Source: Bacteroidota bacterium
Lineage (GTDB): Bacteria > Bacteroidota > Ignavibacteria > SZUA-365
Assembly (NCBI GenBank): GCA_014860565.1
Contig: JACZJN010000011.1
Coordinates: 1-40,194, forward strand
Direction: 5' to 3'
Length of the DNA: 40,194 bases
Shown here: piece after piece, positions 1 through 40,194 of the stretch
How positions within the stretch are numbered: position 1 is the stretch's first letter
Layout of the letters: every line of letters starts with the position of its first letter
Notes under the pieces: model-generated
The model's input: only the letters and a program-made list of their open reading frames with translations
The model's database searches: none
What the model was told of the DNA's origin: nothing
Made by a program: the position numbers and the translations under genes

Positions 1-47
1 TCTAAAATGTAGTGCCACACTATTTGCTATCGAGTGCAAGTATTTAC

Positions 48-78
48 TTGACAGCACTGACGTTACGCCGTATATTTG
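48..78 (+). promoter_or_regulatory. Strong sigma-70-type promoter for the transposase
   Basis: TTGACA at 48-53 is followed by 17 bases and TATATT at 71-76, matching the bacterial housekeeping consensus almost perfectly. The -10 region continues to TATATTTG, which also fits the TAnnTTTG element of Bacteroidota promoters. The ATG of the transposase is at 89, so a normal start point near 83 would give a leader of only a few bases, with no room for a ribosome binding site. Confidence 0.6.
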
Positions 79-88
79 TAGTGACGCC

Positions 89-1753
89 ATGTTTATACGT
101 GCCAAGAAAAAAGGACCCCACACCTACCTGCACATTGTCGAGAGCGAACGCGTCGGCAACAAGGTAGTCCAGCACATGCGGCACAGCCTCGGCCGACTCG
201 ACCAGCTCCAGGAAAGCGGCGCCCTCGATTCCTTTCTCGCCTCCGGTCTCAAATTCGCCCGTAAGCTCAATGTCCTCGATGCCCATGCGCACGGGGAAAC
301 CACGACCACGAAAACTGAGCGCATTGGCGCGCCCCTCCTCGTTGAACGGCTCTGGAGGGATTGCGGAATCGCCCCGATCATCGACCGGGCGCTTGCCGGA
401 CGCCGCTTCGCCTTTCCGGTCGAGCGTGCCATCTTCGTCACCGTCCTGCATCGGCTCTTTGCACCCGGCAGCGACCGCTCTGCCGAATACTGGATGCAAC
501 GCTATCGCATCGACGGGAATCCCGATCTTGAGCTCCAGCATTTCTACCGTGCCATGGCCTGGCTCGGCGAGGTTATCGAACCCGGTGGAGAGAAAACCTC
601 GAAGGGTGCGCCACCCCCGACGCGGCGCATGAAAGATGAGATCGAGGAAGCGCTCTTCGATACGCGGCGGGAACTCTTCAACGAGATGGCGCTGGTGTTC
701 TTCGATACGACCACGCTGTACTTCGATGGTGCGGGCGGCCAGGAGATCGGCCGACGCGGTCATTCGAAGGATCATCGCCCCGAAGCCCCGCAGATGGTCG
801 TCGGCATGATCCTCGACAACCAGGGCAATCCGATCTGCTCGGAGATGTGGCCCGGGAACACGGCTGATGTCGCTTCGCTGATTCCCGTCGCGACGCGGCT
901 CAAGGAGCGCTTCGGTATTGGACGCATCTGCATCGTGGCCGACCGGGGGATGATCAGCGAGGAGACGATCGCGGCGCTGGAAGCCATGGAGTGGGAGTAT
1001 ATCCTCGGCGTGCGGATGCGCAGGTGCAAGGATGTCTCGATCGAGATCCTCGGACGTGCCGGCCGCTTTGAACAGGTGCACGAGGAACGCACACACGCGA
1101 AGGATCCCTCGCCGCTGCGCGTCAAGGAAGTCCGGCATGCAGGGCAACGCTACATCGTCTGCGTCAACGACGAGCAGGTGCGCAAGGATCGGTACGACCG
1201 CGAGGCGATCATCGCCTCGCTGCGCGAGAATCTGGGGCGCGGCGCCAAGTCCTTCATCGGCAACAAGGGCTATCGCCGCTACCTGAAGAGCACCGGCACG
1301 CGCTTCGAGATCGATGAAGACAAAATCCGGGAGGAGGAGCGCTACGATGGGAAATGGGTCCTGCGCACGAACACGACGCTGTCGACCGCCGAGGTCGCGC
1401 TGAAATACAAACAGCTCTGGATGGTGGAAGATATTTTCCGGACGATGAAAAGTGTGCTCGAGACGCGTCCGATTTATCACCACAACGACGATAGTATCAT
1501 CGGTCATGTCTTCTGCTCGTTTCTCGCCGTTGTCCTGCGCAAAGAATTACAGGACCGGATCGCACGCAAGGGCTGGAAGCTGGAATGGAAGCAAATCATC
1601 GCGGATGTCGATGCGATCGAGGAAATCACGGTGCGTCATCAGAACCTGGTGTTTCGCCTTCGCACCGAAGCCACGGGGTCGGCCGGAAAGGTCTTTCAGG
1701 CAGTGGGGATCGCCTTGCCGCCAGTGCTCCGCGACGGTCCTCCGGACGGGTGA
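89..1753 (+). CDS. IS1634-family DDE transposase
   Basis: This 554-residue protein catalyses DNA cleavage and strand transfer for its own insertion sequence. The N-terminal part (about 1-60, with HIVESERVGNKVVQHMRHSLG) is the start typical of IS1634-type transposases. The first catalytic aspartate is in LVFFDTTTLYFDG near residue 210. The second is in ICIVADRGMI near residue 290. The glutamate lies in the YKQLWMVEDIFRTMKS block near residue 450, which matches the Y-R-E signature of the IS4/IS1634 superfamily. The length is normal for the family and no frameshift is seen, so the element may be active. It stands alone between its inverted repeats. The ATG at 89 is favoured because it gives the family's usual N-terminus and sits just downstream of a consensus promoter. 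Confidence 0.92.
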   Translation: MFIRAKKKGPHTYLHIVESERVGNKVVQHMRHSLGRLDQLQESGALDSFLASGLKFARKLNVLDAHAHGETTTTKTERIGAPLLVERLWRDCGIAPIIDRALAGRRFAFPVERAIFVTVLHRLFAPGSDRSAEYWMQRYRIDGNPDLELQHFYRAMAWLGEVIEPGGEKTSKGAPPPTRRMKDEIEEALFDTRRELFNEMALVFFDTTTLYFDGAGGQEIGRRGHSKDHRPEAPQMVVGMILDNQGNPICSEMWPGNTADVASLIPVATRLKERFGIGRICIVADRGMISEETIAALEAMEWEYILGVRMRRCKDVSIEILGRAGRFEQVHEERTHAKDPSPLRVKEVRHAGQRYIVCVNDEQVRKDRYDREAIIASLRENLGRGAKSFIGNKGYRRYLKSTGTRFEIDEDKIREEERYDGKWVLRTNTTLSTAEVALKYKQLWMVEDIFRTMKSVLETRPIYHHNDDSIIGHVFCSFLAVVLRKELQDRIARKGWKLEWKQIIADVDAIEEITVRHQNLVFRLRTEATGSAGKVFQAVGIALPPVLRDGPPDG

Positions 1754-1800
1754 AATCCGGGCACTACAACTTTTCCATGCCCGTAAACCATTGATATTAA

Positions 1801-2733
1801 ATAAGATCACTTTGCAAACTGTTTAATTCGAGTTTGATCAACTCTGTGGCCGCCGTCTCACCGACGGATATCTGGGTGACGGGGAAGTTTTTTCAGTACG
1901 ACTCGCTTGGCATCCCGGATGCGAAACCAATCGGGAATGTCGCGCATTGGAATGGGAAAGAATGGACGTATCATGGATTCAACAGCTCAGGATATGAGTC
2001 ATGGTACGAGATGGATGATGCCTTTGCGACAAGTGCGGATAACCTCTGGGTCTGTGGAGGTTCCCCATTCCAATGGAATGGAGCTACGTGGACAACTCAT
2101 GGATATGATGGATTCTATTTTGGAAGTGGAATCATTGAAACCTGGGCTTCGTCTGATGCGCGTTATGTCTGTGTCGTCGGGCTCGATCGCTCCTGCGCAT
2201 ATTATCGTAAGGATGATCCGCAATTCAGGAAGGTGATAATCCCATACAAGGAAGACTGCCTGGATGTAACCGGTACGGAAGATGGGACGATGTATGTCGC
2301 CGCGGGATCAAACACGCACGACAATTACAATGGACACATCTACAGAATAACGCCTGATCGCAGTGCGGAAGTGTATTACATCGCATCTACGATGGATCCG
2401 TTCACCATCTGGATCGAGAACGATGAAGTACGATTCACCAACGCGTCGAGAATCTACAGACTCATCGAGGTTGAAGGCAGGGTGGAGAGCCGCTTTGTGT
2501 ACGAGGCGGATCTGCATATACTGGAAGAGGACCATGACTCTGAAAACAACATCTTCCTGATGCTGCAGCGAGGGAATTTTCTGCATTGGAATGGATCCAC
2601 ATGGAAACAGATTTCCATTCCGTATCAGGGAGAATTCTGGGGCCACGATCTCGATGTCAACGGAAGAGATGTGTATTTCGTGGGATTCGGAACGGGGCAA
2701 TACTGTGTGATCGCGCACGGACGACAAATCTGA
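1801..2733 (+). pseudogene. 5'-truncated beta-propeller protein gene
   Basis: The reading frame opens right after a stop at 1798-1800, 32 bases beyond the IS repeat. A TTG at 1834 could start a 299-residue product, but the frame already reads like propeller sequence before it (FNSSLINSVAAVSPTDIWVTG). There is no signal peptide, although such proteins are normally exported. Repeats of the type HWNGKEWTYHGF, QWNGATWTTHGY and HWNGSTWKQISI, alternating with blocks such as TDIWVTG and DNLWVCGG, indicate six- or seven-bladed propeller blades of the kind common in secreted proteins of this phylum. I infer that IS insertion removed the promoter, signal peptide and first blade(s). No sorting domain is visible at the C-terminus. 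Its role is unknown. Confidence 0.65.
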
Positions 2734-2736
2734 TTA

Positions 2737-2757
2737 CTGGGCCGCTGGCCAGATTTT
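2737..2757 (+). terminator. Weak hairpin after the propeller fragment
   Basis: CTGG-GCC, loop GCT, GGCCAG forms a six-pair stem with one bulged G, followed by ATTTTA. It begins four bases after the stop codon. It may end transcription of the gene remnant. Confidence 0.35.
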
Positions 2758-2797
2758 AGGGAAACAAAATACTCACAAACATTCTTGGGAGGATGTC

Positions 2798-5700
2798 ATG
2801 AGAAAGACATCGGTGTATCTGATCCTGATCGTACTCTACTGGTTCATCATGATGCAGGTGATCCTGCAAGCGCAAACAATGCCGCAAATAGAACATTCGC
2901 AAAGCATGCATCAATACATCCTACGTGAAGCATACAGTCTTCTCCAAAGGGAATCTCCGGGGATGGCGGCACGCATCGTGCAGCGAATCGGGGAAACTGA
3001 TCCAGGGACTCATCCCTGGGAACGAAAAAGTATAATGTCGGGCGTCTACAGAGAGGATGCAGAGGACATTGTCTACGGACATGGCGGACCGAACAATGCG
3101 TTGCAGCCAGGCTTTGATATAAGCCGACCAGGGACTTGCATGGAAGCCATCTACGAGGAATTGACCAGTCAGTTCAAAAGCGACGAACAGACGACTGCAG
3201 GGTTTGTGAGTGTCACACACTTCTGGGATGAAGACGCACCGGATAACGTCATTCGGAAAGACGGAATCATCATGAACGCTGATTACCCTCTGAATTGTCT
3301 TAATACAACATATCAGCGAGTGCAAATTCACCCGGCCGCGAATGCATGGGAGAAAATCCAAAGGCTGCTTCGCCCGCATTGGGAACTGGCGGTGAGGGAT
3401 CGTTGGTGGACTCCGAACGAGGTCATGAAGGACACACATGGAAATGTGATTCTTACATTGCCCGAGAAGATTAATGCGATCGATGAGGTCCGGCTTCGGT
3501 ACAACACGCTGGTCGAGCTTTATAACACCGGTGCATGCACGGTAGAGATACCAGGGAATACAACGGCCGTCCCAGTGATTCTGAGCAAGGAACAGCGAAA
3601 TACATACGTCTGGGAAATCCTTGGCAGGGCCTGTCATCTCCTCGCCGACATGAGTGTACCCGCCCATACCCACAAGGACATGCACATGGGGAATCTCTCC
3701 ATCAGTGAAATGAAAGCGCGCATCGCAATAAGAATTACCGTAGAAGACGACGAAAGCTACGAAAACTGGATTGGAAGCACGTCCAACGCCTGGTGGAAAG
3801 CAGAATTCATCCAGGGGGGACTTATTCCTCTCAGCAACGCTGGAGATCCGCTTTATCACCTGATGTCAAGCATGCGATCAATAGCCGCGAGCTTCGCGTC
3901 CGACGATTATGACGGGACGGGTCCGTACATTGGATCCCCTCGATTCATATCGGAAATTCCCAATCGTCATAATCTCCCGTGCACCATCACGGCCGCCAAG
4001 CGCGCAATGATGATAAGCATTCGTGATCACACCCTCCCATATGCGATACGTGCGACAGCCACACTGTTGGATTGGTTCGTTTCGCAATTGAATATGCCGG
4101 AGGACTATACCGTTTGGACAGTCGGCGCCACCGGGTACCATGATTATTTTGAACGAGCCTCCCGGACGCAGCCGTTCCCGTCCGTTGGCACGATGTCTGG
4201 AACAAGCTACCACGCGCAGGCAGGACAAGAACTTTCGTTACGATCACACTTTGAACCACATCCGGTTACAAATTCGAAATTCACTGATTGGAGTGACGAA
4301 AACAAAAGGAGGACCATCCAGCATCAATGGGATGATTATGTTCTGGAGAAACAGGGAGCCGTGCATTGCAGGTATCAGACCTCTGAAGTTTACACAACAC
4401 CCAATCTCTTGATGGTGGATGATCATCAGACATTGTTGACAAGCACATTTCCCCTCTTCAAAAACCCGTGGCACGTCGATCCTTCCCTTTCGACGGCGTG
4501 GAACCTGGAACAACCGGATCGATTCGATGAATATAAGCCCACGCCTGCGCCGGATGCGAACGGGGGAATATTCCTGAGTTTGTACGATGTGAACAAACCG
4601 CCGACGGATTACTACTCGATTCGCGCTTCTCATGTGCTGGATGGTTCGACCCGTACGCATAAGACAACGGGACTGGAGCCCAGTGACTATGCATTTGTCG
4701 AGTGGGAAGCGATCTATGCGAGATTGTTCGAGGACCCTAAAAACACCGCCTATCCGCCTCTCCCGGCGTATGCGGATCGGGAGCAGTATGACACGAAGAT
4801 CGTGGACTTTACGGATCAGTCGGCGATCGTGAATGCGCAGTACAAGAAGCATCGCACGAGCGATCGCGTGCTGCCGCCGACGAATGTGAATTCGCAGCGG
4901 AAGGTGGCACAGGATGCGCGCGAGATGTTCCACGCCGTGTATGAAAGCGGCGGCCGGATCTGGTACGTGCGGAGCACGGATCGCGGGGTGACGTGGTCGC
5001 GCGAGGAACGCGTCAGCGACAATGGGGGAACGGCGACGCGTCCGTCGGTGGCGGCGGTGCGCGATGCGGCGTGGATCACGTATGTCGCCGATGGCGAGGT
5101 GGTTCTGCGCATTCGCGGCAACAAGGGATGGGAGACGCTGTACTCCGCTCCCGTGATGATGAAGGATGAGTGCACTCCGGCGATCGCGGTGCTTGATGAC
5201 TATGAAGGAGCGGCTGGGGACGGAATCGCGATCTGCCTGGCGTGGGAAGATCAGTTCGCCATCCGCTTCGCCTTGATCAACGGCACGAAGGTGCTGATTG
5301 ACAACGAGGTGCTGGCGTATGGCAACGGACAGCCGGGCAATGTGGACCAGCCGCGCTTCCCGAGCGTCGCTGCCAGCACGGCACTGCCGGGACCGAACGC
5401 CCCGGACCATGGCTTCCACATCGCATGGCTGGAAGATGGCTCAGTGTTCTATGTGAAGCTCGCCCTCGACCGGCGGCAGCAGCCCCTCCGCGTCTTCGGC
5501 TGGCAGCCGGGCGGAGCGGTCGCGGTCGAGACGGTGCATGCGAAATACGGCACCCTCGGCGTCGGCTACCCCGCGCGACATGCGCCCTCGATCGCGGTCA
5601 CGCAGGAAGGCACCGTGCATGTCGCCTACGACGTGCAGAATTGGTACTCCATCTGGCCGAACAGTACCGCCGTCACCGGCACGCCGACGGGAAATCCTCT

Positions 5701-6865
5701 CCAGGGAATGTTCGCCATTCGGGAACGCGCGCTGCCCACGATTTCGGGACCCACCTGGCAGACGACGGCGACGCTTGTAGGAGGAAGCTCGAACGGAGCG
5801 GGACTCTGCAGTCCCAGCGTCGGCGCCAAACCGGCGTCGTCCACCAAAGGCAGCAAGAGCAATGCGCTGCGCATCCCCTACAACGACGCCCAGGGACAGC
5901 TCCGCGTGGCGCGGCTCGACGGCGCACTCAGTATCGCGCATCACGCCGAAGGATGGGATCCCTCGCTCACGGTCTGGTCGCCGCTCGCCGACGGTCTCGT
6001 GGACGTCTATTCGTACACTGCCTCGCAACCCTATTCGTGGCATATGCTGGCCTCGCAAAATAACCTGGCGAAAACCAGTGCCGGAGAATTACTGCGCATG
6101 CGGCAGATTCTCCTGAGTCGGGAAAATGCATTCGTGTCCGTCGGATTTTCGCATCCCCGCGTGAATACCGCGGACGGGATTCGGGATATCGAATGGAATG
6201 AATCACACGACTCACTTGTCATCGGTGTGAATACAAGCTTGGCGGAGAAAATGCGCACGGATGTGTTTACTCCACAGGCAGGCGAGAAATTGCTCGTGGA
6301 TATCGAACGATTCGCCATGCATAACAGTGAAACACAGGCCGAAATCCTGCTGCGATTCAACGATGCGAAAAGCGGGGATGCGCTGCGTGTCATCAGCATG
6401 CCGTTGAGTGCCTTTGCATCCGCCTCGGCGATGGCCGTACAGGAATTCGACCTCTCTTCCATCGCTGGAACGGCGGTGTTCATGAGTGCTGATATGCATA
6501 ATGCGGGAGAACAGTGGTCCGCCGCCGTGGTCGACAGGTATGCGATCGCGGATGTGAGCGCGGATGGTGTCATGGAAAAAGAGCTGTCGTCGGCCACGGT
6601 ACAGCGTCCCGTGCTGAAACAGAATCATCCGAATCCTTTTAATCCCGCCACCGCAATCAGCTACTCCGTTCCCGAGGCGGGGCGCGTGCGTCTCGCGGTA
6701 TATAATCTCCTCGGCGAACAGGTCGCACTGCTGCACGACGGCTGGCAAAGCGCCGGAATATATGAAACGCGATTTGACGGAACACAGCTCGCGAGCGGCA
6801 TCTATATCTACCGCCTCGAAGCGGGCGGCGTCACGCAGACGCGCAGCATGCATCTCGTGAAATAA
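2798..6865 (+). CDS. T9SS-exported protein with zinc-phospholipase-C-like head
   Basis: This is a 1355-residue protein. Residues 1-26 are a signal peptide (MRKTSVYLILIVLYWFIMM...). The N-terminal third resembles the zinc-dependent phospholipase C fold. It has an acidic YREDAED segment near residue 90, H141 in THFWDED, and H280-x3-D284-x5-H290 in CHLLADMSVPAHTHKD. That spacing is the same as zinc ligands H118, D122 and H128 of Bacillus phospholipase C. A YENWI segment follows, as in related bacterial proteins. Around residues 690-790 is a BNR/sialidase-like stretch (VRSTDRGVTWSREERVSD). Residues 1276-1355 are the T9SS sorting domain (NHPNPFNPATAISYSVPE, ending SMHLVK). GGAGG stands upstream of the ATG. 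Codon use becomes visibly more GC-rich from roughly 4800 to 6050 than at either end. The enzymatic activity is a family-based inference. The substrate is unknown. Confidence 0.8.
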   Translation: MRKTSVYLILIVLYWFIMMQVILQAQTMPQIEHSQSMHQYILREAYSLLQRESPGMAARIVQRIGETDPGTHPWERKSIMSGVYREDAEDIVYGHGGPNNALQPGFDISRPGTCMEAIYEELTSQFKSDEQTTAGFVSVTHFWDEDAPDNVIRKDGIIMNADYPLNCLNTTYQRVQIHPAANAWEKIQRLLRPHWELAVRDRWWTPNEVMKDTHGNVILTLPEKINAIDEVRLRYNTLVELYNTGACTVEIPGNTTAVPVILSKEQRNTYVWEILGRACHLLADMSVPAHTHKDMHMGNLSISEMKARIAIRITVEDDESYENWIGSTSNAWWKAEFIQGGLIPLSNAGDPLYHLMSSMRSIAASFASDDYDGTGPYIGSPRFISEIPNRHNLPCTITAAKRAMMISIRDHTLPYAIRATATLLDWFVSQLNMPEDYTVWTVGATGYHDYFERASRTQPFPSVGTMSGTSYHAQAGQELSLRSHFEPHPVTNSKFTDWSDENKRRTIQHQWDDYVLEKQGAVHCRYQTSEVYTTPNLLMVDDHQTLLTSTFPLFKNPWHVDPSLSTAWNLEQPDRFDEYKPTPAPDANGGIFLSLYDVNKPPTDYYSIRASHVLDGSTRTHKTTGLEPSDYAFVEWEAIYARLFEDPKNTAYPPLPAYADREQYDTKIVDFTDQSAIVNAQYKKHRTSDRVLPPTNVNSQRKVAQDAREMFHAVYESGGRIWYVRSTDRGVTWSREERVSDNGGTATRPSVAAVRDAAWITYVADGEVVLRIRGNKGWETLYSAPVMMKDECTPAIAVLDDYEGAAGDGIAICLAWEDQFAIRFALINGTKVLIDNEVLAYGNGQPGNVDQPRFPSVAASTALPGPNAPDHGFHIAWLEDGSVFYVKLALDRRQQPLRVFGWQPGGAVAVETVHAKYGTLGVGYPARHAPSIAVTQEGTVHVAYDVQNWYSIWPNSTAVTGTPTGNPLQGMFAIRERALPTISGPTWQTTATLVGGSSNGAGLCSPSVGAKPASSTKGSKSNALRIPYNDAQGQLRVARLDGALSIAHHAEGWDPSLTVWSPLADGLVDVYSYTASQPYSWHMLASQNNLAKTSAGELLRMRQILLSRENAFVSVGFSHPRVNTADGIRDIEWNESHDSLVIGVNTSLAEKMRTDVFTPQAGEKLLVDIERFAMHNSETQAEILLRFNDAKSGDALRVISMPLSAFASASAMAVQEFDLSSIAGTAVFMSADMHNAGEQWSAAVVDRYAIADVSADGVMEKELSSATVQRPVLKQNHPNPFNPATAISYSVPEAGRVRLAVYNLLGEQVALLHDGWQSAGIYETRFDGTQLASGIYIYRLEAGGVTQTRSMHLVK

Positions 6866-6880
6866 GAATCTGCCGGCAGA

Positions 6881-6898
6881 CTACCTACCTACCTACCT
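6881..6898. repeat. CTAC tetranucleotide microsatellite
   Basis: There are four and a half copies of CTAC between the stop codon of the T9SS protein and the following hairpin. Confidence 0.85.
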
Positions 6899-6909
6899 CT
6901 GCCACACGG

Positions 6910-6935
6910 AAGGGCCTCGCATCAGCGGGGCTCTT
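6910..6935 (+). terminator. Rho-independent-like terminator
   Basis: AAGGGCCTCGC and GCGGGGCTCTT pair over 11 positions, with two imperfect (G-T or mismatched) pairs and a four-base loop. A short pyrimidine-rich tail (CTTCTGT) follows. It lies 45 bases after the end of the large T9SS gene. Confidence 0.55.
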
Positions 6936-6964
6936 CTGTATGTTACAGGCGGATGAAATGCAGC

Positions 6965-7003
6965 AACACGGATGGAACGGATCAAACGAATCTTCACGGA
7001 TGG
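6965..7003. repeat. ACGGAT short-period intergenic repeat, copy 1
   Basis: ACGGAT or ACGAAT recurs four times at 9-10 base spacing (AACACGGATGGAACGGATC, then ACGAAT, then CTTCACGGATGG). A related run in the opposite orientation is at 30251-30280. Confidence 0.55.
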
Positions 7004-7097
7004 AATTTTCATGGTGCGCGCCGTTCCATTTCGGGAAGGATATTTATTGCGTGCGGTGTATTCGTTTGATATGTTGTCGTATTGCTACTCTCCCGGA

Positions 7098-8831
7098 ATG
7101 CATATGTCCCGAGTCTCTCTACCCTTCCATTTTTCCATCTTTCCCCTCTTTCTCTCCGTTCTTTTCCTGACTGCCGGTCCTCTATCGGGACAGCAATATG
7201 AGAGCAATGCGGGGAAGCTGATTGATTCAGAAAAGGGAATTGTCGTGTCGGCGAGTCCGGAGGCGAGTGCGGTAGGCGCGGCGATTCTGCGTGCCGGAGG
7301 GAATGCGGTGGATGCGGCGGTCGCGACGGGATTTGCGCTTGCGGTTACCTATCCGTCGGCAGGAAACATCGGCGGCGGATGCTATATCGTCATCCACATG
7401 GCCGACGGAAGGGAAAGCGCCATCGACGCGCGGGAAACTGCAGGCGAAAAGGCATTTCGCGATATGTACCTTGATTCCATGGGAGCGGTCGTCGAGGATC
7501 TTTCACTGTATGGTCCGCTTTCGGCGGGCGTGCCCGGCTCGGTCGACGGCCTGCTGACCGCGCTGGATTCCTACGGCAGTATATCGCGCGAGGAAGCGCT
7601 GCGTCCTGCGATTACATTCGCTCGCGACGGATTCCGATTGCATCCCCGTCTTGCGAATGCTTTCCGCATATATCAGGATGCATTCCAACGCTATCCATCG
7701 ACATGGCGCATATTCGCACCGGACGGAAACATTCCGGAGAAAGGCGACATATGGAAGCAGCCGGAGCTGGCGCGGACCTTGCAGAAGATCAGTGATAATG
7801 GAAGAGACGGGTTCTATCGTGGAGAAACCGCGCGGCTGTTCGCGGAAGCGATGCGGCGCGACGGCGGAATTCTGACCGAAAAGGATCTGGCGGAGTATCG
7901 ATGTATAGAACGCGAACCACTGCAAGGAAACTACCGTCACTATCGCATTCTCTCGATGCCGCCGTCGAGTTCCGGGGGAATTGCGCTTCTGCAGATGCTC
8001 GGAATTCTCGACCGCTGCGAAAAAGGTGGCCATCCACGTGAGGATGTGAAGAGCGCGCATTATCTGATCGAATCCATGCGGCGCGCCTTTGCCGACCGCG
8101 CAATGTTTCTCGGTGATCCCGCATTTACCGAAGTTCCGATCGCCCGCATGCTGTCACCGGAGTATCTCGATTCACTCGCGATGTCCATCGCTCCCGATGC
8201 GGCCACGCCAAGCAGCGAGATATACCGTACGCTTCTGCCGGCGAACGAAGGAAGCAATACGACGCATTACTCCGTCGTGGATCGATGGGGGAACGCCGTT
8301 TCGGTGACCACGACGATCAACAGCACATACGGTTCGAAATATGTCGTGCCGGGCTGTGGCTTCCTTCTGAATAATGAGATGGATGATTTCAGTGCGCGTC
8401 CGGGAGTCCCGAATCAATTCGGTCTTCTCGGCAACGAGGCAAACAGTATCCAACCCGGGAAGCGCATGCTCAGCTCGATGACGCCGACGATTGTGATGGA
8501 AGGCGATACCGTGCGCATGGTGCTGGGGAGTCCGGGCGGATCGAGAATAATCACCACCGTATTACAGGTGCTGATGAACGCACTGGAGTATTCCATGCCG
8601 CTGCATACGGCGGTGGCGGCCCCGCGCATGCATCACCAATGGTATCCCGACATGGTCTACATGGAGGCCGAGGCTTTCACACCGAAAACCCGACGGGCGC
8701 TGGAAGCGCTCGGATATCATATTCGTCCCGAAAATGAATTCGGAAGAATTGATGCGGTGCTGCGTGAACGGAACGGAAGATTATCAGGGTGCTCCGATCC
8801 TCGCGGTTTCGGTGCGGCGGTACCTGAATAA
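7098..8831 (+). CDS. ggt: Gamma-glutamyltranspeptidase
   Basis: This enzyme cleaves the gamma-glutamyl bond of glutathione and related compounds and transfers the group to water or amino acids, usually in the periplasm. From the ATG at 7098 the product is 577 residues, close to the 580 of the E. coli enzyme. It begins with a signal peptide (HMSRVSLPFHFSIFPLFLSV). The frame is open further upstream to 6972, but that start would bury the signal peptide. The N-terminal domain has AAILRAGGNAVDAAVA and the glycine-rich GNIGGGCYIV. The autoprocessing site is T388-T389-H-Y-S-V-V-D, where T388 becomes the nucleophile and N-terminus of the small subunit. NSTYGSK, DFSARPG and MLSSMTPTIV complete the gamma-glutamyl site. 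The gene is monocistronic by its surroundings. No clear Shine-Dalgarno sequence is seen. Confidence 0.95.
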   Translation: MHMSRVSLPFHFSIFPLFLSVLFLTAGPLSGQQYESNAGKLIDSEKGIVVSASPEASAVGAAILRAGGNAVDAAVATGFALAVTYPSAGNIGGGCYIVIHMADGRESAIDARETAGEKAFRDMYLDSMGAVVEDLSLYGPLSAGVPGSVDGLLTALDSYGSISREEALRPAITFARDGFRLHPRLANAFRIYQDAFQRYPSTWRIFAPDGNIPEKGDIWKQPELARTLQKISDNGRDGFYRGETARLFAEAMRRDGGILTEKDLAEYRCIEREPLQGNYRHYRILSMPPSSSGGIALLQMLGILDRCEKGGHPREDVKSAHYLIESMRRAFADRAMFLGDPAFTEVPIARMLSPEYLDSLAMSIAPDAATPSSEIYRTLLPANEGSNTTHYSVVDRWGNAVSVTTTINSTYGSKYVVPGCGFLLNNEMDDFSARPGVPNQFGLLGNEANSIQPGKRMLSSMTPTIVMEGDTVRMVLGSPGGSRIITTVLQVLMNALEYSMPLHTAVAAPRMHHQWYPDMVYMEAEAFTPKTRRALEALGYHIRPENEFGRIDAVLRERNGRLSGCSDPRGFGAAVPE

Positions 8832-8915
8832 TATTATCCTTTTATTCTGGATCAATCTTGATTATATTCTACGCAGATAATTGCTCACTATATATATTTC
8901 CATCCGGAGGTTTTC

Positions 8916-9431
8916 ATGGACAACACTGAATTCATGCGCAAAGGGATAGCTGCTCTCGAGAAGCACATTTCCCTGCGCCAGATTTCCCTGCAGAGCGGCA
9001 TCAACTATATCACGCTGCGAAAAATCAAGATTGGCGAAACGAAAAACGTATCGTCGGGCGTCGCCGCCCGCTTCGATGCATTTCAAAAACAGTTCGATCC
9101 CACGTCCGTGAAATCAACGGGAAAGAAGCCGGGTCCCAAACCCAAAGCCGCCGCCGCCGCCCCTGCAGCGCCCGCGAAGAAGAAACCGGGTCCCAAACCC
9201 AAAGCCGCCGCTGCCGCTGCTCCTGCCGCACCCGCGAAGAAGAAGCCGGGTCGTCCGAAGAAGGTCGCCGCCGCACCGAAGCCCGTTGTCGAGCAGGTTG
9301 CCAATTTCGGGACGCCGTTCCTCGGTGATGCGCTGGCCCGCGAAATCGAAATCGCGGAGGCTCGCATCGAGTATCTGAAGAGTCTGCAGATGGTGGAAGA
9401 AGAATTCCTCAAGGCCATCGGGAAGAAATAA
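8916..9431 (+). CDS. AT-hook, histone-H1-like DNA-binding protein
   Basis: This is a 171-residue basic protein in three parts. Residues 1-60 look like a small helix-turn-helix ([20 protein letters not shown] followed by [12 protein letters not shown]). Residues 66-125 are low-complexity Lys/Pro/Ala sequence with two KKPGPKPK blocks and one KKPGRPKK block, which resemble AT-hooks and histone H1 tails. Residues 130-171 form a predicted helix rich in Glu ([20 protein letters not shown]). It probably binds DNA through both the N-terminal domain and the hooks, as a nucleoid-associated or regulatory protein. GGAGG lies seven bases before the ATG. The upstream 84 bases are AT-rich (TATATATA at about 8889), so it may bind its own promoter. 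The precise function is unknown. Confidence 0.75.
9112..9267. repeat. In-frame coding repeats for AT-hook blocks
   Basis: Two long near-identical units, each GGTCCCAAACCCAAAGCCGC plus alanine/proline codons and an AAGAAG lysine run, and a third diverged unit (GGTCGTCCGAAGAAGGTC), lie in tandem. Slippage here would change the number of hooks in steps of about 25 residues. Confidence 0.8.
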
Positions 9432-9453
9432 GAGCATCGTTCTTATTGCAATC

Positions 9454-9483
9454 CGTAGGGGCGCAGCATGCTGCGCCCCTACG
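9454..9483. repeat. 30-bp perfect palindrome, copy 1
   Basis: The half-site CGTAGGGGCGCAGCA is followed directly by TGCTGCGCCCCTACG with no loop bases. The 28-bp core is identical to one at 29291-29318. It lies between the AT-hook gene and clpX. It may serve as a terminator for the former, but no T-run follows. Confidence 0.9.
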
Positions 9484-9576
9484 TTGTTGATGGACGCAAT
9501 CTCGGGGATTTCGGCGGGAGCCGTTAATTTCGTATTTTCCAAGCGGTACCAAGGTCTCGCAACCAATAGACATTGC

Positions 9577-10833
9577 ATGAGCACGACAAAAAGAAACGAC
9601 AGTATAAAGTGTTCCTTCTGCGGCCGTTCCTCGAAGGATGTTGACAGCATCATTGCCGGACCGAACGTCTACATCTGCAATCATTGTGTGATGAGTTCGG
9701 TGGACATCCTCCGCAGCAATTCGGCGGCGTTCTCCACTCCCGCGGTGAAGAGCCGCGGACTCAAGACGCCGGCGCAGATCAAGAAGGCGCTCGATGATTA
9801 TGTGGTCGGCCAGGAGTCGGCGAAGAAAACCCTCGCCGTCGCGGTCTACAACCATTACAAGCGGCTCGAGTCGAAGCAGGTATTCAGTGATTCGGATGTG
9901 GAAATCGAGAAGAGCAATATCGTTCTGATCGGTCCCACCGGCACGGGCAAGACCCTGCTCGCCCGCACCCTGGCGCGCATCCTCGATGTGCCGTTCGCGA
10001 TCGCGGACGCAACCACGCTCACCGAGTCCGGCTACGTGGGAGATGACGTGGAGTCCATCCTCGTGCACCTTCTGCAGAACGCCGAATACAACGTGCAGCG
10101 CGCCGAACAGGGCATCATTTATATCGATGAAATCGACAAGATCGCCCGCAAGAGCGAAAACGTGTCCATTACGCGCGACGTGTCCGGTGAAGGCGTGCAG
10201 CAGGCGCTGCTGAAGATTCTCGAAGGATCCATCGTCGGCGTGCCCCCGAAAGGCGGACGTAAGCATCCCGAGCAGCCGCTGATCAACATCAACACGCGCG
10301 ACATTCTCTTCGTCTGCGGCGGCGCGTTCGAAGGACTCGAAAACATCATTCAGCGCCGTATCGGAAAGAACCCGGTCGGCTTCGGTTCCGACGTGCACAC
10401 GATGACGAAGGCGGAACGGCAGTATGTGCTCACGCACGTCGAGCCCGACGATCTTCTGCGCTTCGGACTGATCCCGGAACTCATCGGACGTCTCCCGGTG
10501 ATGTCGTCGCTGCATCCGATTTCACGCGAAGGACTGCTGACCATTCTCACGCAACCCAAGAATGCGCTGGTCAAGCAGTACCTGCGTCTGTTCGAAATGG
10601 AGGGAGTGTCCCTCGAATTCGATCACGGCGCGCTCGAGGCCATCGTCGAACGCGCGCTCGAGCGCGGGACCGGCGCACGCGCGCTTCGCGCCATCATGGA
10701 ACGCGCAATGATGGAAATCATGTACCAGCTTCCGTCGAAGGAGCATGTCACGCGCTGCTTCATCACGAAGGACACCATCGAAAACGGTGCCGAGCCGGTG
10801 TACACGATCAAAGAGCAGAAGAAAACGGCGTAG
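9577..10833 (+). CDS. clpX: ATP-dependent Clp protease unfoldase ClpX
   Basis: ClpX recognises tagged substrates, unfolds them with ATP and feeds them to the ClpP peptidase in the cytoplasm. From the ATG at 9577 the product is 418 residues, the normal size. The frame is open back to 9484, but the zinc-binding N-terminus fixes the start: C12, C15, C34 and C37 form the ZBD (KCSFCGR, YICNHC). Walker A is GPTGTGKT at 119-126. The GYVG pore loop is at about 152, and Walker B is IIYIDEIDK near 180. GKNPVGFG holds a VGF variant of the IGF loop that docks on ClpP. RPVM-type sensor sequence and the C-terminal [13 protein letters not shown] helix are present. No clpP or tig gene is in the window, so clpX stands apart from its usual operon. 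No Shine-Dalgarno sequence is evident. Confidence 0.97.
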
Positions 10834-10859
10834 CACGCGGACGGCTATCCCCGAAACGC

Positions 10860-10894
10860 AAAACGCGTCACATTGTTATGATGTGACGCGTTTT
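10860..10894. terminator. Bidirectional terminator between clpX and the helicase
   Basis: AAAACGCGTCACAT pairs perfectly with ATGTGACGCGTTTT across a seven-base loop. A-rich and T-rich flanks make it usable from both sides, which suits the convergent genes ending at 10833 and 10908. Confidence 0.9.
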
Positions 10895-10907
10895 CTTTTG
10901 GAAGGCG

Positions 10908-12464
10908 CTACGCTTCGGGAGAGTCCTCGGCGGATTTCTTCTTCTTGCCGCCACGGCGGCGCTTCTTCTTTTTCTTTTCGCCATCCTCGCCGATTTCAAC
11001 TTCTTCGTCCGCCACCGCGTGGTCGGTCTTTTTGCCGTGCTCGGTTTTGGCCGGTTTCGCGTGTTCCGACTTCGGGGTGCTGACGGGACCGTCGTACAGA
11101 CGTGAAGCGAGACCGGACTGATACGACTCGTCGAGCATCATCGCGAGCAGCATGCGCATTTCATCGTCGGTACCGAGCTGCTCGGCGATGGGGAGGAAAC
11201 GGCGTACGCGCTCACGGTCCATCATGCCCATGTCGTTGAGCTGATCCTCGAGACGCACGATGAGGCGCTCGGTGAGACGCTGCTGAATTTCGTCGTCGGT
11301 CGGGAGTTCGAACTTGTCCACCACAAAACCGTAGCGCTTGGCGATGCCGAGCAGCTTGCTCTCCTCGATCTTCTCGCAGAGCGTCACAGCGGTACCGGTC
11401 TTCCCGGCTCGCGCGGTGCGGCCGGAACGGTGGACATACACCTCCACATGCTCCGGGATATCGTAGAGGATCACGTAGCTCAAATCGCTGATGTCGATGC
11501 CGCGGGCGGCGACGTCGGTGGCGATCAGGAAACGCAGTTCGCCCGAGCGCAGCCGCTCCATCACCTTGTCGCGCTTCCCCTGGGGCAAATCACCCGTGAG
11601 ATGCTGCGCGTCGATGCCATAATTCTTCAGGAAGGCCGAAAGGTACTCGGCGTTTCGCTTGGTGTTGGTGAAGATGATGGCGGACTCGGGATTTTCATAT
11701 TCGAGAATGCGGATAAGCGCGCGGTCCTTCTGAAGCGATTGCGCGAGATAGTAGCGGTGCTCGAGTTCCGACACCGACTGGTTGCCCTTGCTGAGGCTGA
11801 GGCGGTCGGGACGGCGCATGAATTCGTGCGCGAGCTGTTCGACGTGATGCGGGATGGTCGCGCTGAACATGTAGGTGTTGCGCTTTTCGGGCATCTGCCG
11901 TTTGAGCTTCCGCATCGAGGGATAGAAACCCATCGAGAGCATTTCATCTGCTTCATCGAAGACGAGTGTCTGCAGCTGCATCAGGGTGAGCGTGCCGCGG
12001 AACACGTGATCGAGGATGCGTCCCGGCGTACCAACGATGATCTGCGCGCCGTCCTTGAGGTCCTTGACCTGTCCGCCGTAGCGCACGCCGCCGTAAATGA
12101 TGGCCGTCCGGATGTTGGTCCCTGCGGTCAGCTGTTCGAGCACCACGTGCACCTGCCGCGCGAGTTCGCGCGTCGGAGCGAGAATAAGCGCCTGGCACCA
12201 GAGGTTTTCGGGCACGATTGTCTGAATAATGGGAAGCAGGTAGGCCGCGGTCTTGCCGCTGCCGGTACGCGCCTGCACGATGATGTCGCGGCGCGCGAGC
12301 AGATAGGGAATGGCCTTTCGCTGCACCGACGTGGGTTCGGTCCAGCCCAGCGCGGCGATGCGCTGCTGCATGTCTTCCGGGAGATGTTCAAAGGAAAAAT
12401 CAGGAAGCGGGTTCGCGGGCTCAAAGAGCACGTCACCGTCCTGCGTGGGAGCTTGGTCTGTCAT
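10908..12464 (-). CDS. DEAD-box ATP-dependent RNA helicase
   Basis: This 518-residue protein, counted from the ATG at 12464, unwinds RNA duplexes in ribosome assembly, mRNA turnover or cold adaptation. All family motifs are present: an F-upstream Q motif (FSFEHLPEDMQQRIAALGW...PTSVQRKAIP), ARTGSGKT, APTRELA, TPGRILDHV, VFDEADEML, FSATIP, FTNTKRNAE, ATDVAARGIDI and HRSGRTARAGKTG. The C-terminal extension of about 150 residues ends in a strongly basic tail (EKKKKKRRRGGKKKKSAEDS), as in CsdA/DeaD- and RhlE-type helicases that use such tails to hold RNA. Alternative in-frame starts are ATG at 12494 and GTG at 12527. No Shine-Dalgarno sequence decides between them. It is transcribed towards clpX and divergently from the kinase gene. 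Which helicase subgroup it belongs to is not certain. Confidence 0.93.
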   Translation of the reverse strand: MTDQAPTQDGDVLFEPANPLPDFSFEHLPEDMQQRIAALGWTEPTSVQRKAIPYLLARRDIIVQARTGSGKTAAYLLPIIQTIVPENLWCQALILAPTRELARQVHVVLEQLTAGTNIRTAIIYGGVRYGGQVKDLKDGAQIIVGTPGRILDHVFRGTLTLMQLQTLVFDEADEMLSMGFYPSMRKLKRQMPEKRNTYMFSATIPHHVEQLAHEFMRRPDRLSLSKGNQSVSELEHRYYLAQSLQKDRALIRILEYENPESAIIFTNTKRNAEYLSAFLKNYGIDAQHLTGDLPQGKRDKVMERLRSGELRFLIATDVAARGIDISDLSYVILYDIPEHVEVYVHRSGRTARAGKTGTAVTLCEKIEESKLLGIAKRYGFVVDKFELPTDDEIQQRLTERLIVRLEDQLNDMGMMDRERVRRFLPIAEQLGTDDEMRMLLAMMLDESYQSGLASRLYDGPVSTPKSEHAKPAKTEHGKKTDHAVADEEVEIGEDGEKKKKKRRRGGKKKKSAEDSPEA

Positions 12465-12600
12465 ATGGGGTACTTGTTGTGTTTGTGCAAGCATGTAGTA
12501 TACGGAAATAATTCGGGAAAACGGCACAGGGGCGTAAAGATTGGTAGTAGGGAGTAAATTCCGGGTCGCCCAGAGTGGTAGGGAATATTTTCCTCGCTTA

Positions 12601-12629
12601 TTGACAAAAAGGAAAAGAAATTGTAGAAT
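12601..12629 (+). promoter_or_regulatory. Sigma-70-type promoter for the kinase-regulator operon
   Basis: TTGACA at 12601-12606, 17 bases, then TAGAAT at 12624-12629. It gives a leader of about 130 bases before the kinase start at 12766. The whole stretch 12465-12765 between the divergent helicase and kinase genes holds no gene that I can support. This promoter is its clearest content. Confidence 0.6.
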
Positions 12630-12765
12630 GGTGCATTACCGGAAGCTACTTCTCTTTGATGGACTACTCCTGTAGTGGGTACGATGGATAAGCCTGTCAG
12701 AATGCTGTAAGCCGTTATATGGCGGGTCGCTTCGGGCTGAGCAGAGAATGCAGAGGAGACATAGT

Positions 12766-14244
12766 ATGTTTTCACCTGAGGGTGTTCTGCTGTCGATTCG
12801 CGAGAATGCGGATTGGGGACAATTTCGTGGTATTGAGGAGGGTTCGGAATGCATCGTCGTGATTGATCGGCAGCTGAACTACATCTACAGCAATCACTCC
12901 GCGAATGCGTTCGTCGGCCTGGAAAAAGACACACTGGTGGGGAAATCATTGCAGGAGGGATTGTCGAACCTTCCGCATATGCTTTCTGCGTGGCAGCACC
13001 GGATAGAGAAGGTGTTTCAGACCGGACAAACGGCGCAATATGAAGATCGCACGCCGTTCGCGGACCATACTGATTACAGCAAATCCACGGCATTTCCCAT
13101 CAGGGCACGGGATGGCAGGATTTTTGCCGTCGGGATTGTATTTCACGATTTGAGCCTCCCTTCTCAGCGGAACAATGCCTTGCGCGGGGCAGTGCGTTCA
13201 TCACAGACCACCACTTCGGGTGCCAATAACGGTTCGGATGCGGCCGGCCTGGTGTGCCGGTTCCGTGAGGATGGTTATATCCTGTACGCGAATCAGGCAT
13301 TTCATGCATTTTTCCAGAGGACGGGCCATTATCCCGAGTCGCGGGCCATTTCTGATTTCCTGCCGGATTTGAGTCTCGAACGTATCAATGAGCGACTTAC
13401 CTCAACAGAGTCTGTCGATGCGGTGTTCGAGACGGAGTTCAAGGTTATTACCGCGCAGGGAAAGAGACGAGCACTGCTCTGTGTGTTCCGTCGCGGGGGC
13501 GTGGAAGGGGCTGGCGGTCAGGCGATCATTTTGTATGCGAGGGAAGTCACACAGCTCAGAGAACAGGAGCGTGCAAGAAGGGAAGAGGCCTTTTTCGCCT
13601 CCATTGGCAGAATGTCCTCGCTGATTACTCATAAACTTCGGACCCCTTTGACATCGCTCCAGATTAATGTGGATCTGTTGCGAAAGGACCATCTGGATCT
13701 GGAAGCAAAGGCCCGATCACTGGATATTCTGCATCGAGAGGTATATCGTCTTCGCACGATCGTTGATGATATCCTGGGTTTCTCCCGATTCAACGAATTA
13801 TCGTGCGCCAACTTCCCGATACAATGCATTGTGGATGATGTCTGTGCTGTGCTCACCGGCCTTCTTGATCATTCCTGCATATCACTGGAATGCGATATCG
13901 AACCCTGCACGATATATGCGGATATGGAGAAGATCCGGGATGTACTCGAGAACCTGATCGGGAATGCCGTCCAGGCGATCGGGAAGGGTGGAAGCATCAG
14001 CATTCACGGCCTATGCCGCAGTGATGCGGAGCAATATGTCATTACCGTGACGGATAGCGGCCCCGGTGTGACCGAACCCGATAAAATTTTTCTTCCATTC
14101 TACACGACAAAGAAACGTGGTACAGGGCTTGGATTGCCACGCGGAGTACAAATCGCCGAGAGTCACGGGGGCAGCCTCACGCTGGCCTCCTCGCGTCCTG
14201 GTCAAACGACCTTTGCGTTGATCCTCCCGGTCTGGAGAACCTGA
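12766..14244 (+). CDS. PAS-domain sensor histidine kinase, NtrB-like
   Basis: This 492-residue kinase has no transmembrane segment or signal peptide, so it should sense a cytoplasmic signal. The first PAS domain spans about 20-125 (ECIVVIDRQLNYIYSNHSAN...). The second spans about 155-265 (AGLVCRFREDGYILYANQAF...). The HisKA helix carries H289 in THKLRTPLTSLQINVDLL, the phosphorylated histidine. The ATPase domain has NLIGNAVQAI (N box), DSGPGV (G1), FLPFYTTK (F box) and GTGLGL (G2). The ATG at 12766 is chosen because GAGGAGA lies just upstream. An in-frame ATG at 12748 precedes that site. The response regulator gene starts two bases after its stop, so the two form one operon. The signal is unknown. 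Confidence 0.92.
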   Translation: MFSPEGVLLSIRENADWGQFRGIEEGSECIVVIDRQLNYIYSNHSANAFVGLEKDTLVGKSLQEGLSNLPHMLSAWQHRIEKVFQTGQTAQYEDRTPFADHTDYSKSTAFPIRARDGRIFAVGIVFHDLSLPSQRNNALRGAVRSSQTTTSGANNGSDAAGLVCRFREDGYILYANQAFHAFFQRTGHYPESRAISDFLPDLSLERINERLTSTESVDAVFETEFKVITAQGKRRALLCVFRRGGVEGAGGQAIILYAREVTQLREQERARREEAFFASIGRMSSLITHKLRTPLTSLQINVDLLRKDHLDLEAKARSLDILHREVYRLRTIVDDILGFSRFNELSCANFPIQCIVDDVCAVLTGLLDHSCISLECDIEPCTIYADMEKIRDVLENLIGNAVQAIGKGGSISIHGLCRSDAEQYVITVTDSGPGVTEPDKIFLPFYTTKKRGTGLGLPRGVQIAESHGGSLTLASSRPGQTTFALILPVWRT

Positions 14245-14245
14245 G

Positions 14246-15655
14246 ATGGCTCGAATTCTTGTCATTGATGATGATGCTTCCATTCTGGAATCCCTCACGT
14301 TATTTCTTGAAGGGGAAGGACATGTTGTAATCTGCAGTTCGGAGGGTCGCGATGCGCGAGCACTTGTCGAAGCGCATCAGCCCGAGCTGATTCTGCTCGA
14401 TCTGCGTATGGTCGGGACAGACGGATTCACTGTGCTGCGAGACCTCGAGGCGTTGATCGAGGCAATTCCCGTAATCATGATCACTGCCCACGATGACATG
14501 GAGAATGCAATCCAGGCATCCAGTCTGGGTGTGTTTGATTTCATTTCAAAACCAGTCGATATCGACGTTCTCAGCCGGGTCATGGATGAAGCATTATGCT
14601 GCGCCCGCAAGTCCCGTGATGAGGACACCTACGGCATTAATTTTATCCCGACACTTGGCGAGCGGGTTCGCATCATCGGGAAAAGTCCGGGAATGCTCAG
14701 GATATTCAGACAGATCGGTCAAGTGGCCAGGAACCGGGTTACGGTGCTCATTCAGGGTGAGAGCGGCACGGGAAAGGAACTCATCGCCCGAATCATCCAT
14801 AACAGCGGACCGAGCCGTTTGGAGCCATTTGTCGCGGTGAATTGCAGCGCGCTGCCTGAAGGACTGCTGGAAAGCGAATTGTTTGGTCATGTTCGGGGGG
14901 CGTTTACTGGCGCGATACGTACCAAGAAAGGGAAATTCGAGCTGGCCGGGCGCGGAACGATTTTTCTTGACGAGGTCTCGGAACTCCCGCTGGGCCTGCA
15001 GGCGAAGCTGCTCCGGGTTTTACAGGAGCGAGAATTCGATCCCGTGGGTGGGGAGGGGAGTCTCCCGCTGCGTGCGCGGGTGATTACATCCTCCAATATG
15101 CATCTGACCCATCTTGTCAGGGACGGGCGGTTCCGCGAGGATTTGTTTTACCGCCTCAATGTGTACGAGATCAGTATTCCGCCTCTGCGCGATCGGACTG
15201 AAGACATCCTGCCGCTCATCGAATATTTCCTCTGCCGCTTTCAGCAGGATGACATTGTGACGATCAAAAGAATTACCAGTGAGGCCGTCACACTGCTTCG
15301 CGGCTACGCTTGGCCGGGGAATGTTCGTGAACTCGAACACATGCTTCTGCAGTCCTCGCTTCAGGCCCACGGTGGAGTTCTTCGATCAGAAAACCTCACC
15401 TTGCCCGAAGCTGCGGGGAAGGACAAGGCCGAATGGGAGCCGGAGTTCCTTCCTCTGAGTCTTGAGGAAATCGAGCGCATGCACATCGGACGCGTCCTTG
15501 CGCATGTGGGTGGGAACAAGCGCGCTGCCTGTGAGATCCTCGGAATTTCAAAGCCAACCTTGTACAGCAAGATCCGCAGGTATGGGATTCAACCTGCGAT
15601 TTTCACATCTGTGTCGGAGGCCTACAGAAATGCCCTCCCTCCATTTTCTTCCTGA
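14246..15655 (+). CDS. Sigma-54-dependent response regulator, NtrC/AtoC type
   Basis: This 469-residue activator receives phosphate from the adjacent kinase and drives open-complex formation by sigma-54 RNA polymerase. The receiver domain has acidic D8-D9-D10, phospho-acceptor D52 (LILLDLRM), MITAHDD and the lysine in SKPVD. The AAA+ domain has GESGTGKE (Walker A), GAFTGA near 218 (the loop that contacts sigma-54), GTIFLDEVSEL (Walker B) and FREDLFYRLNVYEI. The Fis-type helix-turn-helix is at the C-terminus (NKRAACEILGISKPTLYSKI). All residues needed for sigma-54 activation are present. A consensus -24/-12 promoter lies 110 bases beyond its stop, which makes the next gene the obvious target. 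This link is an inference from position. Confidence 0.95.
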   Translation: MARILVIDDDASILESLTLFLEGEGHVVICSSEGRDARALVEAHQPELILLDLRMVGTDGFTVLRDLEALIEAIPVIMITAHDDMENAIQASSLGVFDFISKPVDIDVLSRVMDEALCCARKSRDEDTYGINFIPTLGERVRIIGKSPGMLRIFRQIGQVARNRVTVLIQGESGTGKELIARIIHNSGPSRLEPFVAVNCSALPEGLLESELFGHVRGAFTGAIRTKKGKFELAGRGTIFLDEVSELPLGLQAKLLRVLQEREFDPVGGEGSLPLRARVITSSNMHLTHLVRDGRFREDLFYRLNVYEISIPPLRDRTEDILPLIEYFLCRFQQDDIVTIKRITSEAVTLLRGYAWPGNVRELEHMLLQSSLQAHGGVLRSENLTLPEAAGKDKAEWEPEFLPLSLEEIERMHIGRVLAHVGGNKRAACEILGISKPTLYSKIRRYGIQPAIFTSVSEAYRNALPPFSS

Positions 15656-15764
15656 GTTCGCCACTCCACCCACTGGATAAAATTTTTTTACCAAACGAGA
15701 AAGTTTTTTTCCGCCTCATGCGACGAAACTCGCTTGATGATATGGAAAAGGATAGCTGTTGATG

Positions 15765-15780
15765 TGGCATGATCTTTGCG
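15765..15780 (+). promoter_or_regulatory. Sigma-54 (-24/-12) promoter
   Basis: TGGCATG-ATCT-TTGCG matches the consensus TGGCACG-N4-TTGCW, with the invariant GG and GC separated by exactly ten bases. It lies 109 bases before the ATG of the first repeat protein and directly downstream of the sigma-54 activator gene. The 100 bases upstream contain T-rich runs (about 15679-15712) where the activator or a DNA-bending protein could bind. I see no clear inverted-repeat enhancer. Confidence 0.8.
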
Positions 15781-15888
15781 TTAAGCTTCATTTCGGGTTG
15801 CGCTTGCGCGTACCCGGAGGAAAAGATTCTGCTCCCATGATCCATCGTATCTCAAACGCTTTCCATGAACAAATGAGGAGGAAAATCA

Positions 15889-18246
15889 ATGTTCAGGTTC
15901 ATGACTCTTTTGGTTTTGGGGCTTTGTCTTATTGTCGGGCAAGCTGCTGCGGATGTGACCGTGACGGTGGAGTTCAAGACAAGCGCAGATGCCGCGATCG
16001 CATCCGCACAGGTAGATTATTACTATAACGGATGGCACTCCTTCGGTACAACGGATGCAACGGGCATCTGTACGAAAGATCTCCCCAGCGGGAATTACAA
16101 ATTCCGTATTAACTATGAATATGCCAGCTTTGAAAAATGGCAGAACATCGCCGATGATCCTCATGTCTCATTCAGTACGGTACTTGTAACGGTTGAGCTG
16201 CAGGATCACACTGGCACGACGTTCGATGAGCCGGGGTCGGTGCAGTATTACTCGGGCGGTTGGCGGACGTTTGGGGATCTGTCCAGCGGAACCGCGACGA
16301 AAGAACTACTGCCGTTGAACTACAAGTTCAGCATGACGCACGCGTTCGCACGGAAGGAGGACTGGCAGAATGTTGCTGATGACGCTCATGTGATTTTCAA
16401 AACGGAACTCGTGAGCGTCGACCTGAAGGACTGTAACGGCAATGTACTGACGGGAGAAGGCGGTAGCGTCCAATACTACAGTGGAGGTTGGCGTACTTTT
16501 GGGGATCTGACCGGAGGAACCGTGACAAAAGAACTGCTGCCGTTGAACTACAAGTTCAGCATGACGCACAACTTCATCCGCAAGGAGCAATGGCAGAATG
16601 TCGATACGGAGGGACCTCAGGTAGATTTCCCCGCCACGCTTGTCCAGTTCCAATCTTCGTGGACCATCAAGTACTACTCGGGTGGCTGGAGAGCCTTTGC
16701 ACAGCCGTCGATGTATTTGCAGCCCGGAACATACCCCTTTTTGTTCGGAGCCATCCAGCAATCCATAGAAATCAGTGGATGCACTTTCGGTGGTGGTTAT
16801 GTTGCCATCCTCCGGCTGAAGAATCACGCGGGTGCCCCCTTGTCCCTCGGAACGGCGCGTGGTGGTTACGGAACAGCCTACGGTACGTGGTCTGTCCCGG
16901 GAAGCACCAATACCAGTGGATACATATTCGATTTTCGAAGCGGTCCAAACACAACGCGTTCGTATGAAATGACCTTCAATCACACGACACAGGTCCTGAC
17001 CCAGGATGTCAGCGTGAATCCGCTTTACGATTTCCAGACGAATCTCCTCACTCTGCGGCTTGAGACCTGTGCGAGTATTCCACTGGATGACGCTGCCGTG
17101 CGCTACGGACCAGGAAATACCTTCACCACGTGGTGGTTCCCCGGTGGCGGAACAGGCTCCAGCGCAACCGGCGAGACAAATGCTGAGCTACTGCCGGGCG
17201 GTTCCTATTCCTTTGAGATGCAGTATCAGGGTACCGCACAGCAGTATCCACAGAATCCGGTGACCATCAGTGGAAATCAGACACTCACGTGGAAAACAAC
17301 AGCAGTCACCCTGTGGCATACCAATTCCATATCCTTCGGTGGCCCGACTGGAGATTCGCGGTGGTTCAATAAGCCAACGATGGAGCTGCTGGCAGGTACC
17401 TATACGTTCCATTTCAGAACGGGCAACAGAAAAGTTCTTACCTTCAGCGGATGCTCTTTTTCATACGTTGGATTTGATATCACGCTTCCACCTCCGTGTT
17501 CAGGGAAACTCACCGCCCTCAACGATCAGGATCTGAGCTGGATAGACCAGGATGGAACTGCGCAATACGTACAAATTCGTCCGGAAGTAGAACTGAATAA
17601 TAGTGACAGAAAGCTCGAAATATTCGGTGCCTCCGGTTGCTATACCGGTCAGCGTCCATACCTCGGATACTTCAGCATGGGCGGTCCAGACGGCAACTAC
17701 CTGACATTCAAACTCAATAGCATCATTCAAGTTGGGTATGGAATGCAGGTACAGCTCGAGGTCACGAATAACAGTTTGATAGGTTACACTGGTTCCAGGG
17801 CAGATAAACTCGCGTTTATCAACAATAATCCCATCGGGAAGCTCTTCAATCTCAGACTGGAATGGTATAACGACGACGGCACGCACAAGTCAGTATCGTG
17901 CGGAAGCAATAACCTTCCGGACTGGCGTGACATGCAGGTTGTCTCCACTGTCATGCCAAAACACAGTGTCGAACCGATCGAGCATGACATTTCGCTCGGG
18001 CAGAACTACCCCAATCCGTTCAATCCTATGACGAGCATCCGCTTTGTCGTCCCTGAGGAAACAACAGTGACTCTGCAGGTCTTCGACATGCAGGGACGCA
18101 TTGTCGGTACGCTGGTCGATGGCATTTTCCTTGCCGGCGAACATACGGCGACGTTCGATGCTCGTGATCTTCCCAGTGGCACGTATATGTACCGCCTCCA
18201 GGCGGACGGTCAGGTCTTCACAAAGATCATGACGCTGCTGAAGTAG
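15889..18246 (+). CDS. T9SS-exported modular repeat protein, smaller paralog
   Basis: This 785-residue protein starts with a signal peptide (MFRFMTLLVLGLCLIVGQAA). AGGAGG precedes the ATG. Residues about 22-525 are seven beta-rich repeats of the form V-x-V-x-L-x-D-G-x-P-L, YYSGGWRxFG, PGxYxFxMxY. Three long repeats (about 22-253) are closed by a short repeat ending ISGCTF (C298). Two further long repeats (about 304-472) are closed by one ending FSGCSF (C522). The long repeat before each cap has a cysteine (C182, C394). Residues 525-700 are different and unassigned. The last 80 residues are the T9SS sorting domain (LGQNYPNPFNPMTSIRFVVP). The repeats resemble carboxypeptidase-regulatory/Cna-B-like sandwiches only in general pattern. 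A surface adhesin, stalk or matrix role is inferred, not shown. Expression is probably sigma-54-dependent. Confidence 0.85.
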   Translation: MFRFMTLLVLGLCLIVGQAAADVTVTVEFKTSADAAIASAQVDYYYNGWHSFGTTDATGICTKDLPSGNYKFRINYEYASFEKWQNIADDPHVSFSTVLVTVELQDHTGTTFDEPGSVQYYSGGWRTFGDLSSGTATKELLPLNYKFSMTHAFARKEDWQNVADDAHVIFKTELVSVDLKDCNGNVLTGEGGSVQYYSGGWRTFGDLTGGTVTKELLPLNYKFSMTHNFIRKEQWQNVDTEGPQVDFPATLVQFQSSWTIKYYSGGWRAFAQPSMYLQPGTYPFLFGAIQQSIEISGCTFGGGYVAILRLKNHAGAPLSLGTARGGYGTAYGTWSVPGSTNTSGYIFDFRSGPNTTRSYEMTFNHTTQVLTQDVSVNPLYDFQTNLLTLRLETCASIPLDDAAVRYGPGNTFTTWWFPGGGTGSSATGETNAELLPGGSYSFEMQYQGTAQQYPQNPVTISGNQTLTWKTTAVTLWHTNSISFGGPTGDSRWFNKPTMELLAGTYTFHFRTGNRKVLTFSGCSFSYVGFDITLPPPCSGKLTALNDQDLSWIDQDGTAQYVQIRPEVELNNSDRKLEIFGASGCYTGQRPYLGYFSMGGPDGNYLTFKLNSIIQVGYGMQVQLEVTNNSLIGYTGSRADKLAFINNNPIGKLFNLRLEWYNDDGTHKSVSCGSNNLPDWRDMQVVSTVMPKHSVEPIEHDISLGQNYPNPFNPMTSIRFVVPEETTVTLQVFDMQGRIVGTLVDGIFLAGEHTATFDARDLPSGTYMYRLQADGQVFTKIMTLLK

Positions 18247-18269
18247 TTCCGTTGTATCAATCTTCCATC

Positions 18270-18300
18270 ACGGCCCACCAAGAGGTGGGCCGTTTGTTTT
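18270..18300 (+). terminator. Rho-independent terminator
   Basis: ACGGCCCACC pairs with GGTGGGCCGT around a four-base loop, followed by TTGTTTT. It starts 24 bases after the stop of the 785-residue repeat protein, so the larger paralog needs its own promoter or read-through. Confidence 0.9.
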
Positions 18301-18727
18301 ACAACGGTCTGAGCGCGATTTCAATTTTCCTCGGGTGTATTCGGCACCGCTACTGGTAATGAAGTTTATCGTCGGTTAAAAAAACTTCCTTCGTCAATTC
18401 CGCGGTGCCTGTTTTCGTGCTGCTTTGCAAACAGGCGAACTGGCATGATTTCTGATAATCATGCTCAGCAAGCAATACGATCTTTCTTCGCAGAAATGAC
18501 GCAAGTGCGTGAAGCCAGCGTCATGAGGATGCGTAAGCTCCCGATCACCGGATCAGAAGTGAGGAGAGGGTGTATTGTTCGATGCTGTCCGACGTAAATC
18601 CACAGATGAGGAGGATGAGTCGAAACTCGAAACCTCAGGAGGTCCGGATCCTGCTCACAATCAACCGGAAAGCCACTGCGCGATACTCGACAGAAACGAT
18701 AACGGAAACAGTTCAAGGAGTTCAGCA
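18301..18727 (+). other. Long non-coding leader before the larger repeat protein
   Basis: This 427-base stretch holds no gene I can support. In the reading frame of the downstream protein it is open from 18575, but the translation there is unlike any secreted-protein start, and a good ribosome site (AAGGAG, 18714-18719) sits just before the ATG at 18728. It contains a CCTGTTTT...AAACAGG hairpin near 18410-18435 and a sigma-54-like sequence at 18441. The AAAAAAACTT at about 18378 also occurs, in opposite orientation, upstream of the sigma-54 promoter at 15765. Confidence 0.5.
18441..18456 (+). promoter_or_regulatory. Degenerate sigma-54-like site
   Basis: TGGCATGATTTCTGAT shares TGGCATGAT with the good promoter at 15765, but the -12 element reads CTGAT, so the invariant GC is GA. 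It lies about 270 bases before the larger repeat gene. It may be a weak or decayed promoter. Confidence 0.25.
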
Positions 18728-21700
18728 ATGAAGACATTCGTTCGGTTTTTCATGACGGCGATACTGCTGTTTGCGATTCTTCCTGCCTTGGGCGGGAGTG
18801 ATGTGCTAGCACAGGTGCCTGTGACAGTGACGGTCTATCAAAGTGATGGATCCGCACCAGTGGCAGGTGCAGCAATATCGTACTATAACGGATATTGGAG
18901 GGGTTTGGGAAACACAAACGCGAGTGGTGTATGCAGCGCTTCGGTTCCATCCGGGAACTGGCCATTCATGGCATCGTATGGCGGCACCAGCGCGACGCAG
19001 TCAATGGATGTAGCGCTGACCCAAAGCCTCACGTTCTATACATCCGAGGCAATTGTTGAAGTATATGAGGCGGATGGCAGCACGCCTCTCTCTGGTGTTG
19101 CGGTATCGTATTTCAAGGGCTATGATCGAGGCATTGGGAATACCGTGGGCGGCACAGTGTCGAAGCAGCTTTTCGGTGGCGATGTCCCTTTCAAGTGCTC
19201 CTTCGGCGGAACGACATCCGACCCTCAGACGATGGATCTGCCGGGAGATGGAACTACGTCGGGAGAGTCGGCCACGCTTACCTATTACACATCCACTGCC
19301 ACGGTGCAGGTGTATGAGTCGGACGGCAGCACGCCCCTCTCTGGCGTTGCCGTGTCGTATTTGAGCGGGTATGATCGAGGCATTGGGAATACCGTGGGCG
19401 GCACAGTGTCGAAGGAACTCTTCGGTGGCGATGTCCCTTTCAAGTGCTCATTCGGCGGAACGACATCCGCTGCCTGGACGATGGCCCTGCCGGGCGACGG
19501 AGCTGTGTCGGGAGAGTCGGCGAGTCTTACCTTCTACACTTCCAAGGCGATGGTGTATGTCAAGGATTGTGACGGCACGCCGATCGCCGGTGCGTCCGTC
19601 TCATATAAATCCGGCTATGATCGAGGAATCGGGAACACTGATGCCAGCGGTCTGTGCACCAAGCAGCTGTTCCCCGGGACATGGACGTTCAAGGCGAGCA
19701 TTGGTGGTACAACGTCACCGACACAGGACATGGTCCTGCCGGGAGACGGCAAAACTACATCGCAATCGGCTTCCCTCACCTTCAATCCCACGGCGGTGCA
19801 GTTCGCGTACGCGGGAAGCAAAGCGTACTACTCCGGGTATTGGCGTGGATTCTCAGGCAAGATCTACCTATTCCCCGGTGCCTACGATTTCAAGTTCGGC
19901 ACGACCGAGGTCGAGGATGTCCCGATCGCCGGATGTGCTCTCAATGATCAGGTCATCATCGTGTATCTGAAGGACAGCAACGGGAATCCCCTTCCCGGTG
20001 GTTCGGTATCCTATTGGGACTACGGCAACTGGCGGACCACCGGTTTGCTGAATAATCCCACAGACGCGAATGGACGGGTCGTTGGCCTGGTGCCACCGGG
20101 CGTCTCGAAAGTCCGTATGTCGTACCTGAATACGTCTGGTGAGCAGGACCTTGTCAACAACATCGCGACGTTCACCACCGTGAAGGTGGAGGCCGAATTG
20201 CTGGCGCAGGACAATTCCCCATTGTCCGGTGGCGTTGCCCATTACTGGGGCTATGGGAACTGGCGCCTGATCGGAACGACGGACGGTAGCGGCAAGACCA
20301 GCATTGAAATCCTGCCTGGGTTCTACAAACTCAGGATGGGCTATCTGTACACCTATGAGGAAACGGATGCGCCGATAGACTATTCGGCAAGCGCGACCTA
20401 TACGTACCATACGACGAAGGCGGTGATCAAGCTGGCGACATGCAGCGACGTGCCGCTTGCAGGTGGTTCGGCTGTGTACTACGGGTATGGTAACTGGCGT
20501 GGCATGGTAGAGGAATCCACGGGTGTGTTTACACAGGAGATGCTCTCCGGCGATCAGGCAGTGTATACATTCCGGATGTCGTATAAATATGTCTCCAATG
20601 ATTACGACCATGACATAACCTCCGGATCGTACACATTCAACACGACCAATGTGACTCTGAACTATCCGGGGACCATCCACTACTACGCCTACGGCAATTA
20701 CCGTGCGTTTACGAAGCCCTCGATGGAACTTCTGCCGGGGGATTATGATTTCCGTTTCTCGGGCGCGGGAAATCCGAACTACCAGAAGTGGATTTCCGTG
20801 GCCGGATGCTCGATGACCAACACGTTGTTTGTCCTTCGCTTCCTGAACAGCCTGTCGGCGCCGATCGCAGGTGAGGAAGGCTTCATTCGTGAAGGGACGA
20901 CCTATGTGAGTCTCGGAAACACCAATGCAAACGGAGAAATTCTCGGACTGCTGAACGGGAATCCGGGATCGTATTATTTCAAGATGAAGTATCTCGGTCA
21001 CACCCAGACGAAATTGCAGAACATCGCCACCAATCCGGTGGTGCTCTTCCAGACCGTGCTCGTGACCGTGGAGCTTGTAGATTCCGGCAATAATCCCATG
21101 AAGGCGGAGGAGCTTTATTATCGAGATGGGAATAGCGGCTATCCGTCACTGGCAACGGACGCCTCGAGCGCCACGATCGAGATGCTGCCATTGTCGTATT
21201 ATTTCTATGCGACCTTGTATGGACACACGCAGACAATACTTCAGAATGTCGGAACGACCCCGATCGTACAATTCAAGACGGTGCTCGTGACCGTGGAGAT
21301 GCGTCAGGGTGGTACATTGTTCGTCGCGGACGAATTTTTGTACCGTAATGGAACAAACACCTACGTCTCGATGGGAACCAACGTCTCGTCGACAACGCTC
21401 GAGATGTTGCCACTATCGTACTATTTCAAGGCGAACTACGGCGCCGCATCGAAGACAAAACTCTGGAATGTGGCGAGCAATTCCTTAGTCCCATTCACCT
21501 GGGACGGAGTAGTAATCGGGAAGGACGCCGCGGATGGAGCAGCGATCTCCCCGGTCGCAATCGAGCTTCATGGCAACTATCCCAACCCCTTCAACCCGAC
21601 GACCGCGATCAAATATTCGGTTCCTGAGGATACCGATGTTCTCCTGCAGGTCTTTGACATGCAGGGACGCCTTGTGAGTACCTTGGTTGACGGAATTGCC

Positions 21701-21817
21701 GCGGCGGGAGAATACACGGTGACATTCGATGCGCGTGATCTCCCCAGTGGCACGTATATGTACCGCCTCCAGGCGGAGGGTCAGGTCTTCACAAAGAGCA
21801 TGACGCTCCTCAAGTAA
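18728..21817 (+). CDS. T9SS-exported modular repeat protein, larger paralog
   Basis: This 1029-residue protein starts with a signal peptide (KTFVRFFMTAILLFAILPAL). AAGGAG eight bases before the ATG decides the start. It contains about twelve beta-rich repeats. Four long repeats (SYYNGYWRGLGNTNASG, then three with SGYDRGIGNT or similar) are closed by a short cap ending IAGCAL (C403). Three with WDYGNWR-type cores are closed by a cap ending VAGCSM (C694). Three more, uncapped, run into the linker. The repeats before the caps carry C281 and C572. Repeats two and three share 45 identical bases (19121-19165, 19370-19414), a sign of recent duplication. The C-terminal 80 residues are the T9SS sorting domain (GNYPNPFNPTTAIKYSVPED). 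Function is unknown. A long, rigid cell-surface or matrix fibre is a reasonable guess. Confidence 0.85.
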   Translation: MKTFVRFFMTAILLFAILPALGGSDVLAQVPVTVTVYQSDGSAPVAGAAISYYNGYWRGLGNTNASGVCSASVPSGNWPFMASYGGTSATQSMDVALTQSLTFYTSEAIVEVYEADGSTPLSGVAVSYFKGYDRGIGNTVGGTVSKQLFGGDVPFKCSFGGTTSDPQTMDLPGDGTTSGESATLTYYTSTATVQVYESDGSTPLSGVAVSYLSGYDRGIGNTVGGTVSKELFGGDVPFKCSFGGTTSAAWTMALPGDGAVSGESASLTFYTSKAMVYVKDCDGTPIAGASVSYKSGYDRGIGNTDASGLCTKQLFPGTWTFKASIGGTTSPTQDMVLPGDGKTTSQSASLTFNPTAVQFAYAGSKAYYSGYWRGFSGKIYLFPGAYDFKFGTTEVEDVPIAGCALNDQVIIVYLKDSNGNPLPGGSVSYWDYGNWRTTGLLNNPTDANGRVVGLVPPGVSKVRMSYLNTSGEQDLVNNIATFTTVKVEAELLAQDNSPLSGGVAHYWGYGNWRLIGTTDGSGKTSIEILPGFYKLRMGYLYTYEETDAPIDYSASATYTYHTTKAVIKLATCSDVPLAGGSAVYYGYGNWRGMVEESTGVFTQEMLSGDQAVYTFRMSYKYVSNDYDHDITSGSYTFNTTNVTLNYPGTIHYYAYGNYRAFTKPSMELLPGDYDFRFSGAGNPNYQKWISVAGCSMTNTLFVLRFLNSLSAPIAGEEGFIREGTTYVSLGNTNANGEILGLLNGNPGSYYFKMKYLGHTQTKLQNIATNPVVLFQTVLVTVELVDSGNNPMKAEELYYRDGNSGYPSLATDASSATIEMLPLSYYFYATLYGHTQTILQNVGTTPIVQFKTVLVTVEMRQGGTLFVADEFLYRNGTNTYVSMGTNVSSTTLEMLPLSYYFKANYGAASKTKLWNVASNSLVPFTWDGVVIGKDAADGAAISPVAIELHGNYPNPFNPTTAIKYSVPEDTDVLLQVFDMQGRLVSTLVDGIAAAGEYTVTFDARDLPSGTYMYRLQAEGQVFTKSMTLLK

Positions 21818-21860
21818 TGGGCGCGCGGGTAACTCCGCAGCGTATAGCCTGCCAGAAACC

Positions 21861-21903
21861 GGAACCCGGGGCCGTCCTGATCATGGGACGGTCCCCGGGT
21901 TCC
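21861..21903 (+). terminator. Long terminator hairpin after the larger repeat protein
   Basis: GGAACCCGGGG-CCGTCC pairs with GGACGG-T-CCCCGGGTTCC, with one bulged base. AAAGAAAA follows on this strand. It is 44 bases after the stop. Confidence 0.75.
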
Positions 21904-21990
21904 AAAGAAAAGCAGGGCCGCAAGGTTCTGCAAAACGCTGTCACCGCGTACCCATAACAACTCCGGAGACAGCGCTCCTCTTCATCTCAG

Positions 21991-22018
21991 GCGCTGGCCC
22001 CGCTTCAGGGGCCGGCGC
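21991..22018 (-). terminator. Hairpin downstream of uvrB
   Basis: GCGCTGGCCCC and GGGGCCGGCGC pair over 11 bases with one G-T, immediately beyond the uvrB stop on the minus strand. There is no T-run, so termination is only likely. Confidence 0.55.
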
Positions 22019-22024
22019 TGTGTA

Positions 22025-24046
22025 TTATGAGGCGGCTTTCTCCAGGCGGAGGACTTCATCCCGAAGTTGGGCGGCGCGTTCGAATTCGAGGTCTTTCGCG
22101 GCTTCGCGCATTTCATGCTTGAGCTGTTCGATCAGTTCCGCTTTCTGCTCTTTGGTCATGAAACGCAGTACGGGTTCGGCCACGAGTTTGACTTTCTTTT
22201 CCAGCCGCTGATCGCGCTTCGCTTTCACGTCGGCGATGGCGGTGGAATGCATGATCTCGTCCAATGACTTGCGGATGGTTTCGGGATTGATGCCGTGCTC
22301 GGTGTTGTAGTCGATCTGCAGAACGCGGCGGCGGCGCGTTTCGTCCATCACCCGCTGCATGCTGTTGGTCACGCGATCGGCGTACATGATCACCAGTCCA
22401 CCCGAATTGCGCGCTGTGCGTCCGGCCACCTGCATGATGGCGCTTTCGCTGCGAAGGAAGCCCTCCTTGTCGGCGTCGAGAATGGCCACGAGGGAAACCT
22501 CGGGGAGATCGAGTCCCTCACGCAGCAGATTCACTCCTACCAGCACGTCAAAATTCCCGAGACGCAGTTCGCGCAGGATTTCCACGCGCTCGAGCGTGTC
22601 GATGTCGGAGTGCATGTACCGCACACGGATACCGATGTTGTCGAGATACTCGGTGAGATCCTCCGACATGCGCTTGGTGAGCGTGGTGACGAGCACGCGT
22701 TCGTTGCGCGCCGCGCGTTCGCGGATCTCGGCGATGAGGTCGTCGATCTGGTTGCGAATGGGACGCACTTCCATCGGCGGATCGAGAAGGCCGGTGGGAC
22801 GGATGATCTGCTCGACCACCACGCCGCCGGACTGCTGTAGTTCGTAGGGACTGGGTGTTGCGCTGACGAAAATACACTGCCGTATCAGGCTTTCGAACTC
22901 GTCGAATTTCTGGGGACGGTTGTCCAGCGCCGAAGGCAGGCGGAAACCGTGCTCGATCAGCGTTTCCTTGCGCATGCGGTCGCCGTTGTACATCGCGCGC
23001 ACCTGGGGAATCGTCTGATGCGATTCGTCGATGATCAGCAGGAAATCCTCCGGGAAGTAATCCACGAGACATTCGGGACGTTCGCCGGGCTGTCGTCCCG
23101 CCAGATGCCGGGAGTAATTCTCCACGCCGGAACAGTAGCCGATCTCCTTCATCATCTCGAGGTCGTAGCGCGTGCGCTGTTCGAGCCGCTGGGCCTCGAG
23201 GAACTTCCCGCAGCTTCGGAAATATTCCAGTCGTTCCTCCAGTTCCACCTCGATATCCTTGATCGCGCGTTTCAGCTCCTCCTCCGTGGTGAGAAAATTC
23301 TTCGCGGGATAAATGACCGTGTCGCTGACTTTCTCCACGACCTTGCCGGTCATGCGGTCGACCAGCGACAACGTGTCGATCACGTCGCCGAAGAATTCCA
23401 CCCGCAGCACTTCATCCGATTCGAAGGCCTGGATGATCTCGATCACGTCGCCGCGCACGCGGAAGGTGCCGCGGCCGAAATCGAAATCATTGCGCAGGTA
23501 GTGAATGTCGGTGAGCCGCCGAAGGAATTCATTGCGCGGAATTTCGTCGCCCGTGTGCAGCAGAATCATCTGGCCGGCATAGTTCTCTTTCGACCCGATG
23601 CCGTAGATGCAGGAGACGGAGGCGATGATGATCACGTCGCTGCGTCCTTCGATCAGCGCCGTCGTGGCCTTCAGCCGCAGGCGGTCGATCTCGTCGTTGA
23701 TGGACATGTCCTTTTCAATGTAGGTGTCCGTCGACGGGATGTACGCTTCGGGCTGATAGTAGTCGTAATAGGAAATGAAGAACTCGACGGCGTTCTCGGG
23801 GAAAAAGCTCTTGAACTCCCCATACAGCTGCGCCGCCAGTGTCTTGTTGTGCGAGATGATCAGCGTGGGCTTGTTGATCTCCGCGATGACGTTGGAGATC
23901 GTGAATGTCTTGCCGCTCCCCGTGACACCCAGCAGAGTCTGGAAGCGATCCCCGCGCTCGACGCCTTCGATCAGCTGCCGGATCGCCTCCGGCTGATCGC
24001 CCGTCGGTTTGTATTCGGAAACGAGTTTGTATCTGTTATCGGACAT
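22025..24046 (-). CDS. uvrB: Excinuclease ABC subunit UvrB
   Basis: UvrB receives damaged DNA from UvrA, verifies the lesion and recruits UvrC for incision in nucleotide excision repair. The product is 673 residues, the usual length. Walker A is GVTGSGKT at 40-47. The beta-hairpin that probes DNA is in [20 protein letters not shown] near 95. The DEAD-like motif is LLIIDESH near 340. Helicase motifs IV-VI ([39 protein letters not shown]) follow. The C-terminal UVR domain ([20 protein letters not shown]), which contacts UvrC, is intact. The neighbouring genes are unrelated. It is transcribed divergently from the reductase gene, sharing a 204-base intergenic region that includes a heptamer array. 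No Shine-Dalgarno sequence is seen. Confidence 0.98.
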
Positions 24047-24154
24047 GGGCGGATATGACTACTGGCTGATGGTAAATGACAAACGCCATGGGTAACATCA
24101 CAAGATCGTAAATTGGTTGCTATCTTTCCATGCGATCCGTAATCCATTATTTTT

Positions 24155-24243
24155 CAGCCAACAGCCAACAGCCAACAGCCAACAGCCAACAGCCAACAGC
24201 CAACAGCCAACAGCCAACAGCCAACAGCCAACAGCCAACAGCC
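24155..24243. repeat. Heptanucleotide tandem array (AACAGCC)
   Basis: There are about 12.7 perfect copies of CAGCCAA in 89 bases, ending seven bases before the GTG start of the reductase. No interspersed spacers are present, so it is a simple tandem repeat. Confidence 0.97.
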
Positions 24244-24250
24244 TGACGTC

Positions 24251-25165
24251 GTGAAATTATCCCGCATACTTGTCACCGGTGCCGCCGGTTTTCTCGGATG
24301 GAACGTCGCGCGGTATTTCCATTCGAAAGGACGCACTGTGGTCGGAGCCTGGCATCAACGGGAGCCCGACCCTTCTTTCTTGCGGCGAGACGTGAGGATG
24401 GATCTTGCGAAAGGGGATCATCGCGTTTTGTTCGACACTGCGGCGGAGGCGCCTGATGCTCTGGCCGCCGGCGCCTGCGTGGACGCGCTGGTTCACTGCG
24501 CGGCATTGTCCTCGCGCATCGACTGCGAATCCGATCCCGCGCGCGCCCGGGCGGTGAACGTCGACGCCTCGCGAAGGCTCGCGGAAATGGCGCGGGAACG
24601 CGGCATACACTTCGTGTTTATTTCCACGGACCTGGTGTTCGACGGAGACAATCCGCCATACTGGGAGGACGATGCGCCGTCGCCGATTTCCCTCTACGGC
24701 GAGACGAAAGCGGAAGCGGAGAAAGCCATTCTTGCGGTGCATCCGGAGAGTTATATCATTCGTACCGCGCTGATGTACGGAAACGGACCGGGCGGGAAAC
24801 CGGGATCCTTTCTCGCATGGACACTCGATGCGCTGCGGAAACAGCAGCCGCTCCATCTCTATACCAACCAGTATCGCAATCCATTGAATGCTCCCGACGT
24901 CGCGCGCTTCATCGACCTGTTGCTGTCGCACGGCGCCGCTCCCGGTATCTATCACGCCGCAGGTCCCGATCGTCTCAGTCGATTCGAGATCGGGCATCGC
25001 ATTGCTGCGGCATTCGGACTCCCCGCGGACTGCATTATCGCTTCGAAAGTTGACCGCCCTGTGGGGCTCGGTCCCATCGACGACTGCAGTCTTCTGATTG
25101 CGAAGGCGGATGCGATCGGGATGCGGTTTACCGGCATCAACGAGGGACTTCGCGTTCTTCGTTGA
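24251..25165 (+). CDS. RmlD-like NAD(P)-dependent sugar-nucleotide reductase
   Basis: This 304-residue extended short-chain dehydrogenase is of the dTDP-4-dehydrorhamnose-reductase type (RmlD substrate-binding family). The Rossmann motif ILVTGAAGFLGWNVARYF starts at residue 6, so the GTG at 24251 must be close to the true start. DALVHCAALSSRIDCE and VNVDASRRLAE are typical of the family. STDLVFDGDNPPYWEDD carries the active-site serine/threonine. Y149-x3-K153 (LYGETKAEAEKAIL) is the catalytic pair. No other rhamnose genes are near, so the substrate could differ. Some relatives are methionine adenosyltransferase beta-like or act on other nucleotide sugars. The region where a ribosome site should be is the end of a heptamer array, without a purine-rich Shine-Dalgarno sequence. 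Confidence 0.85.
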   Translation: MKLSRILVTGAAGFLGWNVARYFHSKGRTVVGAWHQREPDPSFLRRDVRMDLAKGDHRVLFDTAAEAPDALAAGACVDALVHCAALSSRIDCESDPARARAVNVDASRRLAEMARERGIHFVFISTDLVFDGDNPPYWEDDAPSPISLYGETKAEAEKAILAVHPESYIIRTALMYGNGPGGKPGSFLAWTLDALRKQQPLHLYTNQYRNPLNAPDVARFIDLLLSHGAAPGIYHAAGPDRLSRFEIGHRIAAAFGLPADCIIASKVDRPVGLGPIDDCSLLIAKADAIGMRFTGINEGLRVLR

Positions 25166-25178
25166 TAAGAGCGCGTTC

Positions 25179-25295
25179 GAGATCGCCATCGAGCCCGAGA
25201 TCGAGTTCGAGTTCGAGCCCGAGCCCGAGTTCGAGCCCGAGATCGAGATCGAGTTCGAGTTCGAGTTCGAGTTCGAGCCCGAGATCGCCATCGAG
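25179..25295. repeat. Hexanucleotide array GAGNNC
   Basis: There are about 19.5 hexamers of GAGATC, GAGTTC or GAGCCC. Both ends carry the same variant pair GAGATC-GCCATC. The array lies in the gap between the convergent reductase and S9 peptidase genes. Reading frames across it give only Glu/Phe/Pro or Ser/Asn/Gly simple sequence and are not supported as genes. Confidence 0.9.
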
Positions 25296-25333
25296 TTAAG
25301 GCCGTGCAGTGTGTTCAGGGCACGCAGTGTGTT

Positions 25334-25361
25334 TCCTACATCCTACGTCCAATATCCTACA
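25334..25361. repeat. Short heptamer array TCCTACR
   Basis: Four units in tandem: TCCTACA, TCCTACG, TCCAATA (diverged) and TCCTACA. This is a second heptamer unit unrelated in sequence to the one at 24155. Confidence 0.6.
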
Positions 25362-25363
25362 TC

Positions 25364-25420
25364 GTCGCCGCAGGCGACTCCCGCGTCGCCGCAGGCGGCT
25401 CAACGCGCCGCCGCAGGCGG
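25364..25420. repeat. Three CGCCGCAGGCG mini-hairpins
   Basis: GTCGCC-GCA-GGCGAC at 25364-25378, GCC-GCA-GGC in 25388-25399, and CCGCC-GCA-GGCGG at 25408-25420. The last lies inside the final codons of the S9 peptidase and the second includes its stop. A fourth identical core is at 38752-38764. Confidence 0.75.
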
Positions 25421-27394
25421 TCCCGTTATCCATGCGACCGTGCGCTCCATCGAATCGATCCACTGATTCGGGAAGGTGCGGAGGCCGTGGCCGGCGCCGT
25501 GGTAGACGACGAATTCGACGTTGCGGCCGAGTTCCTTGAGGGCCTGGTACATCTCACGGGAGTTGGAGATGTTGGTGTACTGGTCTTTGTCGCCCTGGAG
25601 GATGAGCGTCGGCGTGACGATGTTCCGCACGTAGGTCTGCGGCGCGCGGTTGATCCAGGGATTCTTCTCGTCGAGCGGCTTCTCCCAGTAATTGTGTCCG
25701 AGAAACATCACTTCGAAGGCGGGCTGCCACGAGTTGCTCCAGTCGGTGAACCAGCTGAAGATGCCGTACATCGACACTGCGGACTTGAACCGCGGGGTCT
25801 GGGAGATGGTCCAGTTCGTCATGTAGCCGCCATAGCTGCCGCCCGTCACCGCCATGTGGCTGCTGTCGGCGATGCCCTGCGCGATCAGCCAGTCGACGAC
25901 GTCCATCGCATCGCGGTAGTCGCCGCCCCCGAGATCGAAGCGGTTCGCCTGCCCGAACGCATCGCTGTAACCGGAACTTCCGCGCACGTTGGGCATGACC
26001 GTGGCCCAGCCCTTCGCGGCGAGGATGTGCGCCGGATAATACTGCAAGAAACGGTTGTCGAAGTCGCCGTAGGGTCCGCCGTGATAGGCCAGCAGCAGCG
26101 GCACGCGCGTGCCTTTCCTGTACCCGGCCGGCAGAACGAGCACGGCGTCAATATCATATAGACCGTCGCGGCTGCGGACGGTGATCACCTTCTGCTCGCC
26201 GCGGATGAAGGGCTTCAACTGCTCGCTGTAGTTCGTGAGCGTCTGCGTTCCTTTTCGATCCAACAGGTGAAGCTCATCGAGACCATCAACGACGGCTGCG
26301 ATGAAGGCGGCATCGCCCCTGGCGTTGAGATCGAAGTCGCGAATGACCAGGGCGGGATCGGTCAGCCGCTGCAGCGCACCGGAGCCGGGGTCGACGCGGG
26401 CAAGCACGGCGGATGTGCGTTCGTTGAACAGCGCGATGATCGCGCTTCCGTCCGCGTTCCAGCGGAAGTCCTCCACGCTGTATTCCGCGTTCGCCGTGAG
26501 GCGGGAAAACTGGCGTGTGTCCATATTCAGGATGGATATCTCCGTTTTCGCGAATTCGATGTCGGGTACGGTCTGTGTGATGCAGGCGACGAAGCGTCCG
26601 TCGGGGGAAACGCGTCCCTTGCTCTCGGGTCCGGGCATGCTCGTAAGCTGCTCGGTCTTTCCGTCGAGCGTCACCGCCCAGAGATCCCACTTCTGCTCGT
26701 CGTTGTATGCGCCGGTGTAGTTGGTCTGGTACAGCAGGCGGTCGCCGGATGGGAACCAGCTGATTCCTTCCGCGCCCGCATCGAGGTCGCGGACCTTGTG
26801 CACCTTCACATGGGCCACGTCGACCATCCACAACTGCTTCCCGGCCACAGGGTCGGTATTCACGGTGATATTCAATTTCCGCTCTTCACGCCGCTGTTCC
26901 TCGTCGAGAAATTCCGCGGGTGTGTCGCCTTCGGTGAGCAGCGCGATCCGTTTGCCGTCGGGGGACCAGACGTAGGAATCGATATCCTTCTCCAGCACGG
27001 CGAGTACCGTCGCCTCGCCTCCGTCGGCGGGGAGGGAGAACAGTGCGGTGACGCCTTCCTGCCGTGCTCCCTCGCTGTTAATGAACGGCCGCGAGGAAAG
27101 GAAGCACAGCCGGCTGCCGTCGGGCGACCACGCAGGATCGCTGCACGAGGCGTCGGACTGCGTGACCTGCGTCACCGCCCGGGTCTTCACGTCCACGACG
27201 TACACCTGCGTGCGCCATGCGTTCGCCGTGGTGTCGGCTTCCCGAATGGTGAACGCCGCGCGCGCGCCGTCGGGAGACAACCTCGGCGAGGACGGCATGC
27301 GCAGCATGGCCTTGTCCGTCGGTGTCATCGGACGCTGGGCTGGTGAGATGAAGGGGATGAGGATCAATACGAGGAGTGCGAATAGTTTCTTCAT
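25400..27394 (-). CDS. S9-family (prolyl oligopeptidase-type) serine peptidase
   Basis: This 664-residue peptidase starts at the ATG at 27394, giving a signal peptide (MKKLFALLVLILIPFISPAQ). The frame is open further upstream, but that would hide the signal. Residues 25-400 form the beta-propeller with TolB-like SPDG strands (PRLSPDGARAAFTI, DPAWSPDGSRLCFLSS, YVWSPDGKRIALLT). The alpha/beta-hydrolase domain has HGGPYGDFDN, the nucleophile S520 in VTGGSYGGYMTNW, an aspartate in LILQGDKDQY and the histidine in HGAGHGL. It should cut short peptides in the periplasm or outside, as acylaminoacyl or dipeptidyl peptidases do. Its last residues (TGPPAAAR) derive from the CGCCGCAGGCG repeats. It follows the M14 peptidase by 57 bases on the same strand and is probably co-transcribed. 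Confidence 0.93.
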   Translation of the reverse strand: MKKLFALLVLILIPFISPAQRPMTPTDKAMLRMPSSPRLSPDGARAAFTIREADTTANAWRTQVYVVDVKTRAVTQVTQSDASCSDPAWSPDGSRLCFLSSRPFINSEGARQEGVTALFSLPADGGEATVLAVLEKDIDSYVWSPDGKRIALLTEGDTPAEFLDEEQRREERKLNITVNTDPVAGKQLWMVDVAHVKVHKVRDLDAGAEGISWFPSGDRLLYQTNYTGAYNDEQKWDLWAVTLDGKTEQLTSMPGPESKGRVSPDGRFVACITQTVPDIEFAKTEISILNMDTRQFSRLTANAEYSVEDFRWNADGSAIIALFNERTSAVLARVDPGSGALQRLTDPALVIRDFDLNARGDAAFIAAVVDGLDELHLLDRKGTQTLTNYSEQLKPFIRGEQKVITVRSRDGLYDIDAVLVLPAGYRKGTRVPLLLAYHGGPYGDFDNRFLQYYPAHILAAKGWATVMPNVRGSSGYSDAFGQANRFDLGGGDYRDAMDVVDWLIAQGIADSSHMAVTGGSYGGYMTNWTISQTPRFKSAVSMYGIFSWFTDWSNSWQPAFEVMFLGHNYWEKPLDEKNPWINRAPQTYVRNIVTPTLILQGDKDQYTNISNSREMYQALKELGRNVEFVVYHGAGHGLRTFPNQWIDSMERTVAWITGPPAAAR

Positions 27395-27451
27395 GATGGA
27401 GTCTTGCGGGAAATGGAATGATGGAATGACGAAAAACGGGACGCGCATCGG

Positions 27452-29260
27452 TCAGCGTGAACGGACCATCTCATCGAATTCTTCTGACGTCACCATCGGC
27501 AATGCCTGAAATTTCATTCCTCGCCCGACAGGATACACGTTCATGTGCGTGTCGAACCAGGGAGAGCGTTCGTAGAAAAATTGCAGGCGCGCGCGCGGGG
27601 AGGCGGCAAAGGCGCTGTCGCTGGCGAGCTTCCGTTCGAATTCCTCACGCAGGGCGGGGTTGTCGCGGCTCATGTCCTCCGCGATTGGAGCCATCACGTA
27701 TTCCTCGAAATATTCCTTCTGTTCGAACACGGGTGTGAAGAATCCCCAGTACACGAACGAGTCGGGGGCGTCGGGTTCGAGCAGATTCACCGCGACGCGC
27801 ATGGCCGGCTGCGCAAGATCCACCACCCAGGTTCCGGCGGGGTAGGTCACGGTGTCGATGCGCGTCGTGGAAGTGAACTGCACGGGGAAGCGTCCCTCGT
27901 ACGGACGCTCGCGCCATTTCGCATCCGCGAATACGCTGCGTTCGACCGCGACGGTGACGGCTTCCGTCAACCGCTGCATGCGCACGGAATGCAGCTGCAG
28001 CAGTGCGGTGACGCTCTGCCATTCCTGCGGGATGAAATAGTACCGCGGCAGATGCACGCCGGCGACTGGGCGGACGTCCCCGAAAAACGGGATCTCGACG
28101 GTAATGGGACGCGCATGGTCCCACACCTCGTATTCACCGCCGGAGATGGCGCTTTTCCGCATTTCAGATGCGTATCCCAGGAAGGAGATAGTGCCGCTCT
28201 GTCCGACGCTGCGGAACTGCAGCGGGAAGGCGGTGGTGTCTGCCTCGGTGATGCGGCGCACGTCCTCTTCTTCCGCTTCCTCGATCGCGTCGTGAAGATC
28301 GCCGCTGTTGGCGTTCATGTAGCGCAGCACTTCGATCAGAAGACGATACGTGGCGGTGACGCGGTCCTTGTACGGCTTGAGCATATGGGTTTCGATCAGC
28401 AGGTTCGCCCGGTTGCGCACGGCGGCGTAGCCGGTGCTCAGTCTCGGCGCGGAGGCCCAGTCGACCAGTCCCTTGCTCAGATCATGATCCTCGCGCGGAA
28501 ACACGTACGGCGCCAGCGGATCGCCCGCGCGCGCCATTCCACGGAGAAAAGCGGCTGCGAGTTTTTTCTCCCATGCCGAAACCGGCGGGGCCATGTTGCC
28601 GTGGGTTTCCATGGCATAGGTCGCGTTGTACTGGAAGTCGATGCCATCGGTCACATGGCAGTCGATGAGCATGTCCACTCCCCAGGCGTTGAACGTGCGC
28701 AGCCATGCGCGCATTTCAGGCGCGTCTGCTTTCATGTAATCGCGGTTGAGGTTGAGATTCTGCGCGGTTGTGCGCCAGCCCATTTCTTCCGGGCCGTTCT
28801 GGTTGATGCGGTTGTAGGGACTGATGCGTTCGTGACCGTCGAGATTGAAGATCGGCATGAACAGCACGATGACATCGTCGGCAAGGTCGGCCAGCGATCC
28901 CGTGATCGCGATTTCGCGCAGCAGCATCATCGACGCATCCTTGCCGTCGATTTCACCGGCGTGAATGCCGCTCTGGATCAGGACAACCTCCTTGCCGCTT
29001 TTTCGTGCCGCCTCGGGAGTGAAGCAGCCGTCTTTTGAAAGGATGACCAGCGGCATCTTACGTCCCTCGGGCGTCGTGCCGAAGAACTGCAGCTCCACCC
29101 ACGCGGAAGCGCTGTCGAGGCGCTGCAGGTAGGCGAGCGTGTGCTGGTAGTCGGGACTGGCGACGCCGCCCGAGCGTTCGTAATCGGTGAGCCAGCCCTG
29201 CTGTGCGAATGCCGGGACGGCGAGCGCAAGCAGGAGTATGCCGATGCTGAAGTGTTTCAT
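27452..29260 (-). CDS. M14-family zinc carboxypeptidase, secreted
   Basis: This 602-residue protein starts at the ATG at 29260, which gives a clean signal peptide (MKHFSIGILLLALAVPAFAQ). An upstream extension would be read through a palindromic repeat and is rejected. The M14 zinc site is H100-A-G-E103 in SGIHAGEIDGKD and H202 in DCHVTDG. The substrate-binding arginine block is NLNLNRDYMKADAPEM. A candidate catalytic glutamate lies in NLLIETHMLKPY. The C-terminal 250 residues are a beta-rich extension without a sorting domain. It should remove C-terminal amino acids from peptides outside the cytoplasm and pairs logically with the S9 peptidase downstream. No Shine-Dalgarno sequence is visible. 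Confidence 0.92.
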   Translation of the reverse strand: MKHFSIGILLLALAVPAFAQQGWLTDYERSGGVASPDYQHTLAYLQRLDSASAWVELQFFGTTPEGRKMPLVILSKDGCFTPEAARKSGKEVVLIQSGIHAGEIDGKDASMMLLREIAITGSLADLADDVIVLFMPIFNLDGHERISPYNRINQNGPEEMGWRTTAQNLNLNRDYMKADAPEMRAWLRTFNAWGVDMLIDCHVTDGIDFQYNATYAMETHGNMAPPVSAWEKKLAAAFLRGMARAGDPLAPYVFPREDHDLSKGLVDWASAPRLSTGYAAVRNRANLLIETHMLKPYKDRVTATYRLLIEVLRYMNANSGDLHDAIEEAEEEDVRRITEADTTAFPLQFRSVGQSGTISFLGYASEMRKSAISGGEYEVWDHARPITVEIPFFGDVRPVAGVHLPRYYFIPQEWQSVTALLQLHSVRMQRLTEAVTVAVERSVFADAKWRERPYEGRFPVQFTSTTRIDTVTYPAGTWVVDLAQPAMRVAVNLLEPDAPDSFVYWGFFTPVFEQKEYFEEYVMAPIAEDMSRDNPALREEFERKLASDSAFAASPRARLQFFYERSPWFDTHMNVYPVGRGMKFQALPMVTSEEFDEMVRSR

Positions 29261-29289
29261 GATGTACGGGGTAGTGGGAGAAGCAAAAC

Positions 29290-29319
29290 CTGTAGGGGCG
29301 CAGCATGCTGCGCCCCTAC
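29290..29319. repeat. 30-bp perfect palindrome, copy 2
   Basis: TGTAGGGGCGCAGCA joined to TGCTGCGCCCCTACA, with the same 28-bp core as at 9455-9482. Only the outermost pair differs (T-A here, C-G there). It lies between the Bax-inhibitor-like gene and the M14 peptidase. Confidence 0.9.
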
Positions 29320-29380
29320 ACACGTGACGATAATTTATCTGTTGTATCGGGAATTCACAACGTCCGCGCGCGGCGCGCTG

Positions 29381-30118
29381 TTACTCCCGGGTTTTTGCGA
29401 GGAGGCGGAGGATTTCCATGTAGAGCCAGACGAGCGTGACCATCAGCGCGAAGGCGCCATACCACTCCATGTGGCGGGGCATGCCGGCGGCACTCATGCG
29501 GTCGATCATGTCGAAATCAAGGATCAGATTGAGCGTGGCGATGACGATGACAAAAAGACTGAAGCCGATCCCGAGCAGACCGCCTTCGAAAAGGAAGGGA
29601 ATATGTATGCCGAAGAAGCCGAGGCCCATCGCGATAAGATAAAACACCGCGATGCCGCCGGTAGCCGCGACCACGCCGATGCGGAATTTCTGCGTGACGG
29701 GAATCAGTCCCGCGCGATAGGTCACCAGCATACCGACCATGATACCGAAGGTGAGCACGATGGCGGGGATGACGATGCCGGGATACATGGCCTCGAAATA
29801 CGCGGAGAGTCCTCCGAGAAACATGCCTTCGAGAAAGGCGTACGCCGGCGCGGTGTAGCGGGCCCATTCCATTTTGAAAACGGTGACGAGAGCGAGGATG
29901 AGGCCGCCGATCAAACCGACGAGCATCTTGGCGGAGAAGCCAGGTGCCGCGGCCGTCGAAATATCGGCCCAGGTCCATGCCGCGCCGAGCAGCAGGATGA
30001 GGAAGAGCAGGGCGGTCTTGTTCAATGCGCCGTTGAAGGTCATCGGGGCGGCGTCGCCGCGCGTATTCGCGATGGCGCGGAAACGGTTTTCGCCGAGCAT
30101 GGGATTTCCGGAATTCAT
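29381..30118 (-). CDS. Bax inhibitor-1/YccA family membrane protein
   Basis: This 245-residue integral membrane protein has seven predicted segments (for example KTALLFLILLLGAAWTW, GGLILALVTVF, VIPAIVLTFGIMVGMLVTY and LFVIVIATLNLILDFDMID). The long variant with an N-terminal cytoplasmic RAIANTRGDAAPMTFNGALN is the one found as Bax1-I in many Bacteroidota and Actinobacteria. The conserved aspartates of the family lie in LILDFDMID and the last loop (PRHMEWYGAFALMVTLVWLY). Family members are proposed proton-sensitive calcium leak channels. The role in bacteria is unsettled. AGGAGA precedes the ATG. The gene is flanked by a hairpin upstream and a palindrome downstream. Confidence 0.93.
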   Translation of the reverse strand: MNSGNPMLGENRFRAIANTRGDAAPMTFNGALNKTALLFLILLLGAAWTWADISTAAAPGFSAKMLVGLIGGLILALVTVFKMEWARYTAPAYAFLEGMFLGGLSAYFEAMYPGIVIPAIVLTFGIMVGMLVTYRAGLIPVTQKFRIGVVAATGGIAVFYLIAMGLGFFGIHIPFLFEGGLLGIGFSLFVIVIATLNLILDFDMIDRMSAAGMPRHMEWYGAFALMVTLVWLYMEILRLLAKTRE

Positions 30119-30212
30119 GATACGCTGTCTCCTGGTTGTTCGGTCATATTCATCACATTAACAAACGGATTGATCGGGAAGTTCGAGGCGTGCCGTAAAG
30201 CCCATAAACGAA

Positions 30213-30239
30213 ACGTTCCCGCGCAAAGCGCGGGAACGT
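30213..30239. terminator. Strong 12-bp hairpin between lipoprotein and Bax1-I genes
   Basis: ACGTTCCCGCGC, loop AAA, GCGCGGGAACGT is a perfect stem. On the minus strand it would terminate the lipoprotein transcript. A run of A on the plus-strand side (CAAAAAATC) lies on its upstream side in that direction. Confidence 0.7.
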
Positions 30240-30250
30240 CCAAAAAATCA

Positions 30251-30280
30251 AATCCGTGATATCCGTAAGATCCGTGTTCA
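30251..30280. repeat. ACGGAT short-period intergenic repeat, copy 2
   Basis: Read on the minus strand this is AACACGGATCTTACGGATAT followed by CACGGATT, with units of 9-10 bases like the copy at 6965-7003. Confidence 0.55.
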
Positions 30281-30290
30281 CTTTCACAAA

Positions 30291-31070
30291 TTAATGCGGG
30301 GAACCCTGGACAGGCGGATGTGCGGGCGGAGTGTCGGCCGGCGCATGGGGATTGCCCGGGCTTACTTCCATGTCCTCATCGCCGCCGCCTACCGACGGGT
30401 GTCCGGGGGGCATGCCGCCCATGGGCTTCGGATCGGTGAGCTTCACGTCTTTCGGCGGAAGGAAGTCATTGATCGACGGCGAATAATCGGTATCGATCTC
30501 GGTTGCGGTCATGGTCAGTTCCTGTTCGCCCATGGTGATGCTCGAGCGAAGTGTCAGTCCTTCCCACATGGAGATGCGCATGCCCATCATCGGAAGCACG
30601 TACAGGTCGCAGATCTTGCCGAGCACGGTGTCCTTGCCGATCTTCTGTCCCTGGCTGCGGAGAATGAAGGCTTCCTGGAAGTTCTTCATTTCCTCGGCGC
30701 TGAAATCGCGCACCATCGCCGCGAGGCGGGAGGTGTCGTGCAGGCTGCGCGTTCCTTCTTTCGTCGCGATGTTGATCGTGTATTCGGTGGTGTCGTTGAT
30801 GATGTCAAGCTGTTTGACGTCCTGCGTCATGCCGCCCATCGTGAAGGTCATTTCATCGGTCTGGGCCTGGTACATGCCGTAATTGGCGATCAGATGCGTT
30901 TTCTTGCCGGAGGCGGCGCCGCCGTAGGCGTAGACGATGCGGGCGTTCGCCACATTATAGAGCTTGATTGCGGGAGGCGTCGTTTTCAGATCTTCGGAGC
31001 CGTTCTGGGAACAGGCGGCGATGAGAACGACCATCGACAGGATGGTCAGCAGGGATAACCGGTTGGGCAT
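30291..31070 (-). CDS. Lipoprotein, DUF4412-like, unknown function
   Basis: This is a 259-residue protein. A signal peptide ends in the lipobox VVLIAAC, so Cys20 should carry the lipid and anchor the protein in a membrane. GAGGAA precedes the ATG. The middle region (ARIVYAYGGAASGKKTHLIANYGMYQ, then DKKQ-like VKQLDIINDTTEYTINIATKEG) has the pattern of periplasmic beta-rich proteins annotated as DUF4412. I do not recognise it more precisely. The C-terminal 45 residues are Pro/Gly/His-rich (KPMGGMPPGHPSVGGG..., PAHPPVQGSPH), probably disordered and perhaps metal-binding. The tRNA-Val gene lies 40 bases upstream on the same strand. Confidence 0.75.
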   Translation of the reverse strand: MPNRLSLLTILSMVVLIAACSQNGSEDLKTTPPAIKLYNVANARIVYAYGGAASGKKTHLIANYGMYQAQTDEMTFTMGGMTQDVKQLDIINDTTEYTINIATKEGTRSLHDTSRLAAMVRDFSAEEMKNFQEAFILRSQGQKIGKDTVLGKICDLYVLPMMGMRISMWEGLTLRSSITMGEQELTMTATEIDTDYSPSINDFLPPKDVKLTDPKPMGGMPPGHPSVGGGDEDMEVSPGNPHAPADTPPAHPPVQGSPH

Positions 31071-31110
31071 AGGTTCCTCAATGTAAATCGGGATGGAAAC
31101 AAATCAATCG

Positions 31111-31185
31111 TGGGCAGTGAGGGATTCGAACCCCCGACCTTCTGGGTGTAAACCAGACGCTCTGAACCAGCTGAGCTAACTGCCC
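31111..31185 (-). tRNA. tRNA-Val (anticodon TAC)
   Basis: Read on the minus strand, the acceptor stem GGGCAGT pairs with ACTGCCC, followed by discriminator A. The D arm is GCTC-AGCTGGTTCA-GAGC. The anticodon arm is TCTGG-TTTACAC-CCAGA with TAC. The T arm contains GGGGGTTCGAATCCC. CCA is not encoded. The 75-base length is normal. Confidence 0.97.
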
Positions 31186-31299
31186 GGCACAAGACATCCT
31201 ACAAATATACAAAACCCGCATTGGAAATGAAGCGGCAATCCGGCATCTTTTCTCACCGGAAAAAAATCCCCCTGTTCAAGCAAACTGCAGCGAGGCAGC

Positions 31300-31596
31300 A
31301 TGATTCGAGTGACCTTTTTTATCGATCGAGGCGAGGAAAGCGAATCCTATGTAGAGCAGACCTTCCTCCCCCTCCTGCGCGAACTCCCGGAATTGCGCCG
31401 CATCGAGGCTGCGCGCGTCCTCGCTAGCGCGACCGGCGAGGTGCGGGCCCGCTTTCTTATCGATCTGCTTTTCGACGACGAGGCGCGGATGAATCAGGCC
31501 TTCGCCTCGGCCGAGGGACGCCGGATTTCGCGTGAAATCATGAATAACGCCGGCAGCGGCATCGAGATGGTGACCTCGGAATCCCTTGCCGGATGA
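31300..31596 (+). CDS. EthD-like dimeric alpha-beta barrel protein
   Basis: This is a 98-residue cytoplasmic protein. The order is strand (MIRVTFFIDRG), helix (ESYVEQTFLPLLRELPELRR), strand (IEAARVLASATGEV), strand (RARFLIDLLFDD), helix (EARMNQAFASAEGRRISREI). This is the EthD/dimeric ferredoxin-like layout. The usual N-terminal histidine stretch of EthD enzymes is not obvious, so the assignment is by pattern only. It has GAGG upstream of the ATG. It stands alone after the tRNA on the opposite strand and before rdgB. Function is unknown. Confidence 0.65.
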   Translation: MIRVTFFIDRGEESESYVEQTFLPLLRELPELRRIEAARVLASATGEVRARFLIDLLFDDEARMNQAFASAEGRRISREIMNNAGSGIEMVTSESLAG

Positions 31597-31672
31597 ACAA
31601 AAGAAGCGTAAGTTTTACTGATGCAAGCCGAAATATCCACCGTTGTCCTGGTCGTTCCTTATCATGGAGGAT

Positions 31673-31696
31673 GAGCCTTCAGGCTCGTCGTTCCTT
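31673..31696. repeat. Small hairpin and direct repeat in the rdgB leader
   Basis: GAGCC-TTCA-GGCTC at 31673-31686 is followed at once by GTCGTTCCTT (31687-31696), which repeats the bases 31651-31660. The 36-base unit may be a small duplication or insertion upstream of rdgB. Confidence 0.45.
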
Positions 31697-31714
31697 AATC
31701 GAAAGTCTCTCCCC

Positions 31715-32305
31715 ATGAAATTCGATACCATCGTCGTCGCGACACGCAATGCCCATAAGGCGGAGGAAATCCGCGCCATGCTCACCGGCCTGCCGGTCAC
31801 CGTGAAGGATCTGCGGGATTTTCCCGACTGTCCGGAAGTTGATGAGGACGGCGAGACGCTTGAAGACAATGCCCTGAAGAAAGCGCGTGTCGCGCATCAG
31901 TGCACCGGACTCCCTGTCATCGCCGACGATACCGGCCTTGAGGTGTATTATCTCCTCGGTGCTCCCGGGGTGTTTTCCGCCCGCTATGCCGGCGAGAACG
32001 CGACCTATGCCGACAACAACCGGAAGCTGCGCGCGGCGATGACGCAGGTACCGGCCCGCAGACGACAGGCCCGTTTCCGCTGTGTCGTTGCACTGGTCGC
32101 GAAAGGGAGCGAGCAGTTCTTTGAAGGGAAAGTCGAAGGAGACATTCTTTCTGCTCCCCGCGGTACGAATGGCTTCGGGTATGATCCGATGTTCCGACCC
32201 GACGGTTTTGATGAAAGTTATGCCGAGCTGAGCGCCGAACAGAAAAACGGCATCAGTCATCGGGCCCGCGCGATTTCCGCATTTATTTCATTCCTTCAAT
32301 CCTGA
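31715..32305 (+). CDS. rdgB: XTP/dITP diphosphatase (RdgB/HAM1)
   Basis: This 196-residue enzyme hydrolyses non-canonical purine triphosphates such as dITP and XTP to the monophosphate, keeping them out of DNA and RNA. The start is fixed at 31715 by the family N-terminus FDTIVVATRNAHKAEEI. The upstream open frame crosses a repeat. ADDTGLEVYYLLGAPGVFSARYAG is the metal and base pocket. FRCVVALV, GTNGFGYDPMF (signature) and SHRARAI follow in the expected order. The lipoprotein gene begins 12 bases after its stop, so they form an operon. Confidence 0.96.
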   Translation: MKFDTIVVATRNAHKAEEIRAMLTGLPVTVKDLRDFPDCPEVDEDGETLEDNALKKARVAHQCTGLPVIADDTGLEVYYLLGAPGVFSARYAGENATYADNNRKLRAAMTQVPARRRQARFRCVVALVAKGSEQFFEGKVEGDILSAPRGTNGFGYDPMFRPDGFDESYAELSAEQKNGISHRARAISAFISFLQS

Positions 32306-32316
32306 TTGAGGCCGAC

Positions 32317-33135
32317 ATGCGCAGTTTCGTACTCCTTTCGCTTTTCGCAGCTGCATTCCTTCTCGCCGCCTGTACGGAGGATGCGCCCACGGTCAACTCC
32401 GAGGGAGTGAAGCTGATGGCGGACGCCGGGTATTACCCCACACTTCCAGGGAGCACCTGGGAATACCGCGTCGACAGCATCCGCGGGGGCGTGACGCAAA
32501 AAGGCATCGCGATGGTGCGGACCTCCATCGGGGGCACGTTCTCCAACGATTCGGTCGAATATCGCGTGCAGGTCAATGAGATCACCAATGCAGCGGGAGT
32601 GGAGTACGACACGCTGTATGCCCGAAAGGCAGATGAAGGCGTGCGGCTCTCGAGTCCCGGACTGCAGTCGCTCAGCGGACTCCCCAGCCTGCCGGGGTTT
32701 TCCATCGGCGACATCCCGCGCGATTTTCTCGTCGTGCCGTATACGACCTTCCTCGGAACCTGGGACATCCTGAACATCGAATTCAACCAGATTCCGCTGA
32801 TCACGATCTATTTCCGGGTCAAGGGACGCAATCTCGGAATCAGCGATGCCGTGACCGAACTGCGCACCTTCCGCGATTGCGCACACGTGCAGTTAATAAT
32901 TGAAGCGCAATTCCCCAACCCGCAGAACCCGACGGATATTCTCAATCCGATCCGTCTCAACGAGACCGCCGATTTCTATTTCACGAGGCCGCAGGGACTC
33001 GTCCTCGCCGAAGGATCGGCCGCGGTATTCCGCATTCTGCGCGGAAACATTCCGCTCGATCGGACCTACCCCCGGGTCCGCCAGGAAATCACCGCGATGT
33101 CCATCACCCAGCCCGAGCCGTTCTGCCTGAAATAA
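32317..33135 (+). CDS. Lipoprotein of unknown function
   Basis: This 272-residue protein has a signal peptide ending in the lipobox FLLAAC (Cys19). Mature sequence soon reaches YYPTLPGSTWEYRVDSI, a pattern common in periplasmic or surface lipoproteins of this phylum that start a lipocalin-like or beta-sandwich fold. I cannot name a family with certainty. Rdg-like or parvulin features are absent. GAGG precedes the ATG. It lies 12 bases after rdgB and 96 bases before the first parvulin gene, so it may belong to the envelope-chaperone cluster. The C-terminus (ITAMSITQPEPFCLK) has one cysteine. Confidence 0.75.
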   Translation: MRSFVLLSLFAAAFLLAACTEDAPTVNSEGVKLMADAGYYPTLPGSTWEYRVDSIRGGVTQKGIAMVRTSIGGTFSNDSVEYRVQVNEITNAAGVEYDTLYARKADEGVRLSSPGLQSLSGLPSLPGFSIGDIPRDFLVVPYTTFLGTWDILNIEFNQIPLITIYFRVKGRNLGISDAVTELRTFRDCAHVQLIIEAQFPNPQNPTDILNPIRLNETADFYFTRPQGLVLAEGSAAVFRILRGNIPLDRTYPRVRQEITAMSITQPEPFCLK

Positions 33136-33231
33136 CGGGATGACATACCCACGCTTTCCCTTGCGCAGTATTGCCGGATATCGCTAATATTGAGCTTGTT
33201 CATATTTACCAGCAATAAACAGCGTTGAGTC

Positions 33232-35262
33232 ATGATGCTATTCAAGCGTTCGAATCGAGTCACCATTATCGGTCTTTTCCTGATCGCTGCCGCCCTGTTC
33301 GCTCCGTCTGCGCAGGCGCAGCAGAAGAACAGCGTCGTCGCGGAGATCGGTCCGTACAAATTGACTCTCGGGGAATACGAGCGTCAGTACATTCGCAATA
33401 ACGGCGGTGAAACCGCTGCCTACCGTTCGAGCATGGAAAACCGCATGGATTTCCTCGATCTGCTCGTGAAGTACCGCCTCAAAGTGCTGCAGGCGCATGA
33501 AAAAGGATACGACAAGGACCCTGAGATTCTGCGCGAACTCAGCGAATACCGCAATTCACTGGCCATTCCCTATCTGACGGAACGCGCGCTGATCGATCCC
33601 AATATCGAGTCGCTCTACAAGCGCCGTCTCGAGGAAGTGCGCGCGGCGCATATCCTGATCCGCATTCCGGTCGACAGCCTCGGCGTCGAGGATTCGCTCA
33701 GTGCCAGGAACAAGGCGATGGACATCATCCGCCAGGCGCAGGCCGGCGTGCCGTTCGACAGCCTTGCACGTCAGTATTCCGATGACAAGGGCACCGCACA
33801 GAACGGCGGCGACCTGATGTGGTTTACCGCCGGCATGACCGTGCCTGCATTCGACCAGGCCGTGTACGAACTGAAGCTCGGCGAACTGCGCCCGCTTCCG
33901 ATTCGCACGATGTTCGGGTACCACGTCGTCAAGCTGCTCGACCGCAAGCCCGCGCGTGGCGAAATCCAGGTCAGCCATATTCTCGTGCGCCTGCCGGTGG
34001 AGGAACCGTCCGACAGCATGGCCGCATTCCAGAAGATCACTAGCATTCGCGACTCCATCAGCAACGGCGTCGATTTTGCCGAGCTTGCGGCACGCAATTC
34101 GGAGGACCCGAGCAGCGGCGCCAACGGCGGCGACCTTGGCTGGGTCGGGCGGCGCAAGTTCGTCCCGGATTTCGAAGTCGTGGCATTCGAACTGCAGCCC
34201 AATGAAATCAGCCGCGTCGTGCGCACGCAGTTCGGCTATCATATCATCAAGGTGACCGGCGAACGTCCCCCGAAGTCCTTCGAGGATTCCCGCCAGGAAC
34301 TGAAGGATCTGTACCGCCGCTACAGCTACGAGCAGGACAATCGCGCGTTCATCGACGGCATCGTGGCGAAATACAACGTCAAGGTCAACGACGACGTCTC
34401 CGCGATGATCATCAAGAATGTCGATACCACCGCGACCACTTCCGCGCCCGGCTGGTACAACCGCATCACGGATCCGATGAAAGAGAAGACCTGGATCACG
34501 TTGAAGGGTGCTTCGATCACCATCGGCGAGGCCATCAAGACCATCGAGCGCAATCAGGATCTGCAGTCGAAGGCGCTCAACCGCGCATCGGTCGCACAGC
34601 TCGCCGACATGATCGGCCAGAAGGAAGCGCTGCGCCTGGAGACCACGGATCTGGAAACCCGCTACCCGGAATTCGGAACGCTCATGCAGGAATACCGCGA
34701 AGGCGTGCTGCTCTTCCGCGCCGAGCAGGATGCCGTGTGGAATTCGGTGAAAGTGGACGAGGACCGGCTCAAGGAATTCTGGGAAGAGCACAAGGCGGAC
34801 TATACCTGGCCTGATCGCGTGCGCTTCAGCGAAATTTTCGTGACGAGCGACAGTCTCGGTCAGGTGCTGCGCGACAGCCTCAACGCCGGCGTCGATTTCG
34901 GCGAACTGGCAGAGCGCCACACGCAGCGCACCGGCTACAAGAAAAAGCTGGGTGACTGGGGCTTCCAGACACTGGATGCCAACGAACTCGCCGTCGCCGC
35001 GGCGAAGGCCGTGCCGGGCTGGATCGAAGGGCCGATGAAGTTCCAGTACGGCTACTCGCTCATCAAGGTCACCGAGAAAGACAAGGCGCGCGAGAAGACG
35101 TTCGAGGAAGCGCAGTCCGAGGTCTCGAGCAAGTTCCAGGAATTCGAAAGCAAGCGCCTCGAGCGCGAGTGGATACAGTCTCTCAAGGACAAATTCGGCG
35201 TCAAGATTCATGACGACGTTCTGAAGAAAGCCTTCAGTGATTTGAAGGTGGAGAAATCGTAA
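33232..35262 (+). CDS. Periplasmic parvulin chaperone with two or three PPIase domains
   Basis: This 676-residue protein carries a signal peptide (RVTIIGLFLIAAALFAPSAQ). Residues about 40-135 resemble the SurA/PpiD N-terminal chaperone helices. Two parvulin (rotamase) domains follow: about 137-245 (RAAHILIRIP... FGYHVVKLLDRK) and about 245-345 (QVSHILVRLP... FGYHIIKVTGE). A C-terminal section, about 520-640, repeats the parvulin pattern in degenerate form (PDRVRFSEIFV... YGYSLIKVTEKD). It should catalyse prolyl isomerisation and hold unfolded outer-membrane or T9SS substrates in the periplasm. The next gene encodes a same-size paralog with the same domain order. GAG is the only weak ribosome signal. 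Confidence 0.88.
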   Translation: MMLFKRSNRVTIIGLFLIAAALFAPSAQAQQKNSVVAEIGPYKLTLGEYERQYIRNNGGETAAYRSSMENRMDFLDLLVKYRLKVLQAHEKGYDKDPEILRELSEYRNSLAIPYLTERALIDPNIESLYKRRLEEVRAAHILIRIPVDSLGVEDSLSARNKAMDIIRQAQAGVPFDSLARQYSDDKGTAQNGGDLMWFTAGMTVPAFDQAVYELKLGELRPLPIRTMFGYHVVKLLDRKPARGEIQVSHILVRLPVEEPSDSMAAFQKITSIRDSISNGVDFAELAARNSEDPSSGANGGDLGWVGRRKFVPDFEVVAFELQPNEISRVVRTQFGYHIIKVTGERPPKSFEDSRQELKDLYRRYSYEQDNRAFIDGIVAKYNVKVNDDVSAMIIKNVDTTATTSAPGWYNRITDPMKEKTWITLKGASITIGEAIKTIERNQDLQSKALNRASVAQLADMIGQKEALRLETTDLETRYPEFGTLMQEYREGVLLFRAEQDAVWNSVKVDEDRLKEFWEEHKADYTWPDRVRFSEIFVTSDSLGQVLRDSLNAGVDFGELAERHTQRTGYKKKLGDWGFQTLDANELAVAAAKAVPGWIEGPMKFQYGYSLIKVTEKDKAREKTFEEAQSEVSSKFQEFESKRLEREWIQSLKDKFGVKIHDDVLKKAFSDLKVEKS

Positions 35263-35330
35263 CAGAAAGCACCGCACGTGTGTCGTGTTCCTGCAAACTT
35301 CATGAATCAGAAACAGTTCGATCGAGTATC

Positions 35331-37340
35331 GTGAAACAACTTTTTTCCCTTGGCGCCGCGGTTCTCATCGCGGCGCAGTTTATCACTGCCTGTTCTTCCG
35401 TTCCCGACTCCGTTCTCGCCCGTGTGGGAAACGACACGCTGCGCGTTCCTGAATACGAGGAAATGTTCCTGCGCACGCGATTTTCCCCGCCGGTTGACAT
35501 GGCGGAACGGGAAGCATTTCTCGAAACCTTCATCAACTACAAGCTGAAGCTGCAGGAAGCCGCGGCGGAAGGTCTGGCCGAGCGGCCGGAATTCGTCGAC
35601 GACGTGCGCCGCTACCGCGATCAGCTCGCGCTCACCTTCCTTTATCAGCGGGAACTCGCCGAGCCGGGTACGCACCGCCTCTACGACCGCCGCCTCGAGG
35701 AAGTGGAGCTGCAGCACATTCTGATCAAGTATATCAAGGATGATCGCGGCGAAATCGACACCTTGTCGACACGCGCGAAGGCGGAGGAAATCTTCGCGAT
35801 GGTGCGGAAAGGCACCGTGTCCTTTGATTCCCTTCTGATGCGCTACAGCGATGACGGCAGCAAGGAGCGCACACGGGGCGTGCTCGGATGGTTCATCGCC
35901 GGCACCACGTATCCCGAGCTTGACGATATGATGTATGCCGCGAAACCGGGCGACGTCGCGCCGCATCTGCTCAAGACCGTATTCGGCTACCATATTTTCC
36001 GGCTGCTCGACCGCAAACCCGCGCGGCAGCGCGTTCGCGCCGCACACATCCTCGCTCGCCTCGACCTGAACAATCCCAACGACACCGCCGCAGCATCCGC
36101 CGCGCAAACCCTGGTGCTGGATTCGCTTCGCCGCGGACTCGCCACCTTCGAGGATCTCGCGCGCCGGAATTCGCAGGACTCGCTTTCTGGTCCTCTCGGG
36201 GGTGATCTGGGGTGGATGAACCGCGGCACGAACATCGAGCCGCGCTTCGAGGAAGCGCTGTTCGGCCTGAAAGTCGGGGAAGTGTCGAATGTGGTGCGCA
36301 CGGCGTTCGGCATGCACATCATCAAGCTGCTCGACGAAGAGCCGCCGCTTCCGTACGCAGAGCAGAAGGATCATCTGCGAGGCGTCTACAACAATGAACG
36401 CTTCCAGACGGACCTTGCGAATTATCTCGAGCACCTGCGGAAGAAGTACGAGTTCACGGTGAACCGCAACGTCATCAACATCATTCTCTCGCACGTCGAT
36501 TCGACGGTGACCACCTCCACACCGGGATGGGAACGCCGCCTGCGGCCCGAGGATCTCAACGCCTACCTGTTCCGGCTTTCCTTCGGACCGGTCGCGGTGC
36601 GCGAGGTCATCGCCTTTTCAAAGACCGAGGGGTCGGTACAGATGCGCCGAATCACGGCGGGACTGCTCGACACCCTTTGCACGATGGCCGCCAACCGCGT
36701 GACCGCGCTGCACGAGACCGAAGGGTTCGAAGAGCGCATCCCGGAATTCCGGCGGCTGCTGCAGGAGTATCGCGAGAGTTCGATGATCACGGCGCTGGAG
36801 GATCGCGAGGTATGGGACAAGGTCAAGTCCGACGAAGCAGGCATGAAAGCCTGGTTCGAGCAGCATCGGGAACAGTTCCGCTTTCCTGATCGGGTGCGTT
36901 TCGCCGTGCTTTTCACCTACACCAAGCCGTATGCAGACGGCTACCTCGACTCCCTCGCGGCAGGCGCGGATTTCGAAGATCTAACCGCCCGCCAATCGCA
37001 GCGCCCCGGATATTTCATGCGCAACGGCGCATGGGAATTCGTTGATGTCGAAGCGAACAAGCTCTCGCAGACAGCAGCGAAACTGCGGTTGGGCGAGGTC
37101 GCGGGTCCGATCAGCTACGAGGACGGTTTCTGCCTGATTAAACTCCTCGAACGGCAGGGCGCCCGCGAAAAGACGTGGGAAGAAGCGCGTGCCGAAATCG
37201 TCCCGCAATTCAAGGAATTGCAGGCCGAGGAACTCCGCGCCGCGTGGCTGCGCGGACTGCGCGAGAAGTTCGGCGTCGAGGTCTGGGAAGACCATGTTTC
37301 CAAAACCTTCGCCCCGAAGGAAGGTGAAAAGGAGAACTGA
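35331..37340 (+). CDS. Lipid-anchored parvulin chaperone, paralog of the preceding gene
   Basis: A GTG at 35331 begins a 669-residue protein with a lipoprotein signal (VKQLFSLGAAVLIAAQFITAC). Cys18 follows the FITA lipobox, so it is probably membrane-tethered, unlike its neighbour. The frame is open back to 35280, but that start would spoil the signal. The domain order copies the upstream gene: SurA-like N-terminus with PEYEEMFLRTRFSPP, parvulin one (LQHILIKYIKDD... FGYHIFRLLDRKPARQ), parvulin two (AAHILARLDLNN... FGMHIIKLLDEE), and a degenerate third parvulin near the C-terminus (PDRVRFAVLFTY... YEDGFCLIKLLERQ). The 68-base gaps on both sides suggest one transcript of three chaperone genes. 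Confidence 0.85.
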   Translation: MKQLFSLGAAVLIAAQFITACSSVPDSVLARVGNDTLRVPEYEEMFLRTRFSPPVDMAEREAFLETFINYKLKLQEAAAEGLAERPEFVDDVRRYRDQLALTFLYQRELAEPGTHRLYDRRLEEVELQHILIKYIKDDRGEIDTLSTRAKAEEIFAMVRKGTVSFDSLLMRYSDDGSKERTRGVLGWFIAGTTYPELDDMMYAAKPGDVAPHLLKTVFGYHIFRLLDRKPARQRVRAAHILARLDLNNPNDTAAASAAQTLVLDSLRRGLATFEDLARRNSQDSLSGPLGGDLGWMNRGTNIEPRFEEALFGLKVGEVSNVVRTAFGMHIIKLLDEEPPLPYAEQKDHLRGVYNNERFQTDLANYLEHLRKKYEFTVNRNVINIILSHVDSTVTTSTPGWERRLRPEDLNAYLFRLSFGPVAVREVIAFSKTEGSVQMRRITAGLLDTLCTMAANRVTALHETEGFEERIPEFRRLLQEYRESSMITALEDREVWDKVKSDEAGMKAWFEQHREQFRFPDRVRFAVLFTYTKPYADGYLDSLAAGADFEDLTARQSQRPGYFMRNGAWEFVDVEANKLSQTAAKLRLGEVAGPISYEDGFCLIKLLERQGAREKTWEEARAEIVPQFKELQAEELRAAWLRGLREKFGVEVWEDHVSKTFAPKEGEKEN

Positions 37341-37408
37341 TTTTCCCCTTGTCGCGTGATGTCCATGCGCGTATTGTTGAAAGATAGTTTCCATTTAAGA
37401 AGCGGTTC

Positions 37409-38686
37409 ATGAAACAGCACATCCTGATCGTATTTCTGATTCTGACGCTCACCGTCCCCCAGCTGCGGGCGCAGGACGGCAAGGCCCTCGACCGCGTCGT
37501 GGCGGTCGTGGGTGACGAAATCATCACCGAGTCCGAGCTGCAGATGCAGATTCTGCAGACATTGCGCGCCAATCCAAAAAGCGAAGACCCCTCGCTGCGC
37601 ACGCGCATTCTCGATGCAATGATGAACGACAAGCTTGTGCTCGCGCAGGCGGTTCTCGACAGCGTGCAGGTTCCGCCCGAGGAGGTCAACCGTCGGCTCG
37701 ACGAGCAGGTCAAGCGGTTGACGCGTTACTACGGTTCGGAAGAACGCTTCGAGCAGGCCGTGGGGATGACCATATCGCAGATGAAGCGCGAATACCGCGA
37801 CGACATCCGCAAGCGCATCATGATCGAAATGATTCAGCAGCAGGAACTCGGCAACGTCGAAATCACGCATCGCGAGGTCGAGGAATTCTTCCGCACCTAC
37901 GGCGACAGCCTGCCTCCCGTGCCGGAACAGGTCGAGTTGCGGCAGATCGTGATGTTTCCCCGCGTGACCGAATCCTTCAAGCAGGCCGCACGCGAGAAAG
38001 CGCAATCCATTCTGGATTCCATCCGCGCCGGCGCGTCGTTCGAAGAAATGGCAAAGAAATACAGCGACGATCCCGGATCCGGGCGCAACGGCGGCAATCT
38101 CGGCCTCGCGCGCCGCGGTGTGTTCGTCAAACAGTTCGAGGAAGCGGCGTTTGCGCTGGAGCCGGGACAGGTGTCCGATCTCGTCGAGACGCAGTTCGGC
38201 TTCCACATCATCAAGCTGCTCGAGAAGAAAGGCGAGGCCATCAAGCCTCAGCACATCCTCATCAAGGTAGAGAAAACGGGCGAGAGCGATCAGAGCGTGA
38301 TCGATACGCTCACCGCGCTGCGGCAGCGCATTCTCGACGGTGCGAGCTTTGAGGAAATGGCGATGCGATATTCCGAAGATCCGGACACAAGGAAATTCGG
38401 CGGCGAACTCGGCGCGATCGAAGTCGCCGAGCTCAGCGACGAGTTGAAGGCCGTGCAGCAGGAGCTGACCGTCGGTCAGATCTGCGCGCCGGTGAAGTTG
38501 ACGATGGATCGCGACTACGCCTATGCCATTGTTCAGCTCGAGAAGCGCATCATGCAGCATCCTGCGACGCTTGCAAGCGACTACCAGCGTATCGCCAACT
38601 TCGCCAAGGTTTTCAAGCAGAACCGGATGTATGCGGACTGGATCGCGAAGATCAAGGAGAATGTGTACTGGAAGGTGACGGAGTAG
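37409..38686 (+). CDS. surA: SurA-like periplasmic peptidyl-prolyl isomerase
   Basis: This is a 425-residue protein with a signal peptide (MKQHILIVFLILTLTVPQLRA). DRVVAVVGDEIITESELQMQ is the classical SurA N-terminus. The chaperone core contains QVPPEEVNRRLDEQVKRLTR. Two parvulin domains follow: about 172-275 (VELRQIVMFPR... FGFHIIKLLEKKGE) and about 276-375 (KPQHILIKVEKT... YAYAIVQLEKR). It matches SurA of E. coli (428 residues) in length and order and is the most canonical of the three. It should escort outer-membrane proteins to the BAM complex. The stop codon is followed directly by a heptamer array. Confidence 0.88.
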   Translation: MKQHILIVFLILTLTVPQLRAQDGKALDRVVAVVGDEIITESELQMQILQTLRANPKSEDPSLRTRILDAMMNDKLVLAQAVLDSVQVPPEEVNRRLDEQVKRLTRYYGSEERFEQAVGMTISQMKREYRDDIRKRIMIEMIQQQELGNVEITHREVEEFFRTYGDSLPPVPEQVELRQIVMFPRVTESFKQAAREKAQSILDSIRAGASFEEMAKKYSDDPGSGRNGGNLGLARRGVFVKQFEEAAFALEPGQVSDLVETQFGFHIIKLLEKKGEAIKPQHILIKVEKTGESDQSVIDTLTALRQRILDGASFEEMAMRYSEDPDTRKFGGELGAIEVAELSDELKAVQQELTVGQICAPVKLTMDRDYAYAIVQLEKRIMQHPATLASDYQRIANFAKVFKQNRMYADWIAKIKENVYWKVTE

Positions 38687-38728
38687 GCAGGAGGCAGGAA
38701 GCAGGAGGCAGGAAGCAGGAAGCAGGAG
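38687..38728. repeat. Heptanucleotide tandem array GCAGGAR
   Basis: Six complete units of GCAGGAG or GCAGGAA start at the base after the surA stop codon. The period is seven, like the arrays at 24155 and 25334, but the unit is unrelated. Confidence 0.93.
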
Positions 38729-38735
38729 GCAACCC

Positions 38736-38826
38736 CGTCATGCCGAGTAGTCCGCCGCAGGCGGACGTATCGAGGCATGATCCCTCGATACGCGTCTCCC
38801 TTCGGTCGTCGCTACTCGGGATGACG
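38736..38826. repeat. 91-bp cruciform-like inverted repeat element
   Basis: CGTCATGCCGAGTAG at the left end and CTACTCGGGATGACG at the right are inverted repeats with one mismatch. Inside are a GCA-loop hairpin CCGCC/GGCGG (38752-38764) and a perfect ten-base stem CGTATCGAGG/CCTCGATACG (38766-38792). The structure resembles a non-coding miniature palindromic element. It lies between surA and the M16 peptidase. Confidence 0.8.
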
Positions 38827-38860
38827 CAAGAATCGTATCGGAAGAAAAGGAGAACACAGC

Positions 38861-40135
38861 ATCAACCTTGCATTCGAAGAATATGACCTGGACAACGGAC
38901 TGCATGTGATCCTGCATCAGGATCGCACCCTGCCGATTGTCGCGATCAACCTTTGGTATCATGTCGGATCGAAGAATGAGCACGAAGGCGAGACCGGTTT
39001 TGCGCATCTCTTTGAGCACATGATGTTTCAGGGCTCGGAAAACATTCCGGCAAACATGCATTTCCATCACGTGCAGAGTGCGGGCGGAACGCTGAATGCG
39101 TCCACCACCTATGATCGCACGAACTACTACGAAACGCTGCCCGCGCATCAGCTCGAACTCGGGTTGTGGCTGGAGTCGGACCGCATGAACAGTCTCGCGG
39201 TCACCGAGCAGACGCTGGAAACGCAGCGGAACGTGGTGACGGAGGAGCGGCGGTCGCGCTACGACAACCAGCCCTACGGCACGATGCTGATGGAACTGTT
39301 TTCGCGCGCCTATAAAATGCAGCCGTACCGCTGGCCCACGATCGGCAGCCTGGCCGACATCCAATCGGCGACACTCGAGCGCGTGCAGGCCTTCCATCGC
39401 ATGTACTACCGTCCGCAGAACGCGTCCCTCTGCATCGCCGGCGACTTCGATTCCGACGAAGCACGCCGACTCATCGAAAAATATTTCGGGAGCATAACGA
39501 ACAGCGACGTGGAGATTTATCGTCCTTTCGTGCACGAACCGCCGCAGACCACGCAGGTGCGCGACTACGTGTATGACAGCATTCCGCTGCCGGGACTGAT
39601 GGTGGGCATGCATATTCCGGACATGAACGCGCCTGATTTCATTGCGCTGGACATGCTTTCCTACATTCTCACCTCCGGCGAGAGTTCGCGCTTCTATCAT
39701 CGCTTCGTGTACGATGCGCGGATCGCGCAATCCATCCTTTCCTACGCGTACGATCTCGAACTTCCCGGGCTGTTCCTCTTCCGTCTCATCGCGCAACAGG
39801 GCAAGACGCCCGAGATGCTCGAGACCATGCTGTGGCAGGAACTTGACGACATCCGCCGGAACGGCGTGACGGCGCAGGAGCTGCAGAAAGCGAAAAACCG
39901 CATCGAAACAATGTTCGTGCGCGCGGTGACCTCGCTGCAGTCACGCGCGGATCTGCTGAATTCCTTCCGGGTCCTCGCCGGCGATGCCGCGCAGGTCAAC
40001 ACGCATCTCGAGAAACTGAAGGCCGTGACGCTCAGCGACGTGCAGCGCGTGGCCGCGAAATATCTGATCGAGAATAACGCCACCTGTCTGTATTATCTGC
40101 CGTACCCCAAGAAATCATCGGAGCAGAACGTATGA
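38861..40135 (+). CDS. M16-family zinc metallopeptidase with apparent ATC start
   Basis: This 424-residue pitrilysin-type peptidase has the inverted zinc motif H49-L-F-E52-H53 (FAHLFEHMMFQGSENIP) and the distal glutamate in VVTEERRSRYDNQPYG, so the active domain is complete. The C-terminal half has the usual M16C arrangement (PGLMVGMHIP, YILTSGESSRFYHRFV). Homologous sequence begins before the first standard start codon: NLAFEEYDLDNGLHVILHQD. The first GTG (38906) would cut the first strand. AAGGAG at 38847-38852 is correctly spaced from ATC at 38861, which I take as the probable start. There is no signal peptide. The second M16 gene overlaps its stop, so the two likely form a heterodimer, as is common for bacterial M16 pairs. 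Confidence 0.85.
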   Translation: MNLAFEEYDLDNGLHVILHQDRTLPIVAINLWYHVGSKNEHEGETGFAHLFEHMMFQGSENIPANMHFHHVQSAGGTLNASTTYDRTNYYETLPAHQLELGLWLESDRMNSLAVTEQTLETQRNVVTEERRSRYDNQPYGTMLMELFSRAYKMQPYRWPTIGSLADIQSATLERVQAFHRMYYRPQNASLCIAGDFDSDEARRLIEKYFGSITNSDVEIYRPFVHEPPQTTQVRDYVYDSIPLPGLMVGMHIPDMNAPDFIALDMLSYILTSGESSRFYHRFVYDARIAQSILSYAYDLELPGLFLFRLIAQQGKTPEMLETMLWQELDDIRRNGVTAQELQKAKNRIETMFVRAVTSLQSRADLLNSFRVLAGDAAQVNTHLEKLKAVTLSDVQRVAAKYLIENNATCLYYLPYPKKSSEQNV

Positions 40136-40194
40136 GCGACGGCAGCAGCACACTCGACCGCAGCGTCGTGCCCGCGCCGGGCACGCCCAAGGAC
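40132..40194 (+). CDS. Second M16-family peptidase subunit, partial
   Basis: The gene starts at an ATG that overlaps the previous TGA (ATGA) and runs off the window after 21 codons. The visible residues, SDGSSTLDRSVVPAPGTPKD, match the usual N-terminal lead of the second, often zinc-less, M16 protein in such pairs. The assignment rests on this short match and on the gene order. Confidence 0.6.
   Translation, partial: MSDGSSTLDRSVVPAPGTPKD

What the first reader, a model, noticed from the sequence alone, without database searches (positions are those of the whole stretch)
16432..20809. Cysteine pairing rule marks module ends in the repeat proteins
In both proteins the arrays are punctuated by a short repeat ending in a hydrophobic-x-x-G-C motif (C298, C522 in the smaller; C403, C694 in the larger). 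In all four cases the long repeat immediately before the cap carries a Cys at the same early position (C182, C394; C281, C572). None of the eight other long repeats has a Cys there. The pair separation is 116-128 residues. This fits a disulfide that locks the last long repeat to its cap, and it defines a two-level repeat architecture.
Basis: partly seen in the sequence, partly recalled or inferred. Interest (0 to 1): 0.76.

Follow-up and report, generated by a model that had tools for sequence, protein, structure and literature searches.

The report
Cysteine pair closes each repeat module
Two secreted surface proteins of an Ignavibacteria-like bacterium are built as short rods of repeated beta domains, each rod closed by a shortened end domain that a pair of cysteines very probably staples to its neighbour; the pairing holds in every relative that could be checked.

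Summary
Both genes (window 15889-18246 and 18728-21817) encode a signal peptide, transthyretin/CnaB-like repeats and a T9SS type A tail. All eight cysteines lie exactly where stated. I count 15 long repeats, so 11 (not eight) lack the cysteine; the chance of all four falling before caps is 1 in 1365.

In this genome and relatives, 34 complete last-repeat-plus-cap modules show 26 with both cysteines, 8 with neither in the standard places and none with only one. No unit of 52 cap-less proteins (211 units) has the cysteine.

A confident AlphaFold2 model (pLDDT 94.7, pTM 0.85) shows seven-strand repeats joined tip to tail (G runs into A) and a cap with only six strands: C298 directly follows strand F, C182 directly follows strand A. 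That topology puts both at one domain interface. Terminal caps that keep strand G have moved their pair inside the cap, as the topology predicts.

The tools gave no coordinates, so the Cys-Cys distance was not measured; the disulfide is inferred. No DsbA or VKOR gene was found. Best reading: a disulfide-locked terminator domain without strand G; new variant of a known fold.

The parts
15889..18246 (+). Gene of smaller repeat protein P0001 (785 aa): signal peptide, 5 long repeats, 2 caps, unassigned C-terminal domain, T9SS type A tail
   Evidence: ORF, translation, TIGR04183 E 1.7e-12
18728..21817 (+). Gene of larger repeat protein P0002 (1029 aa from ATG): 10 long repeats, 2 caps, T9SS type A tail
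   Evidence: translation, TIGR04183 E 2.1e-10
16402..16629 (+). Cys-bearing long repeat of P0001 module 1 (res 172-247); C182 codon 16432-16434
   Evidence: model strands A-G
16633..16782 (+). Cap 1 of P0001 (res 249-298), six strands A-F, no G; C298 codon 16780-16782
17038..17295 (+). Cys-bearing long repeat of P0001 module 2 (res 384-469); C394 codon 17068-17070
17296..17454 (+). Cap 2 of P0001 (res 470-522); C522 codon 17452-17454
19538..19786 (+). Cys-bearing long repeat of P0002 module 1 (res 271-353); C281 codon 19568-19570
19787..19936 (+). Cap 1 of P0002 (res 354-403); C403 codon 19934-19936
20411..20641 (+). Cys-bearing long repeat of P0002 module 2 (res 562-638); C572 codon 20441-20443
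20642..20809 (+). Cap 2 of P0002 (res 639-694); C694 codon 20807-20809
15952..16401 (+). Two ordinary long repeats of P0001 (res 22-171), no Cys at the A-B position
16801..17037 (+). Long repeat of P0001 between cap 1 and module 2 (res 305-383), His at the Cys position
18818..19537 (+). Three ordinary long repeats of P0002 (res 31-270)
19946..20410 (+). Two ordinary long repeats of P0002 (res 407-561)
20816..21502 (+). Three ordinary long repeats of P0002 after the last cap (res 697-925)
18007..18228 (+). T9SS type A sorting tail of P0001 (res 707-780)
   Evidence: PF18962 E 1.4e-9, TIGR04183
21578..21796 (+). T9SS type A sorting tail of P0002 (res 951-1023)
   Evidence: PF18962 E 9.4e-9, TIGR04183

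Best explanation
The proteins are T9SS-exported surface stalks made of transthyretin/CnaB-like domains stacked tip to tail, strand G of one domain running directly into strand A of the next. Each rod is ended by a cap: the same domain with a shortened A-B loop and no strand G. Without G the chain cannot continue upward, so it leaves at the bottom of the cap after strand F, through a short, less confidently modelled linker, and starts the next rod. The cysteine right after strand F of the cap lies at the bottom of the cap, and the cysteine right after strand A of the preceding repeat lies at the top of that repeat; these two surfaces meet. A disulfide between them staples the incomplete cap to the rod and takes over the stabilising role of the missing strand. 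Shown: positions, co-occurrence, strand make-up in two models. Inferred: the meeting of the two cysteines in space, disulfide formation, mechanical role, surface stalk or adhesin function.
For: Exact positions. 34 complete modules: 26 both, 4 with the pair moved inside the cap, 4 with neither standard cysteine, 0 with one only; in 14 aligned modules the two cysteines are among only four invariant columns. 0 of 211 units in 52 cap-less proteins carry the cysteine. Model of P0001 97-383: pLDDT 94.7, pTM 0.85; repeats have strands A-G, cap has A-F, C182 two residues after A, C298 two residues after F, drop in confidence just after C298. Independent homolog model L158 (pLDDT 91.2, pTM 0.71): G and A form one continuous strand 69-83, its Cys-capped cap again ends at strand F, while its terminal cap has a strand G (418-420) with the cysteine just after it and the partner at its own A-B turn, as the up-down topology demands. 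Fold match to CnaB and carboxypeptidase transthyretin-like domains, Z 9-11. SprA translocon present in the genome.
Against: No coordinates were available, so the sulphur distance is unmeasured. The genome (97.8% complete) has no match to DsbA (PF01323) or VKOR (PF07884); DsbB and other oxidases were not searched. Other cysteines in the same proteins (C61, C69, C157, C240, C310) have no evident partner, so not every cysteine need be oxidised. pTM of the second model (0.71) leaves its long-range arrangement less certain.
Confidence: 0.78

Rival explanations
1. The cysteines are kept because modules were duplicated as a unit (hitch-hiking), with no bond between them.
For: Modules clearly arise by duplication and the repeats are related.
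Confidence: 0.05
2. The cysteines cross-link different protein copies or hold a metal rather than pairing within the chain.
For: Loop positions near the surface; extra cysteines without evident partners exist in these proteins.
Against: The topological fit of an intrachain pair in both arrangements; only two conserved ligands, too few for a usual metal site; strict one-to-one coupling within a module.
Confidence: 0.08
3. The cap's missing seventh strand is supplied by the next module's first strand (strand donation), and the cysteines only fix that swap.
For: The next strand A of P0001 (res 303-311) follows the cap closely and is long.
Against: That strand is preceded by the least confident part of the model and belongs to the next repeat, whose own domain (model 208-287) matches CnaB-type domains as a complete unit.
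Confidence: 0.09

Closest known systems
CnaB-type domains of Gram-positive pilins and adhesins (for example RrgB, BcpA, SdrD B domains, L. plantarum CnaB2 8bdw)
   Same: Transthyretin-like seven-strand fold in tandem arrays on the cell surface; a covalent lock as strengthening device
   Different: No conserved Lys on strand A paired with Asn on strand G, so no isopeptide signature; the lock is a cysteine pair between two domains, present only at module ends
Carboxypeptidase regulatory-like / transthyretin-like domain (PF13620; carboxypeptidase D and N structures 5aq0, 2nsm, 3mn8)
   Same: Fold (Z 8.9-10.9) and weak sequence match below the Pfam cut-off
   Different: Single C-terminal domain of an enzyme there; here arrays with terminators that lack strand G
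T9SS type A cargo proteins (TIGR04183)
   Same: Sorting tail well above the cut-off in both proteins, SprA in the genome
   Different: The repeat array and cap are not part of that definition
Repeat tails of Paenibacillus and Cohnella secreted proteins (L160-L169, L171-L177)
   Same: The same long repeat, 40-50% identical to the P0001 repeats
   Different: No caps, no cysteines in 65 units; Gram-positive hosts

Membership tests
CnaB / transthyretin-like fold (long repeats) | Seven-strand beta sandwich of transthyretin type | tested here: met
   Strands A-G; single-domain matches to 3e8v Z 10.9, 8bdw Z 9.3, 5aq0 Z 10.9
CnaB / transthyretin-like fold (the cap) | Complete set of seven strands | tested here: not met
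   Cys-ended caps stop after strand F in two independent models
CnaB isopeptide domains | Lys on first strand and Asn or Asp on last strand | tested here: not met
   Strand A inner positions are V/L, strand G positions are V and F (97%); no conserved Lys-Asn pair across 348 units
CnaB isopeptide domains | Catalytic Glu near the Lys-Asn pair | not tested
   Not examined, since the bond-forming pair is absent
CarboxypepD_reg PF13620 | Score over the curated cut-off | tested here: not met
   20.8 and 28.3 bits against cut-off 32.3
T9SS type A cargo | C-terminal type A sorting domain over cut-off | tested here: met
   47.1 and 40.4 bits against cut-off 23
T9SS type A cargo | T9SS translocon in the same genome | tested here: met
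   SprA TIGR04189 E 1.3e-290
Interdomain disulfide-linked repeat protein | Sulphur atoms within bonding distance | not testable with these tools
   Structure prediction returned no coordinates and none are laid in the file area
Interdomain disulfide-linked repeat protein | Both cysteines kept or lost together in homologs | tested here: met
   26 both, 8 neither, 0 single among 34 modules

The most novel reading that the evidence does not exclude
A transthyretin-like domain without strand G works as a dedicated rod terminator and joint: it ends a tip-to-tail domain array, sends the chain out sideways, and is stapled by an interdomain disulfide, so that one polypeptide folds into several rigid rods hinged at covalently locked joints.
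Probability: 0.45. Interest if true: 0.6.

Novelty: new variant of a known kind. Interest (0 to 1): 0.5.

Why it matters
It gives a sequence rule that reads module borders in long bacterial surface repeat proteins, and it suggests how such a protein can build segmented, hinged stalks: by deleting one strand from a stackable domain and replacing the lost support with a disulfide. It also offers a disulfide counterpart to the isopeptide bonds of Gram-positive pilins, in a group whose surface proteins are hardly studied.

Tried and rejected
Whole-protein searches of genomes were swamped by the T9SS tail, so repeat-only queries were used. A first scan of genome contigs with P0002 found nothing; an alignment of 14 modules had no stretch conserved enough; a narrower alignment worked. 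No relatives in viral contigs. No solved structure matches by sequence (one hit only, E 0.31). Literature searches for interdomain disulfides in tandem bacterial repeats or T9SS transthyretin-like stalks found no description. An isopeptide bond was considered and rejected on residue conservation. Model coordinates were looked for in the file area and are not there. The cap alone drew no separate match among the listed structures, which is inconclusive.

Full report
What was claimed.

The observation. Both open reading frames are on the + strand: 15889-18246 (785 aa, P0001) and 18728-21817 (1029 aa from its ATG, P0002). Every stated cysteine is where stated and separations are 116, 128, 122 and 122. 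I segment 5 and 10 long repeats, so 11 others lack the Cys, not eight. Given 15 long repeats and four caps, the coincidence has probability 1/1365. Both proteins have a type A T9SS sorting tail and the genome encodes SprA.

Relatives. Repeat-only searches of the class found long repeats in 22 of 294 genomes and, with a module profile, in 39 of 391. Two kinds of protein exist. Cap-less arrays are common, also as tails of Paenibacillus proteins; 52 such proteins with 211 units never have Cys at the A-B position. Cap-bearing proteins occur in the window's own genome (also a second locus, contig C92), in G012, G035, G104, G193, G264, G601 and G680, and in two records labelled Gemmatimonadaceae and Caldisericota. 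In 34 complete last-repeat-plus-cap modules, 26 have both cysteines, 4 have neither in the standard places but a pair inside the cap, 4 have neither, and none has only one. Two more modules cut by contig ends (L099, L201) could not be scored. Separations in the modules first aligned are 110-128. The modules are about 29-38% identical to P0002 module 2, and only four columns are invariant, two of them these cysteines. The sequences are related, so the counts are not independent events; on a tree built with cysteines masked, the cases of loss or relocation fall in two groups, with modest support at the deep nodes, so few independent co-losses are seen.

The structure. AlphaFold2 on P0001 97-383 with 42 aligned sequences gives pLDDT 94.7 and pTM 0.85. 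The Cys-bearing repeat has strands A 173-180, B 193-197, C 201-206, D 211-216, E 220-227, F 230-237, G 244-248; the cap has A 250-255, B 260-263, C 267-269, D 274-277, E 280-286, F 289-296 and then C298. So the cap lacks strand G and has a short A-B turn. G of one unit and A of the next are separated by one residue, so units are stacked tip to tail. In transthyretin-like domains consecutive strands alternate in direction (established knowledge of the fold), and the first and last strands are neighbours on one sheet (PMC12617251). The end of A is therefore at the top of the repeat and the end of F at the bottom of the cap: the two faces that meet. This step is inference from topology, not a measured distance. 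The confidence drops just after C298 (block mean 79), consistent with a linker. The fold is transthyretin/CnaB-like.

A test of the topology. If the rule is right, a cap that keeps strand G should need its pair elsewhere. Terminal caps of L096, L119/L158 and L157 have LKDH instead of the cysteine in the last repeat, and carry FGSC (GAC in one) near their own A-B turn and a Cys at their end. The L158 model shows that this cap has strand G (model 418-420) with the Cys at 423, and the partner at 379 between A and B: both at the top. The other cap of the same protein has its Cys at model 210, after F (199-205); only a three-residue strand (212-214) lies between it and strand A of the next unit (216-223). 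One further terminal module (L106, residues 592-730) has lost both standard cysteines but has C652 at the E-F turn of the last repeat (top) and C688 at the B-C turn of the cap (bottom), again one interface; that placement is by alignment, not by a model of L106.

What is not shown. The tools return no coordinates, so the bond length was not measured. No DsbA or VKOR gene was found in a 97.8% complete assembly. Disulfides do form in the envelope of Bacteroidota (GldK-SprF, PMC12635249), so the chemistry is available in the wider group. The function beyond a surface stalk is inferred from the sorting tail and from the similarity of the array to pilins and adhesins.

Comparison. The fold and the tandem arrangement are known. 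The isopeptide signature of CnaB domains is absent. I found no paper describing a terminator without strand G or an interdomain disulfide at module ends in such arrays; the library covers open-licence papers only. Verdict: new variant of a known kind.

Noticed in passing
window 15765-15779 (+): TGGCATGATCTTTGC, a sigma-54-like -24/-12 site about 110 bases before the P0001 start, directly downstream of a histidine kinase (12748-14244) and an NtrC-type response regulator (14246-15655). Such sites in the window as a whole are no commoner than chance.
   Followed up: partly
L160-L169, L171-L177, C-terminal 200-300 residues: Paenibacillus and Cohnella secreted proteins end in three to five of the same long repeats, 40-50% identical, with no cap and no cysteine; the distribution across phyla suggests transfer.
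   Followed up: partly
L100-L126, last unit of cap-less arrays: The final repeat of many cap-less Ignavibacteria-type proteins has a lone conserved Cys inside strand A (TVLCTVKV); no partner seen, and the proteins end with that repeat, without a T9SS tail.
   Followed up: no
window 16069-16071 (C61), 18932-18934 (C69), 19655-19657 (C310): A second recurrent cysteine position, near the start of strand D (TGIC, SGVC, SGLC), in the first repeats of both proteins and in the fourth repeat of P0002; no partner identified.
   Followed up: no
window 17476-17988: P0001 residues 530-700, between cap 2 and the T9SS tail, match no Pfam family above cut-off and carry three cysteines (C537, C584, C671).
   Followed up: partly
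L198 and L201, repeats with KGACVEK: Consecutive C-terminal repeats carry a Cys at the E-F turn; by topology it would face the top of each unit and has no evident intrachain partner.
   Followed up: no
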